From positions 186,001 to 250,000 of the forward strand of contig NZ_FRCS01000001.1 of assembly GCF_900143005.1 (NCBI RefSeq): 64,000 bases of DNA, given 5' to 3'. Below the pieces are notes generated by a model. That model saw only the letters and a program-made list of their open reading frames with translations, was not told where the DNA came from and made no database searches. This document shows positions 1-64,000 of the stretch, piece by piece (positions within the stretch are counted from its first letter, which is position 1; the number at the start of each line of letters is the position of its first letter). The position numbers and the translations under genes are program-made. Source of the DNA: Cryptosporangium aurantiacum. GTDB taxonomy: Bacteria > Actinomycetota > Actinomycetes > Mycobacteriales > Cryptosporangiaceae.

Positions 1-647
1 GCCGCACTCGAGACCACGGCGTCCAACTTGATCGAGCCGTCGGAGTTGCCGGTGAACGAGGTGAAGGCGCGCACCGCCTCGGGGTCGGAGACGAGGATCC
101 ACAGCAGCGGCAGCAGGGCGAGGGCGAGCCACAGAGGCGTGGTCCAGAACTGCAGGCGCTCCAGCGCGCGCATGCCGTAGATGACGATCGGGATCACGAC
201 GACGGTCGAGACGAGATAACCGAGCCACAGCGGCATGTCCGTCGCCACCTGCAGCCCCTGCGCCATGATGGCGCCTTCCAGAGCGAAGAAGATGCAGGTG
301 AAGCCCGCGAAGACCATGGTGGTGATGATCGAGCCGTAGTAGCCGAATCCCGAGCCACGGGCGATGAGGTCGAGGTCGAGGTTGTAGCGGGCGGCGTAGT
401 AGGCGACGGGCACGCCCACGATGACGATGATGACCGACGCGAACAGGATGCCGAGCACGGCGTTGGCGGTGCCGTGGTCGATGCCGATGCTCGCGCCGAT
501 CGAGAAATCAGCGAGGAACGCGATGGATCCGAGGGCGGTCGCGCCGACGGAGGCCGCGCTCCAGCGCCGGAAGGTGCGTGGCACATAGCGGAAGGCGTAG
601 TCCTCGAGGCTGTCCTCCGCGGCCGCGCGCGCGTTGTCCGTCGACAC
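1..647 (-). CDS. NCS1/purine-cytosine-permease-like membrane transporter (3' end outside window)
   Basis: This is the N-terminal part (about 215 residues) of a polytopic membrane protein whose 3' end lies beyond the window. The GTG start at 647 follows a GAGGGG ribosome site about 8 bases upstream. The N-terminus contains LEDYAFRYVPRTFRRW, then helices with LADFSIGASIGI, VPVAYYAARYNLDLDLIARG and GFGYYG. This pattern matches the purine-cytosine permease-like branch of NCS1 transporters. At least five hydrophobic segments are visible. It lies 78 bp downstream of urtE on the same strand, so it may take up a nitrogenous compound alongside urea. The family call is good, but the substrate is not readable from the sequence. 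Confidence 0.75.
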   Translation of the reverse strand, partial: MSTDNARAAAEDSLEDYAFRYVPRTFRRWSAASVGATALGSIAFLADFSIGASIGIDHGTANAVLGILFASVIIVIVGVPVAYYAARYNLDLDLIARGSGFGYYGSIITTMVFAGFTCIFFALEGAIMAQGLQVATDMPLWLGYLVSTVVVIPIVIYGMRALERLQFWTTPLWLALALLPLLWILVSDPEAVRAFTSFTGNSDGSIKLDAVVSSA

Positions 648-725
648 AGTGGCATCCCCTCGCGGGGGATCTTCCCTGCCCGGTGTTACGACTGCATTGC
701 GCGCAGGGACGCCGGTCATGTCCGC

Positions 726-1409
726 TCAGATCGTCATGGCGGCTCGCACGGTGGAGGTGGCTGCCGCGCCACCTTCTCCGGTCTGTGTGACGAGGCCCGA
801 GGCGAGCACGACGTAGCGCTCGGCGGCCTCCAGGGCGAAGCCGATGTGCTGCTCGACGAGCAGCACGTTGATGCCCTCTTCGGCCAGCCGGATGATGGTC
901 TGCTCGATCTCGGCGACGATCGTGGGTTGGATGCCCTCGGTCGGCTCGTCGAGGATGAGCAGCTTCGGCCCGGTGATGAGGGCACGGGCGATCGCGAGTT
1001 GCTGGCGCTGCCCGCCCGAGAGCAGGCCCGCCTTCCGGGCGGCGAACTGCTCCAGTGCGGGGAAGCGAGCCAGCTGCGCGTCGACCAGCGCCTTGCCGCC
1101 CCGGCGCCCGTCCGCGACGAGCTGCAGATTCTCGAGCGTCGTCAGCTGGCCGAAGGCCTGCTGACCCTGCGGTACGTACGCCATACCGCGAGCTATTCGC
1201 TCGTTGGGGCGGAGCGACGTGATGTCCTCGCCGTCGAACACCACGCGGCCCTTCGACGGCTTGATGAGGCCGATCGCCAGACGCAGCAGGGTCGTCTTGC
1301 CGGCGCCGTTGTGGCCGAGCACGGCCACGACCTTCCCGGTCGGCACCGTCACGCCGTGCAGCACCCGCGTGCGACCGTAGCCGGCGTCGATGTCGGTGAG
1401 CTCGAGCAT
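726..1409 (-). CDS. urtE: Urea ABC transporter ATP-binding protein UrtE
   Basis: This is the second ATPase of the urea uptake system; it acts at the inner face of the membrane with UrtBC. The protein has 227 residues, normal for UrtE. Visible motifs are Walker A GHNGAGKTT (about residues 32-40), signature LSGGQ (about 130-134), Walker B LLILDEPTEGIQP, and the H-loop in LLVEQHIGFAL. The LDEPTEGIQP and AYVPQGQ strings are typical of UrtE rather than LivF. The ATG lies one base after the urtD stop, so the two are translationally coupled. It is the last gene of urtABCDE. Confidence 0.93.
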   Translation of the reverse strand: MLELTDIDAGYGRTRVLHGVTVPTGKVVAVLGHNGAGKTTLLRLAIGLIKPSKGRVVFDGEDITSLRPNERIARGMAYVPQGQQAFGQLTTLENLQLVADGRRGGKALVDAQLARFPALEQFAARKAGLLSGGQRQQLAIARALITGPKLLILDEPTEGIQPTIVAEIEQTIIRLAEEGINVLLVEQHIGFALEAAERYVVLASGLVTQTGEGGAAATSTVRAAMTI

Positions 1410-1410
1410 G

Positions 1411-2214
1411 TCAGTCCTCCTCGCCCTTCGGCGTCGTGGCCACTGAGTCGGGCACGACCGACATGGCGGCCGTGGTCGCGGCTCCCGCCGTGCCGAGGTA
1501 GACCTCCTGCACCCTGGGATCGGCCTGAACCTCGGCCACCGTGCCCTCCGAGAGCACCTTGCCTTGGTGCAGCACCGTCACGCGGGTGGCGAAGCGGCGC
1601 ATGAAGTCCATGTCGTGCTCGACCACGAGCAGGACGTGTTGTGCCGCGAGGCGCTGCAGAAGCTCGCCCGTCGCGGTGCGCTCGTCCTGGCTCATGCCGG
1701 CGACGGGCTCGTCGAGCAGCAGCACCTTCGCGTCCTGCACGAGCAACATCGCGATCTCCAGCCACTGCTTCTGGCCGTGCGACAGGACGCCGGCCGGCCG
1801 GGTGAGCTCGCCGGAGAGGCCGGTCTCCTCCAGCGCCCGTTCGATCGACGCGTCGACGCCGCGCCGGGACCGCAGCAGCGAGGCCGAGCGGCGGCGGAGT
1901 CCGGCGGCGATGTCGAGGTTCTGCAGCACCGTGAGCTCGTCGAAGACGCTCGCGGTCTGGAACGTGCGGCCGACGCCGAGCCGGACGATCTTGTGCACGG
2001 GCCGGCCGAGCAGCTCACTCTCGCCGAGCCTCGCCGACCCGGTGGCCTTGGTCAGCCCCGTGACGGCGTCGATGCAGGTCGTCTTGCCGGCGCCGTTCGG
2101 GCCGATGAGGAACCGGACCTCGCCGGGGTGTGCGTCGAAGGAGACGCCGCCGACCGCGACGAAGCCCGAGAACTCGACCTGGAGGTCCGTGACGACGAGG
2201 GAATCGACGGTCAT
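1411..2214 (-). CDS. urtD: Urea ABC transporter ATP-binding protein UrtD
   Basis: This is the first ATPase of the urea importer, 267 residues. Walker A GPNGAGKTT lies at about 38-46, followed by GVGRTFQTASVF, signature LSHGQKQWLEIAM (the LSHGQKQWLEI form is characteristic of UrtD), Walker B KVLLLDEPVAGM, and the switch histidine in LLVVEHDMDFM. The C-terminus carries an extra variable tail of about 25 residues ending in EED. It is preceded by a 79-bp gap after urtC, the loosest junction in an otherwise tight operon. Confidence 0.93.
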   Translation of the reverse strand: MTVDSLVVTDLQVEFSGFVAVGGVSFDAHPGEVRFLIGPNGAGKTTCIDAVTGLTKATGSARLGESELLGRPVHKIVRLGVGRTFQTASVFDELTVLQNLDIAAGLRRRSASLLRSRRGVDASIERALEETGLSGELTRPAGVLSHGQKQWLEIAMLLVQDAKVLLLDEPVAGMSQDERTATGELLQRLAAQHVLLVVEHDMDFMRRFATRVTVLHQGKVLSEGTVAEVQADPRVQEVYLGTAGAATTAAMSVVPDSVATTPKGEED

Positions 2215-2293
2215 GAGAGCGCCGCCGAAGTGAGCATCGTAGGGAGCCCTAGCGACCGAGGAGCGGAGCGGAGGAGGTGCTCGGGATACACAG
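2215..2293 (-). repeat. Purine-rich GAGCG-type short repeats between urtC and urtD
   Basis: The 79-bp gap between urtC and urtD contains reiterated GAGCG-like words (plus strand gcgaccgaggagcggagcgg). A similar word family reappears ahead of mnmA near 52420-52470. No open frame or good hairpin explains it. It may be a small dispersed intergenic repeat. Confidence 0.35.
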
Positions 2294-3388
2294 TCATGAC
2301 ATCACCTTTTCGAGCTCCGTGGCAGCGGTCGCCGGGGCGGGTTGCTCGTCGGGCCTCCGGCGTGCTGCGGCGAACTTGGCCGACAGCGACGACAGGCCCT
2401 TCGGCAGGAAGAGGATGACGACGATGAACAGCAGGCCGAGGAGGTAGGGCCAGCCGTCGGGCCAGGTCGATCCGAGGCTCGACTGCCCCCATCCGACCGC
2501 GATCGCGCCGAGCGCGGGGCCGAACAGCGATGCGCGGCCGCCGAGGGCAACGCCCGCGATCATGAGGATCGAGGCGGAGGCGCCGATCTCGGCCGGAGTG
2601 ATGATGCCGACGATCGGCACGAACATCGCTCCGCCGATGCTGGCCATCAGCGCGGAGGCGACAAAGGCGACGAGCTTGACGTTGGCCGGGTCGTAGCCGA
2701 GGAAGCGGACGCGCTCCTCGGCGTCCCGGGTGGCCACGAGGAGCTCACCGAAGCGGCTGCGATAGAGCTGCCACACCGCGAGCAGGCACACGACGAGGAG
2801 CGCGGCGGCGATGAGGTACACCATGACCTTGTTCGCCGGGTCGTTCAGCACGAAGCCGAAGAAGTACTTGAAGTCGCTGAGCCCGGTGTCGCCGCCGGTC
2901 TCGCGGATCGTGGAGCTGATCAGGGTGGCCAGGGCGATGGCGAGCGCCTGCGTCAGGATCGCGAAATACGCACCCTTCACGCCACGCTTGAACAGCGCGT
3001 AGCCGAGGAGGCCGGCCACGATCACCGGGAGCAGTACGATCGCCAGCAGGGTGAACGCCGCGCTGCGGAACGGCTCCCAGAACACCGGGAGCGGCGCGAG
3101 CGGATCGTAGAGCACCATGAATCCCGGGACTCGGTCACCGGCGCTCTCCAGCGTGAGGTGCATGGCCATCGAGTAGGCGCCGAGGGCGAAGAACACCCCC
3201 TGCCCAAGCACGAGCATGCCGCCTCGGCCCCACGCCAGACCGATTCCGACGGCGGCGATGGCCCAGCAGCAGTACTTACCGAGGTTGTTGAGCCAGTGAT
3301 CGGTGAGCACGAGGGGAGCAACCGCGAGGAGCAGGACGGCGAACACCCCGATGCCGCCGAGGGAAAGCCAGGGCTTCAACTTGCTCAT
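2294..3388 (-). CDS. urtC: Urea ABC transporter permease UrtC
   Basis: This branched-chain-type permease has 364 residues and about 9-10 membrane helices. Motifs are GLAWGRGGMLVLGQGVFFALGAY near the N-terminus, GVKGAYFAILTQALAIALATL, and the central ETGGDTGLSDFKYFFGF, all typical of UrtC. With UrtB it forms the membrane channel. Its ATG overlaps the urtB stop by four bases (ATGA), showing translational coupling. The C-terminal 30 residues are hydrophilic and variable. Confidence 0.93.
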   Translation of the reverse strand: MSKLKPWLSLGGIGVFAVLLLAVAPLVLTDHWLNNLGKYCCWAIAAVGIGLAWGRGGMLVLGQGVFFALGAYSMAMHLTLESAGDRVPGFMVLYDPLAPLPVFWEPFRSAAFTLLAIVLLPVIVAGLLGYALFKRGVKGAYFAILTQALAIALATLISSTIRETGGDTGLSDFKYFFGFVLNDPANKVMVYLIAAALLVVCLLAVWQLYRSRFGELLVATRDAEERVRFLGYDPANVKLVAFVASALMASIGGAMFVPIVGIITPAEIGASASILMIAGVALGGRASLFGPALGAIAVGWGQSSLGSTWPDGWPYLLGLLFIVVILFLPKGLSSLSAKFAAARRRPDEQPAPATAATELEKVMS

Positions 3389-4269
3389 GCCAGACTCCTG
3401 GTTCGCACCGTGAACAGGCCCTGCGGGCGCACCTGCAGGAAGACGATCACGAGGATGAAGGCGAGCACCTGCGCCAAGCTGCCGGTCGTCCAGTCAGCGA
3501 AGTACGCGAGGGCGACGCCCACCGCCCACGCGGCGATGATGGTGCCCTTGAGCTGGCCGATGCCACCGGCGACGACGACGAGGAAGGCCGGGATGATGTA
3601 CTGCGTGCCCATCTGGGAGTTCGTGCCCCCGATGAGTGACGCGGCCACGCCGGCGACGCCGGCCAGACCGGACCCGACGAAGAACGTCAGGCGGTCGACG
3701 GTGCGGGTGGCGATCCCCGAGGTCTCGGCGAGGTCCCGGTTGTGCACGGTCGCCCGGATGCGGCGACCGAACGAGGTGTACTTGAGCCAGGCCGCCAGTG
3801 CGGCGACGCAGACGGCCGCGAGCACGATGGTGAACAGTTGCCGCAGCGGCCACTCATAGCCGAGGACGTTCAGCTGCCCGTCGAGCCAGCGGGGTTTCTC
3901 CACGGGGACGCCCTGGGACGGGAAGATCTGTAGTGCCGCCTGCTGCAGGATCAGGCTGACCCCGACCGTGACGAGCAAGGTGTCCAGGGGCCTGCGGTAC
4001 ATCCATTGGATGATGGCGACCTCCAGCAGGAGTCCGAACAGGCCGGCGACGACGAACGCGACCGGCAGCGCGACCGGGATCGACAGGTCGGTGGCGCCGA
4101 TGACCTGCTGGACGAGGTAGGCGGTGAAGGCGCCGATCATGAGGAACTCGCCGTGGGCCATGTTGATCACGCCCATCTGGCCGAAGGTGAGCGAGAGGCC
4201 CAGTGCGGCGAGCAGGAGCAGCGCACCTTGTGAGCTGCCGTTCAGCAGCGGTGTGATCAGGGCGTCCAC
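3385..4269 (-). CDS. urtB: Urea ABC transporter permease UrtB
   Basis: This 294-residue permease starts at GTG 4269, preceded by a GAGAGAGAG purine tract. Upstream in-frame sequence is low-complexity and overlaps a hairpin, so the longer start is unlikely. Visible motifs are GLSLTFGQMGVINMAHGEF and, later, IRATVHNRDLAETSGI and LTFFVGSGLAGVAGVAASLIGG, all standard UrtB/LivH signatures. It has about 8 membrane helices. It overlaps urtC by four bases. Confidence 0.92.
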   Translation of the reverse strand: MDALITPLLNGSSQGALLLLAALGLSLTFGQMGVINMAHGEFLMIGAFTAYLVQQVIGATDLSIPVALPVAFVVAGLFGLLLEVAIIQWMYRRPLDTLLVTVGVSLILQQAALQIFPSQGVPVEKPRWLDGQLNVLGYEWPLRQLFTIVLAAVCVAALAAWLKYTSFGRRIRATVHNRDLAETSGIATRTVDRLTFFVGSGLAGVAGVAASLIGGTNSQMGTQYIIPAFLVVVAGGIGQLKGTIIAAWAVGVALAYFADWTTGSLAQVLAFILVIVFLQVRPQGLFTVRTRSLA

Positions 4270-4291
4270 GTGCTCTCTCTCTGTGCGGGGG

Positions 4292-4327
4292 GTGGGGGTG
4301 CGTGCCGTAGCCGACACGCACCCCCGC
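4292..4327 (-). terminator. Hairpin between urtA and urtB (likely partial terminator/attenuator)
   Basis: Perfect 11-base arms gggggtgcgtg (4294-4304) and cacgcaccccc (4315-4325) flank a 10-base loop. Two more pairs, one of them G-T, extend the stem. There is no T-tract. A stem after the binding-protein gene is a common way to make more UrtA than membrane components. That role is inferred. Confidence 0.6.
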
Positions 4328-4348
4328 GTCCGAGGGGGGATCGGGTGA

Positions 4349-5644
4349 TCAGCCCGCGGCATCCACGAGCTGATCGCGGATGTTCGCCGGGAACCAGTCG
4401 TAGCCCTTGAGGTACGGGTCGGGCTCGATGAACTTGTCGGAGGCCCAGACGACGTCGAACTGGTTCTTGCTGTTGATCCGGCCGATGTGGCCCGGCTTGG
4501 AGATGTGGTGGTTGTCGCCGTCGAGCGTGACGGTGCCCTCCGGCGCGTCGAACGTGATGGTGTTCTTCTTCGCGGCGTCGTTCACCTTGTCGACGTCGAA
4601 CGAGCCGGCTTTCTCGACGAGGGACTTGTACAGGTACAGCGAGATGTAGGCCGCCTCCATCGGGTCGGAGGTGACACCGCTGCTGTTGGGGTAGGCCTTC
4701 CAACTCTGGATGAACTTCGGGTTGGTGGGGGTCTTGAGCGACTGGAAGTAGTTCCAGGACGCGTAGTGGCCGGTGACCTCGTGGCCCATCGCCGGCGCCT
4801 CTTCTTCGGCGATCGATACGGAGATGATCGGCGTCTTCGCGGCGGTGAGACCGGCGTCGTAGTACGCCTTGACGAACCCGACGTTCGACGAGCCGTTGAT
4901 GGTGTTGAAGATGAAGTCGGGTTTGGCGGCCACGATCTTCGCTACCTGGCTGGTCCAGTCGTCCTTGTCGAGGGGTACGTACTCCTCACCGACGATCTTG
5001 ATGCCGAGCTCGGCCGCGTACAGCTTGATGATCGCGTTCGCGGTGCGCGGGAAGACGTAGTCGCTGCCGGCGAGGAACAGCTTCTTCACCCCACGGGAGG
5101 CGAGGAAGTCCATCGCCGGGATGATCTGCTGGTTGGTGGTCGCACCGGTGTAGTAGATGTTCTTCGACGACTCGAGGCCCTCGTACTGCACCGGGTAGAA
5201 GAAGAGGCCGTTGTGCTTCTCGACGACCGGCTTGACGGCCTTGCGAGAGGACGAGGTCCAGCCGCCGAAGATCGCGGCGACGCAGTCCTGGGTGAGCAGC
5301 TTCTCGGTCTTCTCCGCGAAGGTGGGCCAGTCGGTAGCGCCGTCTTCCTGGATGTACTCGATCTTCTTTCCGAGGATTCCGCCGCTGGCGTTGATCTCGT
5401 CGGCGGCCATGTGCAGCACGTTGGAGACGGTCTTCTCGGAGATCGCCATGCCGCCGGTGAGGGAGTTGAGGAAGCCGAGCTTGATGGTGCTGCCGGAGGC
5501 GTCGACGCAGCTTGCTGCCGAAGCTGACCCGTCTCCGGACGTGTCGCCGGCGCGGGCGCCACAGCCGGCGAGCACGAGGGCCACGGCCATCCCGAAGGCG
5601 CCCGTAGCCACAAGCGTGCGCAGCCGCTTGCTGGTGTTGGACAT
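4349..5644 (-). CDS. urtA: Urea ABC transporter substrate-binding lipoprotein UrtA
   Basis: This is the extracellular, lipid-anchored urea receptor, 431 residues from ATG 5644 (GGAG lies 9 bases upstream; an alternative ATG at 5659 has a poorer site). The signal peptide ends in lipobox LAGC with the lipidated cysteine at residue 28. The body carries IKLGFLNSLTGGMAISE, AAIFGGWTSSSRKAVKPVVE, NGLFFYPVQYEGLESS and YDWFPANIRDQL, which are hallmarks of UrtA rather than amide- or leucine-binding proteins. It is the first gene of the operon. A convincing GlnR box was not found upstream. GC and codon choice look somewhat lower than in the glycogen locus next door, by eye only. Confidence 0.94.
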   Translation of the reverse strand: MSNTSKRLRTLVATGAFGMAVALVLAGCGARAGDTSGDGSASAASCVDASGSTIKLGFLNSLTGGMAISEKTVSNVLHMAADEINASGGILGKKIEYIQEDGATDWPTFAEKTEKLLTQDCVAAIFGGWTSSSRKAVKPVVEKHNGLFFYPVQYEGLESSKNIYYTGATTNQQIIPAMDFLASRGVKKLFLAGSDYVFPRTANAIIKLYAAELGIKIVGEEYVPLDKDDWTSQVAKIVAAKPDFIFNTINGSSNVGFVKAYYDAGLTAAKTPIISVSIAEEEAPAMGHEVTGHYASWNYFQSLKTPTNPKFIQSWKAYPNSSGVTSDPMEAAYISLYLYKSLVEKAGSFDVDKVNDAAKKNTITFDAPEGTVTLDGDNHHISKPGHIGRINSKNQFDVVWASDKFIEPDPYLKGYDWFPANIRDQLVDAAG

Positions 5645-6254
5645 GTGTGAGTGCTCCATTCCTAGGGGAAGGGGCGCGACGCCGGGAACCCGGCACGGCG
5701 GTGCAGTGGGGGTGCTGCTGGTGAGAGCAGATTGACCGCGAGTCATTACTCTGACATTTCTTCGCTGTTCCAACCCTGTAGCCACTGCGAGGGCCGCGGG
5801 ACTAATGTCCTGGTTAAGGGCTCCATTGCAGGGAATATCGATGTCAAAGTTCTGCCATGCTCCGCGAGGGCGGGGTAGCTATGGCACACTTCTGACACCC
5901 TTTGAGCGCGCCAGGCAGGGTGGCGCAGGGCGTGGTCGCGCGATTGGCGAGGGCGGGGCGGCCGACCGGCCGAAGATGCTGATCCTCGACGAGCCGACCG
6001 GCTTTCGGCCGCGCCTCGGAGGAGACCTGCTCGGTGGGGGAGACCGGTGGGGTCGCGCCGGGCGGCGTGACGGTCGTCGTCGCCTCGTGCGGCGTCACCG
6101 GCTCGGACGGGGTGACCGGCTCCGGTGGAGCGGGAGGGGCGGTACGGGCGGCGGGCTGGGCCAACGCCACCGCGAACTCGAGTGCCGACCCGGGGCGCTC
6201 GGTAACGCGCGTTCGATCTCCGCGCGGTCGATCAGCATCGCGCCATTGTGCTCA
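5645..6254. other. Mostly non-coding stretch between urtA and the next gene
   Basis: The first 150 bases should hold the urtA promoter. A TTGACA-like word lies on the minus strand near 5842-5848 without a convincing -10 partner. Beyond about 5900 the DNA is low-complexity. The open frames there are Pro/Thr- or Gly/Arg-rich and unconvincing, apart from a short ABC-ATPase remnant listed separately. Confidence 0.5.
5930..6010 (+). pseudogene. Remnant of an ABC transporter ATPase (Walker B region only)
   Basis: One plus-strand frame reads GRAIGEGG...DRPKMLILDEPTGFRP. This matches the stretch leading into and including Walker B of LivF/UrtE-like ATPases (IARAL...RPKLLILDEPTEGIQP). No Walker A, signature motif or downstream H-loop remains, and the flanks degenerate into repeats. 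It looks like the decayed fragment of a former transporter gene next to urtA, on the opposite strand. Confidence 0.5.
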
Positions 6255-6294
6255 GTCGCCCTACACGCGAGCTTTCCTCGATGTGTAGGGCGAC
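6255..6294 (-). terminator. Hairpin downstream of the 82-residue gene
   Basis: Perfect 12-base arms gtcgccctacac (6255-6266) and gtgtagggcgac (6283-6294) flank a 16-base loop that itself can pair (cgag/ctcg). It lies five bases past the stop of the small minus-strand gene and may also act for the opposite strand. Confidence 0.6.
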
Positions 6295-6298
6295 CGAT

Positions 6299-6547
6299 CT
6301 ACAGCAGCTCTTCGTCTTCCTCAGGGAAGTAGTAGTAGAGCGTGACGTGGGGACGGTTGGCGCCGGCCTCGAGGTCGTAGTGCAGCAACACGTCCATCAC
6401 GCCGATAGGGCCGTCGGTCTCCATCTCCTCGATGGTCGCCGCGGCCGCCCTGAGCAGGTCCGGTATCCGATCCTGGCCCGGACCCTCAGGCAGGGCGATA
6501 TTGACATGACGGCACTGGAAGCCGTGGTGGATCCGATCGTGTGGCAT
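6299..6547 (-). CDS. Conserved-looking small acidic protein of unknown function
   Basis: The frame encodes 82 residues from ATG 6547: an amphipathic, acidic protein with LLRAAAATIEEMETDGPIG, VMDVLLHYDLEAG and a C-terminal acidic run PEEDEELL. I do not recognise the family. It shows good codon-position GC bias, lacks low-complexity sequence and is followed immediately by a strong hairpin, which supports a real gene. No clear ribosome site precedes the ATG, so the start is uncertain. Confidence 0.5.
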   Translation of the reverse strand: MPHDRIHHGFQCRHVNIALPEGPGQDRIPDLLRAAAATIEEMETDGPIGVMDVLLHYDLEAGANRPHVTLYYYFPEEDEELL

Positions 6548-6626
6548 CGACTGTGATCATGCCGTGTAGGTAGGGGACGTCTGCAACCGGCTCCGGAGAG
6601 TCGGTACAGCTTTCTTCCCGAGCGTG

Positions 6627-6645
6627 CCCAGCCGGACGGGCTGGG
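6627..6645 (-). terminator. Short hairpin downstream of glgB
   Basis: A 7-base stem cccagcc/ggctggg with a 5-base loop lies about 60 bases past the glgB stop. There is no T-run, so it is only a candidate terminator of the glgB operon. Confidence 0.3.
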
Positions 6646-6706
6646 TGGGACTGGTCTTCACCGACGTGACTATCCATCCTGACGGAGGGTGGTGGTGCTT
6701 ACGGAC

Positions 6707-9085
6707 TCAGTCTTCCTCGGGGCCCGGGTCACGGCCAGCCGCTGCGCCCGGTCCGCTCTCCGCGGCCAGTCCGGAGACCGGCTCGGAACGGACGACACGC
6801 GCCGGACCGGTCACCGGCGCGGAGCTCGGCGGCTCGGTGACGGTGGTGCCCTCGATCGGCGCGGCGACCGGCTCGGCGTCCTCGTCGGGGCGCAGCCAGA
6901 TGACGCCCAACGGCGGCAGCGTCACGGTCGCGGAAGCGGGCTCACCGTGCCAGGGCCGTGCCTCGGCCCGGACCTCACCGAGGTTGCCGACGCCCGAACC
7001 GCCGTAGACGTCCGCGTCGGTGTTGACGATCTCCCGCCAGCCGCCCGCGCGCGGCAGGCCCACCCGGTAGTCGTGGTGCGGGTGGCCGGCGAAGTTCGCG
7101 ACGCACGCCAGCACCGACCCGTCGGAGCCGTACCGCAGGAACGAGAAGACGTTGCTCGACGCGTCGTTCGCGTCGATCCAGGAGAAGCCCGCCGGGTCGA
7201 CGTCCTGGGTCCAGAGCGCGGGGGTCTCCCGGTAGACCCGGTTCAGGTCACCGATCAACTTCTGGACGCCCGCGTGGTCCGGGTTGTCCAGCAGCCACCA
7301 GTCCAGCGACCGGTCCTGCGACCACTCCGCCTCCTGGGCCAGCTCGCCGCCCATGAACAGCAGCTGCTTACCGGGGTGCGCCCACATGTAGGCGAACAGC
7401 GCGCGGAGGCCGGCCAGCTTGCGCCACCGGTCACCCGGCATCTTCCCGAACAGCGATCCCTTGCCGTGCACGACCTCGTCGTGCGACAGCGGCAGGACGA
7501 AGTTCTCGCTCCACGCGTAGACCAGCGAGAACGTCATCTGGTGGTGGTGGTACTGGCGGTGGATCGGGTCCCGGCTGACGTAGTCGAGCGTGTCGTGCAT
7601 CCAGCCCATGTTCCACTTGAACCCGAAGCCGAGCCCGCCGACGTGGGTGGGGCGGCTGACGCCGGGCCACGACGTGGACTCCTCGGCCACCATCATCGTT
7701 CCCGCGTGGTGCCGGTACACGGTGGCGTTGAGCTCCTGCAGGAACTTGACCGAGTCGAGGTTCTCCCGCCCGCCGTACTGGTTCGGCAGCCACTCGCCGT
7801 CCTTGCGCGAGTAATCCAGGTAGAGCATCGAGGCGACCGCGTCGACCCGCAGGCCGTCGATGTGGAACTCCTCCAGCCAGTACAGCGCGTTGGCCACCAG
7901 GAAGTTGCGCACCTCGTTGCGGCCGACGTCGAAGACCAGCGTGCCCCAGTCCGGGTGCTCGCCGCGGCGCGGGTCGGCGGGTTCGTAGAGGTGCGTGCCG
8001 TCGAACTTCGCCAGCGCCCAGGCGTCCTTCGGGAAGTGGGCGGGCACCCAGTCGACGATCACGCCGATGCCGGCGTTGTGCAGCCTGTCGACCAGGTAGC
8101 GGAAGTCGTCCGGGAGCCCGAACCGGGACGTCGGCGCGTAGTACCCGGTGACCTGGTAACCCCAGGAGCCGCCGAACGGGTGCTCGGCCACCGGCAGGAA
8201 CTCGACGTGCGTGAAGCCGAGCTCGGTCACGTACGCGACCAGCTCGTCGGCGAGCTGCCGGTAGGACAGGCCCTGCTTCCACGAGCCCAGGTGCACCTCG
8301 TAGACGCTCACCGGCTTGGCGTGCCAGCCGCCCCGGTCCCGCTCGGTGACCCACTCGGCGTCCGACCATTCGAACGTCGACTGGGTGACGACGCTCGCCG
8401 TCGCCGGGGGGACCTCGGTGGCGAAAGCCATCGGGTCGGCCTTCTCCCGCCAGTGCCCGTCCGGGCCGAGGATCTGGTACTTGTACCGGGCCCCGACCTT
8501 GACGTCGGGCACGAACAGCTCCCAGACGCCGCTGGAGCCCATCGAGCGCATCGGTAGCGCGCGGCCGTCCCAGAACGAGAAGTCGCCGGTCACCCGGACG
8601 CCGCGGGCGTTCGGTGCCCACACCGCGAAGCTGACGCCGGTGACCGGACCGGCCGGCGTGCCGTAGTGCCGCACGTGGGCGCCGAGCGCCTCCCAGAGGC
8701 GCTCGTGCCTGCCCTCGCCGATCAGGTGCAGGTCGACCTCGCCGAGCGTCGGCAGCCACCGGTACGGGTCGTCCGCGGTGTGCGTTCCGTGCCCGGCGCC
8801 ATGCTCGTAACGGACCTCGAGCCGGTAGTCACCGGGTTGCTCGGTGAAGTCGACGGCGAACACCCCGCCGTCGTGGACCCGGGTCATCTCCCGGCGCTCG
8901 TCCCCGGTCAGCAGCGTGACGGCCGCGGCCTCCGGTCGCAACGTCCGCACCACCCAGCCGCCGTTCTCCAGGCGATGCACGCCGAGGATCCCGTGCGGGT
9001 TGTGGTGTTCGCCGCGGACCAGCCGGTCCAGCTCGATCCGGTTCACGGACGTCTCCGGGTGGGCGGTCTCCGGGTGAATGCTCAT
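6707..9085 (-). CDS. glgB: 1,4-alpha-glucan branching enzyme GlgB (GH13)
   Basis: The enzyme introduces alpha-1,6 branches into linear glucan made by GlgE. It has 792 residues from ATG 9085. An N-terminal GlgB domain starts at [19 protein letters not shown]48 domain follows ([19 protein letters not shown]), then the GH13 barrel with nucleophile Asp in [11 protein letters not shown], acid/base Glu in [11 protein letters not shown] and [15 protein letters not shown] roughly 60-residue Pro/Val/Thr-rich tail extends past the usual end (LPPLGVIWL), making it longer than typical ~730-residue GlgBs. It is the last gene of the treS-mak-glgB direction, 70 bp after maltokinase. Confidence 0.96.
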
Positions 9086-9155
9086 GGCACCTTGATTTCC
9101 CGTGTGGCGGCCCACCATGCAGGCCGGGACCTGCACGGGGGCGAGGGGTGGTCGG

Positions 9156-10553
9156 TCAGGTAGCGAGGCGTGCGATCGATCGCAGGGGGATGTCGACCCA
9201 GCCGGGCCGGTTGTCGTACTCGTAGGCCACCTCGTAGACGGCCTTGTCCAGCTCGAGCGCGCGGAGCAGAACCGGGTTGGCCTCCGGGTCGGCGAGCGTG
9301 ACGCCGTCCTTCGAGTACCCCTCGATGAACGCTGCCCGGTTCCGGTCGGCCCACTCGACCACACGTTCGTCGGCGGCCGGGCTGATCTCGTCCGCCTCGA
9401 CGTTGCCGACCAGCAGGTGGTGGGCGGCGTAGTCGAACGAGCGGAGCATCCCGGCGACGTCACGCAGCGGCGACATCTTCGCGACCCGCTCGGGCAGCGG
9501 CCTGGCCGGCTCGCCCTCGAAGTCGATCAGCACCCAGTGGGTCAGCGTCCGGAGCACCTGACCGAGGTGCAGGTCCCCGTGGATCCGCTGGACGATGACC
9601 GGCTCACCGTGGCTGGCCACCTGGGCGAACACCCGGCGGATGCCCGGCTCGAACGGCGCCAGTCCGCCGACGCGGCGCAGCACGGCGTCCAACCGGGCGT
9701 TCATCCCGGCGACGACGCTGTCCAGGCGGTCGACCGGGACGACCTCGGTGCCCAGCGCCGTCACGAGGTCGGCGTGGACCGCGGCGACCGCCTGGCCGAG
9801 CCGGCAGGCCTCGGTCGAGAAGTCGCTGCCCAGCTCGTCGAGGGGGGTATCGGGCTCGTTGATCAGGTCACGCACCGAGGTGGTGGCCATCGCCCAGCCA
9901 TCGGCGCAGTTGGCGAAGAACCTCTGCAGCAGGCCGTAGGTGACCGGCGCGTCCTGCAGGTCCCCCTCGATCGCGCCGTAGAGGTCGGCGATGTGCTCGC
10001 TGCCGACGCTGCGCAGCGCCCGGTGCAGCTCGAGGTCCGGGCTGACGCCGCGGTCGAGCTTCCGGAACAGCTTCAGAATGTATTCGTCGCCGAACACGAT
10101 CGAGGTGTTGCTCTGCTCGGCGGAGATCGGCCGGCTGGGCAGGCCGGTTCGGATCACGGCTCCGGGCTCGTGCCGGAACCGCACGCCGTCGACGTCCGCG
10201 TTCGCCGCGATCAGATCGCGGACCTGACCGGTCAGCTCGAAGTCGTGCGCCGCGTCGTACGCCCACAGCGCGTGTTCGACCTCGCCGATCCGGGCGTAGT
10301 CGAGCCGCTCCGGCAGCTCCCGGCGCAGGCCGACGAGCAGCTGGTAGCGCTCGACCCGCCCGCCGGACGCGACCCCGACCACCACGTGCTCGAGGCGGGG
10401 CCCGCCGGCCGCGAGATCGTCGTACCAGACGTCGGCCTTGACCACCTGGACGTCGTCGATCGCGCTCTGCTTGTCGCCGAACCAGCGCTGTCTGGGCAGC
10501 CACGAGGCGAGCAGCCCGGTAAGGGCCTCGGCATGCGTGACCATCGTTGTCAT
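9156..10553 (-). CDS. mak: Maltokinase (Mak/Pep2)
   Basis: The enzyme phosphorylates maltose with ATP to maltose 1-phosphate, the GlgE substrate. It is a free-standing 465-residue form, not fused to TreS. The N-terminal cap contains [14 protein letters not shown]. The kinase core shows [19 protein letters not shown], catalytic loop [10 protein letters not shown] and metal-binding [15 protein letters not shown], all typical of actinobacterial maltokinases. The order treS-mak-glgB matches the GlgE pathway. It ends in ARLAT. Confidence 0.95.
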
Positions 10554-10644
10554 CCGACACCTCCCGAGGTCGCCGGACGCCCGTCGAGGACGTCCGGCGT
10601 GCGGTTCCCGGTAGTCCGCGCACTCGGTGGAAACATCGGCCCGC

Positions 10645-12459
10645 CTATCCGCGATCGTCGTGCGGCGTGAGCTGGAACCAGTAAAAGCCGTGACCTGGCA
10701 GGGTCAGCAGATACGGCAACTCGCCGATCGGCGGGAAGTGCACCCGACCGGTGAGCTCCACCGGCGTGCAGCCGCGGAACCGCCCGAGGTCGAGCTCGAC
10801 CGGCTGGGGGAACCGCGACAGGTTGTTTACACATATCACTATGTCGTGTTCCCCCTCTGGCCCCACGTATTCACGGACGTAGGCCAGGACTGTCGGGTTT
10901 GATCCGCCGAGGTCGGTAAAGCTGCCCAACGGGAACGCTTGGTGCTGCTGACGGATTTCGATCATCCGGCGGGTCCAGTGCAGCAGCGACGCGCTGGCGC
11001 CGAGCTGCGCCTCGACGTTCGTGACCTGGTAGCCGTAGATCGGGTCCATGATCACCGGCAGGTAGATCCGGCCCGGGTCGCAGACCGAGAAGCCCGCGTT
11101 GCGGTCCGGCGTCCACTGCATCGGCGTGCGGACGCCGTCCCGGTCACCGAGCCAGATGTTGTCGCCCATCCCGATCTCGTCGCCGTAGTACAGCACCGGC
11201 GAGCCGGGCAGCGAGAGCAGCAGCGCGGTGAACAGCTCGATCTGGTTCCGGTCGTTGTCCAGCAGCGGCGCCAGCCGTCGGCGGATGCCGACGTTCGCCC
11301 GCATCCGCGGGTCCTTGGCGTACTCGGTGTACATGTAGTCGCGCTCTTCGTCGGTGACCATCTCGAGCGTCAGCTCGTCGTGGTTCCGCAGGAAGATGCC
11401 CCACTGGGCGCCCTCGGGAATGTCCGGCGTCTGGGCCAGGATCTCCGAGATCGGGAAGCGGGACTGGCGGCGGACCGCCATGAAGATGCGCGGCATCAGC
11501 GGAAAGTGGAACGCCATGTGGCACTCGTCGCCACCGACGGTCGGGTCGCCGAAGTACTCGACCACGTCGGCGGGCCACTGGTTCGCCTCCGCCAGCAGGA
11601 CGCGGCCCGGGTACTCGTCCTCGACGACCTTGCGGCACCGCTTGAGGAACTCGTGCGTCCGCGGCAGGTTCTCGCAGTTGGTGCCCTCCTCTTCGAAGAG
11701 GTAGGGCACCGCGTCCAGCCGGAAACCGTCGATCCCGAGATCCAGCCAGAACCGCAGGACGTCGAGCATCGCGTCCTGGACCTCGGGGTTCTCGAAGTTC
11801 AGGTCGGGCTGGTGGCTGAAGAACCGGTGCCAGAAGAACTGCCCGCGCACCGGGTCGTACGTCCAGTTCGACGACTCGGTGTCGATGAAGATGATCCGCG
11901 CGTCGGCGTACTTCGAGTCGTCGTCGCTCCACACGTAGAAGTCGCCGTACGGACCGGTCGGGTCCCGTCGCGACTCCTGGAACCACAGGTGCTGGTCCGA
12001 TGTGTGGTTCATGACCAGGTCGGTGATCACCCGGATCCCGCGCTTGTGCGCCTCGTCCAGCAGCGTCACGAAGTCCTCGACCGTGCCGAACTCCGGCAGC
12101 ACCGCGCGGAAGTCGGCGATGTCGTACCCGCCGTCGCGCAGCGGCGAGTCGTAGAACGGCGGCAGCCAGAGGCAGTCGACGCCCAGCCAGGCCAGGTAGT
12201 CGAGCTTCGCGGTCAGGCCGGCCAGATCGCCGGTGCCGTCGCCGGACGAGTCGTAGAACGCCCGGACCAGCACCTCGTAGAAGACCGCACGCTTGTACCA
12301 CTCGGGGTCCAGCGGCATCTTGCGCGCGTGCTTGAAGCTTTCGGACTGAGGTTCGACGAGATGCCCGTCTGCCGTGTGCGGGTGCGCGGCGGCGTCTTCG
12401 ACGGTGCGCTCCAGGGTGTGGGCGCGGAGTCTCGGCGGGTGAGGCAGGGAAATGGTCAT
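10645..12459 (-). CDS. treS: Trehalose synthase/maltose isomerase TreS (GH13_16)
   Basis: The enzyme interconverts trehalose and maltose, feeding maltokinase. It has 604 residues, the normal size for unfused TreS. GH13 motifs are [17 protein letters not shown], nucleophile Asp in [13 protein letters not shown], acid/base Glu in [11 protein letters not shown], and [11 protein letters not shown]. The C-terminal beta domain ends in [14 protein letters not shown]. It starts 8 bp after the glgE stop, suggesting co-transcription glgE-treS-mak-glgB. Confidence 0.96.
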
Positions 12460-12467
12460 GTGCGCCC

Positions 12468-14459
12468 TCAGGACGTCTGGCGGTGGATCGAGAAGATGTG
12501 GGCGACCTGCTGATAGGGGTCGAGCCGAACGGCGTTGTGCTGACCCCAGTCGAAGCTTGCCCCGGTGAGCTCGTCGACTACCCGGAACCGGTCATGCCAG
12601 TCGAACCCGAGTGCGGGCATGTCGAGCGCGGTGTTGCCCCAGTGGGTGTTGTGCGGGTCGAGTGTGCACACCACCAACACGGTGTCCGCCCCCTTCTCAG
12701 GGGTCTCCAATCGCTTGGAGAAACAGATCAGGGCGTCGTTGTCGACATGGTGGAACCGGAGGTTACGGAGCCGCTGCAGCGCGGGGTGGGCGCGGCGCAG
12801 CTCGTTGAGCCTGCCCAAGAACGGCGCTAGCGTACGCCCTTCGGCCTCCGCCTGCTTCCAGTCCCGCGGACGGAGCTGGTACTTCTCAGAATCTAGGTAC
12901 TCCTCCGAGCCAGGCCGCACCGCGACGTGCTCGTAGAGCTCGTACCCCGAGTAGACGCCCCAGGTCGGCGACATCATGCTGGCGAGCACCGCACGGATCG
13001 CGAACATCGCAGGCCCGCCGTACTGCAGCGAGGCGTGCAGGATGTCCGGGGTGTTCACGAAGAAGTTCGGCCGCATGTAGTGGCCGGCTTCGACCAGCTC
13101 ACGGCCGTACTGCTCCAGCTCCCACTTGGCCGTACGCCACGTGAAGTACGTGTAGGACTGGGTGAAGCCGATCTGGGCCAGGTGGTGCATCATCGCCGGC
13201 CGGGTGAACGCCTCGGCCAGGAAGATGACGTCCGGGTGGGTCTTCTTGACCTCCCAGATCAGCCAGTGCCAGAAGTCCGTCGGCTTCGTGTGCGGGTTGT
13301 CGACCCGGAAGATCTTCACGCCGTGGTCGATCCACACCTGCACGACACGGAGCATCTCCGCGTAGATGCCGTTGCGGTCGTTGTCGAAGTTCAGCGGATA
13401 GATGTCCTGGTACTTCTTCGGCGGGTTCTCGGCGTAGGCGATCGTGCCGTCCGGCAGCGTCGTGAACCACTCCGGGTGCGCGGCGACCCACGGGTGGTCC
13501 GGCGCGCACTGCAGGGCGAGGTCGAGCGCGACCTCCATGCCCAGCTCGTGGGTGCGTGCGACGAACGCGTCGAAGTCGTCGAACGTCCCTAGCTGCGGGT
13601 GGATCGCGTCGTGGCCGCCCTCCTCCGCGCCGATCGCCCACGGCGAGCCGACGTCGTCCGGGCCCGGCGTGAGCGTGTTGTTCTTGCCCTTGCGGTTGAC
13701 CCGGCCGATCGGGTGGATCGGCGGCAGGTAGACGACGTCGAAGTTCATGTCGGCGATCGCGGGCAGCCGGCGCGCGGCGGTGCGGAACGTGCCGTGCACC
13801 GGCGGGCTGACGGCGTCCGAGCCGGGCTCGGGGACGACCGAGCCCTCCGACCGCGGGAAGAACTCGTACCAGGAGCCGTAGAGGGCCCGCTCCCTGTCGA
13901 CCCACACGCTGAACGCGGGTGACCGGGTCACCAGGTCACGCACCGGCCGCTCGGCCATGGCCGGACCGAGGTCCAGTGCGGGTCCGATTCGCTCGGCCAG
14001 CGGCCGGGTGGTGTCGCGGAGCGCCGCGGCGGCCTCGAACAGTTCGTCCCGCCGCTGGCGGGGCGCGAACCGGCCGGCCTTGAGCAGCAGCCTGGCGCCG
14101 GTCTCGAGGTCGTTGGCCAGCTCCACCGCGGACTGGCCGACGGCGGTCTTGACCTCCACCGCGTGGTGCCAGGTCGCGTAGGGGTCACCCCATGCCTCGA
14201 CGACGAACGTCCACCGCCCCGGCGTGTCGGCGACGACCGAGGCGTGCCATCGGTCGTTCTCACCCTTGACCATGGGAGTGAACGGTGTTCGCCGCCCGTC
14301 CGGGGCAGTCCACACCACGTTGGCTCCGACCGCGTCGTGGCCCTCGCGGAAGACCGTGGCGGAGACGGGCATGAGTTCACCCACGACGGCGCGCGCTGGA
14401 TACAGACCAGCGGACACAACTGGGGTGATGTCTTCGATCGCGAAGCGTCCGGTCATCAA
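12468..14459 (-). CDS. glgE: Alpha-1,4-glucan:maltose-1-phosphate maltosyltransferase GlgE
   Basis: The enzyme extends alpha-1,4 glucan using maltose 1-phosphate. It has 663 residues; the first gene of the operon opens with tandem ATG codons at 14459/14456. The N-terminal immunoglobulin-like domain is followed by [20 protein letters not shown] and the GH13_3 barrel with nucleophile Asp in [14 protein letters not shown], acid/base Glu in [11 protein letters not shown], and FVNTPDILH. The phosphate-binding surface residues common to GlgE appear present. Divergent from glgP across about 200 bp, which should contain both promoters. Confidence 0.96.
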
Positions 14460-14643
14460 GGCCTACCGTATCGAGTCAGAGGGACGGTCGCGGTGACGGT
14501 CTGGGCGCTCTCCCAGCCGCGGGGTCCCCTGTGCACGATGCCGTGGAGTCCCCGTGGAGGTATAGCCGCCCCGGGCTGAAAATACTTGCGGGACACGGAG
14601 GCAATGTTCGCGCCCGTGACACGGGAACCAACCCCAGCGTCGG

Positions 14644-14649
14644 TAGGGT
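14644..14649 (+). promoter_or_regulatory. Candidate -10 element of glgP (leaderless transcript)
   Basis: TAGGGT fits the TAnnnT -10 pattern and ends 7 bases before the GTG at 14657, so transcription would begin at or near the start codon. No well-spaced -35 was found. Confidence 0.4.
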
Positions 14650-14656
14650 GCGCCCC

Positions 14657-17218
14657 GTGAGAGCCCTACGTCGTTTTACCGTGCGGGCCAAGTTGCCCGA
14701 ACCACTGGCCCCGCTCGGCGAACTCGTGATGAACCTGAGGTGGTCCTGGAACCCGCCTACGGTCGACCTGTTCGCCTCCGTGGACCCGAAGGTCTGGGAG
14801 CAGGTCCGGCAGGATCCGGTGCGGCTGCTGGGCGAGGTATCCGGCCAGCGGCTGGAGGCCCTGGCCGCCGACGGTGACTTCCTGGCGCGCCTGAACGCGT
14901 CCCACGCCGAGCTGCAGCGTTACCTCACCGAGCCCCGGTGGTACCAGGAGCAGGCGCAGGCGGGTGCCGACTCCGGCCAGCCGCTGCCCGCCTCGATCGC
15001 CTACTTCTCGCCGGAGTTCGGCATCACCGAGGTGCTGCCGCAGTACTCCGGTGGCCTCGGCATCCTGGCCGGCGACCATCTCAAAGCCGCCAGCGACCTC
15101 GGCGCGCCGATCGTCGGCGTCGGTCTACTGTATCGATCCGGATACTTCAGCCAGTCGCTCACCGCGGACGGCTGGCAAGCCGAGCACTACCCGCCGCTCG
15201 ACCCGCACGGCCTGCCGCTCCAGCGGCTCGCCGACGCCGACGGTTCGCCGCTACGGATCTCGGTGAACCTGCCGGAGAACCGGGTGCTGCACGCCCACGT
15301 CTGGAAGGCGCAGGTCGGCCGGGTTCCGCTGCTGCTGCTCGACTCCGACATCGAGGACAACGGCCCGACCGAGCGGCACGTCACCGACCGCCTGTACGGC
15401 GGCGGAGCCGACCACCGGCTGCTCCAGGAGATCCTGCTGGGCGTCGGCGGTGTGCGTGCGCTGCGCGCGTACGCGGCGCAGACCGGCGAGGCCGCCCCGG
15501 AGGTGTTCCACACCAACGAGGGACACGCCGGTTTCCTCGGCGTGGAGCGGATCCGGGAGCTCGTCCAGGGCAGTGGACTGACGTTCGACCAGGCGCTGCA
15601 CGCGGTCCGTGCGGGAACGGTGTTCACCACCCACACGCCGGTGCCCGCGGGCATCGACCGTTTCTCGCGGGACCTGATCGCGCACGTGTTCGGCGCCGGC
15701 GTGCTCGCCGACGTTCCGGGAATCCCGATCGACCGCCTGCTCGCGCTCGGCGCCGAGGACGACCCCGGCGTGTTCAACATGGCCCACATGGGTCTGCGCC
15801 TGGGCCAGCGGGCCAACGGCGTCAGCATGCTGCACGGCGACGTCAGCAGGCACATGTTCAACGGCCTCTGGCCCGGGTTCGAGTCCAACGAGGTGCCGAT
15901 CACCTCGGTCACCAACGGCGTCCACGCGCCGACCTGGGTGGCGCGGGAGACCGCGGCGCTCGGCGCCGGCCAGGTCAACGACGACCTGTGGGCGTCGATC
16001 GGCCAGGTGCCCGGCGAACAGCTCTGGCAGACCCGGCGGACGCTCCGCGCGAAGCTGGTCGGCGAGGTCCGCCGCCGGTTGCGCGAGTCGTCGCTGCGCC
16101 GCGGGCACACCGACGCCGAGCTCGGCTGGGTCGACTCGGTGTTCGACCCGGACGTCCTCACGATCGGGTTCGCCCGGCGGGTGCCCTCGTACAAGCGGCT
16201 GACGCTGATGCTGCGGGACCCCGACCGGCTGCGCTCGCTGCTGCTGGACGCCGAGCGTCCGCTGCAGATCGTCATCGCAGGGAAGAGCCACCCGGCCGAC
16301 GAGGGCGGCAAGATGCTGATCCAGCAGATGGTGCGGTTCACCGACGACCCGGCCGTCCGCAACCGGATCGTGTTCCTGCCGGACTACGACATCGGCATGG
16401 CCCGGTACCTCTACTGGGGTTGCGACGTCTGGCTCAACAACCCGTTGCGCCCGCTGGAGGCGTGCGGGACGTCCGGCATGAAGGCGTCGCTCAACGGCGG
16501 GCTCAACCTGTCCATCCGGGATGGATGGTGGGACGAGATGTATGACGGCGAGAACGGCTGGGCGATCCCCACCGCGGACGGCGTCATCGACCCCGACCGG
16601 CGGGACGACCTGGAGGCCGCGGCCTTCTACGACCTGCTCAGCACCCACGTCCGGACGCTGTTCTACGACCGTGGCGAGGACGGGATCCCGGCGCGCTGGC
16701 TGGAGATGGTCCGGCACACGCTCAGCTCGCTCGGGCCGAAGCTGACCGCCACCCGGATGGTCAGCGACTACGTGGAGCGGCTCTATGCCCCGGCGGCGCG
16801 GAGCTCGGCCAAGGTGCTCGCCGACGACTTCGCCGGTGCGCGCCGGCTGGCCGAATGGCGCGGCCGGGTCGCCGAGCACTGGAACGGCGTCAAGGTGGCG
16901 CACGTCGAGTCGTCGGGCATCGGCGACACGCCCGAGCTGGGTGCGACCGTCAACGTCCGTGCCGAGGTCAACCTCGGCGGTCTGACGCCGGACGCGGTCT
17001 CGGTGCAGGCCTGCTACGGCACGGTCGATCTGGACGACGTCCTGCACGACGTTCACACGGTGCCGATGCGTCCGCTGGGCAACGGGGGTGACACCTACCG
17101 GTACGAGGCGGATATCCCGCTGGAGCAGGCCGGGCCGTTCGGGTACACGGTGCGTGTACTCCCGCACCACGAGTTGCTCACCGATCCGGTCGAGCTGGGC
17201 CTAGTGACGACCGCCTAG
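14657..17218 (+). CDS. glgP: Glycogen/alpha-glucan phosphorylase GlgP (DUF3417-containing type)
   Basis: The enzyme releases glucose 1-phosphate from alpha-glucan. The GTG start at 14657 gives 853 residues, matching actinobacterial GlgP, and begins at the expected RRFTVRAKLPEPLAPLGELV. The in-frame extension upstream is not conserved-looking. Visible motifs are AYFSPEFGITEVLPQYSGGLG, VFHTNEGHAGFLG, VTNGVHAPTW, and the PLP lysine in GTSGMKASLNGG. The extreme C-terminus adds a beta-rich domain that is usual in this subfamily. It is divergently transcribed from glgE, coupling synthesis and breakdown. Confidence 0.95.
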   Translation: MRALRRFTVRAKLPEPLAPLGELVMNLRWSWNPPTVDLFASVDPKVWEQVRQDPVRLLGEVSGQRLEALAADGDFLARLNASHAELQRYLTEPRWYQEQAQAGADSGQPLPASIAYFSPEFGITEVLPQYSGGLGILAGDHLKAASDLGAPIVGVGLLYRSGYFSQSLTADGWQAEHYPPLDPHGLPLQRLADADGSPLRISVNLPENRVLHAHVWKAQVGRVPLLLLDSDIEDNGPTERHVTDRLYGGGADHRLLQEILLGVGGVRALRAYAAQTGEAAPEVFHTNEGHAGFLGVERIRELVQGSGLTFDQALHAVRAGTVFTTHTPVPAGIDRFSRDLIAHVFGAGVLADVPGIPIDRLLALGAEDDPGVFNMAHMGLRLGQRANGVSMLHGDVSRHMFNGLWPGFESNEVPITSVTNGVHAPTWVARETAALGAGQVNDDLWASIGQVPGEQLWQTRRTLRAKLVGEVRRRLRESSLRRGHTDAELGWVDSVFDPDVLTIGFARRVPSYKRLTLMLRDPDRLRSLLLDAERPLQIVIAGKSHPADEGGKMLIQQMVRFTDDPAVRNRIVFLPDYDIGMARYLYWGCDVWLNNPLRPLEACGTSGMKASLNGGLNLSIRDGWWDEMYDGENGWAIPTADGVIDPDRRDDLEAAAFYDLLSTHVRTLFYDRGEDGIPARWLEMVRHTLSSLGPKLTATRMVSDYVERLYAPAARSSAKVLADDFAGARRLAEWRGRVAEHWNGVKVAHVESSGIGDTPELGATVNVRAEVNLGGLTPDAVSVQACYGTVDLDDVLHDVHTVPMRPLGNGGDTYRYEADIPLEQAGPFGYTVRVLPHHELLTDPVELGLVTTA

Positions 17219-17243
17219 ATGGGTTCTGGCCCATAATTCACGC

Positions 17244-17930
17244 ATGGCGTATGCAGGCGGTGCCGGTCGGTCCGCCACGGATGCAGGAGAACCCGTGGCG
17301 GACCGCTCGGACGACGGGCGGGGACTGTCGAGCCTCGAGGACGAACTCCGAGTCGTCCACACGCGCATCGACCAGGCGAAGAGCCGGATGCGTCAGGCGA
17401 TCGACGTCTTCGGGCTGCTCGGGTTCGGGCTGGCGTTCGTCGGGCTGATCGTCGTGGCCGGTCTCGCCGCGGTGTCGTTCGCCTCCGACGAGACCGGCGT
17501 CGGCATGCTGTTCAGCGCGCTGACGGTGGTGGCGCTGCCGATCGTCGCGATCGCCGCCTGGCACGCGTTCGGCCGGCTGTGGTCGCTCTCCCGGGAGCTG
17601 TCGGTGCTGCGCCGCAAGGAAGCGACGATCTTCTCCCAGCTGGAGAGCGTCGGCGGCCCGGCGCCTGCTCCCGATCTGGACGACACGAGGATCGACGCCG
17701 GCCCCCCGAGCGGGCTCGGTGGCTTCATGGGCGGCCTCGGCCGGGGGCCTCGCCGGGTCTCGCTGCAGGAACCGCCTCCGGGCAACACCGCCGACGGGTA
17801 CCGGGAGATCACCGACCGGAACCGCGGCATCTTCGGGCGCGCGGCCTCGCTCTGGTTACTCGTCGGTGTGGGGATCCTGTTCCTGATCTTCGTCATCGGC
17901 GTGGCTCTCGGGTCGGCCAGCACCGGCTAG
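17244..17930 (+). CDS. Hypothetical membrane protein with coiled-coil-like N-terminus
   Basis: This 228-residue protein of unknown function follows glgP by 25 bp. A hydrophilic N-terminus with a helical segment (LSSLEDELRVVHTRIDQAKSR) leads into two membrane helices (about 57-80 and 88-108). A cytoplasmic charged stretch with LWSLSRELSVLRRKEA, a Gly/Pro-rich linker and a third C-terminal helix (WLLVGVGILFLIFVIGVAL) follow. One TTA leucine codon occurs in the last helix. It converges on glgX with 13 bp between stops. The same 13-base word (cggctagggccgc) occurs at both stops. Confidence 0.7.
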   Translation: MAYAGGAGRSATDAGEPVADRSDDGRGLSSLEDELRVVHTRIDQAKSRMRQAIDVFGLLGFGLAFVGLIVVAGLAAVSFASDETGVGMLFSALTVVALPIVAIAAWHAFGRLWSLSRELSVLRRKEATIFSQLESVGGPAPAPDLDDTRIDAGPPSGLGGFMGGLGRGPRRVSLQEPPPGNTADGYREITDRNRGIFGRAASLWLLVGVGILFLIFVIGVALGSASTG

Positions 17931-17943
17931 GGCCGCCGCCCGG

Positions 17944-20082
17944 CTAGGGCCGCGCTACCCGGAGCAGGACCGTGGACCAGGCGGACAGCGGGCGGGCCGT
18001 GCCACCGTCCAGCGTCTCGCCACCGTCCGGCAGATCCGGGCGGGCCGTGTCGAACACCACCTGGTAGCGCTCGGCCCACGGCGGGCCGGGCAACCGTACT
18101 TCGAGGTCACCATCGGCGGCGTGCACCCACAGCAGGTACGAGTCGTCGACGATCCGCTCGCCGCGTAGCGTCCGGTTCCGGATCTGTTCGCCGTTGAGGA
18201 ACATCCCGAGCGTCCGGGCATCGTGCCGGTTCCAGTCATCCGGGCTCATCAGCCCGCCGTCCGGCCGGAACCAGCACAGGTCGCTCACCGGGCTCTCGAC
18301 GTCGGTCGGCGCGCCCACGAAGAACGACCGCTGGCGGAACACCGGTGCCTTCGAGCGGAGTTCGAGCAGCCGCGACGTGAACGCGAGCAGGCTCTCGTCC
18401 TCCGGCGTCAGCTTCCAGTCCACCCAGGACACCTCGTTGTCCTGGCAGTACGCGTTGTTGTTGCCGCCCTGGGTTCGCCGCATCTCGTCGCCGGCCGTGA
18501 TCATCGGCACCCCCGCGGACAGCACCAGCGTGGCCAGCGCGTTGCGGATCTGGCGGTTGCGCAGCGCGATCACCGCGCCGTCGTCGGTCTCACCCTCGAC
18601 GCCGCAGTTCCAGGAGCGGTTGTCGTCGGTGCCGTCCCGGTTCTGCTCGAGGTTGGCGTCGTTGTGCTTGTGGTTGTACGTGAACAGGTCGCGCATCGTG
18701 AAACCGTCGTGCGCGGTGAGGAAGTTGATCGACGCGAACGGGCGCCTGCCGTCGTCCTGGTACAGATCGGACGAGCCGGAGAGCCGGTAGCCCAGCTCGC
18801 CGAGGCCCCGGATGCCGCCCCGCCAGAGGTCACGAACGGAGTCTCGGTAGCGGCCGTTCCACTCCGTCCACAGTGGCGGGAAGTTGCCCACCTGGTAGCC
18901 GCCGGCGCCGACGTCCCACGGCTCGGCGATGAGCTTGAGCTGGTTGACCACCGGGTCCTGGTGGATGACCGCCATGAACGCGGACAGCTGGTCGACGTCG
19001 TGCATGGACCGGGCCAGCGCGGACGCGAGGTCGAAGCGGAACCCGTCGACGCCGAGGTCGAGCGCCCAGTAGCGCAGCGAGTCCATCAGCATCTGCAGCA
19101 CGGCGGGCTGCCGGGCGTCCAACGTGTTGCCGCAGCCGGTGTAGTCCACGTAGCGGCTGCCGTCCGACGGGTCGAGCCGGTAGTAGCCGCGGTTGTCGAT
19201 GCCGCGGAAGCTCAGCGTCGGCCCGTCGCCGCCGCCCTCCGCGGTGTGGTTGTAGACGACGTCGAGGATGACCTCGATACCGGCCGCGTGCAGCGCGGCC
19301 ACCATGTCGCGGAACTCCTCGACCTGACCGCCGGCGTCGCCGCGGGACGAGAAGCGGGAGTCCGGCGCGAAGTAGCCGAGCGTGTTGTAGCCCCAGTAGT
19401 TGGGCAGGCCCCGGGCGGCGATCGTGGGCTCGGTGACCATGTGATGCACCGGCAGCAGCTCGACCGAGGTGACCCCGAGCTTCACCAGATGGTCGATGAC
19501 CGCCGGGTGGGCGAGGCCGGAGTAGGTGCCGCGCAGGTGGTCGGGCACGTCGGGGTGACGCATCGTGAAGCCGCGGACGTGCAGCTCGTAGATGACGGTG
19601 TCTTCCCAGGGCACCCGGGGCCTGGTGTGGGAGAGGCCGGTCGACCGCGCGAGCACGACCGAGCGCAGCGTGTAGGGCGCCGAGTCGCGCGGGTCGGGCC
19701 AGCCGCGGGACGAGTCGCCCGCGTGGCCGTACAGCGCCTGGTCGTAGGTGACCTGGCCGGAGTACGCGCGGGCGTACGGGTCCATCAGCAGCTTGGCCGG
19801 GTTGAAACGATGGCCGGCGATCGGGTTCCAGGGCCCGTGGACGCGGTAGCCGTACCGCTGGCCAGGGCCCGCGTTCGGCACGTACCCGTGCCAGACGTGG
19901 TACGTGCTCTCCTCGAGCATCAGCCGCCGCTCGTTGCCCGCCTCGTCGAACAGGCACAGATCGACGCCGACCGCGTGCGGGCTCCACAGCGCGAAGTTCA
20001 CGCCGTCGCCGTCCCAGGTGGCCCCCAGCGGGAACGGGTGGCCCGGCCAGGGTCCGTCCGGGTCGGCCGTCGTTTCGCTCAT
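17944..20082 (-). CDS. glgX: Glycogen debranching enzyme GlgX (GH13_11)
   Basis: The enzyme hydrolyses alpha-1,6 branches of phosphorylase-limit glucan. The ATG at 20082, preceded by a GGGGGG purine tract, gives 712 residues. The N-terminal CBM48 reads GVNFALWSPHAVGVDLCLF. GH13 motifs are VILDVVYNHTAEGG, nucleophile Asp in GVDGFRFDLASALAR, Glu in LKLIAEPWDVGAGGYQVG, and FLTAHDGFTMRDL. GGNNNAYCQDNE is the typical GlgX signature. Upstream in-frame residues overlap the promoter region and are not conserved-looking. Confidence 0.95.
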   Translation of the reverse strand: MSETTADPDGPWPGHPFPLGATWDGDGVNFALWSPHAVGVDLCLFDEAGNERRLMLEESTYHVWHGYVPNAGPGQRYGYRVHGPWNPIAGHRFNPAKLLMDPYARAYSGQVTYDQALYGHAGDSSRGWPDPRDSAPYTLRSVVLARSTGLSHTRPRVPWEDTVIYELHVRGFTMRHPDVPDHLRGTYSGLAHPAVIDHLVKLGVTSVELLPVHHMVTEPTIAARGLPNYWGYNTLGYFAPDSRFSSRGDAGGQVEEFRDMVAALHAAGIEVILDVVYNHTAEGGGDGPTLSFRGIDNRGYYRLDPSDGSRYVDYTGCGNTLDARQPAVLQMLMDSLRYWALDLGVDGFRFDLASALARSMHDVDQLSAFMAVIHQDPVVNQLKLIAEPWDVGAGGYQVGNFPPLWTEWNGRYRDSVRDLWRGGIRGLGELGYRLSGSSDLYQDDGRRPFASINFLTAHDGFTMRDLFTYNHKHNDANLEQNRDGTDDNRSWNCGVEGETDDGAVIALRNRQIRNALATLVLSAGVPMITAGDEMRRTQGGNNNAYCQDNEVSWVDWKLTPEDESLLAFTSRLLELRSKAPVFRQRSFFVGAPTDVESPVSDLCWFRPDGGLMSPDDWNRHDARTLGMFLNGEQIRNRTLRGERIVDDSYLLWVHAADGDLEVRLPGPPWAERYQVVFDTARPDLPDGGETLDGGTARPLSAWSTVLLRVARP

Positions 20083-20235
20083 CGTGCCCCCCAACAAGCC
20101 GGATGTGCACAGATTAGGGGGCGGGTCTGACAAACGTAACTAGTGCTCCCTCGATGTGTGGTTCTCCGCGGTACCGACGGCGTGCCGGGTGGGGGAGGGC
20201 GTCCGGCGCTGGCCCCGGTGTTGTTGGATGGGTGC

Positions 20236-21231
20236 GTGCCTGCCGCTTCCCGTTCGAACAGTTCTGCGGATCCGAACCGAGTCGTCGGCCGCGCGGCGGT
20301 TCCGCCGACGTCCGTGTCGCCGATCTTCTCCGTGACGTCCGGGGTCTCGGTGGTGCCGGCGTCGGCGCTCCCCCGGCCTGCTGCCGCTGCTGCTGCCGCC
20401 GCCCCGGCTCCGCGCACCTACCCGGAGCCTGATCCGGACGCCGTCCTCGACCTCGCCGGGGTCACCGTCTCCCGCAGCGGCAACGACCTGCTGGCCGAGG
20501 TCGACTGGCAGGTGCACGAGGACGAGCGCTGGGTGATCCTCGGCCCGAACGGCGCCGGGAAGACCACGCTGCTGTCGGTGGCTGCGGCCCGCCTGCACCC
20601 GACCCGGGGGCGCGTGGCGATCCTCGGTGAGCAGCTCGGCAAGGTGGACGTGTTCGAACTGCGTCCACGGATCGGCCTGTCGTCCGCGTCGCTGGCCGAG
20701 CGCATCCCGGCCGACGAGACCGTCGCGGACGTCGTGCTGACGGCCGCGTACGCGGTGGTCGGCCGCTTCACCGAAGAGTACGACGCGGTGGACGCCACGC
20801 GCGGCGGTGCGTTGCTGGCGCAGTTCGGCGTCGAGCACCTGGCCGCCCGGCTCTACGGCACGCTGAGCGAGGGCGAGCGCAAGCGCGTCCAGATCGCCAG
20901 GGCGCTGATGACCGACCCCGAGATTCTGATGCTCGACGAGCCGGCGGCGGGGCTCGACCTCGGTGGCCGCGAGGACCTCGTCCGTCGCCTGTCGACGCTG
21001 GCGAGCGACCCGGCGGCACCGGCGCTGGTGCTGGTCACGCACCACGTCGAGGAGATCCCGCCGGGTATGACGCACGCGCTGCTGCTGCGGCAGGGAGCGG
21101 TTGTCGCCTCCGGACCGCTGGCCGAGGCGCTGACCGCCGAGACGCTGTCCGAGACGTTCGGCCTGCGGCTGCGGCTCGACCAGCGGGACGGCCGCTACAC
21201 CGCCAGAGCTGCCGGGAATCCGACAAAATAG
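20236..21231 (+). CDS. Stand-alone ABC transporter ATP-binding protein
   Basis: The frame is open further upstream; GTG 20236 is the most plausible start (331 residues) but is weakly supported. A Ser/Ala/Pro-rich N-terminal stretch of about 65 residues precedes the ATPase domain. Motifs are Walker A ILGPNGAGKTTLLS, signature LSEGERKRVQIARAL, Walker B EILMLDEPAAGLDLGG and H-loop LVTHHVEEIPPGM. The LSEGERKR form resembles YlmA/ModF-like or iron-siderophore-type lone ATPases. No permease is adjacent, so the partner or substrate is unknown. Confidence 0.75.
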   Translation: MPAASRSNSSADPNRVVGRAAVPPTSVSPIFSVTSGVSVVPASALPRPAAAAAAAAPAPRTYPEPDPDAVLDLAGVTVSRSGNDLLAEVDWQVHEDERWVILGPNGAGKTTLLSVAAARLHPTRGRVAILGEQLGKVDVFELRPRIGLSSASLAERIPADETVADVVLTAAYAVVGRFTEEYDAVDATRGGALLAQFGVEHLAARLYGTLSEGERKRVQIARALMTDPEILMLDEPAAGLDLGGREDLVRRLSTLASDPAAPALVLVTHHVEEIPPGMTHALLLRQGAVVASGPLAEALTAETLSETFGLRLRLDQRDGRYTARAAGNPTK

Positions 21232-21368
21232 GCAACGCGGTACGGCCGGTCCCGGCCTAGAGTGGACGGTAGGTAGTCCTGTCGTCGCTCGTCGGGGGCC
21301 TTCCGGTGAGTCCCGCTCGCACCACCGCGTTCGCTACTGGCCGCTTACCGTCCGGTGGCGGTTGAGCC

Positions 21369-24236
21369 ATGGGCCGACACGACCAGATGGTCCTCGACAT
21401 CGGCGAGGACGTCGACGGATACAGCGTGGAGTCGTTTGTCGCCAGGGGCGGCATGGCGGTCGTCTACAAGGCACGCGACCGCCGCCTCGGACGGCCGGTC
21501 GCGCTGAAGCTCATCGCACCGGAGCTGGCGTCCGACCCCACGTTCCGGGCCCGGTTCACCCGCGAGAGCGAGCTGGCGGCCTCCCTGGACCACCCGAACG
21601 TCCTCCCGATCTACCAGGCCGGGGAGATCGACGGGATGCTCTACACGGTCATGCGCTTCGTGGACGGCGAGGACCTGGACGCCGTCCTGAAGCGGCGTCG
21701 GCGGCTGACGCCCACCGAGACCGTCACGATCTTCACCGCGGTCGCCGCGGCGCTGGACGCGGCGCACGCCCACCGGCTCGTGCACCGGGACGTGAAGCCG
21801 GGCAACATCCTGCTTACCGGTTCCGACGACGCGAACGGCATGAACCTCGCCGCGCGGCACGTGTACCTCACCGACTTCGGGCTGACCAAGCGCAGCGCCG
21901 ACGTCACCGGCCTCACCACCGCAGGACAGTTCCTCGGCACGATCGCCTACGTCGCGCCGGAGCAGATCGCGAACCAGCCGGTCGACCACCGCGCCGACGT
22001 GTACTCGCTGGGGTGCGTGCTCTACCACGTGCTGTCGGGGGCGCCGCCGTTCGCGCGGAACGACTACGTGGCGATGATGTGGGCGCACATCTCGACGCCC
22101 CCGCCGACGCTCACGTCCGCGGCGCCGGATCTGCCTGCCGCCGCGGACGCGGTGCTGCTCTCGGCGATGGCGAAGCGGCCCGGTGCGCGGCCGTCGAGCT
22201 GCGGTGCGCTGGTGGGGCAGCTCCGGGACGCGTTCGGGCTGAGCGCCGAAGCCCCGTTCCGGCTCGCCGAGCAGCCGCCGGGCCGGATCGCGGGCGTGCT
22301 CGACCGGTACGCGGGCGAGCCGGTCGACGAGAGCCCGACCGTGTCACGCGACTCCCCGCCCCCCGCCACTCCGACAGATCCCGCCCCCGCCGCCCCGATC
22401 GCGGCCGGCCCGGCCGCCGTCGGGCAGGTTGGCGCTGGCCCGGCCGCCGCTGGCCCGGCCGCCGCTGGCCCGGCCGCCGCTGGGCCGCCGCCTGGCCGGC
22501 CGCTGAACGGCTGGCCCGCGGGCCCCGGCCGCGCGCCGGTCTTCGGCCCCCCGGTGACCGGCCCCCCGGTGACCGGCCCCCCGGTGACCGGCCCCCCGGT
22601 GACCGGCCCCCCGGTGACCGGCCCCCCGGTGACCGGCAGCCCGGTGACCGGCAGCCCGGTGACCGGAGAGCCCATGACGGGCGGACTTGTGACGGGCGAG
22701 CCCGCGACGGGTGGGCCGGTGACGGGTGGGCCGGTGGCCGGGGAGCCCGTGACGGGTGGGCCTGTGACCGGCGGGGTGGCGTCGGATCCCGGCGTGGCGC
22801 CGCGTTCGCCCGCCGCAGCGTGGGGTGCCGGGCCCACGACCCGGGACGGTGGACCTCCGCCGGCGGGTTCCGACTCCGCCGGGACCGACCGGCCTGGTGG
22901 CATCGGCGGGGACGGGTGGGGCGGCGAGAGCGGCGATCGGTCGGCGGAGGTTCCGCCGAGCCTCGGGCATGCGCTCGTGCTGCGGCCGCCACCGGCAGAG
23001 CTGCCACCCGCCACGCCCCGCACGCCGCCGGACCGCTCCGGCGGCGACGCCCCGCGACGGCCCCGTCCGGCGCCGGAGCGGTACACACCCCCGACCCTGG
23101 CCAGCCATCGCCGGGATCCCGAGCCGCCGGTACCGCGCGACCGGACCCGGTTACGCGCGCTGCTCGGCGGACTGCTGGCGCTCGCGCTGGTCGTCTCGGG
23201 CGTCGTCACCTGGCTGGTCAGTCGCAACGACGACCCACCCGGGACGTCGCCCGGCGCCGCACCGTCGGCGACCGGTCCGGCGTCGTCGCCACCACCGAGC
23301 AACCCGGCGAGCATCGGGAAGCCGAGCATCGTCGGAACCGTGCAGGTCGGCAACGGCCCGCAGGGCCTCGTGTTCGCTCCGGACGGACGCCGGGTGTACG
23401 TCGCGAACAGCGACGCCCGGAACGTCTCGGTGATCGACACCGAAGACCGCCGCGTCGTAGCGACGATCGCGACCCGGGACCAGCCGCAGTACCTCGCGAT
23501 GAGCCCGAAGGGCGACCGCCTCTACGTCTCCACGCACAACGCCGAGGGCGGCGGCAACGCGGTCGTGGTCGTCGACACCGCGAAACGGTCGGTCGTGACC
23601 CGGATCCCGATCGAGGACGAGGGCGAGGACGCGCACCCGTACGCGCTGGCCGTCTCACCGGACGGGGTGCTGCTCTACGTCCCCGATCACGACCGCAACC
23701 TGGTGCTGGTCATCGACACGACGATCAACCAGATGGTGATGCGGCTGGCGGTGCAGCCGGCGCCGCACTGGGTGGCTTTCTCCCCGGACGGTGGTAACAC
23801 GGCCTATCTTGCCAACCACGAGTCCAACCTGCTCACGGTCGTCGACACCAGGAACACCGCGATCACCGCGACGATCCCGGTCGGCAAGAGCCCGCACAGC
23901 GTCGCCGTGACGCCGGACGGCACCCGGGCGTTCACCGCGAACTACGACGTCAACACGTCGTCCGTCGTGGACTTGGAGAAGCGAAGGACGGTTGGCACGG
24001 TCCCGGTCGGCGGTAACCCGCGCTGCGTCACGATCTCGGCCGACGGCCGGCACGCGTACTTCGCCGCGACCAGCGACGACACGATCACCGTCGTCGACAC
24101 CAAGACGCTGAAACGGACGGCGTCGGTCAAGGTCGGCGCCGATCCGTACGTCATCGTGGTGTCACCGGACGGACGTACCGGCTGGGTGACCAACCGCGAG
24201 TCCGACAGCGTGTCGGTGCTGTCGCTCACTGCCTGA
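21369..24236 (+). CDS. Ser/Thr protein kinase with repeat linker, one TM helix and extracellular YVTN beta-propeller
   Basis: This is a 955-residue receptor-type kinase. The Hanks kinase domain (about 10-285) has ARGGMAVVYKARDRRL, the ATP lysine in VALKLIAPEL, catalytic loop HRDVKPGNIL, DFGLTKR and an APEQ activation-segment end. A Pro/Ala-rich linker carries tandem PPVTG repeats (about 393-430) decaying to related VTGG/VTGE units. A single helix (about 597-617) is followed by a periplasm-side beta-propeller of six to seven YVTN blades with VSVIDTEDRRVVATI and VTPDGTRAF motifs. This replaces the PASTA sensors of PknB-type kinases. Ligand unknown. Confidence 0.92.
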   Translation: MGRHDQMVLDIGEDVDGYSVESFVARGGMAVVYKARDRRLGRPVALKLIAPELASDPTFRARFTRESELAASLDHPNVLPIYQAGEIDGMLYTVMRFVDGEDLDAVLKRRRRLTPTETVTIFTAVAAALDAAHAHRLVHRDVKPGNILLTGSDDANGMNLAARHVYLTDFGLTKRSADVTGLTTAGQFLGTIAYVAPEQIANQPVDHRADVYSLGCVLYHVLSGAPPFARNDYVAMMWAHISTPPPTLTSAAPDLPAAADAVLLSAMAKRPGARPSSCGALVGQLRDAFGLSAEAPFRLAEQPPGRIAGVLDRYAGEPVDESPTVSRDSPPPATPTDPAPAAPIAAGPAAVGQVGAGPAAAGPAAAGPAAAGPPPGRPLNGWPAGPGRAPVFGPPVTGPPVTGPPVTGPPVTGPPVTGPPVTGSPVTGSPVTGEPMTGGLVTGEPATGGPVTGGPVAGEPVTGGPVTGGVASDPGVAPRSPAAAWGAGPTTRDGGPPPAGSDSAGTDRPGGIGGDGWGGESGDRSAEVPPSLGHALVLRPPPAELPPATPRTPPDRSGGDAPRRPRPAPERYTPPTLASHRRDPEPPVPRDRTRLRALLGGLLALALVVSGVVTWLVSRNDDPPGTSPGAAPSATGPASSPPPSNPASIGKPSIVGTVQVGNGPQGLVFAPDGRRVYVANSDARNVSVIDTEDRRVVATIATRDQPQYLAMSPKGDRLYVSTHNAEGGGNAVVVVDTAKRSVVTRIPIEDEGEDAHPYALAVSPDGVLLYVPDHDRNLVLVIDTTINQMVMRLAVQPAPHWVAFSPDGGNTAYLANHESNLLTVVDTRNTAITATIPVGKSPHSVAVTPDGTRAFTANYDVNTSSVVDLEKRRTVGTVPVGGNPRCVTISADGRHAYFAATSDDTITVVDTKTLKRTASVKVGADPYVIVVSPDGRTGWVTNRESDSVSVLSLTA
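22550..22680 (+). repeat. 15-bp in-frame tandem repeat encoding PPVTG units
   Basis: At least six near-perfect copies of a 15-base unit (ccccccggtgaccgg) run head to tail, followed by diverged copies to about 22760. It stays in frame with the kinase linker. Copy number is likely unstable by slippage. Confidence 0.9.
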
Positions 24237-24268
24237 GCCCGGCGCCGCGCGGCGCGACTACCCGCCGG

Positions 24269-24274
24269 TAGGCT
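24269..24274 (+). promoter_or_regulatory. Candidate -10 element of the enoyl-CoA hydratase gene
   Basis: TAGGCT fits TAnnnT about 60 bases before the ATG at 24334. No clear -35 was identified. Confidence 0.25.
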
Positions 24275-24333
24275 GCCGCCAACGGCGTCGAGGCCGGGCG
24301 GTCCGGCCGTCCGGAGAAGGGTGGTCGGAGCGG

Positions 24334-25116
24334 ATGACCAGTGAGTTCGTGACGCTCGACGTGGCGGAGGGGGTCGGCACGATCCGGCTCACCCGGCCGC
24401 CGATGAACGCGCTCAACACCCAGGTCCAGGGCGAGCTGCGCGCGGTCGCTGAGGAGGCGAGCAGCCGGGACGACGTCCGGGCGGTGGTGCTGTACGGCGG
24501 GCCGAAGGTGTTCGCCGCGGGCGCGGACATCAAGGAGTTCGCGGACACCGACTACGTGCAGATGGTGGCGCGTGCGGAAGCGCTGACCGGGTCGCTCACC
24601 GCGGTCGCGCGGATCCCGAAGCCGGTGATCGCCGCGATCACCGGGTACGCGCTCGGCGGCGGGTGCGAGCTGGCGCTGACCGCGGACTTCCGGGTCTGCG
24701 GTGACAACGCGAAGCTCGGCCAGCCAGAGATCCTGCTCGGGATCATCCCCGGCGCGGGCGGGACGCAGCGGCTGACGCGGCTGGTCGGTCCGGCGAAGGC
24801 GAAGGACCTGATTTACTCCGGCCGGTTCGTGGACGCCGCCGAGGCGCTGGCGATCGGGCTGGTGGACAAGGTCGTCGCACCGGACGACGTGTACACCGCT
24901 GCCGTGGAGTGGGCGTCGCGGTTCGCGAAAGGGCCCGCGTACGCGCTGCGCGCCGCGAAGGCCGCGATCGACGGCGGGCTGGACGGTGACCTCGAGTCCG
25001 GGCTGCGGCTGGAGAGCCACCTGTTCGCGGGGTTGTTCGCCACCGAGGACAAGCGGATCGGCATGGAGTCTTTCCTGGCCAACGGCCCGGGCAAGGCTGA
25101 ATTCAAGGGAGCATGA
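24334..25116 (+). CDS. Enoyl-CoA hydratase/isomerase family protein
   Basis: This crotonase-fold enzyme has 260 residues, most likely a fatty-acid beta-oxidation hydratase. Oxyanion-hole segments are KVFAAGADIKEFAD and ITGYALGGGCELALTADFRV. Both usual catalytic glutamates are present in the region LGQPEILLGIIPGAGGTQRL. It closely follows the EchA pattern of actinobacteria. The stop overlaps an ATG of the next frame (ATGA), so it is probably co-expressed with the downstream methyltransferase. Exact substrate chain length is not predictable. Confidence 0.88.
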   Translation: MTSEFVTLDVAEGVGTIRLTRPPMNALNTQVQGELRAVAEEASSRDDVRAVVLYGGPKVFAAGADIKEFADTDYVQMVARAEALTGSLTAVARIPKPVIAAITGYALGGGCELALTADFRVCGDNAKLGQPEILLGIIPGAGGTQRLTRLVGPAKAKDLIYSGRFVDAAEALAIGLVDKVVAPDDVYTAAVEWASRFAKGPAYALRAAKAAIDGGLDGDLESGLRLESHLFAGLFATEDKRIGMESFLANGPGKAEFKGA

Positions 25117-25118
25117 GG

Positions 25119-26348
25119 ATGCCGACCGAAGACCCCGCTCCACCCGCCGCCGGCAAGACGCCGGCGAAGGCGCCGGTGCGGAAGGTCGCCGCCAAGAAGG
25201 TCGCCCCGAAGAAGGTGCCCGCGGGGACAACGTCCGCGAAGAAGACCGCGGCCGCCTCGGCGTCAGCGACGAAGGTGCCCGCGGGGACGGCGTCCGCGAA
25301 GAAGAGCGCGAGCGCTTCGGCGTCCGGGAAGAAGAACGCGGCGGCCTCGGCGTCCGCACGCATGACCGAGGTCGCGGCAGCGGCCTCGGCACGCCTGAAG
25401 ACGCAGGCAGCGAAGCGGCCCGCCACCCCGGACGAGGTCGCCGCGGCCCGCAACGATCCCAAGCAGGCGAACATCCTGTACCACGACTGGGAGGCGGGCA
25501 CCTACGACGAGAAGTGGTCGATCTCGTACGACGAGCGCTGCATCCAGTACGCCCGCGACCGCTTCGAGGCGGTCGCGCCGACCGACGGGCAGCCGTACGA
25601 TCACGCGCTCGAACTCGGCTCCGGCACCGGCTTCTTCCTGCTCAACCTCATGCAGTCCGGCCTGGCCAAGCGCGGCTCGGTGACCGACATCAGCCCCGGC
25701 ATGGTCGAGGTCGCCACCCGGAACGCGAAGAACCTCGGGCTGGACGTGGACGGCCGGGTCGCGGACGCCGAGTCGATCCCGTACGAGGACGAGACGTTCG
25801 ACCTCGTCGTGGGGCACGCGGTGCTGCACCACATCCCGGACGTCGAGCTGTCACTCAAGGAGTGCATGCGGGTGCTCAAGCCCGGCGGCCGGTTCGTGTT
25901 CGCCGGTGAGCCGACGAAGTACGGCGACGTCGTGGCGCGCAAGCTGTCGCAGCTGACCTGGTTCGCGACGACGAACGTCACGAAGCTGCCTGCGCTCTCC
26001 GGCTGGCGGCGCCCGCAGGCGGAGCTGGACGAGTCGTCCCGCGCCGCCGAACTCGAAGCCGTCGTCGACCTGCACACGTTCGCGCCGGACGAGCTTCGCG
26101 CGCTCGCCCAGCGGGTCGGCGCCGTCGACGTGAACGTGGTGACCGAGGAGCTGACCGCGTCCTGGTTCGGGTGGCCGGTGCGGACGTTCGAGTGCGCGGT
26201 GCCGCGCGAGCGTCTCGGCTGGAACTGGGCGATGTTCGCATACAAGGGCTGGATGCGGCTCGCGGCGCTGGACAAGGACGTCTTCAGCAAGGTCGTTCCG
26301 GAGGGGCTGTTCTACAACGCCCTGGTCACCGGCGTGAAGCCGGCGTAG
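25119..26348 (+). CDS. Class I SAM-dependent methyltransferase with a histone-H1-like Lys/Ala-rich N-terminal tail
   Basis: The start at 25119 is chosen because AAGGGAG lies 7 bases upstream; ATG 25113 is too close. The protein has 409 residues. The first ~85 are a basic low-complexity tail with VRKVAAKKVAPKKVPAG and repeated SAKK/SASAS units, like actinobacterial HU/H1-type tails. The methyltransferase domain begins near residue 105, with motif I ALELGSGTGFFLLNL (about 162), then GRVADAESIPYEDETFD and LHHIPDVELSLKECMRVLKPGGRF. The C-terminal 150 residues resemble no partner I can name. The substrate is unknown. The 3' end overlaps the convergent acyltransferase gene by 37 bp. Confidence 0.85.
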   Translation: MPTEDPAPPAAGKTPAKAPVRKVAAKKVAPKKVPAGTTSAKKTAAASASATKVPAGTASAKKSASASASGKKNAAASASARMTEVAAAASARLKTQAAKRPATPDEVAAARNDPKQANILYHDWEAGTYDEKWSISYDERCIQYARDRFEAVAPTDGQPYDHALELGSGTGFFLLNLMQSGLAKRGSVTDISPGMVEVATRNAKNLGLDVDGRVADAESIPYEDETFDLVVGHAVLHHIPDVELSLKECMRVLKPGGRFVFAGEPTKYGDVVARKLSQLTWFATTNVTKLPALSGWRRPQAELDESSRAAELEAVVDLHTFAPDELRALAQRVGAVDVNVVTEELTASWFGWPVRTFECAVPRERLGWNWAMFAYKGWMRLAALDKDVFSKVVPEGLFYNALVTGVKPA

Positions 26349-27640
26349 GCGACCTTCTCGCGCGGCTCGCTCCCGCTTCTGCGGGAGTGAACCGCGAGCG
26401 CCGCGCCCGCGGCGGTCGTCGCGGGGATCGCCGTGCCGGGCGGGGCGGCTCGCCAACCCGCGCGCCAGAGCTGGACCAGGCTCGCGCGCCGGGAGTGCCT
26501 GCGGCGGCGCGCCTGGAGCGCCCGGCTCCAGTGGCCGATCCGGCGGCTACCCGGCTCTTCGACGTAGCGGTGCAGCGTCCAGGCCAGTCCCACCGCCGCG
26601 ACGGCGACGACCGCGAGCACGACCCAGCGGTTGAGGCCGAGGTGCACGTTGCCGATCGTCAGCAGCGTGTACCCGATGTTCTCGTGCACCAGGTACAGCG
26701 GGTAGGTCAGCGCACCGAGGATCGCGACCCGCGCAGCGCCCGGCACCGTCACACCGGCCGCCAGCGCGGCGAACGCGGCGAACGTCACGGCGAGGACCCC
26801 GACGACGACGCCGCCCGAGAACGTCACGCCGTACTTGGCGGTCAGCGAGTCGGCGAACGCCACCCCGAGCACCATCGCCCACGCGCAGGACACCACGGTC
26901 AGCACGAGCGCGGCCGCCCGCTGGCGACGGCCGAGGTCCGCGCCGGGGCCCTCCTTGGCGAGCAGCGCGAAACCGACGCCCGCGGCGAAGTACGGTGCCC
27001 AGTCCGGGACGAAGACCCGCGACCATCCGGTCGAGAGCGGCCAGGCGTGGTGGACGAACGACACTGCGAGCCACGCCCCGACGCCGACCAGCACCCGGTT
27101 CACGGTCAGCCCGACGACCGTGCCGACTGCGACCAGCCCGTAGAACGCCAGCTCGACGAGGAGCGTCCAGTAGACACCGTCGACGTACGTCACGCCGAAC
27201 GCCTCGCTGCCCATCGTCAGATTCGCCGCCCACTGCCCGAACGTGACCGGGAACCGGTCACCGGGCAGCACCGTCACCACGACCGCGGTGAGCGTGCACG
27301 CCACCCAGAACGTCGGGTACAGGCGCCCGGCGCGGTTGAGCAGGAACGTGCCCGGCGACCGGCCCCAGGCGCTGCGCAGGATGACGAACCCGCTGATCAC
27401 GAAGAAGACGTCGACACCGAGGTAGCCGTAGCGGAACAGCGTGGCGACACCCTCGAACCCGGTCGTGGCAAGCGGGTTCCCGCCGGTGGACGACCGGAAC
27501 AGCCAGTGGAACGCGACCACCGCCGCGGCGGCGAGGAAGCGGAGGACGTCCAGTTCGTGGCAACGCCGTAGGCGACGGGTGTCTGCGGGGAACGTGGTGC
27601 CGGGATGCTGCCGTGGTTCGGCATGGGATGTCGAGCTCAC
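26312..27640 (-). CDS. Acyltransferase 3 family membrane protein (OafA/YrhL-like)
   Basis: This integral membrane O-acyltransferase probably acetylates a cell-envelope or exported glycan. The GTG at 27640 gives 442 residues; the frame stays open to 27724 and the true start is unsettled. The hallmark N-terminal ELDVLRFLAAAAVVAFHWLF is followed by YLGVDVFFVISGFVILRSAWG, RAGRLYPTFWVAC and about ten helices. The last 70 residues are basic, cytosolic and poorly conserved, and overlap the downstream convergent gene and a hairpin. Confidence 0.85.
   Translation of the reverse strand: MSSTSHAEPRQHPGTTFPADTRRLRRCHELDVLRFLAAAAVVAFHWLFRSSTGGNPLATTGFEGVATLFRYGYLGVDVFFVISGFVILRSAWGRSPGTFLLNRAGRLYPTFWVACTLTAVVVTVLPGDRFPVTFGQWAANLTMGSEAFGVTYVDGVYWTLLVELAFYGLVAVGTVVGLTVNRVLVGVGAWLAVSFVHHAWPLSTGWSRVFVPDWAPYFAAGVGFALLAKEGPGADLGRRQRAAALVLTVVSCAWAMVLGVAFADSLTAKYGVTFSGGVVVGVLAVTFAAFAALAAGVTVPGAARVAILGALTYPLYLVHENIGYTLLTIGNVHLGLNRWVVLAVVAVAAVGLAWTLHRYVEEPGSRRIGHWSRALQARRRRHSRRASLVQLWRAGWRAAPPGTAIPATTAAGAALAVHSRRSGSEPREKVAYAGFTPVTRAL
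26361..26396. terminator. Imperfect long hairpin inside the acyltransferase 3' end (likely bidirectional terminator)
   Basis: A core stem ctcccgc/gcgggag with loop ttct is extended by a G-T pair and a further gcgcgg/ccgcg segment. It lies 13 bp past the methyltransferase stop but within the acyltransferase coding sequence. Confidence 0.5.
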
Positions 27641-27811
27641 CGCTCCCAGGTATCCACGGAAACTTATGAGTGAACGAAGGGGTTGAGAGGGTAAGGAACT
27701 CCGACCTGCGAATCGGGTCAGCATTTGGACCCCGAAGCATGGGATTCACAGCTGTCCCCTACCCTGGCGGCGCCGAGCGTCTGCGTGCGGCGACCGGTGG
27801 AGGAGAGCGGG

Positions 27812-28789
27812 ATGACGTATCCACAGGACCCGCAAGGGTGGCAGCAGCCCGGCGGCTACGACCCGAACGGTGCGGGGTACGGAGATCCGTACGCCCAGCC
27901 GGGTGGGTACCAGCCCACGTACGACCCGACGAGTGGCCAGCCGCAACCGCCCCCGGGCAGCCCACCGCCGGGCAGTCCGTTACCGCCCGGCTACGAGTAC
28001 CAGCAGCCCGGTTATCCGACCTCCGGCTATCCGGAGCCGACGTCGGGTTATCCCGGCGCGCCGACCTCCGGCTACCCGACCTCGGGATATCCGCCGGGTT
28101 ACCCCGGTGCGCCGACGTCCGGGTATCCGGCGGCCGGCTACGGCACGCCCGGCTACGGCACCGGGTTCCCGGCGGTGCCCCCGCCGAAGCAGAGCAAGAC
28201 CGGTCTCATCCTGGGGATCGTGGCCGGCGTCGTCGTGCTGCTCGTGATCGTCGTCTCGCTCGGCGTCTGGGCTTTCTCGTCCGGCGAAGAGCCGGAGCCG
28301 GATCCCACGACGTCGCAGGCGCTGCCGTCCCCGACCGCGTCGCCGTCGCCGTCCGACCCGCCGCTGCTGATTCAGTTCCAGGATCCCGACCTGCGGGAGT
28401 TCGCGCGACGGGCGGCCGCGAAGGCCGACCGGTGCGAGGTGATCACGACCTCGATCCCCGCGGGCAACAACGCCGCCGAGGCGCTGAAGTGCATCTACGG
28501 GTCGCAGTACCAGATCTACTTCCTTCGCTACAAGACGCTCGCCGACCGCGACTCGTACGCCCAGTCAGCCCGAACCGGCTTCTCCGACGACTCGCTCGTC
28601 GTCGACGGCGACACGTTCTGGACCGATGACAAGCAGGCCCGGCAGGGCAACTTCATCACCGGGCGCAGCGCGACGGACAACGGCCGGTACATCTACTGGG
28701 ACGTCCCGGGCAAAGCGGTGTCCGGCGAGATCTATACGTCGGGTACCGACGCGGCCACCATCGACGCGTTCTGGAGGACGGTTCGCTAA
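27812..28789 (+). CDS. Secreted/anchored protein with GYP-rich cytoplasmic N-terminus and single TM helix
   Basis: The ATG at 27812 follows GGTGGAGGAGAGCG, giving 325 residues. The first ~125 residues are Gly/Tyr/Pro-rich with repeated PTSGYP and PGYPGAP units, a common feature of actinobacterial single-pass proteins. One helix (about 130-152, GLILGIVAGVVVLLVIVVSLGVW) is followed by a Pro/Ser linker and a C-terminal extracytoplasmic domain of about 140 residues with two cysteines (RCEVITT, LKCIYGS), probably disulphide-linked. No enzymatic motif was recognised. It ends 9 bp before the next gene. Confidence 0.8.
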   Translation: MTYPQDPQGWQQPGGYDPNGAGYGDPYAQPGGYQPTYDPTSGQPQPPPGSPPPGSPLPPGYEYQQPGYPTSGYPEPTSGYPGAPTSGYPTSGYPPGYPGAPTSGYPAAGYGTPGYGTGFPAVPPPKQSKTGLILGIVAGVVVLLVIVVSLGVWAFSSGEEPEPDPTTSQALPSPTASPSPSDPPLLIQFQDPDLREFARRAAAKADRCEVITTSIPAGNNAAEALKCIYGSQYQIYFLRYKTLADRDSYAQSARTGFSDDSLVVDGDTFWTDDKQARQGNFITGRSATDNGRYIYWDVPGKAVSGEIYTSGTDAATIDAFWRTVR

Positions 28790-28798
28790 GTTACCGAC

Positions 28799-29524
28799 GT
28801 GTTCAAGCGCTCTGTTGACCGTTCCGGCCCTGCTCAGGCGCGGTTTCTGACGCTGGCGTCGCTGCGCTGGGTCGTCCGTAACCGCGCCTGGACACCGTGG
28901 TACCTGATCCGGTACTGGCGGTTCTTCTGGCTCAAGGTGACCAAGCCGCACATCGTCACCGAAGGGTTTGTGTTCCTCGGGCCGCGCGTCCACCTGCACG
29001 CGCGGAAGGGCTACGGGCGGCTGGTCCTCGGCAAGTGGGTGCACATCGGCGGCGGCAACGCGCTGCGGGCGCACGAGGGGACGCTGCGGGTCGGCGACAA
29101 GTGTGTGTTCGGCAAGGACAACACCGTCAACTGCTACCTGGACATCGAGTTCGGGGCGGCGACGATCGTGGCCGACTGGGTCTACGTCTGCGACTTCGAC
29201 CACGTGTACTCGGACATCAACGTTCCGATCAAGGATCAGGGCATCGTGAAGACGCCGGTCCGGATCGGTCCGGACTGCTGGCTCGGCACCAAGGTGACCG
29301 TCCTCCGTGGGGTGACGATCGGCCGGGGCTGCGTGCTCGCCGCGCACACGGTCGTCAACAAGGACATCCCCGATCACTCGGTCGTCGTCGGGGTGCCCGC
29401 GCGGGTGGTCAAGAATCGCGTCGAGGAGTACGAGCGGGCGGCCGAGAAGCGCGCCGCGCTGGAGGACATCGCGCGCAAACAGCGCGAGGCGGCGTTGCGT
29501 GAGACTACTCCCGCTGTTTCGTGA
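28799..29524 (+). CDS. Left-handed beta-helix acyltransferase (hexapeptide-repeat family)
   Basis: This is a trimeric LbetaH O-acetyltransferase-like protein of 241 residues from GTG 28799. The N-terminal 60 residues are aromatic and basic, suggesting membrane association (WTPWYLIRYWRFFWLK). Hexapeptide turns run from about 80 to 205, including VVADWVYVCDFDHVYSD with the catalytic-type histidine, IGPDCWLGTKVTVLRGVTIG and VVVGVPARVVKNR. A charged helical tail follows. Substrate is likely an envelope sugar or polyketide-like acceptor; this is inference. Confidence 0.85.
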   Translation: MFKRSVDRSGPAQARFLTLASLRWVVRNRAWTPWYLIRYWRFFWLKVTKPHIVTEGFVFLGPRVHLHARKGYGRLVLGKWVHIGGGNALRAHEGTLRVGDKCVFGKDNTVNCYLDIEFGAATIVADWVYVCDFDHVYSDINVPIKDQGIVKTPVRIGPDCWLGTKVTVLRGVTIGRGCVLAAHTVVNKDIPDHSVVVGVPARVVKNRVEEYERAAEKRAALEDIARKQREAALRETTPAVS

Positions 29525-29630
29525 ACACCGCTCGCGGAATGTCACCCCGTGACGGGTTACCCGCGAGTAGGGTCTCGCGTATCGACACAGCGTCGTTCGA
29601 CTGGCAGCTCGACGAGGAGGAGCCCGACCG

Positions 29631-31271
29631 ATGAATGCGCCTGGTGAAGCCGGTACCGAGTTGGAAGGCCACGGCGGCGATCTCGCGCTCGCGGCGCTGC
29701 GAGCCCGGGGCGTCGAGGCGATGTTCACGCTCTCCGGTGGCCACGTCTTCCCCCTCTACGACGCCGCGCACACCACCGGCTTCCGGTTGGTCGACGTCCG
29801 GCACGAGCAGAGCGCGGTGTTCGCCGCCGAGGCCACCGCGAAACTGACCCGTCGTCCGGGCCTGGCCGTGCTCACCGCGGGGCCGGGCGTCACCAACGGC
29901 GTCTCGGGCGTCACGTCGGCGAAGTTCAACGGCTCGCCGGTCGTCGTCCTCGGGGGCCGGGCGCCGCAGGCGCGGTGGGGCGCCGGGTCGCTCCAGGAGT
30001 TCGACCACGTGCCGGTGCTCGCGCCGATCACGAAGCACTCCGCGACCGTCACCGACGTGAGCCGGATGGCCGCCGACGTCGGCGCCGCCGCCGACCTGGC
30101 ACTGGCCCCGCACCGCGGCCCGGTCTTCCTCGACCTGCCGATGGACGTCGTCTTCTCCCGGGCGACGTCCCGGATCGAGGCCCCCGCGGTCCCGGCCGCG
30201 CTCGAGCCCGACCCGGACGAGGTCGCGAAGGCCGCAGCGCTGATCGCCGGTGCGGAGCGTCCGGTGCTGATCGCGGGCTCCGACGTCTACGCCGGCTCGG
30301 CCGAGCTCGCGCTGGTCGCGGCGGCCGAGGCGCTGCGCGTCCCGGTGTTCATGAACGGTCAGGGCCGCGGCTGCATCCCGGCCGACCACCCGCTGGCCTT
30401 CGCCCGGGTACGCGGCAAGGCGTTCAAGACCTCCGACGTGGTGGTCGTGGTCGGCACGCCGCTGGACTTCCGGCTCGCGTTCGGGTCGTTCGGCGACGCG
30501 CAGGTCGTGCACGTCGTCGACGCGCCGACGCAGAAGGCCGGGCACGTGACGCCTGCCGCCGCGCCGGTCGGCGACCTGGCGACGATCCTCACCGCGTTCG
30601 CGAACCACAGTGGCCCGCGCAAGGACCACGAGTCCTGGATCGCCTCGCTGCGCGACCTGGAGGACGCCGCCCGGACGTCCGAGCTCGACGTGCTGCGGGC
30701 CGACACCGACCCGATCAAGCCCGCCCGGATCTACGGCGAGCTGCGTTCGGTGCTCGACCGGGACGCGGTCGTGATCTGCGACGGTGGTGACTTCGTCTCG
30801 TACGGCGGGCGGTACCTCGACTCGTACACGCCGGGCTGCTGGCTGGACCCGGGGCCGTACGGCTGCCTCGGCACCGGCGCCGGGTACGCGATCGGTGCGC
30901 GGGTCGCGCGTCCGGACGCGCAGATCTGCGTGCTGTTCGGCGACGGCGCGGCCGGGTTCTCGCTGATGGACGTCGAGTCGCTGGTGCGGCAGCAGTTGCC
31001 GGTCGTCATGGTCGTGGGGAACAACGGCATCTGGGGGCTGGAGAAGCACCCGATGCAGCTCGTCTACGGCTACGACGTCGCGGCCGACCTGCAGCCCGGT
31101 CTGCGCTACGACGACGTGGTGAGCGCGCTCGGCGGGGCGGGGGAGACCGTCGAGAAGCCCGGTGACCTCGGTCCGGCGCTGCGCCGGGCGTTCGACGCGG
31201 GCGTCCCGTATCTCGTCAACGTCCTCACCGACCCGGCAGACGCCTACCCCCGCTCGTCCAACCTCGCCTGA
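29631..31271 (+). CDS. Thiamine-diphosphate-dependent enzyme, acetolactate-synthase-like
   Basis: This 546-residue protein has the N-terminal Pyr, central and C-terminal PP domains of the AHAS/benzaldehyde-lyase superfamily. The catalytic glutamate lies in VRHEQSAVFAAEATAKLTR. The ThDP motif is VLFGDGAAGFSLMDVESL with NNGIWG about 30 residues later. A separate acetolactate synthase small subunit is not nearby, and the gene stands alone, so biosynthetic AHAS is less likely than an accessory carboligase or decarboxylase. The specific reaction is not assigned. A TAGGGT -10-like element sits about 60 bases upstream. Confidence 0.85.
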   Translation: MNAPGEAGTELEGHGGDLALAALRARGVEAMFTLSGGHVFPLYDAAHTTGFRLVDVRHEQSAVFAAEATAKLTRRPGLAVLTAGPGVTNGVSGVTSAKFNGSPVVVLGGRAPQARWGAGSLQEFDHVPVLAPITKHSATVTDVSRMAADVGAAADLALAPHRGPVFLDLPMDVVFSRATSRIEAPAVPAALEPDPDEVAKAAALIAGAERPVLIAGSDVYAGSAELALVAAAEALRVPVFMNGQGRGCIPADHPLAFARVRGKAFKTSDVVVVVGTPLDFRLAFGSFGDAQVVHVVDAPTQKAGHVTPAAAPVGDLATILTAFANHSGPRKDHESWIASLRDLEDAARTSELDVLRADTDPIKPARIYGELRSVLDRDAVVICDGGDFVSYGGRYLDSYTPGCWLDPGPYGCLGTGAGYAIGARVARPDAQICVLFGDGAAGFSLMDVESLVRQQLPVVMVVGNNGIWGLEKHPMQLVYGYDVAADLQPGLRYDDVVSALGGAGETVEKPGDLGPALRRAFDAGVPYLVNVLTDPADAYPRSSNLA

Positions 31272-31305
31272 AAAAAGTTTGAGGCGGCTGTCGTAGGGCG
31301 ACGTC

Positions 31306-31344
31306 GGGGTTCGTAGGGAGGGTGACAGACACCCTACGAACCCC
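31306..31344. promoter_or_regulatory. 13-bp perfect inverted repeat upstream of the ECF42 operon
   Basis: Arms ggggttcgtaggg (31306-31318) and ccctacgaacccc (31332-31344) are separated by 13 bases and end 12 bp before the first operon gene. It could terminate the upstream gene or be an operator/leader structure. Confidence 0.5.
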
Positions 31345-31356
31345 ACGGAGCTCCCG

Positions 31357-31968
31357 ATGAAGCTCAGCGTCAACATCTTCCTCACGCTCGACGGTGTCAT
31401 GCAGGGCCCGGGCGGCCGCGAGGAAGACACCTCCGGCGGCTTCGACCACGGCGGCTGGGTGGTGCCGCACTTCGACGAGCGTCTCGGCCAGATCGTCGAC
31501 GAATACTTCCAGCAGGCCGACGCGTTCCTGTACGGCCGCGGCACCTACCAGATCATGGCGGCGCACTGGCCGACGGTCACCGACACCGACGACCCGGTCG
31601 CGACGAAGTTCAACGCGTACCCCAAGTACGTGGTGTCGAACTCGCTCACCGACGCCGAGGCGAGCTGGGAGCACAGCACCGTGCTGCGCGGCGACGCGCT
31701 GGCGGCGATCCGTGACCTCAAGAAGCAGCCCGGCAACGAACTCCAGGTGCACGGCTGCTGGCAACTCGCCCGGTCGCTGCACGCGGCCGGCCTGATCGAC
31801 GTCTACCGCCTGCTCGTGTTCCCGGTCGTCGTCGGCTCGGGGAAGCGCCTGTTCGACGCGGACGGGCCGGCGTCCGGCTACCGCACGGTGAGCGCGGAGA
31901 CGACGCCCGCAGGGGTCACGTCGCTCGTCCTGGAGCCGGTACCGTTCAGCGCCGGCGACTTCAACTGA
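31357..31968 (+). CDS. Dihydrofolate-reductase/RibD C-terminal-like oxidoreductase
   Basis: This is a 203-residue member of the RibD-C/DHFR superfamily. The N-terminal KLSVNIFLTLDGVMQGPGG is characteristic of the YwjB/DHFR-like stress-associated group. YGRGTYQIMAAHWP and the later VHGCWQLARSLHAAGLIDVY and VVVGSGKRLFD form the NADPH-fold motifs. The first gene of a three-gene set with a YCII protein and an ECF sigma factor, it is probably a target or partner of that sigma factor. The substrate is unknown. Confidence 0.85.
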   Translation: MKLSVNIFLTLDGVMQGPGGREEDTSGGFDHGGWVVPHFDERLGQIVDEYFQQADAFLYGRGTYQIMAAHWPTVTDTDDPVATKFNAYPKYVVSNSLTDAEASWEHSTVLRGDALAAIRDLKKQPGNELQVHGCWQLARSLHAAGLIDVYRLLVFPVVVGSGKRLFDADGPASGYRTVSAETTPAGVTSLVLEPVPFSAGDFN

Positions 31969-31985
31969 CCGGAGGAGTAGACGTC

Positions 31986-32342
31986 ATGGCACAGCAATAC
32001 ATGCTCTCCGTCCACCACCGCGGTGGGTTTCCGACCGACGTGGACCCCGAGGAGATGCAGGCGCAGTTCGCCGCCGTCGACGCGTTCAACCGCGAGATCA
32101 CCGAGGCCGGGATCTGGGTCTTCGGCGGCGGTCTGATGCCGCCGGACACCGCGACCGTCGTCGACGGCCGGGGCGCGGAGACGGTGCTGGTCGACGGGCC
32201 GTTCGCCGAGACCAAGGAAGTCCTCGGTGGCTTCTGGGTGATCACCGCTGCCAACCTCGACGAGGCCCTGCGCTGGGCGTCCCAGGCCTCGAAGGCGTGC
32301 GCCAACCCGGTCGAGGTCCGTCCGTTCCAGCCTGAGGAATGA
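31986..32342 (+). CDS. YCII/DGPF-domain protein (ECF42 partner)
   Basis: A ferredoxin-like-fold protein of 118 residues. The diagnostic DGPFAETKEVLGGFWVI motif appears at about 79-95, and VFGGGLMPPDTATVV precedes it. GGAGGAG lies just upstream of the ATG. The stop overlaps the sigma-factor ATG (ATGA), so the two are translationally coupled. DGPF proteins are the conserved genomic partners of ECF42 sigma factors; a sensory or detoxification role is suspected but not proven. Confidence 0.88.
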   Translation: MAQQYMLSVHHRGGFPTDVDPEEMQAQFAAVDAFNREITEAGIWVFGGGLMPPDTATVVDGRGAETVLVDGPFAETKEVLGGFWVITAANLDEALRWASQASKACANPVEVRPFQPEE

Positions 32343-33559
32343 CCACATCCGCGGCGGATGCCGAGGTGGACCGGATCGTCCGGGCCGAGTACGCGCGAGT
32401 AGTGGCCACGCTGGTGCGCCGCTTCGGTGACGTCGACGTTGCCGAGGAGGCGGCCGCCGAGGCCCTACTCGTCGCGGTGCGGACCTGGCGCCGGGACGGC
32501 CTGCCCCCGAACCCGGGCGGCTGGCTCGTGACGACGGCGGGCAACCGGGCCATCGACCGGATCCGCCGTGACTCCGCTCGGCACGCCCGGCAGAAGGAGG
32601 CCGCCGTGCTCACTCCCGAGGAGGCGCCCGACCCGCTCGGCGCCGTCGACGACGATCGGCTCCGGCTGATCTTCATGTGCTGCCACCCGGCGCTGGCCGT
32701 GGAGGCTCGGGTGGCGCTCACGCTCCGGTTGGTCGCCGGGCTGTCGATGGCCGAGATCGCGAGCGCGTTCGTGCTTCCGGAGACGACGATGGCCCAGCGC
32801 CTGACCAGGGCCAAGCGGAAGATCAAGGCGGCGAAGATCCCGTTCGGGGTGCCGTTCGCCCACGACCTGCCGTCCCGGGTCAGCTCGGTGATGGCGGTGA
32901 TCTACCTGGTGTTCAACCAGGGGTACCTGGCCACCTCCGGTGACGCGCCGATCCGCGAGGACCTGTGTGCCGAGGCGATCCGGCTCTCCCGGCTCGTCCG
33001 GGAACTGCTGCCGGACGAGCCGGAGACCACCGGGCTGCTCGCGCTTCTGATCCTGACCGACGCCCGGCGCCCGGCCCGGTTCGAGGGCGGGACGCTCGTC
33101 CCGCTCACCGAGCAGGACCGGGACCGCTGGCTGCGGCCGCAGATCGCCGAGGGGCACGCGCTGGTTCGCGAGTGCCTGCGCGTGCAGCGGCCGGGTTACT
33201 ACCAGATCCTGGCCGCGATCAACGCCGTCCACACCGACGGCGCGGCCACCGACTGGCGGCAGGTGCTCGCGCTCTACGACCAGCTGTCGATCGTGGCGCC
33301 GTCGCCGGTCGTCGCGCTCAACCGGGCGGTGGCGCTCGCCGAGGTGGAGGGCCCGGCGGAGGCACTGGCCGTCGTCGACGCGCTCGACCTGGTGCCGTAC
33401 CACGCCTGGCACGCGACCCGCGCCGACCTGCTCCGGCGGCTCGATCGTCGGGCGGAGGCGGCCCAGGCCTACGAGGCGGCGATCGCGCTCGCCGACAACC
33501 CGGCGGAGCGGGCGTTCCTGGAGGGTCGGCGCGCGCTCGTCACCGGCGGGAGTGCTTGA
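32339..33559 (+). CDS. ECF42-type RNA polymerase sigma factor with C-terminal TPR-like extension
   Basis: This 406-residue ECF sigma factor is about twice the length of classical ECFs. Region 2 contains VVATLVRRFGDVDVAEEAAAEA and NRAIDRIRRDSARHARQKEA. Region 4 includes VALTLRLVAGLSMAEIASAF with the helix-turn-helix, then a long alpha-helical extension from about residue 175 to the end. That extension contains FNQGYLATSG and VVALNRAVALAEVEGP and is TPR-like. The extension plus the DGPF neighbour defines ECF42. No anti-sigma gene is adjacent, which fits control through the C-terminal domain. Confidence 0.9.
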   Translation: MTTSAADAEVDRIVRAEYARVVATLVRRFGDVDVAEEAAAEALLVAVRTWRRDGLPPNPGGWLVTTAGNRAIDRIRRDSARHARQKEAAVLTPEEAPDPLGAVDDDRLRLIFMCCHPALAVEARVALTLRLVAGLSMAEIASAFVLPETTMAQRLTRAKRKIKAAKIPFGVPFAHDLPSRVSSVMAVIYLVFNQGYLATSGDAPIREDLCAEAIRLSRLVRELLPDEPETTGLLALLILTDARRPARFEGGTLVPLTEQDRDRWLRPQIAEGHALVRECLRVQRPGYYQILAAINAVHTDGAATDWRQVLALYDQLSIVAPSPVVALNRAVALAEVEGPAEALAVVDALDLVPYHAWHATRADLLRRLDRRAEAAQAYEAAIALADNPAERAFLEGRRALVTGGSA

Positions 33560-33588
33560 GTCGGACCGGACGCGGTCGATGGGGGAGC

Positions 33589-35037
33589 GTGGACTCCGCC
33601 ACGGGCACCGGCAGCGTGGGCCGGGCCATCCGAACGCTTGCGCGTCGGATCCAGCACGGGGCGGAACCACTCGTCGTGCTGTGCGTCCTGGCCGTGCTGC
33701 GCCACCTCGACCTGGCCGGCCGGACGCCGTTCTGGGTGTTCGTGGTGCTGTTGGCGGCCGGTGCCGTGCTGCAGCAGCCGGAGGTCCAGCGGCGGCTCTC
33801 CGGCGGCGCGGACGACGGGCGGCTCTGGCTGCGGGTCGGGCTGCGGATCGCGCTCAACACGGCGCTGATCTACGCGATCGGGTGGGGCGCCATGCTGGCC
33901 GTCGCCCACCTGCAGATCCTCTCGTGGTTCCTGCGGCAGGCCGGATCGCGGGCCTGGTTGCCGGTCGCGGTGTGCAGCGCCGCCGCGGTCGCGACCGGTG
34001 AGGTGGCGGTCGCCGCCGGGCTCTTCACGTACCTGCCGGAGCCCGAGGTGCACGGCGTCGCGGTGCTGATCACGCTCGGCGTCGTGACGACCAGCTACGT
34101 GCTCGGCGAGGCCGTCCGGCAGCGGGAGGACGCCGAGGCCGCGCTCCGGCGGAGCGAGGAGCTGTTCCGCGCGGTGGTGCAGGACGGTTCGGACATCATC
34201 ACGCTCACCGCCGACGACGGGCGGATCGTCTACATCAGCCCGACTGCCGAGCGGATCACCGGCCACCGACTGGAGAGCCTGCTCGGCGACGGGCTGTGGA
34301 GGCACATCCACCCGGACGACCAGGCCGATGCCGCGCTGTTCAACACGCGGATCCACCGGAACCCCGACACCGAACACACGATGGAGATCCGGATCCGGCA
34401 CGCCGACGGCGAGTGGCGCTGGCACGAGTTCGTCGTCCGGAACCTGCTCGCGCATCCCGGTGTCCGCGCCATCGTCGGGCACCACCGCGACGTCCACGAC
34501 CGGCGGACCGCCCAGGACCGGATCGCCCACGCGGCCATGCACGACGCGCTGACCGGCCTGCTGAACAGCGCGTCGCTGCTGCGGGGGCTGAGCCAGGCCC
34601 TGGCCGACGGTGCGTCCGGCGGCTACCCGATCGGCCTGCTCTTCCTCGACCTGGACGGATTCAAGCAGGTCAACGACGTCCACGGGCACGCCGCGGGCGA
34701 CCGGATGCTCCGGACGATCAGCGACGTCCTCCGCCGCACCTGCCGGGAGCGGGACCTCGTCGGCCGGATGGGCGGCGACGAGTTCGCGGTCGTGCTCAAC
34801 GGCGTGGCGAGCGCCGAGCAGGCGGCGTCGATCGCGGACGCGCTGATCACCGCCGTCGACGCTGCCCAGCCCGCGGACGCGGGGCCGGCCAGGGTCGGGT
34901 GCAGCATCGGGATCGCGCTCGCCGAGCCGGGCGCGATCGACTCCGACGGCCTGCTCCGGCACGCGGACGTCGCGATGTACGCGTCCAAGCGCCGGGGCCG
35001 CAACGGGCACGAGGTCTACGCGCTCAGCACGCGCTGA
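33589..35037 (+). CDS. Membrane PAS-GGDEF diguanylate cyclase
   Basis: The protein has 482 residues from GTG 33589; the start is only moderately supported because the purine tract abuts the codon. Four to five N-terminal membrane helices (about 25-165) lead into a PAS domain (about 185-300, with ELFRAVVQDGSDIITLTADDG and GRIVYISPTAERITGH). A GGDEF domain follows, with intact active site GGDEF at about 394-398. An RxxD inhibitory site (RERD) lies five residues upstream. No EAL domain follows. It should synthesise c-di-GMP with product inhibition. It converges on the glycosyltransferase gene with 11 bp between. Confidence 0.9.
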   Translation: MDSATGTGSVGRAIRTLARRIQHGAEPLVVLCVLAVLRHLDLAGRTPFWVFVVLLAAGAVLQQPEVQRRLSGGADDGRLWLRVGLRIALNTALIYAIGWGAMLAVAHLQILSWFLRQAGSRAWLPVAVCSAAAVATGEVAVAAGLFTYLPEPEVHGVAVLITLGVVTTSYVLGEAVRQREDAEAALRRSEELFRAVVQDGSDIITLTADDGRIVYISPTAERITGHRLESLLGDGLWRHIHPDDQADAALFNTRIHRNPDTEHTMEIRIRHADGEWRWHEFVVRNLLAHPGVRAIVGHHRDVHDRRTAQDRIAHAAMHDALTGLLNSASLLRGLSQALADGASGGYPIGLLFLDLDGFKQVNDVHGHAAGDRMLRTISDVLRRTCRERDLVGRMGGDEFAVVLNGVASAEQAASIADALITAVDAAQPADAGPARVGCSIGIALAEPGAIDSDGLLRHADVAMYASKRRGRNGHEVYALSTR

Positions 35038-35048
35038 AGCGGGGCGAG

Positions 35049-36305
35049 TTACGGCGCGTCGGCCGTGGCCAGCAGGTTGCCGTCGCGGAACGTCATGGAC
35101 AGCGGCGCCTGGTCGGCGCGGAGCCGCCGTTCGTCCCGGATCGCGCGGCGGTACGCCCCGGCCGTCCGATCGGCGATCGTCGTCCAGGAGTAGTCACGGG
35201 CGAGCACCGCCCGCGCGTCCCGCACCAACCGACGGGCGAGCACCTCGTCGGACAGGATCGCGGTGACCGCGTCCGCGAGGCCGGCCGGGTTCTGCGCCGG
35301 GAACCGGAGCCCGGTGATCCCGTGCGTGACGATCTCCCGCAGCCCGCCGGTGTCGGCGACGACGAGCGGCGTGCCGGCCGCGGTGGCCTCCAGCGCGATC
35401 ATGCCGAACGGCTCGTAGATGCTCGGGACGACCGCGCAGTCGGCGGCCGCCGCAACCGTGGCCAGCTTCTCGCCCTCCAGGAAGCCGGGCCACGCGACCG
35501 AGCGTCCCAAGCGGAGGCGTTTGGCTTGTGCCTTCAGTTCATCGAGGTGCGGGCCCTCGCCGGCGATCACCACCCGCAATCCTGGGTGCCTGCGGCGCAG
35601 CCGCGGCACTGCGGCGAGCAGATTGTGGACGCCCTTCTCGTAGACGAGCCGGCCGGCGAACAGGACGAGCGGGCCGCCGTACTCTTTCCGAACCGCCGCC
35701 ACCGCGGCCGGATCCGGCTTCCACGCGTGTGCGTCGACCCCGTTGGGGATCGGCTCGCACTTGTCCGGTGGCAGGTCGAACAGGCGGGTGACCTCCCAGC
35801 GCATGTACTCCGAGCACGTGATGACGCGGCGGGCCTCGTAGGTCAGCCACCACTCGATCGAGTGGATCGACCGGTTGAGCGGGCCGGGCAGCCAGCCCTG
35901 GTGCCGACCGGCCTCGGTAGCGTGCACGGTGGCCACCAGCGGGACGCCGAGCTGGTGCTTGAGCGTCGTCGCGGCGTGTGCGACGAGCCAGTCGTGCGCG
36001 TGGATGACGTCGGGAGCGGTCTCGTCCGCGACCCGGAGCGCGGCGCGGGCCAGCGCGTGGTTGAACGCCATCGTCCAGGCCAGCAGCGTCTGCTCGTCGA
36101 ACGCGAAGACCGGCGGGTCCTCGGGAACGCGCACGACCCGGACGCCCTCGACGACCTCGTCGTACGCGGCGCCGTCGGTGTGCCTGCTGACGACCGTGAC
36201 CTCGTGACCGGCTGCGGCCAGCGACGTGGCCAGCGCGTGGACGTGCCGGCCGAGGCCGCCGACCATCACCGGCGGGTACTCCCAGGACAGGATCATCGTG
36301 CGCAC
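35049..36305 (-). CDS. GT4 glycosyltransferase, probable alpha-1,4-glucosyltransferase (Rv3032-like)
   Basis: The 418-residue GT-B enzyme opens with MILSWEYPPVMVGGLGRHVHAL, the glycogen-synthase-like donor loop. Later motifs are VIHAHDWLVAHAATTLK, ITCSEYMRWEV, VLFAGRLVYEKGVHNLL and the EX7E segment EPFGMIALEATAAG. It resembles mycobacterial Rv3032, which elongates methylglucose lipopolysaccharide and glycogen chains. The GH57 and methyltransferase partners, adjacent in mycobacteria, are here found at 39.7-42.0 kb, separated by inserted genes. It is transcribed in the same direction as those partners. Confidence 0.88.
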   Translation of the reverse strand: MRTMILSWEYPPVMVGGLGRHVHALATSLAAAGHEVTVVSRHTDGAAYDEVVEGVRVVRVPEDPPVFAFDEQTLLAWTMAFNHALARAALRVADETAPDVIHAHDWLVAHAATTLKHQLGVPLVATVHATEAGRHQGWLPGPLNRSIHSIEWWLTYEARRVITCSEYMRWEVTRLFDLPPDKCEPIPNGVDAHAWKPDPAAVAAVRKEYGGPLVLFAGRLVYEKGVHNLLAAVPRLRRRHPGLRVVIAGEGPHLDELKAQAKRLRLGRSVAWPGFLEGEKLATVAAAADCAVVPSIYEPFGMIALEATAAGTPLVVADTGGLREIVTHGITGLRFPAQNPAGLADAVTAILSDEVLARRLVRDARAVLARDYSWTTIADRTAGAYRRAIRDERRLRADQAPLSMTFRDGNLLATADAP

Positions 36306-36387
36306 GGCGCCATCCTGTCAGAACTCCTGCCACAAGTTACCCAGGAGTAGATAACTGTTTCATCCTGATGTGACCGTCACTACGCGG

Positions 36388-37650
36388 TCAGGAAGTAGGC
36401 GGACCGCCCGGGCGGTCCGAATCCAGCTCGTCCCGGATGGCGAGGGCGCGCGGATCGTCGAAAGAGGTCAATATCTCCAGCGCCTCGCGAAGTGCGGTCC
36501 TCGATGCTTCGACGTGGCCTGACTCGCTCTGCACGCGGGCGACGCTCAGCAGCGTGTCCGCAAGCCCCGCGCGGTCTCCGCTCCTGCGCTGCAGGTTCAG
36601 CGCCTCGGTGAGGGCCTCGAGTGACGCGCGTAGATCCCCCAAGCCTTCCAGCGCTCTCGCGTAGCCGTGTACCGCCAGGCCGTGCGTGTGAAGATCGATG
36701 CCGTCCGACTGCTCCTGTGCGCGCTGGAAGAGCGGCACTGCCTCGTCGAAGCGGCGTGTGTCCAAGCGCGCCTGTGCGACGGAGTCGATGAGCACGATTG
36801 CCTCGAGACGTCGTTCGCCGATCTCCCTCCAGATAGCTATGGCCTGTTCGCCGAACTCGATTGCCTCGTCGTAGTTGCCGAGCACGCAGGCAAGCTCACC
36901 CAGGTTCCCGAGAGTCATGCCCTCGCCCATCCTGTCGCCGATGGCGCGGCAGATCTCGAGTGCTTCCTCGTACGGCGGACCGGCCTCGACGAACTGTTCC
37001 AGGAGCACCAGCGCGCCGCCGAGGCTGATCAAGCTCCATGCTTCGGCGTAGCGGTCACCCTCCGCGCGGGCCGCGTTGACCGCGAGCTGGCTGGTCGTGA
37101 GCCAGTCCTTGCGGTGGTTGCGCAATTTGTAGAACGTGACCGCGCCCAGCGCGATGCGCCACGTGGCTGTCGGCCGCCCGGATTCGGCGGCCTGCTTGAC
37201 CGTCTCGAGCAGGGCAAATCGCTCCGCGTCGCACCAGGCCAGCGCTTGATCGTAGGACTGGAATTCGACCGGGTGCGTCCACGGCGACTCTTCGCCGAGC
37301 GGGACCGGTCGGCGAAGCGGTGCGAATATGCGGTCGGCAGCGTTGACCGTGTTCGCCATCCAGGCGGTGAGTCGATCGATCGCGGCTTCGATGTCCGCTG
37401 CGTCATCTTCGACGTTCAGGCGCTCTCGTGCAAAAACTCGTACGAAGAGCGGGAATTGATAGCGCTCGCCGCTGACGCGCTCCAACAGGTTGACGGCCAC
37501 CAGCGAATCCAGCCCGCGGCGAACGGACGCGGGTGGCGTTCTGGTCAGTGCCGATATCGCTGCCGCCGAGAATGTTAGGCCGGTCGTGAGTGCGGAATAG
37601 CGGAAGAGTAGCGCCTGATCCGTGAGACCGGAGTACGAGGACGAGAACAC
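36388..37650 (-). CDS. TPR protein, shortened FxsT/AfsR-like (winged helix plus TPR, no NB-ARC)
   Basis: The GTG at 37650 has GAGG 8 bases upstream and gives 420 residues; longer frames run antisense through the precursor gene. The N-terminus (SYSGLTDQALLFRYSALT, then TRTPPASVRRGLDSLVAVNLLERV) matches the winged-helix part that follows the NB-ARC ATPase in AfsR/FxsT-type proteins. Residues after about 175 are TPR units such as LGNLGELACVLGNYDEAIEFG and HGLAVHGYARALEGLGDL. No Walker A is present, so the ATPase module is missing. FxSxx-COOH clusters characteristically carry a TPR protein (FxsT), which is why I link it to the neighbouring maturase. Confidence 0.75.
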   Translation of the reverse strand: MFSSSYSGLTDQALLFRYSALTTGLTFSAAAISALTRTPPASVRRGLDSLVAVNLLERVSGERYQFPLFVRVFARERLNVEDDAADIEAAIDRLTAWMANTVNAADRIFAPLRRPVPLGEESPWTHPVEFQSYDQALAWCDAERFALLETVKQAAESGRPTATWRIALGAVTFYKLRNHRKDWLTTSQLAVNAARAEGDRYAEAWSLISLGGALVLLEQFVEAGPPYEEALEICRAIGDRMGEGMTLGNLGELACVLGNYDEAIEFGEQAIAIWREIGERRLEAIVLIDSVAQARLDTRRFDEAVPLFQRAQEQSDGIDLHTHGLAVHGYARALEGLGDLRASLEALTEALNLQRRSGDRAGLADTLLSVARVQSESGHVEASRTALREALEILTSFDDPRALAIRDELDSDRPGGPPTS

Positions 37651-37804
37651 GATTGTGACCTCTGAGTTTCGGTACGTCCCGACAGTAGGATTCTGTAACT
37701 TCGGCCCCAGTTCGGGCTCGTTGGGAAGTCTTGACACGCTTCGCCGCCCGCTGAGATCCTGCTCGATACTGACAGCGAGTCGTGTCGGACTTCCGGGGGT
37801 CTCG
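37651..37804. promoter_or_regulatory. Divergent control region of the radical SAM RiPP locus
   Basis: This 154-bp region separates the TPR gene from the precursor gene. A TTGACA (37731-37736) on the plus strand could be a -35, but the best -10 candidates (agatcc or gatcct at 17-18 bp) are weak. An imperfect dyad ACAG...CTGT sits near 37682-37697. The DNA is visibly less GC-rich than the surroundings. Confidence 0.35.
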
Positions 37805-37981
37805 ATGAGTCGCGAGAACATTGATGAATGTGCCGTCGTCGATGAGTTGTCCGACGAGATTATGCGGCCGGATTCAAGCGGGTTAGAAAGTGCGCTGGAG
37901 CGAGCACTGAGGCGCCGGGCAGACGAGGCTGACGAATCGATATTCGTCTTTGCGCACGGTAGCAGCTCGATGAGTCGGTGA
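37805..37981 (+). CDS. Candidate RiPP precursor peptide, FxsA-like but with a non-canonical C-terminus
   Basis: The 58-residue peptide starts at ATG 37805 behind GGGGG. An acidic leader (ECAVVDELSDEIMRPDSS) is followed by an amphipathic basic helix (LESALERALRRRADEADE) and a short C-terminal segment SIFVFAHGSSSMSR. Size, leader character and position (stop 4 bp before the maturase start) fit FxsA-type precursors. These normally end in F-x-S-x-x; here no such ending exists. Aromatic-x-residue triads that a three-residue cyclophane synthase might use are F47-V-F49 and F49-A-H51. Leu27 is a TTA codon. The precursor call is inferred from context. Confidence 0.7.
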   Translation: MSRENIDECAVVDELSDEIMRPDSSGLESALERALRRRADEADESIFVFAHGSSSMSR

Positions 37982-37985
37982 GTTG

Positions 37986-39245
37986 GTGTCTCCCGCTGTC
38001 GGGGAATGTGATGAACCATCGCGAGAGTGGCCGTTAGACGGTTCTATTGACAAGGCCGAACTCGTCAATGCTGGGTGGCGCCCCACGCCGATCCGTGAGT
38101 ACGTATTAAAGATCCAGTCCCGCTGCAATCTCGACTGCTCTTACTGCTACATCTATCATCTCGCGGATTCTTCGTGGAAGTCGCAGCCTCGGAGTATGTC
38201 GGCCGACGTCTTGTCGGCCGCTATTTCGCGGATCTCTGAACATGCTCGCGAACACGACCTCGCGCGCATGGCGCTAGTCCTGCATGGCGGCGAACCGCTC
38301 CTCGGTGGTACAGACTACGTCGAGTCGGCGATCACTGCGATCCGTCGAGGTCTCGGTCCGATTCAGGCCGATTTATTGCTGCAGACGAACGGGGTGCTTC
38401 TCACCGCGTCGATAGCCGATCGTTTGATCGACGCGGGTCTCAGTATCGGGATCAGCCTGGATGGCAACCAGGCGGCCAATGACTTGAACCGCACCTTCTC
38501 AAACGGCCGGTCGAGCTATCACGCCGTGCTCGGAGCAGTCCGCTTGATGTCCACGACTGCGCGGGTTGAGAGCTTCGCCGGGATCCTCTGCACAGTCCAA
38601 ATCGCTATCCCGCCGCTCGAGGTTTGGCGGAGCCTGCTCGATACGGGAAGCCCCTCGATCGACTTTCTATTGCCGCACGGCACGTGGGAGGCCCCGCCGC
38701 CGGGCCTTCCGTCTGATGGTTCGACACCATATGCCGACTGGCTCATCGCGATCTTCGATGAGTGGTTCGACGCTGCGGTCAGGCCGGTGCGTGTGCGAAT
38801 GTTCGAGGATCTTCTCGACCTCGTGCTCGGTGGCCCGGGAGGCCATGAAGGTTTTGGCCTCCAGCCTTTTCCCGCAGTAGTCATCGAGACTGATGGCTCG
38901 TACGAACAGGCCGACAGTCTGAAGGCCGCGTTCGAACGGGCCGCTCAGACGGGTTTGGCCGTGCCGGAGCACAGCATCGATGACTATCTCGCCCAGCCGG
39001 GCGTAATCGCTCGTCAGATTGGCTCGGCAGCATTGGCGCACGCTTGTCGAGAGTGTGACGTCGTGAGGATTTGCGGAGGCGGGATGTACGCCCACCGCTA
39101 TCGACGAGGGAGTGGGTTTCGGAACCCCTCCGTGTACTGCGCGAATCTGTTCGCACTCGTACGCCACATTCAGCGGCGAGTGGCCACTGCCTTGGAGGAA
39201 CGTGGCACCAGCCTCGCAGAGGTGACACTTCGCCATAACTGCTAG
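37986..39245 (+). CDS. fxsB: FxsB-family cyclophane-forming radical SAM/SPASM peptide maturase
   Basis: The 419-residue protein starts at GTG 37986 (a TTG at 37983 is also possible). Its radical SAM cluster is CNLDCSYC with cysteines at about 47, 51 and 54, preceded by the FxsB-type GWRPTPIREYVLKIQSRC. Later motifs are ALVLHGGEPLLGG, ISLDGNQAANDLNR, DFLLPHGTWEAPPPG, VVIETDGSYEQADSLKAAF and a C-terminal SPASM region (CRECDVVRICGGG, then SVYCANL). FxsB enzymes join an aromatic side chain to the beta carbon of a residue two positions later. There is no HExxH hydroxylase extension. Two TTA codons are present. Codon use is more AT-tolerant than in flanking genes. Confidence 0.88.
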   Translation: MSPAVGECDEPSREWPLDGSIDKAELVNAGWRPTPIREYVLKIQSRCNLDCSYCYIYHLADSSWKSQPRSMSADVLSAAISRISEHAREHDLARMALVLHGGEPLLGGTDYVESAITAIRRGLGPIQADLLLQTNGVLLTASIADRLIDAGLSIGISLDGNQAANDLNRTFSNGRSSYHAVLGAVRLMSTTARVESFAGILCTVQIAIPPLEVWRSLLDTGSPSIDFLLPHGTWEAPPPGLPSDGSTPYADWLIAIFDEWFDAAVRPVRVRMFEDLLDLVLGGPGGHEGFGLQPFPAVVIETDGSYEQADSLKAAFERAAQTGLAVPEHSIDDYLAQPGVIARQIGSAALAHACRECDVVRICGGGMYAHRYRRGSGFRNPSVYCANLFALVRHIQRRVATALEERGTSLAEVTLRHNC

Positions 39246-39258
39246 GCGTAGGGCTAGC

Positions 39259-39708
39259 GTGCCGTCTATGGATCTCGGGGAAGTTCTGGTGCTCGGCGGG
39301 CGCACGATCAGGCTGACGTCGGTCGAGTTGTCGCGGACGTACGGCGGCCTCATCGAGGGCTATCCGAACAGCAGGCTCAACGATGCCCACCTCCAGCGGG
39401 CGCGCGGGCGCTTGGAGACGCGGTATCCCAGGACGCCGACCTACGTGCTCGAACCGGCCCGCACGCTCCACCCGGAGCGGAACTTCTCCAGGGGCAGGCC
39501 GTGGGAAGAACTGCCGGCGGTCGAGTGCCGCGGCTTCTTCACGTCCACGACGATAGGGCCGCCGGGCGAGTACGGGCTCGGCATGTCGTGCTTGGCGGTG
39601 GCCTGGTGGCAGGACCACGACGGCGCGATCTTCAGCGACAGCGCGCGTCCGGCGTTCGCGACGCTGGACTGGAAAGCGCACGCCGAAGACCGCACCGATC
39701 CGGACTGA
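39259..39708 (+). CDS. Hypothetical protein downstream of the radical SAM gene
   Basis: This 149-residue soluble protein starts at GTG 39259 or ATG 39268. It contains VLVLGGRTIRLTSVELSRTYGGLIEGYP near the N-terminus and a C-terminal YGLGMSCLAVAWWQDHDGAIFSD. I do not recognise the family. It follows fxsB by 13 bp but its codon usage resembles the high-GC host genes. It could be either part of the RiPP operon or an unrelated gene at the insertion edge. It converges on the GH57 gene with 3 bp between stops. Confidence 0.65.
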   Translation: MPSMDLGEVLVLGGRTIRLTSVELSRTYGGLIEGYPNSRLNDAHLQRARGRLETRYPRTPTYVLEPARTLHPERNFSRGRPWEELPAVECRGFFTSTTIGPPGEYGLGMSCLAVAWWQDHDGAIFSDSARPAFATLDWKAHAEDRTDPD

Positions 39709-39711
39709 CGC

Positions 39712-41259
39712 TCAGAGCGTGCGGGCGTCCAGGTGGCCGAAGGGGTTGTCGGTGGTGGCCAGCTCCGCGGCGTACGCGGCGGCCTCGGGCTCGCGTCCGG
39801 ACTCGACCAGGTCGGCCAGGCGGTCGAAGCGGGCGGTGTGGGTCGCGGCGCGGTCGCGGGCGTAACCGGCCGCGCTGTCCTTCGTGACCATGAACGCCCA
39901 GTCGCTGGACGCCACCAGCAGCGCCTCCCTGGCGAGCTGGTCCAGGACCGGGTTGCGGGTGAGCCCGGACGCCTTGTCGACGACGTCCATCAGCCGGTCC
40001 TGCACGCGACGCGACTCGACGACGAGGTCGGCCACCTGCTCACCGTCCCAGACCCGCCAGTCCTTTCCGGACCCCCACGAGCTCGCAGGCAGTTCACGGG
40101 GCTCGCCGACGAGTCCCGCGGCGGCGGCGCCGGCCAGCGTCGTCACGTGAACCCCGGCCTCCGGGAGCCGACGCAGCACGGCCTCGAGCCACGAAGGCCC
40201 CTCGTACCACCAGTGGCCGAACAGCTCGGTGTCGTACGCGGCCACCACGAGCCCGGGGCGGCCCTCGTCGGCGTTGATGCGGGTCAGCCGGTCGTGGACC
40301 ACCCGCACGAAGTCGTCGGCGTCGCGGGACACCGCGGCGGCGGCGCGCGTGGGGTCCCACGGCGCCTTGAGCTCCGGCGCGACCTGCTTGCCGGTCACCC
40401 GCGCCGGCCGGAAGCCGGTCGGGTGATCGAACGTGTGGAAGTCGCGGTAGTCGGGTCCACCCGGGTAGCCCGCCTTCGGCGACCAGACCCGATACGTCAC
40501 GTCCAGGTCCCGTCCGAACGCCAGAACCGACGACGTGCCGACGGGATGCGCGAACGCGGTCCGGCCGGCCGGCTGACCCAGCGCCGTCCGGGTCTCGGCT
40601 CGCCCGATCGCGGTCGACCGTCGCAACGTCGGGCCGTCGACCAGGACGTGGGTGACGCCCGCTTCGGCGTACGAGGTTTCCAGCCCGGGCGCGTACCCGC
40701 ACTCGGGCGCCCAGATGCCGGGCGGCCTGGCGCCGAACCGCAGCGCGCCGTCGTCCAGCCCGGAGCTGAGCGCGAACCGCTGGAACCGGTCCCGGAGCAG
40801 CGGCTGGAACGGGTGCGTCGCGGGACCGCCGAGCAACTCGACGACGCCGCTGTCGGCCAGGTTGCGCAGCACCGGTGAACCGCCGTGGCGCCAGCGTCCC
40901 TCGAAGTCCGCGAGTGCGGCGGTGGCCTCCCGAAATTCGTGCGTGGCAAGCGTCCGCAAATGCCGTTCGGGACGCCCGGCCAACAGCTGCGCTCGCAGTT
41001 GCCAGTTCCCCAGCCACGTGTGCAGTTCATCGAGCAGGTAGCGGTCGTCGAGCATCGCAGCGGTCACCGGCGTGACGCCGAGCGTCAGCACGTCCCGGCG
41101 GCCCTCGGCGGCCAGCCGGTCGAGGACCGTCACCACCCGCCGCCAGGAGCCGGCGAACGCCTGGTGGAACCACTCCTCGCCGACCGGCCACGTACCGGCG
41201 TGGGGCAGCCAGGGCAGGTGCGTGTGGAGGACGAGGCAGAACGTGCCGACCGGTCTCAC
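39712..41259 (-). CDS. GH57 1,4-alpha-glucan branching enzyme (Rv3031-like)
   Basis: A 515-residue GH57 protein starting at GTG 41259, which overlaps the preceding methyltransferase stop (GTGA). The N-terminal GTFCLVLHTHLPWLPHAGTWPVG is typical of GH57 branching enzymes. The nucleophile Glu lies in GIWAPECGYAPGLE and the acid/base Asp in VAAYDTELFGHWWYEGP, followed by the DUF1957-type helical C-terminus. The mycobacterial counterpart acts in methylglucose lipopolysaccharide assembly. With the Rv3032-like glucosyltransferase and the methyltransferase it forms a second alpha-glucan pathway separate from the GlgE locus. Confidence 0.92.
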   Translation of the reverse strand: MRPVGTFCLVLHTHLPWLPHAGTWPVGEEWFHQAFAGSWRRVVTVLDRLAAEGRRDVLTLGVTPVTAAMLDDRYLLDELHTWLGNWQLRAQLLAGRPERHLRTLATHEFREATAALADFEGRWRHGGSPVLRNLADSGVVELLGGPATHPFQPLLRDRFQRFALSSGLDDGALRFGARPPGIWAPECGYAPGLETSYAEAGVTHVLVDGPTLRRSTAIGRAETRTALGQPAGRTAFAHPVGTSSVLAFGRDLDVTYRVWSPKAGYPGGPDYRDFHTFDHPTGFRPARVTGKQVAPELKAPWDPTRAAAAVSRDADDFVRVVHDRLTRINADEGRPGLVVAAYDTELFGHWWYEGPSWLEAVLRRLPEAGVHVTTLAGAAAAGLVGEPRELPASSWGSGKDWRVWDGEQVADLVVESRRVQDRLMDVVDKASGLTRNPVLDQLAREALLVASSDWAFMVTKDSAAGYARDRAATHTARFDRLADLVESGREPEAAAYAAELATTDNPFGHLDARTL

Positions 41260-42011
41260 CTACGGATCGCGACGGCGAACAGGTCCAGCGAACCGTCGAC
41301 GTTCTTCTCGTTGAACGTGAAGTCCCGGTGGGTCACCGCGGCGACCTGCTGGCGCAACCGGGGGTGCCAGGTGGCGGGCGGGGAGGCGAACTGGGCGGCG
41401 ACGATCCCACCGGGGCTCGGAACCGGCGCGACGACGTTCGCGTAGCGGCGGTCCAGGCGGCGCAGGCGTCCGCGGTGGTGGACGCCGTACATCCGGTCGA
41501 CGCGGAAGTGCGGTTCGAGCAGCTCGGTGAGTTCGGCGGCGGACAGTTCACGGGTGTGGAACGGGTTGACCGGCGCGTCCAGGCCGGGCGAGAACGTCAG
41601 CCGGTTCGGGGTGCTGAGGATCAGCGTGCCGGCCGGACGCAGCACCCGGGCGCACTCGGCGAGGAACCGCGGCTGGTCCCACAGGTGTTCGATGACCTGC
41701 AGGTTCACCACGATATCGACGCTCTGGGCGGCGAGCGGCAGCTCGACCAAGTTGGCTCGGACAACCGACAGCTTCGGATAGGCCTTCGCGGCGTGCTCGC
41801 AGGCGGCGGCGTCGTAGTCCACCGCGATCACCCGCCGGGCCGCGCGGGAGAGGATGTCCGCGCCGTACCCCTCGCCGGCGCCCGCTTCGAGGACGGTGGC
41901 GCCACGTACCCAGGGATGGGCCGCGAGATACGCGACCTCGTGCCGCCGGAACCAGTAGTTCTCCGCTGCGATGCCGGGCAGCGTCCGTTCGCCGGTGAGC
42001 GTCAACTCCAC
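41256..42011 (-). CDS. Class I SAM-dependent methyltransferase (Rv3030-like)
   Basis: The GTG at 42011 gives 251 residues beginning VELTLTGERTLPG, the expected N-terminus of this family. Motif I is VLEAGAGEGYGADILS, then IAVDYDAAACEHA, and LQVIEHLWDQPRFLAECARVLRPAGTLILSTPNR. Coupled by GTGA overlap to the GH57 branching enzyme. In mycobacteria Rv3030 is part of the methylglucose lipopolysaccharide cluster, so methylation of a glucan or its precursor is plausible but unproven. Confidence 0.88.
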   Translation of the reverse strand: MELTLTGERTLPGIAAENYWFRRHEVAYLAAHPWVRGATVLEAGAGEGYGADILSRAARRVIAVDYDAAACEHAAKAYPKLSVVRANLVELPLAAQSVDIVVNLQVIEHLWDQPRFLAECARVLRPAGTLILSTPNRLTFSPGLDAPVNPFHTRELSAAELTELLEPHFRVDRMYGVHHRGRLRRLDRRYANVVAPVPSPGGIVAAQFASPPATWHPRLRQQVAAVTHRDFTFNEKNVDGSLDLFAVAIRR

Positions 42012-42105
42012 CGCGCGGACACTAGTACACGGCGATCGTGCCCCTGCCACTACCACTCTCGCCACGGCCTTCCTCCCGCTGAGCTTGCTGGTCACACTCG
42101 TGGCC

Positions 42106-43011
42106 ATGTCTCTCCCCGACGTCGTCTTCGGCTTCGGTGCGCACAGCACCGTCGACGAAGGGCCGGAACTGCTCCGCCTGACCCAGCTGGCCGACCGCGA
42201 GGGCCTCGACCTGTTCTCGCTCTCCGACCACCCGTACCTCGGTGACCGTCTGGACGCGTACGCCACGCTCGGGTTCGTCCTCGGACGGACGGAGCGACTC
42301 GCCGGCTTCGCGAACGTCACGAACCTGCCGTCGCGTCCGCCTGCCGTGCTGGCGCGGACCGTCACGTCGCTGTCGGCGCTCGCCGCGGGCCGCGTCGTGC
42401 TGGGCATGGGCGCGGGCGGTTCCTGGGACCGAATCGCCGACCTGGGTGTGCCCCGCCTCTCACCCGCCGCTGCCGTGGACGCGTTCGAAGAAGCGATCGT
42501 CCTGGTCAAGAAGCTCTCCGGCGGCGGCCCGCCGGTCACCCACCACGGTAGCCACTACCGGATGCACGAGATCCCCCCGTCGCCGGTGCCGTCGCCGCCG
42601 GTGTGGACCGGGTCGGTCGGGGCACGCTCGCTGGCCGCGACGGGGCGCGTCGCCGACGGTTGGATCCCCGGCCATGCGGCGGACTGGCTCAGCGAGCGTT
42701 ACCGGACGTCCCGGCCGGTCATCGACGCGGCCGCCGCGGAAGCCGGCCGTGATCCGGGGGCGGTTCGCACGATCTACAACCTCCCCGGCCGGATCACCGA
42801 GCGGTCGCTGCCCGCGACGCGAGGTGCGGACGGCCGCTGGATCGGCGGCTCCGTCGACCAGTGGGTCGAGGAACTGGCGGGGGCGGTGCTCACCCACGGT
42901 GCGTCCGGGTTCCTGCTGTTCTCCCCGCGGGGTGGGACGCCGGACCACGCGTCGCTCGGCCGGTGGGCGTCCGAGATCGTGCCCGCGGTGCGGGAGGCGA
43001 TCACCGGATAG
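42106..43011 (+). CDS. LLM-class (luciferase-like) F420-dependent oxidoreductase
   Basis: A 301-residue TIM-barrel flavin/F420 oxidoreductase starting at ATG 42106. Visible motifs are VVFGFGAHSTVDEGPELLRLTQLADREGL, LTSLSALAAGRVVLGMGAGGSWD and VWTGSVGARSLAATGRVADGWIPG. Both the N-terminal barrel and the C-terminal insertion of the LLM class are present. It is divergent from the methyltransferase and overlaps the convergent MocR gene by 11 bp. Substrate unknown. Confidence 0.87.
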   Translation: MSLPDVVFGFGAHSTVDEGPELLRLTQLADREGLDLFSLSDHPYLGDRLDAYATLGFVLGRTERLAGFANVTNLPSRPPAVLARTVTSLSALAAGRVVLGMGAGGSWDRIADLGVPRLSPAAAVDAFEEAIVLVKKLSGGGPPVTHHGSHYRMHEIPPSPVPSPPVWTGSVGARSLAATGRVADGWIPGHAADWLSERYRTSRPVIDAAAAEAGRDPGAVRTIYNLPGRITERSLPATRGADGRWIGGSVDQWVEELAGAVLTHGASGFLLFSPRGGTPDHASLGRWASEIVPAVREAITG

Positions 43012-44389
43012 CCGCGCAGAGCGCGCCGAGCGCGGCCGGGAACGCGTGGCCGGGCGGGGTGCCGTAGCCGATGACCAGCCCGTCCCGGGGCGGTGTCGAC
43101 GCGTCCGGGTGGCGGTAGTCCCGCAGGCCGTCGAGGGCGACGCCCGCGCTGCGCGCCGCCCGCACGGTCGCCTCCTCCGTGTCGTCCGGCAACTCGAGGA
43201 CGGCGTGCAGACCGGCGGCGATTCCGCTGACCCTGACGTGCGGTGCGCGGTCCGCGAGTGCGGCCACCAGCGCGGCACGTCGTCGCTGATAAGAGAGCCG
43301 CGCCCGGCGGAGGTGCCGGCTGTAGGCGCCGGAGCGGAGGAAGTCCGCCAGCGTGAGCTGGTCGGTGACCCCGGTCCAGATCTCCCGCGTCCCCTTCGCG
43401 GCGAGGACGTCGTCGACCAGCGCAGCGGGCAGCACCATCCAGCCGAGACGTAGTGCGGGGGAGAGGCTTTTGCTGGTCGATCCCAGATAGACGACGTGCT
43501 CGGGATCGAGTCCCTGGAGTGCGCCGATCGGTTGCCGGTCGTACCGGAACTCGCCGTCGTAGTCGTCCTCCAGGATCCATCCGCCGGTCGAGCGCGCCCA
43601 GTCAACGACGGCCGTCCGACGGCGTGCGTGGAGCGGTCCGCCGGTGGGGTACTGGTGAGCGGGGGTCAGCAGGACGGTGGTGACGTCGGTGGCGGCCAGT
43701 TCCCCGACCTGCGCTCCGTCGGCGTCGATCGGTATCGGGACCGTCCGGTGCCCGGCGCCGTGCACCACGTCCCGGTGGAAACCCAGCCCGTATGCCTCCA
43801 CCGCGACCGGCCCCGGCAGCACGTCCGCGAGCAGCTGGAGGGCGTGGCCGAACCCCGCACAGACGACGATCCGGCCGGCGTCCGCGCGAACGCCGCGCGC
43901 TCGCGCGAGATGGTCCACCAGCGCAGCACGCAACTCCGGCCGCCCGCGGGGGTCGGCGACGCCGAAGGCGTCGTTCGGTGCCGCGGTCAGCGCGCGGCGG
44001 GCGGAGGCCAGCCACGCGGTCCGCGGGAACGCGGCTGCGGTCGGCGAACTGGGCCGGAGGTCATGCCGGATCCGGTCCGGTTCCGGCCGCGACCGGACAG
44101 CGCCGGGCTCGGGTGCGGTGGTGCGCTGGGCGACCCGGGTGCCGGACCCCTGCTGCGCGGTGAGCCAGCCTTCCGCGACGAGTTCCGCGTACGCACCGGC
44201 GACGGTGTTCTTGGCGACGCCCAGATCGCCGGCCAGAACGCGATACGGGGGAAGCCGCGTATCCGGCGCGAGCCGTCCGGATCGGATCGCGTCTCGCAGC
44301 GCACGCATGAGCTGGATGCGGCGACCACCCTCGCCGGTCAGATCCAGATGCAGTGTCAATTGATCCTCTCTTTCGGGCACTGATTGCAC
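43001..44389 (-). CDS. MocR/PdxR-type GntR regulator with aminotransferase domain
   Basis: A 462-residue protein if started at GTG 44389; a TTG about 27 bases inside with GAGAGG ahead of it is an alternative. The N-terminal winged helix (LRDAIRSGRLAPDTRLPPYRVLA, ...AYAELVAEGWL) precedes a class I aminotransferase-like domain with LLTPAHQYPTGG, LEDDYDGEFRYD and PLP lysine in YLGSTSKSLSPALRLGW. It is divergent from an AhpD-like/MFS pair, the usual arrangement for a regulator controlling its neighbours; the effector may be PLP or an amine. Confidence 0.9.
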   Translation of the reverse strand: MQSVPEREDQLTLHLDLTGEGGRRIQLMRALRDAIRSGRLAPDTRLPPYRVLAGDLGVAKNTVAGAYAELVAEGWLTAQQGSGTRVAQRTTAPEPGAVRSRPEPDRIRHDLRPSSPTAAAFPRTAWLASARRALTAAPNDAFGVADPRGRPELRAALVDHLARARGVRADAGRIVVCAGFGHALQLLADVLPGPVAVEAYGLGFHRDVVHGAGHRTVPIPIDADGAQVGELAATDVTTVLLTPAHQYPTGGPLHARRRTAVVDWARSTGGWILEDDYDGEFRYDRQPIGALQGLDPEHVVYLGSTSKSLSPALRLGWMVLPAALVDDVLAAKGTREIWTGVTDQLTLADFLRSGAYSRHLRRARLSYQRRRAALVAALADRAPHVRVSGIAAGLHAVLELPDDTEEATVRAARSAGVALDGLRDYRHPDASTPPRDGLVIGYGTPPGHAFPAALGALCAAIR

Positions 44390-44406
44390 CCTATCCAGGG
44401 GTCAAT
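44383..44406. promoter_or_regulatory. Imperfect dyad between mocR-like and ahpD-like genes (candidate operator)
   Basis: ATTG-n-ACCC and GGGT-n-CAAT half sites face each other around TATCC(A). The site lies in the 36-bp divergent gap and overlaps the putative start region of the regulator, suggesting autoregulation. Confidence 0.45.
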
Positions 44407-44425
44407 TCGTTCCTAGGGTCGTGGC

Positions 44426-44857
44426 ATGACAGCTGAACGAATGGATTTCTCCGCGGTGGCACCGAAGGTGTTCCGGGCGGTGCTCGCACTCGACAGCGCA
44501 GCCCGGGCCGGTCTCGACGGCGTGCTCGTGGAACTGGTCCAGATCCGCGCGTCGCAGATCAACCGCTGCGCGTACTGCATCGACTACCACTCCACCGACG
44601 CCCGCAAGGCCGGCGAGACCGAGCAGCGGATTTACCAACTCACGGCCTGGCCGGAGTCCGGCCTCTACACCGAGCGCGAACGTGCCGCGCTCGCGCTGAC
44701 CGAGGCCGTCACCCTGCTCCCCGGTGGGGTGTCCGACGAGGTCTACGGCCGCGCGGCCGAGCATTTCGACGAGGCCGAGCTCGCCCAGCTCATCGCGCTG
44801 ATCTTCACGGTCAACGCGTGGAACCGCATGAACGTCACGACCCGCAAGGCCCTGTGA
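44426..44857 (+). CDS. Carboxymuconolactone decarboxylase/AhpD-family peroxidase-like protein
   Basis: A 143-residue all-helical protein with the AhpD-type redox motif CAYCIDYHSTDARKAGE (Cys-x-x-Cys and following His). RIYQLTAWPES and ERAALALTEAV are standard for this alkylhydroperoxidase-like group. Its stop overlaps the GTG of the downstream MFS gene (GTGA), so they are coupled. Divergent MocR control is likely. It probably has an oxidative-stress-related function. Confidence 0.88.
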   Translation: MTAERMDFSAVAPKVFRAVLALDSAARAGLDGVLVELVQIRASQINRCAYCIDYHSTDARKAGETEQRIYQLTAWPESGLYTERERAALALTEAVTLLPGGVSDEVYGRAAEHFDEAELAQLIALIFTVNAWNRMNVTTRKAL

Positions 44858-46017
44858 CGACCGTTCGCGCGGAGTCACCTGTGCGGGGGTGGCTCGCCGT
44901 CTCAGCGGTGGCGCTGGGCATCTTCGCGTTGATGACCTCGGAGCTGCTGCCGGTGGGGCTGCTGACGCCGGTCGGTGCGGCGCTGGACGTCTCGGAGGGG
45001 GCCGCCGGGCTGATGGTGACGGTGCCGGGGCTGGTCGCGGCGGTCTCGGCGCCACTGGTCACGGTGGCCACCGGACGGGTGGACCGGCGAGTCGTGCTCG
45101 CGGTCCTGGTCGGTCTGGTCGGGGCCGCGAACCTCGCTTCGAGCCTGGCGACGAGCTTCGCGGTGTTGCTGTTCGCCCGGTTCCTAATCGGGGTCAGCGT
45201 CGGTGGGTTCTGGGCGATCGCGGGAGGGATCGCCCTGCGGCTGGTTCCGGAGCGGCACGTCCCGCGGGCGACCGCCCTCATCTTCGGCGGCGTGGAGACC
45301 GCCTCGGTGCTGGGCGTCCCGCTCGGGACGCTGCTCGGTGATCTGAGCGGCTGGCGAGTCGCGTTCGCGGCAGTCGGTGTTCTCGGCCTGGTGTCGCTGG
45401 TCTGCCTGATCGTGCTGCTGCCGAAGATCCCGGCGGCAGCACCGCTCGCCTTCGCCGATCTGCCCCGGGTCTTCGCGCGCCGGGCCGGGTTGCGGCTCGG
45501 CATCGCGCTGACGTTCCTGGTGGTCACCGGCCACTTTCTCGCCTACACGTTCGTCCGGCCGCTGCTGCGGGCCGAGGGCGTCGACGGCGACCTGGTGGGC
45601 GTCTTCCTGCTGACGTTCGGCGCGGCCGGGATCTGCGGGAACTTCGTGGCCGGGGCGCTCGTCGCCAGGTACTTGCAGGCGACGGTCACCGGGATCTGCG
45701 CGTTGCTCGGGGCGTCGATGGCGATCCTGGCGGTGGCGGATGTCACCACGGTCACGGCGGGTGCAGTGCTCGCGCTGTGGGGGCTCGGTTACGGCGCCGT
45801 GCCGATGGCATTGCAAACCTGGATTCTGGACGCGGCCCCGGAGGCCACCGAAGCGGCGTCCGCGCTGTACGTCTCGGCTTTCAACCTGTCGATCGCGCTC
45901 GGAGCGCTCGTCGGTGGACTCGCCGTGAACCATGCTGGACTGAGCAGTGTGTTGTGGCTCGGAACGGCCCTCGCGGTGCTCGGCGCGGGGCTGTCGATCC
46001 GGCGTCCGAGCCGCTAG
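44854..46017 (+). CDS. MFS transporter (sugar/drug efflux type, DHA1)
   Basis: A 387-residue, 12-helix major facilitator starting at GTG 44854. The N-terminus reads GWLAVSAVALGIFALMTSELLPVGLLTP, matching the AraJ/SotB/Cmx-type DHA1 group (motif GIFxxxTSELLPVGLL). ARFLIGVSVGGFWAIAGGIA and GVETASVLGVPLGTLLGD are further family motifs. Translationally coupled to the AhpD-like gene. Substrate is not predictable. Confidence 0.87.
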   Translation: MTTVRAESPVRGWLAVSAVALGIFALMTSELLPVGLLTPVGAALDVSEGAAGLMVTVPGLVAAVSAPLVTVATGRVDRRVVLAVLVGLVGAANLASSLATSFAVLLFARFLIGVSVGGFWAIAGGIALRLVPERHVPRATALIFGGVETASVLGVPLGTLLGDLSGWRVAFAAVGVLGLVSLVCLIVLLPKIPAAAPLAFADLPRVFARRAGLRLGIALTFLVVTGHFLAYTFVRPLLRAEGVDGDLVGVFLLTFGAAGICGNFVAGALVARYLQATVTGICALLGASMAILAVADVTTVTAGAVLALWGLGYGAVPMALQTWILDAAPEATEAASALYVSAFNLSIALGALVGGLAVNHAGLSSVLWLGTALAVLGAGLSIRRPSR

Positions 46018-46226
46018 TGAGCGGCGCCACGCTGACGGATGTCACGGGACGTGGTGATATGGCTAACAGGACTGGCCGTTAACGGCGGGTGCGTAGAAAT
46101 GCTACCGACGGGTAACATCACTCCTGACTGTATTACCTAGCGTGCGCGCGGACCGGTGCTGCCCCGGCAACCGACCGCGGGGGCACGAGTCCGTGGACGA
46201 TCTGAGCAGGAGGTCTGAACAGACCC
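46018..46226 (+). promoter_or_regulatory. Upstream region of etfBA
   Basis: This 209-bp gap contains a perfect 12-bp palindrome GCCGTTAACGGC (46075-46086). A relatively AT-rich stretch around 46110-46140 (tgactgtattacc) may carry the etfB promoter. No coding sequence is apparent. An AGGAGG ribosome site lies 14-9 bases before the etfB ATG. Confidence 0.4.
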
Positions 46227-47006
46227 ATGAACATCGTCGTACTGGTCAAGCAGGTTCCGGACTCCGGTACCGAACGGTCACTGCGCGCAGACGACAAGAC
46301 CGTGGAGCGCGACTCGGCCAGCCTCGTGATCAACGAGATGGACGAGTACGCGATCGAAGAGGCGCTCAAGGTCAAGGAAGCCGTCGGCGGCACGGTCACC
46401 GTGCTGACGATGGGTCCGGACAAGGCCACCGAGTCGATCCGCAAGGCGCTCTCGATGGGCCCCGACGGCGCGGTGCACGTCAACGACCCCGCGCTGCACG
46501 GTTCGGACGCCCTCGCCACGTCGAAGGTGCTCGCCAAGGCCCTGCAGGGTCTGGAGTGGGACCTGGTCATCGCCGGTGCGGAGTCGACCGACGGCCGCGC
46601 CGCCGCCATGGCCTCGATGCTCTCCGAGCGTCTCGGTGTCGCCGGCCTCACGGGTGCCCGCAAGCTCACCGTCGACGGCAGCACGCTCACGATCGAGCGG
46701 CAGCTCGAGGACGGCTACCAGGTCGTCGAGGCGCAGACCCCGGCGATCGTCAGCGTCTGGGACACGATCAACGAGCCGCGCTACCCGTCCTTCAAGGGCA
46801 TCATGGCCGCCAAGAAGAAGCCGGTCGACACCAAGTCGCTGGCCGACCTGGGCGTCGACGCCTCCGAGGTGGGTCTGGGCGCTGCCACCAGCAGCGTCGT
46901 CGAGTTCGCGCCGCGCCCGCCGCGTGCCGCGGGCGAGAAGATCACCGACGAGGGTGACGCCGGCAGCAAGCTGGTCGCGTACCTGGCCGCCGAGAAGATC
47001 GTCTGA
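46227..47006 (+). CDS. etfB: Electron transfer flavoprotein beta subunit (FixA)
   Basis: The 259-residue AMP-binding subunit of ETF accepts electrons from acyl-CoA dehydrogenases. It begins MNIVVLVKQVPDSGTERSL, contains the ETF-beta signature VIAGAESTDGRAAAMASMLSE and CVxx-less RYPSFKGIMAAKKKP. It is followed 14 bp later by etfA, preceded by an excellent AGGAGG site. It has the same order as Rv3029c-Rv3028c, so it is conserved backbone. Confidence 0.96.
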   Translation: MNIVVLVKQVPDSGTERSLRADDKTVERDSASLVINEMDEYAIEEALKVKEAVGGTVTVLTMGPDKATESIRKALSMGPDGAVHVNDPALHGSDALATSKVLAKALQGLEWDLVIAGAESTDGRAAAMASMLSERLGVAGLTGARKLTVDGSTLTIERQLEDGYQVVEAQTPAIVSVWDTINEPRYPSFKGIMAAKKKPVDTKSLADLGVDASEVGLGAATSSVVEFAPRPPRAAGEKITDEGDAGSKLVAYLAAEKIV

Positions 47007-47020
47007 GGAGGATCACACCC

Positions 47021-47980
47021 ATGGCTGAAGTGCTGGTTCTCGTCGAGCACGTCGACGGCGCCGTCAAGAAGATCACGACCGAGCTGCTCACCGCCGCCCG
47101 TCAGCTGGGCGAGCCGTCCGCCGTCGTGGTCGGTGCGCCGGGCACGGCGGCCGGCTACGCGGACACGCTCAAGGAGTTCGGTGCGGCCAAGATCTACGCG
47201 GCCGAGTCGGACGAGGCCCTGACCTACCTGGTCGCGCCGAAGTCCGACATCCTCGCGTCGATCGCCGGCTCCGCTTCGCCGGCGGCGATCCTCATCGCCG
47301 CCACCGCGGAGGGCAAGGAGATCGCCGGCCGGCTGGCCGTCAAGCTCGAGTCCGGCCTGCTGTACGACGTCGTCGGGCTGGGCGCGGACGGGGTGGCCAC
47401 CCAGGCCATCTTCGCCGGTCAGGTGATCGTGAAGTCGCAGGTCACCTCCGGTACGCCGATCTACGTCCTGAAGGGCGGGGCGGTGGACGCAGAGGCCGCG
47501 CCGGCTGCGGGCGAGCTCGTCGAGGCGTCGGTGTCGCTCTCCGAGGCGGCCACCAAGGCGAAGATCCTCGACCGGGTCGTCGAGTCGAGCGGCTCGCGTC
47601 CGGAGCTGACCGACGCGAACATCGTCGTGTCGGGTGGCCGGGGTGTCGGTTCGGCCGACAACTTCAAGGTCGTCGAGGACCTGGCGGACTCGCTGGGCGC
47701 TGCGGTCGGTGCGTCGCGCGCCGCCGTCGACTCCGGCTTCTACCCGCACCAGTTCCAGGTCGGGCAGACCGGTAAGACCGTGTCGCCGCAGCTGTACGTC
47801 GCGCTGGGCATCTCCGGTGCGATCCAGCACCGGGCAGGCATGCAGACCTCGAAGACGATCGTCGCGGTCAACAAGGACCCCGAGGCTCCGATCTTCGAGC
47901 TCGCCGACTTCGGTGTGGTGGGCGACCTCTTCGCGGTGGCCCCGCAGGCCGCCGAGGAAGTGCGCAAGCGCAAGGGCTGA
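47021..47980 (+). CDS. etfA: Electron transfer flavoprotein alpha subunit (FixB)
   Basis: The 319-residue FAD-binding subunit. N-terminal domain begins [17 protein letters not shown]. The C-terminal FAD domain has [51 protein letters not shown] and [26 protein letters not shown], all canonical. Passes electrons from EtfB substrates to the ETF-quinone oxidoreductase. The transcript ends at a strong hairpin 18 bp downstream. Confidence 0.97.
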
Positions 47981-47997
47981 GCTTTTTCGTCGGCCTG

Positions 47998-48028
47998 CGG
48001 CCGGGCACCCCGCTGGGGTGCCCGGCCG
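47998..48028 (+). terminator. Rho-independent terminator of etfBA
   Basis: A perfect 14-bp stem (cggccgggcacccc against its complement) with a 3-base loop gct is followed by TTTCG. It is the clearest intrinsic terminator in the window. Confidence 0.85.
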
Positions 48029-48032
48029 TTTC

Positions 48033-48064
48033 GCTGCATTGCCGTTCTGCTGCATTGCCGTTCT
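48033..48064. repeat. Two tandem 16-bp repeats
   Basis: gctgcattgccgttct occurs twice head to tail (48033-48048, 48049-48064), then a partial third copy (gccgcattga) merges into the -35 of the next promoter. Confidence 0.85.
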
Positions 48065-48070
48065 GCCGCA

Positions 48071-48101
48071 TTGACCTCAATCGCGGTTGAGGTTTTAGCG
48101 T
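48071..48101 (+). promoter_or_regulatory. SoxR/MerR-type promoter and operator
   Basis: A -35 TTGACC (48071-48076) and -10 TAGCGT (48096-48101) are separated by 19 bp, the over-long spacer typical of MerR-family promoters. A perfect dyad ACCTCAA/TTGAGGT (48074-48093) fills the spacer, closely matching the SoxR box core CCTCAA...TTGAGG. No MerR-type regulator gene is in the window. Confidence 0.75.
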
Positions 48102-48176
48102 CGGACGAGTCATCGGTGACCGGCGCGCGCCTCCACCGGTGACGGTGTTCGGCCGGCGCGCAGTGAGAGGTGGACG

Positions 48177-49724
48177 ATGCGGCGCGCGGCGCAGCTGGAC
48201 CCGGACGTCGGTGGTCACCATCCGGAAAATCCGTCGATTCGACGCCGTAACGTGCAGGGTGTGACCGACTCGATCTCTGACGCCCGAACCGAGCCGGCCG
48301 CCCCGGAGCCGACCCGCCCAAGCGTGTTCGGGAAGGGGTACCGGGCGACGAGCGTCGGGCTGCTGCTGATCGTCACGATCGTGGCGTTCGAGGCGATGTC
48401 GGTGGTCACCGCGATGCCGATCGTCGTCGAATCGCTGGACGGGATGGCGTTCTACGCCTGGCCGTTCTCCGCGTTCATGGTCGCGAACCTGCTCGGCATG
48501 GTCGTGGCCGGTGAGGTGTCCGACCGCCTGGGACCCGCGAAGCCGATGCTCGCCGGGCTGGCGACGTTCGCGGCCGGCCTGCTGATCGCCGGTACCGCCA
48601 CGACGATGGTGCAGCTGATCGCCGGACGCCTGGTCCAGGGCCTCGGCGGCGGCGTCCTGATCGTCGTCATGTACGTGCTGATCGGCGCGGGTTACCCGGC
48701 CGAGCTCCACCCACGGGTTTTCGGGCTGACCGCGATCGGCTGGGTGATGCCTGGGCTGATCGGGCCCGTGGTCGCGGGTTCGCTCGCCGAGCACGCGCAC
48801 TGGCGGCTGGTCTTCCTCGGGCTGCTGCCGCTGGTGATCGTCGGTGCCGTGCTGATCGTCCCCGGGTTGCGGCGGACCCGTCCTCGAAGTGCGGGCGAGG
48901 CCGGGCCGACAGCGGTTTCCGGCACGTACCGCGGTGGCACGGCGGCCCGCTGGCCGTTCGCCCTGCTCGCCGGCGTCGGCGTGGTGCTGTTACAGCTCGC
49001 GGGCGAGCGGCTCGACGTCGTCGCGATCCCGCTCGCGGTGGCCGGGGTGATCGCCGTCGTGCTGGCCGTGCGCGTGCTCCTGCCGGTCGGTACCGGCGCG
49101 GCGGGCCGGGGACTTCCGGCCGTCGTCCTGATGCGCGGGCTGGCCGCCGGATCGTTCTTCGCCGTGGACACGCTCGTCCCGCTGACGCTCAGCTCCGTGC
49201 ACGGGTGGAGTGCGGTCGGTGCGGGGCTGCCGCTGACGTTCGGGGCGCTCGGCTGGTCCAGCGCGTCCTGGCTGCAGGGCCGGTATCCCAAGCTGCCCCG
49301 GTCGGTGGTCGTCGGCACCGGGATGGCGGCGGTCGGCGTCGCGTGCGCGTCGATGGCGGTCATCGCGTGGGTTCCCGGATCGGCGTGGGCGGCGTTCCCG
49401 GCCTGGATCTTCGGCGGCCTCGGGATGGGGCTGGTGATGCCGTCGCTCGCGGTGCTGCTGCTGGAGTTCTCCACCGACGCCGACCGCGGCCGGAACAGCG
49501 CGAGCCTGCAGATCTCCGACGCGCTGCTCAGCTCGCTGACGATCGGGTTCAGCGGCGTCCTGGTGGCGGCGGCGACGGCCGGTGCGTTCCGGCTGTCCAC
49601 CGCGGTCGGGGTGATCGACCTCGCGATGGTGGCGGTGGCGATCGTCGGCATCGCCGTCGCGCCGCGGCTCCGGCGATCGGCTGCGCCCCGCCTTCGCCAT
49701 CGGGCGAGCACCGGCGCCGGATAG
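48177..49724 (+). CDS. MFS transporter (14-TM-like efflux type) under a SoxR-like promoter
   Basis: The ATG at 48177 has GAGAGG 6 bases upstream and gives 515 residues; GTG 48261 is an alternative (487). The motif [29 protein letters not shown] is typical of actinobacterial DHA2-like multidrug transporters. [25 protein letters not shown] and [20 protein letters not shown] appear later, and 12-14 helices are visible. One TTA codon (VLLQLA). The upstream SoxR/MerR-type promoter suggests induction by redox-active or toxic compounds. The stop overlaps the -10 of iscS. Confidence 0.88.
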
Positions 49725-49727
49725 TCT
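49722..49727 (+). promoter_or_regulatory. Candidate -10 element of iscS
   Basis: TAGTCT overlaps the stop codon of the preceding gene and lies 10 bases before the iscS ATG, implying a leaderless or very short leader. Confidence 0.4.
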
Positions 49728-49737
49728 GAACGCCGTC

Positions 49738-50916
49738 ATGGTGTACCTCGATCACGCGGCGACTACGCCGATGCTGCCGGAGGCGGTTGCCGCGCTTACC
49801 GGTGCGCTGGGCGCTGTCGGCAACCCGTCCTCGTTGCACGCGGCGGGACGCCGGGCGCGCCGCGCGGTCGAGGAGGCACGGGAACGCCTGGCCGCCGCTC
49901 TCGGCGCTCGTCCGTCCGAGGTGTTGTTCACCGGCGGCGGCACCGAGAGCGACAACCTCGCGGTCAAGGGCATCTTCTGGGCTCGCCGGGACGCCGATCC
50001 CCGGAAGACCGTGGTGCTGGCCTCAGCGGTGGAGCACCACGCCGTGCTGGACGCCGTCGACTGGCTGGCCGCCCGAGAAGGCGCCACCGTCGAGCTGCTC
50101 CCGGTGGACGCCGACGGCCGGGTGTCACCCGCGACGTTGAGCGAGGCCCTGGAGAAGCACGGGGACACGGTCGCTCTGGTGACCGTGATGTGGGCGAACA
50201 ACGAGGTCGGCACCGTACAGCCGGTGGCCGAGCTGGCCGCGATCGCGAAGGCGGCCGGGGTGCCGTTCCACAGCGACGCGGTGCAGGCGGTCGGGCAGGT
50301 GCCGGTGGACTTCCACGCGTCCGGCGTCGACGCGATGACGCTGACCGGCCACAAGGTGGGTGGTCCGCTGGGCGTGGGGGCGTTGCTGCTCGGGCGGGAC
50401 GTGCCGTGTGTGCCGCTGCTGCACGGCGGTGGTCAGGAGCGGGACGTGCGGTCCGGGACGCTCGACACCCCGGCGATCGTCGCGTTCGCGGTGGCGGTGG
50501 AGGCCGTGGTCGAGGCGCAGGCGTCGTATGCGGCGCGGGTGGCGTCGCTGCGCGACGAGTTGGTCTCGCGTCTGCTCGCCGAGGTGCCGGACGCCGTCCT
50601 GAACGGGCCCTCGTCGGGGTCGTCGCGGCTGCCCGGTAACGCTCACTTCTCGTTCCCCGGCTGTGAGGGTGACGCGCTGCTGATGCTGCTGGACGCCAGG
50701 GGCATCGAGTGCTCGACCGGGTCGGCGTGCTCGGCGGGTGTCGCGCAGCCGAGCCACGTCCTCGTCGCGATGGGGTCGGGGGTCGAGCGGGCACGCGGCT
50801 CGCTGCGGTTCTCGCTCGGGCACACGTCCACCGTCGGGGACGTGGATGCGCTGGTCGCGGCGATCGGTGGCGTGGTGGACCGCGCCCGCCGCGCGGGAGC
50901 CGTCCGCAAGGCATAG
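49738..50916 (+). CDS. iscS: Cysteine desulfurase IscS/NifS
   Basis: This 392-residue PLP enzyme mobilises sulfur from cysteine for tRNA thiolation and Fe-S assembly. It opens [16 protein letters not shown]. The PLP lysine lies in [18 protein letters not shown] and the persulfide cysteine in [21 protein letters not shown]. It precedes mnmA in the same order as Rv3025c-Rv3024c, so it most likely supplies sulfur for 2-thiouridine. Confidence 0.96.
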
Positions 50917-50939
50917 CGCTTCCTCGGGCGCGAGGGCGC

Positions 50940-51000
50940 CCCGCCTGCCCGGGCCGCCTCCGCGGGCCGCCTCCGCGGGCCGCCTCCCGAGCTGCCTGGG
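50940..51000. repeat. Tandem 13-bp GC-rich repeat downstream of iscS
   Basis: gggccgcctccgc-type units occur three times (about 50957-50991). Function unknown; it may reflect replication slippage. Confidence 0.6.
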
Positions 51001-51068
51001 CGGGCGAGACGCGGAGGGCGCGCTGGTGCGGCGCGCGGGCGCGTCGTTCGCTAGGGGCGGAGTGCTCT

Positions 51069-51086
51069 TATCTCATATTCGAGATA
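51069..51086. promoter_or_regulatory. Inverted repeat operator candidate ahead of the XRE gene
   Basis: TATCTC-atattc-GAGATA, perfect 6-bp arms, lies 11 bases before the XRE gene ATG. Position and shape fit an autorepressor site for that regulator. Confidence 0.5.
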
Positions 51087-51097
51087 CCGTTCTTGCT

Positions 51098-51643
51098 ATG
51101 GACGAGGAGTTGCCCCGGTTGCCGGGGTTCCGGGAGGCGGCCTTGCGGCGTCGGCGGGAGACGATCGGCGTGCTCGCCGATCACCGGCGCGCCGCCGGGC
51201 TCTCGCAGACCGAGCTCGCCGCCCGGATGGGCACGTCGCAGTCGACGATCGCCCGCCTCGAAGCGGGCGAGGTCGACCCGCGGATCTCCACGCTCGAGCG
51301 GTACGCCGACGCGCTCGGCGGGCGGCTCGACGTCACGCTGCGCTTCGACCCGGCCCCGGCCGCACCGATTCCGCCGGGGCTGCCGCTGCTCCGGCCGGTC
51401 TCCGATCCCGCGGTTGCGCCCGACGTGCCGGCGCGCGAGTTCCCCGCGGTACCAATGAGGCCCGCAGCCCACACGTCGCCGCCCCCGGTGTCGCCCGGCT
51501 CGCCCGCCGGTCCGCCTGGCTCGCCCGCCGGGCCGTTGGAGCCCGGGCCGCCGGATGGCGACGCCCCCCGGCGTCCGCATGCCGCGCCTTTGCCCCCGAC
51601 AGTCGCCGACCCGCCCGCACGTCCGACCCAACGACGGTGGTGA
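51098..51643 (+). CDS. XRE-family transcriptional regulator with Pro-rich tail
   Basis: A 181-residue protein. A helix-turn-helix (about residues 25-80) with LADHRRAAGLSQTELAARMGTSQSTIARLEAG is typical of the Cro/C1-type. DVTLRFDPAP ends the ordered part. The C-terminal ~90 residues are Pro/Ala/Gly-rich with SPGSPAGPPGSPAGP repeats, probably disordered. The next gene, a ClpP-like protein, starts 5 bp later, so the pair is co-transcribed. An inverted repeat lies immediately upstream. Confidence 0.85.
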   Translation: MDEELPRLPGFREAALRRRRETIGVLADHRRAAGLSQTELAARMGTSQSTIARLEAGEVDPRISTLERYADALGGRLDVTLRFDPAPAAPIPPGLPLLRPVSDPAVAPDVPAREFPAVPMRPAAHTSPPPVSPGSPAGPPGSPAGPLEPGPPDGDAPRRPHAAPLPPTVADPPARPTQRRW

Positions 51644-51648
51644 TCTGT

Positions 51649-52377
51649 ATGTCCTCCGCAACCTGGTTCCCGCCCGAACGCCCTCGCCCGTGGGAGCCCC
51701 GGCAGCCCGAGTGGCGTCCGCCGGGCTGGCAGCCCACCCAGCCCACGCAGCCCCACGAGCCGCCGCAGCCCGAACGGCCCCGCCCGTACTGGCCGCCGAC
51801 GCCACCGCCCCAGCTGCCGCCGCCCGCCGAGGACGTCCGCGAGCTCTGGGAGGACCGCCTCCTCGACCAGCGGATCGTGCAGGTCAACGGACGCATCGAC
51901 AACGACGTCGCCACCCGGGTCGCGAGCCGCCTGCTGCTGCTCGAGTCCCGGACGAGCCGGCCGGTGACGCTGCGGCTGAACAGCGGTAACGCCGACCTCA
52001 CCGCGGTCTGGACGCTGGTGGACACGCTGGACGCACTCGTCGTCCCGGTGCACGCGCTGGTCGTCGGCGAACTCGGCGGCGGGAGCCTGGCGCTGCTCAC
52101 CGCGGTCGCCGAACGGTATGCGCACCCGCACGCCCGGTTCCGGCTGGCCGACCCCTCGCTGCCGAGCATCACCGGCACGGCCGGGCAGCTCGCCGGTGAG
52201 GCCGCGGCGAACAAGACGCTCGTCGACTCGTTCCACGCGCGGCTCGCCGAGCTGACCGGGAAGACGCTCGACGAGGTGGCCGACGACTTCCGCCGCGGAC
52301 GATTCCTCACCGCCGATGGTGCGGTCGAGTACGGCTTGATCACCGACATCCGGCCCCGCACGGTCCGTCCCGAGTGA
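51649..52377 (+). CDS. ClpP-like protein with degenerate catalytic triad (pseudoprotease)
   Basis: A 242-residue protein from ATG 51649. The first ~60 residues are Pro/Trp/Gln-rich (repeated PxxPQP). A ClpP fold follows, with [23 protein letters not shown] and a C-terminal [16 protein letters not shown] that align well with ClpP. The catalytic Ser position (usual GQAASM) is Gly144 in [11 protein letters not shown]. The usual His (MIHQPS) is Ala167 in RLADPS, and the Asp is Gly217 in RRGRF. It should therefore be proteolytically inactive. It may assemble with or mimic active ClpP, or act as a scaffold. Confidence 0.85.
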
Positions 52378-52409
52378 CCAGGAGGAGCAGCCACGACGAG
52401 TAACCCCGT

Positions 52410-52480
52410 ACGCTCGTAGCCGAGCGAAGAGCCGGCGAAGAGCCGGCGACGAGCCGAGCGAAGAGACGAACGGGAGGCAC
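52410..52480 (+). repeat. Purine-rich GAGCGAAGAGCCGGC-type repeat ahead of mnmA
   Basis: Words agccgagcgaagag and cgaagagccggc recur between 52417 and 52470. A comparable GAGCG-rich stretch lies between urtC and urtD. No protein product is apparent. Confidence 0.4.
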
Positions 52481-52486
52481 GGACCG

Positions 52487-53575
52487 ATGCGTGTGCTGGC
52501 GGCGATGTCCGGCGGGGTCGACTCCGCGGTGGCGGCTGCCCGCGCGGTGGAAGCCGGCCATGACGTCACCGGCGTCCACCTGGCGCTGTCGCCGTCCCCG
52601 CAGCAGCACCGCCTCGGCGCGCGTGGCTGCTGCACGGTCGAGGACTCCCGCGACGCCGCCCGCGCCGCCGACGTGATCGGCATCCCGTTCTACGTCTGGG
52701 CGATGGCGGACGAGTTCGGCCGCGACGTGGTGGACGATTTTGTCGCCGAGTACGCGGCCGGCCGCACGCCGAACCCGTGCCTGCGCTGCAACGAGAAGAT
52801 CAAGTTCGAGGCGGTGCTCGACCGCGCGCTGGCGCTCGGCTTCGACGCGGTCGTCACCGGCCACCACGCCCGCCTGGAGCAGACCGAGACCGGCCCGCGC
52901 CTGCGCCGCTCCGTCGACGACGGTAAGGACCAGTCGTACGTGCTGGCCGTGCTCCGCCCCGACCAGCTCGCGCACGCGATGTTCCCGCTGGGCGACTCCA
53001 CGAAGGCGCAGGTCCGCGAGGAAGCCGCGCGCCGGGGTCTCGGCGTCGCCGAGAAGCCCGACTCGCACGACATCTGCTTCATCCCCGACGGCGACACGGC
53101 CGGCTTCCTGCGTAAGCACCTCGGGGAGACGCCCGGCGACATCGTCGACGGCGCCACCGGCGAGGTGCTCGGCAGCCACAGCGGCGCCTACGCGTACACG
53201 GTCGGCCAGCGCCGTGGGCTCAAGCTCGGCCGCCCGGCCGCCGACGGTAAGCCCCGCTACGTCCTCGACATCTCGCCGGTGGAGAACACCGTGCGGGTCG
53301 GTCCCGCGGAGGCGCTCGACGTCGACGAGGTGATCGGTGCCCGCCCGGTCTGGACGAACGAGCCGCGCACCGAGCCGTTCGAGTGCGTCGCGCAGCTCCG
53401 GGCGCACGGCCAGACGTTCGCCGCGACGGTGACCCCCGACGGCGACCGCTGGACCGTCCGCCTGCACACCCCGGCGCGGGGCATCGCGTCCGGACAGGCC
53501 GTTGTGCTCTACGACGGCGACGTCGTCATCGGTTCGGCCACGATCGAGCAGGCCCGCAACGCGGTCCCGGCCTGA
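52487..53575 (+). CDS. mnmA: tRNA-uridine 2-sulfurtransferase MnmA (TrmU)
   Basis: The enzyme thiolates U34 of tRNA Lys, Glu and Gln with sulfur from IscS. It has 362 residues. The PP-loop is [16 protein letters not shown], the first catalytic cysteine lies in [13 protein letters not shown] and the persulfide cysteine in [12 protein letters not shown]. Later [21 protein letters not shown] and NTVRVGP are also typical. It is probably co-transcribed with iscS-xre-clpP-like genes; order matches the mycobacterial iscS-trmU pair, with two inserted genes. Confidence 0.96.
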
Positions 53576-53711
53576 TCCCACAGGGATCTCTCAGGCACCT
53601 CACCGGCGGCGAACAGGCGCATTGGCGATCGTCGAAGCATGACGGAGCGCTGTGCGCTTCGGTGACCGCTGGTCTGCCGTAGCGCAGAGCGCCGCCCCGC
53701 TGGAGACTCCC

Positions 53712-55715
53712 GTGACCGCAACCCTGTCCCGCCCCGACCTCGATCGTGACAGACCGTTACCAAGGAAGTACGTACCGAAGCGCCAGCACCGCCTGTCGCT
53801 GGTCGCGCTGCTGCTCGGCACCGGGGTGCTCTACCTCTGGAACCTCTCGGCGTCCGGCTATGCGAACGAGTTCTACGCCGCCGCCGTCCAGGCCGGGACG
53901 CAGAGCTGGAAGGCGCTGCTGTTCGGCTCGCTGGACAGCGCGAACTACATCACGGTCGACAAGCCACCCGCCGCGCTCTGGGTGATGGGCCTCTCCGGCC
54001 GGCTCTTCGGCTTCAACTCGTGGAGCATGCTCGCGCCGCAGGCGCTGATGGGCGTCGCTGCCGTCGGCCTGCTGTACGCGACCGTGAAGCGGTGGTTCGG
54101 CCATGCGGCCGGCCTGTTCGCCGGTGCGGCCCTCGCGCTCACGCCGGTCGCCGTGCTCATGTTCCGCTTCAACAATCCGGACGCTCTGCTGACGCTGTTG
54201 CTCGTGGCCGGCGCGTATTGCGTCGTCCGCGCCGTCGAGAGTGGACGTACCGGCTGGCTGCTGCTGGCCGGCTCGGCGCTCGGTTTCGGCTTCCTCACGA
54301 AGATGCTGCAGGCGTTCCTGGTGCTGCCCGCGTTCGCGCTGGTGTACCTGATCGCCGGTAAGCCCCGGCTGCGGCGCCGCATCGGGCAGCTGCTGCTGGC
54401 CGGTGTGTCGCTGGTGGTCTCCGCGGGCTGGTGGATCGCGCTGGTCGAGCTGTGGCCGGCGTCGTCGCGTCCGTACATCGGTGGCTCCGAAGGCAACAGC
54501 GCACTCGAACTCGCGCTCGGCTACAACGGCCTCGGCCGGTTGACCGGGTCCGAGGGCAACGGCGGTGGCGGTGGTGGGTTCAGCGGCGCCGCGGGGCTGT
54601 TCCGGCTCTTCAACGAGAACATGGGTGGCCAGGTCTCCTGGCTGTTGCCCGCCGCGCTGATCGCGCTGGTCGCCGGGCTGGTCCTGACGTTCCGGCGGCC
54701 GCGCACCGACCGCACCCGGGCGGCGCTCGTGCTGTGGGGCGGCTGGCTGCTGGTCACCGGCCTGGTGCTCTCGTTCATGGAGGGCACCGTGCACGAGTAC
54801 TACACGGTCGCGCTGGCGCCGTCGGTCGTCGCGGTGGTCGCGATCACCGGGCGGTTGCTCTGGCTGGAGCGGCGCCGGTTCGTGGCCCGTGCCGCCCTGG
54901 CGGCGATGGTCGGAGCGACCGGCGCCTGGAGTTACGTCCTGCTGAACCGGACTGCGGACTGGTACCCGCCGCTGCGGTACGTCGTCGCGGTGGGGGCCGT
55001 GGTTGCGGTGGTCGGGCTGCTGGCCGGTGGACGTTGGAAGAAGCTGGCGGCGGTCGCGCTGATCGTCGGCCTGCTGACCGGGCTGGCCGGGAGCGGTGCG
55101 TACGCGCTGCAGACGGCGGCCACCGCGCACTCCGGCAGCACGCCGACCGCCGGTCCGGCCACGAGCGGCGGTATGGGTGGAGGTAATCCGCGGTTGGGAA
55201 CCATGCCCTCCGGTGGCCAGGGTGGTCCCGGCGGCCAGCAGGGCACTCCGCCCGACGGCAGCGCCTCGTCCGGCTCGGCCTCGAGCACGGACTCGGCGAG
55301 CGGATCGTCGGACCCCACGGCGGCCGGCTCGACGTCGTCCGCAGCAGGGAACAGCACCACGACGGCGGGGAACCGGCCCACCGGGGGCGGAACCACCAGC
55401 AGCGCGGAGCTGACCGCGCTGCTGAAGGCCTCGGACACCACCTGGGCCGCGGCCGTCGGCACGTCGCAGACCGCCGCCTCGCTGGAGCTGGCGAGCGGGA
55501 AAGCGGTGATGGCGATCGGCGGCTGGAGCGGTAGCGACGAGTCGACGACGCTCGCGGCGTTCCAGGCGCTGGTGAAGGCCGGCAAGGTGCACTACTTCGT
55601 CGCCGGTGGTCAGGGCGGTGGTGACGGGGTGCTCGGTCAGATCACCAGCTGGGTCGAGGCGAACTACACCGCGACGACGGTCGGCGGCACGACGGTCTAC
55701 GACCTGACCGCCTGA
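53712..55715 (+). CDS. GT39-type membrane mannosyltransferase-like protein (YkcB-like)
   Basis: GTG 53712 has GGAG 6 bases upstream, giving 667 residues; GTG 53652 is possible. The membrane part opens with LWNLSASGYANEFYAAAVQAGTQSW and TVDKPPAALWVMGLS, with DKPP the GT39 metal-dependent active-site region, followed by about 11 helices to residue ~455. A Gly/Ser/Thr-rich linker (about 480-575) leads to a C-terminal extracytoplasmic domain (ALLKASDTTWAAAVGTSQ, ending TTVYDLTA) like that of YkcA/B. It probably transfers a polyprenyl-linked sugar to an exported acceptor. One TTA codon near the N-terminus. Confidence 0.85.
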   Translation: MTATLSRPDLDRDRPLPRKYVPKRQHRLSLVALLLGTGVLYLWNLSASGYANEFYAAAVQAGTQSWKALLFGSLDSANYITVDKPPAALWVMGLSGRLFGFNSWSMLAPQALMGVAAVGLLYATVKRWFGHAAGLFAGAALALTPVAVLMFRFNNPDALLTLLLVAGAYCVVRAVESGRTGWLLLAGSALGFGFLTKMLQAFLVLPAFALVYLIAGKPRLRRRIGQLLLAGVSLVVSAGWWIALVELWPASSRPYIGGSEGNSALELALGYNGLGRLTGSEGNGGGGGGFSGAAGLFRLFNENMGGQVSWLLPAALIALVAGLVLTFRRPRTDRTRAALVLWGGWLLVTGLVLSFMEGTVHEYYTVALAPSVVAVVAITGRLLWLERRRFVARAALAAMVGATGAWSYVLLNRTADWYPPLRYVVAVGAVVAVVGLLAGGRWKKLAAVALIVGLLTGLAGSGAYALQTAATAHSGSTPTAGPATSGGMGGGNPRLGTMPSGGQGGPGGQQGTPPDGSASSGSASSTDSASGSSDPTAAGSTSSAAGNSTTTAGNRPTGGGTTSSAELTALLKASDTTWAAAVGTSQTAASLELASGKAVMAIGGWSGSDESTTLAAFQALVKAGKVHYFVAGGQGGGDGVLGQITSWVEANYTATTVGGTTVYDLTA

Positions 55716-55722
55716 CTCGACC

Positions 55723-55780
55723 GAGCGCTACGGCCTCCTCATCGCGGTTTGTAGACCGTGACGAGGAGGCCGTAGCGCTC
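55723..55780. terminator. Very long hairpin shared by two convergent genes
   Basis: Perfect 18-bp arms gagcgctacggcctcctc (55723-55740) and its complement (55763-55780) close a 22-base loop whose inner part can add 7 more pairs after one mismatch. The right arm lies inside the coding sequence of the HTH regulator, so it serves both strands. Confidence 0.75.
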
Positions 55781-56224
55781 TGCGTCGTCGCCGGCGTCCT
55801 GCAGGTCGTCGATCATTTTTTCGAGTGCGGCGGCGACGGTCGCGGCCTGTTCCGCGGTCAGCCGGACGTTGCGAAGGCGGCTGCCCACCGGCTCCGCGAT
55901 GGCGAGCTCGTCGGCGACCGCGCGCATCAGGATCGGGCCCTGCGACGCGGCATCCGGGCCGGTGAACGAGAGCCGCCGGGCGGACCGCCGGTAGTAGTGC
56001 TCGGTGCCGCCGCGCACCTGGCGGGTCTCCACGATCCGCACCAGCCCGGCTTCCTGGAGTACGCCCAGGTGGTGGGCGATGTTGCCTTTGCGCTGGTCGA
56101 GGGCCTTCGCGAGCTGGCTGATCGTGGCCGCCTCGGTTCCCAGCGCGAACAGCAGGCGATGCCGCAGGGGGTGCCCGAGCGCCTTGTACTGCGCGGCGTC
56201 GGAGATTTCGAGATGTTCGTCCAC
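55739..56224 (-). CDS. ArsR/helix-turn-helix-type transcriptional regulator
   Basis: A 161-residue DNA-binding protein from GTG 56224. The winged helix is at about 15-75: LGHPLRHRLLFALGTEAATISQLAKALDQRKGNIAHHLGVLQEAGLVRIV (shown here only as segments LGHPLRHRLLF and QRKGNIAHHLGVLQ). The C-terminus has LTAEQAATVAAALEKMIDDLQ, the extra helical domain usual for this subgroup. Divergent from an S41 peptidase with palindromic operators between. Its own 3' end encodes one arm of the large hairpin. Confidence 0.87.
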   Translation of the reverse strand: MDEHLEISDAAQYKALGHPLRHRLLFALGTEAATISQLAKALDQRKGNIAHHLGVLQEAGLVRIVETRQVRGGTEHYYRRSARRLSFTGPDAASQGPILMRAVADELAIAEPVGSRLRNVRLTAEQAATVAAALEKMIDDLQDAGDDAERYGLLVTVYKPR

Positions 56225-56233
56225 GGCTTAAGT

Positions 56234-56259
56234 GTCAAGAACTCTTGACGCTTTGTCAA
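56234..56259. promoter_or_regulatory. Palindromic operator between arsR-like and S41 peptidase genes
   Basis: GTCAAGA-AC-TCTTGAC (56234-56249) is a perfect 7-bp-arm palindrome. A second dyad TTGAC-gcttt-GTCAA (56245-56259) overlaps it. The site lies 10 bases upstream of the regulator and 60 upstream of the peptidase, well placed to control both. Confidence 0.7.
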
Positions 56260-56310
56260 TCGCGGTGCTTCACTGCCGGTGGCAGTCACTTCACGGCGGG
56301 AGCCACCACC

Positions 56311-57225
56311 ATGCGAAGCGCGGAGATCGACGCGATCGTCGACCGGACGATCGAGCTGCTCGACCAGTACGTCTTCCCAGACGTCGGGGCACGGGCCGGA
56401 GCGGCGGTGCGGTCCGCGCAGGCGGCGGGCCGCTACGCCGAGGGCATCGAACCGGAGGTGCTCGGGAAGCTCGTCACCGACGATCTGCAGTCGATCAACG
56501 GCGACAAGCATCTGCGTCTGCAGTTCACTCCTGACGCCTTACCGCTGACGACGGGGGACAAGGCCGCCGACGACGACGCCGAGCACGCCGAAGCCGCGCG
56601 GGAGGCGGCCCGGGACGCGGGTGGCGTCCGCAGGGTCGAGCGGCTCGACGGCAACCTGGCCTACATCGAGATCGAGACGCTGTGGCCGCCGGTGATCGCG
56701 GCACCGGCGATGAGCGCCGCGATGACGCTCGCCGACGGCGCCGACGGCCTCGTCATCGATTTGCGCCGGTGCCGGGGTGGGTCGCCGGACATGGTCGCGT
56801 TCGTCTGCAGCCACCTGTTCGGGCCGGATCCCGTGCACCTCAACGACATCTACGACCGGGCGACGGACGAGACCCGGCAGTACTGGACATCCTCCTCCGT
56901 GCCCGGTCCCCGATTCGGACCCGAGCGCCCGGTCGCGGTGCTGACCAGCGCGTTCACGTTTTCCGGCGGGGAGGAGCTGGCCTGGGACCTGCAGGAACTC
57001 GGGCGAGCGACGCTGTTCGGCGAGATCACTCGAGGTGGTGCGCATCCGGTCGACCGGGTCCAGGTCCACCCGCATCTGCGGGTGACGGTCCCGAGCGCGC
57101 GTTCGGTGAGCCCGCGCTCCGGCGGGAACTGGGAGGGCACCGGAGTGCGACCGGACGTGGAGGTGCCCGCCGCCGACGCCCTCGCCCGCGCGGTGGAGCA
57201 CCTGCTGGGTGCCCGAGAGAGTTGA
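56311..57225 (+). CDS. S41-family (C-terminal processing-like) serine peptidase
   Basis: A 304-residue protein from ATG 56311 with GGGAG 9 bases upstream. The IRBP/tail-specific-protease-like fold shows an N-terminal helical domain (DAIVDRTIELLDQYVFPDVG), DGLVIDLRRCRGGSPDMVAF, nucleophile Ser in TSAFTFSGGEELAWDLQ and LFGEITRGGAHPVDR. No signal peptide is visible, so it may be cytosolic, unlike most Ctp proteins. Probably repressed by the divergent HTH regulator. Confidence 0.85.
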   Translation: MRSAEIDAIVDRTIELLDQYVFPDVGARAGAAVRSAQAAGRYAEGIEPEVLGKLVTDDLQSINGDKHLRLQFTPDALPLTTGDKAADDDAEHAEAAREAARDAGGVRRVERLDGNLAYIEIETLWPPVIAAPAMSAAMTLADGADGLVIDLRRCRGGSPDMVAFVCSHLFGPDPVHLNDIYDRATDETRQYWTSSSVPGPRFGPERPVAVLTSAFTFSGGEELAWDLQELGRATLFGEITRGGAHPVDRVQVHPHLRVTVPSARSVSPRSGGNWEGTGVRPDVEVPAADALARAVEHLLGARES

Positions 57226-57302
57226 CCCGCTAGGCGCGAGAGGTCGCTGACGGGACAACTTTCTCCGGGCCGGCGGCAGCGGGCGGCTACCCCGGCTGGC
57301 CG

Positions 57303-57308
57303 TAAGGT
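57303..57308 (+). promoter_or_regulatory. Candidate -10 element of the methionine-synthase-like gene
   Basis: TAAGGT ends 7 bases before the GTG at 57316, consistent with a leaderless transcript that would also read ligA. Confidence 0.4.
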
Positions 57309-57315
57309 TCTCGGC

Positions 57316-58395
57316 GTGGAAGCGACATACCCCTGGCCCGCCGGAGCGGCGACCGGTGTGGGCTCACTGCCCGGCACCGACGTCGTCGAGGCAGTGCGGA
57401 CCGTGCTCGGCGAGTTGCCCGACCTGCCGCACCTGCCCGAGCTGCCCGCCCGCGGCCCCGGCTCCGACCTGATCGGCCGCGGCGCGTCGTTCCTCGTCGA
57501 GTTGCCGGTGGATCTGCAGCCGTCCGGGTGGCGGCTGGTCGACCGGCCGGGACGCGACCTGCGCCGAGCGCTCGACCTATTGGAGCGCGATCTGGACGCG
57601 CTCACCGAGCAGGCCGAGGGCTACACCGGCCCGCTCAAGGTGCAGGTCGCCGGGGTCTGGACGCTCGCCGCGTCGATCGAACTCCACAACGGCGCCAAGG
57701 CGCTCTCCGACCCGGGCGCGGTCCGTGACCTGGCCGCGTCGCTGCTCGACGGGCTGGTCGCCCACCTCGCCGACGTGCGGCGCCGGGTGCCGGGCGCGTC
57801 GCTCCTGATGCAACTCGACGAGCCGTCGCTGCCCGCCGTGCTGGCCGGGCGGATCAAGACGCCCAGCGGCTACGGCACGGTGCGCCGCCCGGAGGAGAGC
57901 GTGGTCGAGCAGGTGCTCGCGACGCTGGTCGAGAAGGTCGGCGCGCCGGTCGTCTTCCACTGCTGCGCGTCCGACGTGCCGTGGGCGCTGTTCCGCCGCA
58001 CCGGCGCGGCGGCGGTGTCGGCCGACCTGACGCTGCTGGGCCCGCCGGACCGCTGGAGCACCCGGGCCATCGACACGATCGGCGAGGAGCTGGACGCCGG
58101 GCTCGGGCTGTTCGCGGGTGTGGTCCCGGCGGTGCCGCCGGCCGCCGCTCCGAACACGGCCGATGCGCGTGCTGCCCGTCGCGCGCAGGCCCAGGAAATG
58201 TCGGACCCGGCCGCTAGCGTGACTCCCGTGCGGACGCTTTGGCAGCGGCTGGGTTTCGACCCGGCCGGCCTGGCGAGCCAGGTGGTGACGACGCCTACGT
58301 GTGGGCTGGCCGGCGCCACCGGCGACCGCGCGCGGGCAGTGCTGGCGCAGGTCCGGGCAGCCGGGCGCAGCCTCGTCAAGGATCCGGAGGCCTGA
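57316..58395 (+). CDS. Methionine synthase (cobalamin-independent)-like protein, Rv3015c type
   Basis: A 359-residue UROD/MetE-like TIM-barrel protein. It opens PWPAGAATGVGSLPGTDVVEAVR and ends with TPTCGLAGATGDRAR, with FHCCASDVPW in between; the two cysteine-containing segments fit the MetE C-terminal zinc site. It is only half the length of MetE, as in the actinobacterial orphans next to ligA. Whether it makes methionine is unproven. It lies 3 bp before ligA and is surely co-transcribed. Confidence 0.85.
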   Translation: MEATYPWPAGAATGVGSLPGTDVVEAVRTVLGELPDLPHLPELPARGPGSDLIGRGASFLVELPVDLQPSGWRLVDRPGRDLRRALDLLERDLDALTEQAEGYTGPLKVQVAGVWTLAASIELHNGAKALSDPGAVRDLAASLLDGLVAHLADVRRRVPGASLLMQLDEPSLPAVLAGRIKTPSGYGTVRRPEESVVEQVLATLVEKVGAPVVFHCCASDVPWALFRRTGAAAVSADLTLLGPPDRWSTRAIDTIGEELDAGLGLFAGVVPAVPPAAAPNTADARAARRAQAQEMSDPAASVTPVRTLWQRLGFDPAGLASQVVTTPTCGLAGATGDRARAVLAQVRAAGRSLVKDPEA

Positions 58396-60762
<2,367 letters not shown>

Positions 60763-60832
60763 AGCTAGCTCCACCCCGGATTCGGCGTAGGGCTCCACTG
60801 TGCTCGAGTGGCGAGCCCGGCATCGTCAAGGC

Positions 60833-61492
60833 ATGACACGGGGCGAGGTGCAGAGGGAGCGATCCGCGGTGACCCCGGGGCGACCGCTGGTAGCCGCGTG
60901 CGCGGCGGCGGCGATCGTGCTGGGGTCGGCGCTGGCCGTGTTCGCGGCGGCCGGGCACGGTGTCGGCGGCGGCTCCGCCGGAGCCGACCGTCCGATCGAG
61001 TGGGTGCTGCTCAGCTGCCTGCTCGCGGCGGCGATCGAGGGTGCCGTACTCCGTCCACCCCGCCGCCGCCTCGGCGCGCCGCCGCCCGACCCAGGGCCGG
61101 CAGGCGCCCGGCCGGCGGGCGTCGTGTCGGCAGCCGTCGCGGTCGTGGTGCTCGTTGGTGGTGCGGTCGTGTGGCCGTTCGGAGCGGGCCTACTGGCGGC
61201 GGCGCTCGCGCTGGCGTTCGTGCCGGATGCGATCGGAAGCGCGCTCGCCCTGTCGGCGCGCGACCTGGTGCTCCCTACCGCGGTGTTCTGCGTAACCGGC
61301 GCGGCCGGGTTCGTCGCGCTGCTGCCCGCAACCGGCAGTGCCGCCGTGGCGCTGTGGGTGATCGCCGGTGCGGCGGCGGCAACGGCGCTCACCGTCCGCC
61401 TCCTCGGGAGGCCCGCGGTTCCTGACATCGGCGAGGGTTTCCGCTCCCTCAGCGCGAACGGCGCCCGCCCCACCACGCCGTTCGCCGAGTAA
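60833..61492 (+). CDS. Hypothetical membrane protein
   Basis: A 219-residue protein from ATG 60833. It has five to six hydrophobic segments (including PLVAACAAAAIVLGSALAVF, then VVSAAVAVVVLVGGAVVWPF) separated by a Pro/Arg-rich cytoplasmic loop. The C-terminus is hydrophilic. I cannot assign a family. Lies 70 bp after ligA and may share its transcript. Ala/Val-rich composition makes start choice uncertain. Confidence 0.6.
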   Translation: MTRGEVQRERSAVTPGRPLVAACAAAAIVLGSALAVFAAAGHGVGGGSAGADRPIEWVLLSCLLAAAIEGAVLRPPRRRLGAPPPDPGPAGARPAGVVSAAVAVVVLVGGAVVWPFGAGLLAAALALAFVPDAIGSALALSARDLVLPTAVFCVTGAAGFVALLPATGSAAVALWVIAGAAAATALTVRLLGRPAVPDIGEGFRSLSANGARPTTPFAE

Positions 61493-61886
61493 GCAGCGCG
61501 GCCCGGCGCCACGCGCTCAACCCCGTAGCTACCCTGGACGGCCCGAGCTTCCGTCCTTTCTGGATCAGCGGCACTGCGCTGTCGTCCCAGCGACAGCAGA
61601 ACCACGCTGTACCAATGTGGACAGCGGGCGTACCAGCACTTCCGCCGGCAACGGTGCCTGCCATCCGTGTCCTCGGCGGCGCCGAGCACCGGCTGCCGCC
61701 CGGGCAGATTGCATTTAGAAGACCTGGGACCCTTCCAAATGCAATCTGCTTAGTGGCGCGCGCGGGAAGCGGCGGCCCGCGGCGCAACGGCCGCCCGCGC
61801 CGAACCGGCGGCGCCGGGCCGAACTGGCGACGCCGCGCTGCCGCGCCGCGCTGCCGCTACCACGCCGCGCCGCGCTGCCGCGCGAA
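61493..61886. other. Intergenic region between convergent genes
   Basis: No credible gene in this 394-bp region. It holds a prominent AT-richer inverted repeat (61704-61749) in the middle and very GC-rich, gccgcgctgccg-type low-complexity sequence from about 61800 to 61880. Confidence 0.6.
61704..61749. terminator. Inverted repeat, likely bidirectional terminator or element remnant
   Basis: Perfect 13-bp arms gcagattgcattt (61704-61716) and aaatgcaatctgc (61737-61749) with a 20-base loop whose gaag/cttc can pair further. Much lower GC than the surroundings. It lies between two convergent genes. Confidence 0.6.
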
Positions 61887-63683
61887 CTACGTCCGACCCG
61901 CCGCGGCTGGGACCGCCCAGCGGTGCAGCAGCGAGCGGTAGTGCCCGTTGTCGGCGCGGTGCAACTCAGCGGGCGTCCCCTGCTCCACCACCCGCCCATC
62001 AGCCAGCACGACGACGTAGTCGGCCTCGGTGGCCAGCCGCAGGTCGTGTGTGATCAGCACCGTCGTCCGCCCGGCCATCAACCGTCGCAGCGGACCGAGC
62101 AGCCGCCGCACCGCGTCGGTGTCGAGCCCGGTCGTCGGCTCGTCGAGCACCAGCACCGGCGCGTTCCGGACGAGCGCTCGCGCGATCGCGATCCGCTGCC
62201 GCTGACCACCGGAGAGGAACCGCCCACGGTCGCCGAGCACGGTGTCGTACCCGTCTGGCAGCGCCCGGATGAACACGTCGGCGTCCGCCGCGGTGGCCGC
62301 GGCAACGATCTCGGCGTCGGTCGCGTCCGGACGCCCGAACGCGATGTTCTCCCGCACCGTGCCGTGCAGGATCGTGGTCTCCTGCGGCAGCAGCGTGACG
62401 TGCTCGCGGAGCGCGTCGAGCGAAAGGTCCCGCAGGTCGACGCCGTCCAGCAGCAGCTGCCCTGACGCCGGGTCGACGAAGCGCAGCAGCAGCCGGGTGA
62501 GCGTCGACTTCCCGGCACCGCTTGCCCCGACCATCACAACCGTGCGGCCGGCCGGAACCCGCAGCGAGAGATCCGAGAGTGCCGGACGGACGGCGCCCGG
62601 ATACTGAAAACCGACGTTCCGCAGCTCCAGGTCGCCGTGGACGACGTCGGGGCGGAGCGCCCCCGGACGGGCGGTGACTTCGGGCGCGGTGTCCAGCAGC
62701 TCGGCCACCCGGTCCCCGGCCGCGCGGGCAGCGGCCAGGCCCAGCGCGAGCTGCCCGAGGCTCTGCACGGGCGGATAGAGGTAGCTGATGAAACCGGCGA
62801 ACGTGAGCAGCCCGCCGAGGCTGAGCCGTCCCGCCCCGATCTCCCACGCGCCCACCCCGACGATCGCCAGCACACACAGCGTCTCGACGACGCTCACCAG
62901 CGGTCCGTACGCCCCGTGCACGCGCGCCTGCGCGATGCGGATCGCCGCCCACCGCCCCCCGGCCGCCGCCGCCCGCCCGCGAACCAACCCCTCGCGGTTG
63001 TAGGCCTGCACCAGCGCGACCGCCGACAGGCTCTCCTCGACGACGGCGACGACCTCGCCGTTGGTCTCCCGCTCGTCGTCGGCGACCGCACCGATCCGCC
63101 GGGAGAACCGCCGCGCGGCGAACCAGAGCAGCGGCGCCGCGGCGAACGTGAGCAGCGCGAGCTCCCAGCGCAGCACCAGCGCCGCCACCCCGAACGCCAC
63201 CACGCTGAGCAGGGCCGACACCGCCTGCACCGGCCCCGACCCGACGATCTCCTCGACCTCTTCGACGTCGTCGGTCAGCCGAGCGACCAGATCGCCGTGT
63301 TCCATCCGGTCGACCGTGCCCGGCGAGAGCCCGACGACGTGCCCGAACGTGTGGTCGCGCAGCCGCGCCACGAACCGTTCGGCAGCCGCCGCCGACAGCC
63401 AGTCGCCGACGTACTGCGCGACCCCGCCGAGCACCGCGGCGCCGAGCCAGAACGCCGCCAGCGGGATCAGCGCCGCGAGCACACCGGTGGTCAGGACGTC
63501 GTCGGTGATCCGCCCGAACACCCAGACGCCCGCCAGCTCGCAGGCGGTGGCGACCACGAGCAGGAGCACCGCCCCGGCCAGCCGCCACCGATCCGGCCGC
63601 ATCAACGGCCAGTACCGGCGAAACAACGGTCGCGTCGCGCTGATCTGTGACCGCCTACGGCGGCCGTGGTTTTCGGGTTGCAT
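61887..63683 (-). CDS. ABC transporter, fused TM and ATPase (MsbA/exporter-like)
   Basis: A 598-residue half-transporter from ATG 63683 with GGAG 9 bases upstream; a TTG at 63701 is possible. After a basic N-terminus (NHGRRRRSQ), six helices (about 30-310) precede the ATPase. Visible are HGDLVARLTDDVEEVEEIVGSG in the TM domain, Walker A MVGASGAGKSTLTRLLLRF, signature LSGGQRQRIAIARALVRN, Walker B PVLVLDEPTTGLD and H-loop VLITHDLRLATEADYV. It is likely an exporter of lipids, drugs or peptides. A hairpin and a 37-residue peptide gene lie just upstream on the same strand. Confidence 0.92.
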   Translation of the reverse strand: MQPENHGRRRRSQISATRPLFRRYWPLMRPDRWRLAGAVLLLVVATACELAGVWVFGRITDDVLTTGVLAALIPLAAFWLGAAVLGGVAQYVGDWLSAAAAERFVARLRDHTFGHVVGLSPGTVDRMEHGDLVARLTDDVEEVEEIVGSGPVQAVSALLSVVAFGVAALVLRWELALLTFAAAPLLWFAARRFSRRIGAVADDERETNGEVVAVVEESLSAVALVQAYNREGLVRGRAAAAGGRWAAIRIAQARVHGAYGPLVSVVETLCVLAIVGVGAWEIGAGRLSLGGLLTFAGFISYLYPPVQSLGQLALGLAAARAAGDRVAELLDTAPEVTARPGALRPDVVHGDLELRNVGFQYPGAVRPALSDLSLRVPAGRTVVMVGASGAGKSTLTRLLLRFVDPASGQLLLDGVDLRDLSLDALREHVTLLPQETTILHGTVRENIAFGRPDATDAEIVAAATAADADVFIRALPDGYDTVLGDRGRFLSGGQRQRIAIARALVRNAPVLVLDEPTTGLDTDAVRRLLGPLRRLMAGRTTVLITHDLRLATEADYVVVLADGRVVEQGTPAELHRADNGHYRSLLHRWAVPAAAGRT

Positions 63684-63722
63684 GGGTGCGGCTCCGAACA
63701 ATTTATTTGGACGCCTGACGCG

Positions 63723-63756
63723 CCGGCGCCGGTGGCCAATGAGCCACCGGCGCCGG
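63723..63756 (-). terminator. Strong hairpin between the small peptide gene and the ABC exporter
   Basis: A 14-bp perfect stem (cggcgccggtggc-type arms) with a 6-base loop caatga. There is no T-tract on the minus strand. It probably attenuates read-through from the peptide gene into the exporter gene. Confidence 0.65.
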
Positions 63757-63811
63757 TAACGAATCGCTATGTTGAATTCGGTAACATCAAATTCAGGCGA
63801 TCGAAGAGAAT

Positions 63812-63925
63812 TCAGTCACACGGACGCTTCGCTGCGGTCTGCTGCGCGGTCCGGCGCTTGGTCTTCCGCTCGGGAGCAGGCGTGGAAATCGGCTTGGCAG
63901 GCGTGGGGAGCTGGCGGAAAGCCAT
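63812..63925 (-). CDS. Small basic peptide (37 residues) upstream of an ABC exporter
   Basis: ATG 63925 is preceded by AAAGGA about 9 bases upstream. The product starts MAFRQLPTPAKPISTPAP, continues with a very basic KTKRRTAQQ segment and ends in RPCD, with the only cysteine two residues from the end. A strong hairpin follows, then the exporter. It resembles neither a lanthipeptide nor a lasso precursor and no modifying enzyme is next to it in the window. It may be an exported peptide, a small regulator or a leader peptide. Confidence 0.5.
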   Translation of the reverse strand: MAFRQLPTPAKPISTPAPERKTKRRTAQQTAAKRPCD

Positions 63926-63966
63926 GATGGAGCGTCCTTTCGAGAGGTGTGCGGAGGAGAGGGTGC

Positions 63967-63999
63967 TCAGCGCGGCGACGGCGCGGCGGCCGGCTTGCG
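63967..63999 (-). CDS. Possible 3' end of a gene entering from outside the window
   Basis: One minus-strand frame reads RKPAAAPSPR and then TGA at 63969-63967, about 40 bp upstream of the small peptide gene. Too little is visible to assign it or to be sure it is coding. Confidence 0.25.
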   Translation of the reverse strand, partial: RKPAAAPSPR

Positions 64000-64000
64000 G

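Follow-up and report, generated by a model that had tools for sequence, protein, structure and literature searches.

FxsB-family radical SAM/SPASM enzymes, collected in the curated family TIGR04269, are known from the FxSxx-COOH system, in which a small precursor is encoded upstream of the enzyme. In the excerpt drawn on here, an eLife 2020 analysis links the genes that process FxSxx peptides to AP-ATPase/TPR effectors and proposes them as conflict systems (PMC7159879). In triceptides, the first links to be described run between residues i and i+2 (PMC11002830, in part). Among the examples in the same excerpt, HaaB joins C2 of His to the β-carbon of Ala within the motif His-Ala-Ala, MscB joins C4 of Phe to the β-carbon of Ser, and YhhB joins Tyr or His to Arg (PMC11002830); these examples give precedent both for His as a ring partner and for Ser as an acceptor. 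The ChlB group, as described in an excerpt of PMC12636437, has a radical SAM domain fused to an HExxH hydroxylase.

The window analysed here is a stretch of 64,000 nucleotides, positions 186001-250000 of contig 1 of a 9.58-Mb genome (G000). It contains a compact cassette in which a 58-aa peptide ORF lies directly upstream of an intact FxsB-family enzyme ORF, with a TPR ORF divergently encoded on the minus strand (Table 1), as the first-pass annotation had described. The 4-bp gap given there between peptide and enzyme genes holds if the enzyme starts at GTG 37986 (4 nt) and falls to 1 nt if it starts at TTG 37983. Also borne out is the less GC-extreme codon usage of the cassette, with GC3 values of 0.63 (peptide), 0.69 (radical SAM enzyme) and 0.79 (TPR), while the GT4 and GH57 genes on either side have 0.93 and 0.92. 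GC content is 60% over intergenic positions 37654-37804, and no match to a sigma-70-like consensus was found within the intergenic region. The likely product of the gene pair is a short peptide with a His linked to a nearby Ser by the radical enzyme. The best explanation, offered with moderate confidence, is that of a compact triceptide-type RiPP locus from a distinct FxsB sub-branch, making a His-x-Ser cyclophane that is perhaps fused to a Phe/Tyr-x-His one.

Table 1. Coordinates of the cassette, its sequence elements and its neighbours (positions within the window).
Feature	Position	Strand	Remarks
Flanking GT4 gene	35049-36305		
Truncated TPR gene, 420 aa	36388..37650	-	GTG start inferred; stop at 36388
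Divergent intergenic region, TPR gene/peptide gene	37651..37804	n/a	
Candidate precursor peptide gene, 58 aa, MSRENIDECAVVDELSDEIMRPDSSGLESALERALRRRADEADESIFVFAHGSSSMSR	37805..37981	+	ATG start; GGGGG 5 nt upstream of ATG
Predicted core F49-A50-H51-G52-S53 ([YF]xHxS)	37949..37963	+	H51 and S53 are the predicted crosslink sites
FxsB-family radical SAM/SPASM enzyme, 420 aa	37983..39245	+	TTG 37983; alternative start GTG 37986
CxxxCxxC radical SAM cluster motif, C48/C52/C55	38124..38147	+	Cys in 56/56 other rows of the enzyme tree
SPASM cysteines C355, C358, C364, C386	39045..39140	+	Cys in 56, 56, 56 and 55 of 56 other rows
149-aa ORF between enzyme and GH57 genes	39259-39708		No family match
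Flanking GH57 gene	39712-41259		

The assignment as an FxsB-type maturase is supported: the window enzyme scores 445.2 bits against TIGR04269, above the curated cut-off of 370. The expected CxxxCxxC and C-terminal SPASM cysteines are present, the former at 48/52/55 when residues are counted from the TTG start (about 47-54 as first annotated). The closest solved structure by sequence is the radical SAM domain of ChlB (PDB 9gm3, with 9gmc from the same domain; 237 bits over enzyme residues 40-405 for 9gm3). Unlike the fused ChlB group, the window enzyme has 420 aa and Pfam matches of the radical SAM type only. It is also related to YhhB (350.9 bits), which uses His and Tyr as ring partners in the excerpted account (PMC11002830), but stays below the YhhB cut-off of 445, and in the window peptide neither F49 nor H51 is followed by Arg at i+2. 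In PADLOC, the hits were to a generic TPR model and, weakly and for the enzyme, of viperin type.

The best relatives of the window enzyme all come from one other actinomycete family, with identities of 56% in G617 and 52-53% in G578, G528, G689, G519 and G490; 8 of the 35 genomes of this family match at E<=1e-127. At E<=1e-118, matches occur in 28 of 394 genomes, the own genome counted. The own genome encodes four further FxsB-like enzymes (42-46% identity), and three other genomes of the genus encode one each (44-47%, E<=1e-100). A scan of contigs, which needs exact short peptides and can miss clade members, gave 13 relatives (best 48%), none within the window clade, and the best relative in plasmid records (L051, 49%) also falls outside it.

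The clade was defined in a tree of the window enzyme and 56 distinct relatives (57 rows), in which rows begin at the BLAST match start rather than the start codon and the long rows L065 and L012 were trimmed to 440 aa. The window enzyme clusters with six enzymes from a single other actinomycete family (support 100/98), in a tree whose bootstrap is not fully settled and which has long branches at L018 and L124; the branch of the window enzyme is itself long (0.65). Outside the clade are 15 rows labelled FxSxx and 35 unlabelled ones. The label was given where an ORF whose end lies no more than 700 bp ahead of the match start fits [FWY]x[SN]xx-COOH, a pattern that takes in endings such as FGNIP. 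In L114 and L116 a chance pattern-matching ORF overlaps the enzyme gene, and both were assigned manually to the YxHxS group; L008, L010 (YSHCA) and L014 fit a looser S-or-A pattern and were kept among the 35 of 57 ungrouped rows.

Twenty-one residues are identical in all seven clade enzymes and each occurs in fewer than 15% of the other rows. The clade has Q206 vs D in 47 of up to 50 other rows, A145 vs L in 47, W215 vs Y in 43 and L168 vs R in 44, the last being not special to the clade in that L is also found in the aligned ChlB and sulfatase-maturase chains. Such clade-specific residues are as expected if the substrate has changed, and on sequence grounds the window enzyme belongs to a distinct, sparse sub-branch of the known FxsB family. 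No description of the YxHNS enzyme clade was found in the literature, in a search that did not use the motif as a query, so that a prior description is possible.

How does the peptide compare with those of the clade? In all six related loci a small ORF precedes the enzyme gene and encodes SALxxALxRR and a YxHNS core; these precursors resemble SALDHALARRASADGDLVSGAYVHNSGPCLFRPRR (with AYAHNSGP as a variant in L113). The equivalents in the window peptide are the leader SALERALRRR and the core FAHGS, which align with the SALDHALARR-like leader and Y[VA]HNS of the six. Positions M1, S29, A30, L31, A34, L35, R37, R38, D43, H51 and S53 are invariant in the seven precursors, while the surroundings of the motif are N and GP in the relatives vs G and SS in the window peptide, which ends in GSSSMSR. 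As read from these alignments, the motif common to window and clade is [YF]xHxS, not FxSxx-COOH, and none of the 4 ORFs of at least 30 aa in the 700 bp upstream of the window enzyme has an FxSxx-COOH ending. The first-pass precursor is thereby retained as a candidate, but not as one of FxSxx-COOH type. In the 50 non-clade loci, [YF]xHxS near the end of an upstream ORF is found once, in the tail of a 906-aa ORF of L014.

The homology of the peptide rests mainly on the enzyme tree and on gene position, its own sequence signal being weak. Against a profile of the six precursors, the window peptide was outscored by 2 of 5000 of its shuffles and reached an E value of 0.42, not significant by itself, ranking second of 993 window segments by full score and having the highest best-domain score among the window segments listed. 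It was also second by full score among 224 ORFs upstream of 51 enzymes, with the highest best-domain score among the best 12 of these. The six precursors are near-copies from one family and count as about one independent observation. A search with the window peptide in 298 genomes of its order gave chance-level matches only (best other E 0.014).

The weak signal of the peptide bears on the reading that the 58-aa ORF is not a substrate and that the enzyme works in trans on the precursors of the four paralogous loci in its genome. At least two of these paralogs have FxSxx ORFs; the endings are FTSSL (L036), FSSAI (L039) and FGNIP (L038), with none clear at L037. The first-pass annotation had named canonical precursors at FxsB homologues elsewhere in the genome, together with a lack of conservation of the peptide, as grounds for giving up its reading. 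At least two paralogs do have such precursors, but the motif of the peptide is common to its nearest relatives. With a peptide gene only 1-4 nt from the enzyme gene, and an enzyme that groups apart from the 15 FxSxx-labelled rows and does not have some residues common to most of them, action in trans seems very improbable, and we infer that the enzyme acts on the 58-aa peptide.

In the favoured reading, the precursor would consist of the leader, the core F49-A-H51-G-S53 and a tail, SSMSR. The enzyme would take a hydrogen from the β-carbon of Ser53, and this carbon would be joined to C2 of the His51 imidazole, giving a three-residue His-x-Ser cyclophane with a loss of 2 Da. The atoms joined, like any role of the TPR protein, are predictions, whereas the gene identities, the enzyme clade, the common motif and the TPR truncation come from computation on the sequences. 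By analogy with the known links, H51-G52-S53 is the likeliest crosslink site, F49-A50-H51 being an alternative or a second ring. It is conceivable, although we lean against it, that the crosslink is Phe49-x-His51 (Tyr-x-His in the relatives), from the aromatic ring to the β-carbon of His, or that both links form a bicycle sharing His51. Position 49 is F or Y in 7/7 precursors, and Phe and Tyr serve as ring partners for MscB, YxdB and YhhB in the excerpted account (PMC11002830). However, the strictly invariant residues of the core are H and S only, and His as a β-carbon acceptor is absent from the examples of that excerpt (PMC11002830).

The third gene of the cassette differs from what was first annotated. 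The TPR frame is open from the stop at 36388 to 38019, and homology to relatives begins at 37668, six codons upstream of GTG 37650. The stretch 37654-38019 is without coding codon structure; its GC1, GC2 and GC3 are 0.56, 0.56 and 0.61, vs 0.69, 0.49 and 0.79 below it. An AGAGG lies 8 nt upstream of GTG 37650, and the gene therefore probably spans the 420 codons listed in Table 1. The FxsT-like identity proposed earlier is not supported, as NF040586 (FxSxx_TPR) is not among the four families matching the TPR ORF at E<=1. HaaT, although the best NCBIfam match, is rejected at 119 bits vs a cut-off of 1125. In the own genome, no more than two other matches to the window TPR protein, both distant, reach E 1e-10.

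Three of the six clade loci (L115, L116 and L117) have an enzyme-adjacent protein that matches the window TPR protein at 41-44%, encoded tail to tail (convergent) with the enzyme gene. In L115 and L117 these proteins have 875 and 882 aa, an N-terminal DUF4062 (62.5 and 62.9 bits, cut-off 24.7), TPRs, and NB-ARC and AAA matches below the Pfam cut-offs; against the HaaT model they reach 263 and 251 bits, also under its cut-off. The window protein is 44% identical to residues 448-855 of the L115 protein (E 3e-87), and residues 1-447 of the latter have no match in the window better than E 0.037. Because it matches the C-terminal half and is placed divergently, the window TPR protein is truncated and lies on the other side of the gene pair; by sequence it is a truncated relative of the DUF4062-NB-ARC-TPR-like proteins. 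No TPR match was seen in the regions fetched of L113 (where the sequence stops 2.3 kb past the enzyme), L114 and L118. In L115, an integrase-type transposase-like ORF, recognised by eye (9384-10295, enzyme set to +), adjoins the DUF4062-NB-ARC-TPR-like gene.

The FxSxx-COOH system is similarly associated with NB-ARC/AP-ATPase-TPR proteins in the excerpted account (PMC7159879), a link that by analogy would fit the DUF4062-NB-ARC-TPR-like partner of the clade. The window locus differs from that system in having no FxSxx-COOH terminus, in its clade-specific enzyme residues and in a TPR protein that is not FxsT by model; in addition, no HExxH-type partner was noticed by eye between the window flanks. 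HaaA/HaaB/HaaT resembles the locus in its His-containing i,i+2 motif and in the TPR protein beside the enzyme, but the window core is HGS, not HAA, and the HaaT cut-off is missed. In 246 genomes HaaT is above its cut-off once, at L124, where the candidate precursor contains GTHAAS and the enzyme (39.7% identical to that of the window) lies outside the clade on its long branch. The enzyme is therefore a member of the FxsB family, and the locus is neither an FxSxx system nor a Haa system.

The adjacent TPR protein may be what is left of a DUF4062-NB-ARC-TPR switch protein, or a pared-down version of one. Such switches are found beside some related enzymes and may detect the peptide or react to it. 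A more ambitious proposal, which we think improbable as a whole, is that a single FxsB-type enzyme turns the [YF]-x-H-x-S core into a fused bicyclic triceptide, with the central His in both rings through aromatic-to-His and His-to-Ser C-C bonds, and that the peptide is the ligand of the DUF4062-NB-ARC-TPR (NLR-like) switch. Alternatively, the locus could be a decaying remnant, with a switch protein stripped of its N-terminal half, a peptide that has drifted and an enzyme left without a real substrate. The TPR gene is without the DUF4062 and NB-ARC part and is placed unlike those of L115-L117, the window peptide is poorly conserved, and the truncation and low GC3 are also compatible with decay or recent acquisition of the locus. 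Decay nevertheless appears unlikely: the enzyme ORF is intact and keeps the conserved cysteines, the TPR ORF retains about 420 codons with a coding GC3 of 0.79, H and S are kept in the peptide, and the set can do without the TPR protein, as 3/6 related loci have no match to it in the region covered.

The surroundings of the cassette bear on its origin. Counting the own genome, 49 of 150 genomes in the order have the GH57 gene at E<=1e-60; the three other genomes of the genus have no match. Among the loci from these 49 genomes, 29 other than that of the window were compared, and in 14 of the 29 a GT4 gene follows GH57 on the same strand after a gap of 6 to 1137 nt, as judged within a 1.5-kb flank (less in L128). 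No cassette gene was detected in these 14 loci by tblastn at E<=1e-5, a test too coarse for the short peptide. In G023, the GH57 and GT4 proteins are 76% and 74% identical to those of the window, and the 2.1-kb gap holds other ORFs. No terminal repeats were seen around the cassette. The variable GT4-GH57 gap and the low GC3 suggest acquisition at a variable spot. The 149-aa ORF was rejected as a cassette member on several grounds: its GC3 of 0.89 is like that of the backbone, it is found at E<=1e-4 in its own genome only among 121 searched, its matches in ten relative loci have E values of 0.62 or more, and plasmid records gave 7 matches, four of them at 32-37% identity over 92-97% of the length.

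Other FxsB loci met in the survey show further precursor arrangements. Five small precursor-like ORFs, ending FTSFA, FNSFL, FGNFV, FGSFV and WSSFI, lie upstream of one enzyme in L042 (G003, same genus) and stop between 71 and 671 nt before the enzyme match at 7989. In L045 (G059), two GNFNSFI copies lie in one peptide, encoded by a precursor-like ORF that stops 127 nt before the enzyme match. The FxS stretch is not C-terminal in L119 and L068, where FDSN or FQSG is followed by a tail of several residues; these ORFs stop 1 and 28 nt before the enzyme match. In L008 and L010, from two related species, ORFs that stop about 328 nt before the FxsB enzyme match both end in NGLCSPSLRGYSHCAALDWC and could be another precursor type. 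In L065 and L012 the enzyme frame extends to some 850 and 800 aa, which suggests that a second domain is fused to it.

In the window locus, a compact enzyme-substrate pair, the shift of motif from FxSxx to [YF]xHxS coincides with a supported enzyme clade and with a limited set of clade-specific residues. Since the two changes go together, substrate choice in cyclophane synthases is testable by swaps. A His-Ser cyclophane, if true, would add to the reported His-Ala, His-Arg and Phe-Ser links, and the DUF4062-NB-ARC-TPR-like association of some relatives gives a handle on what such peptides do.
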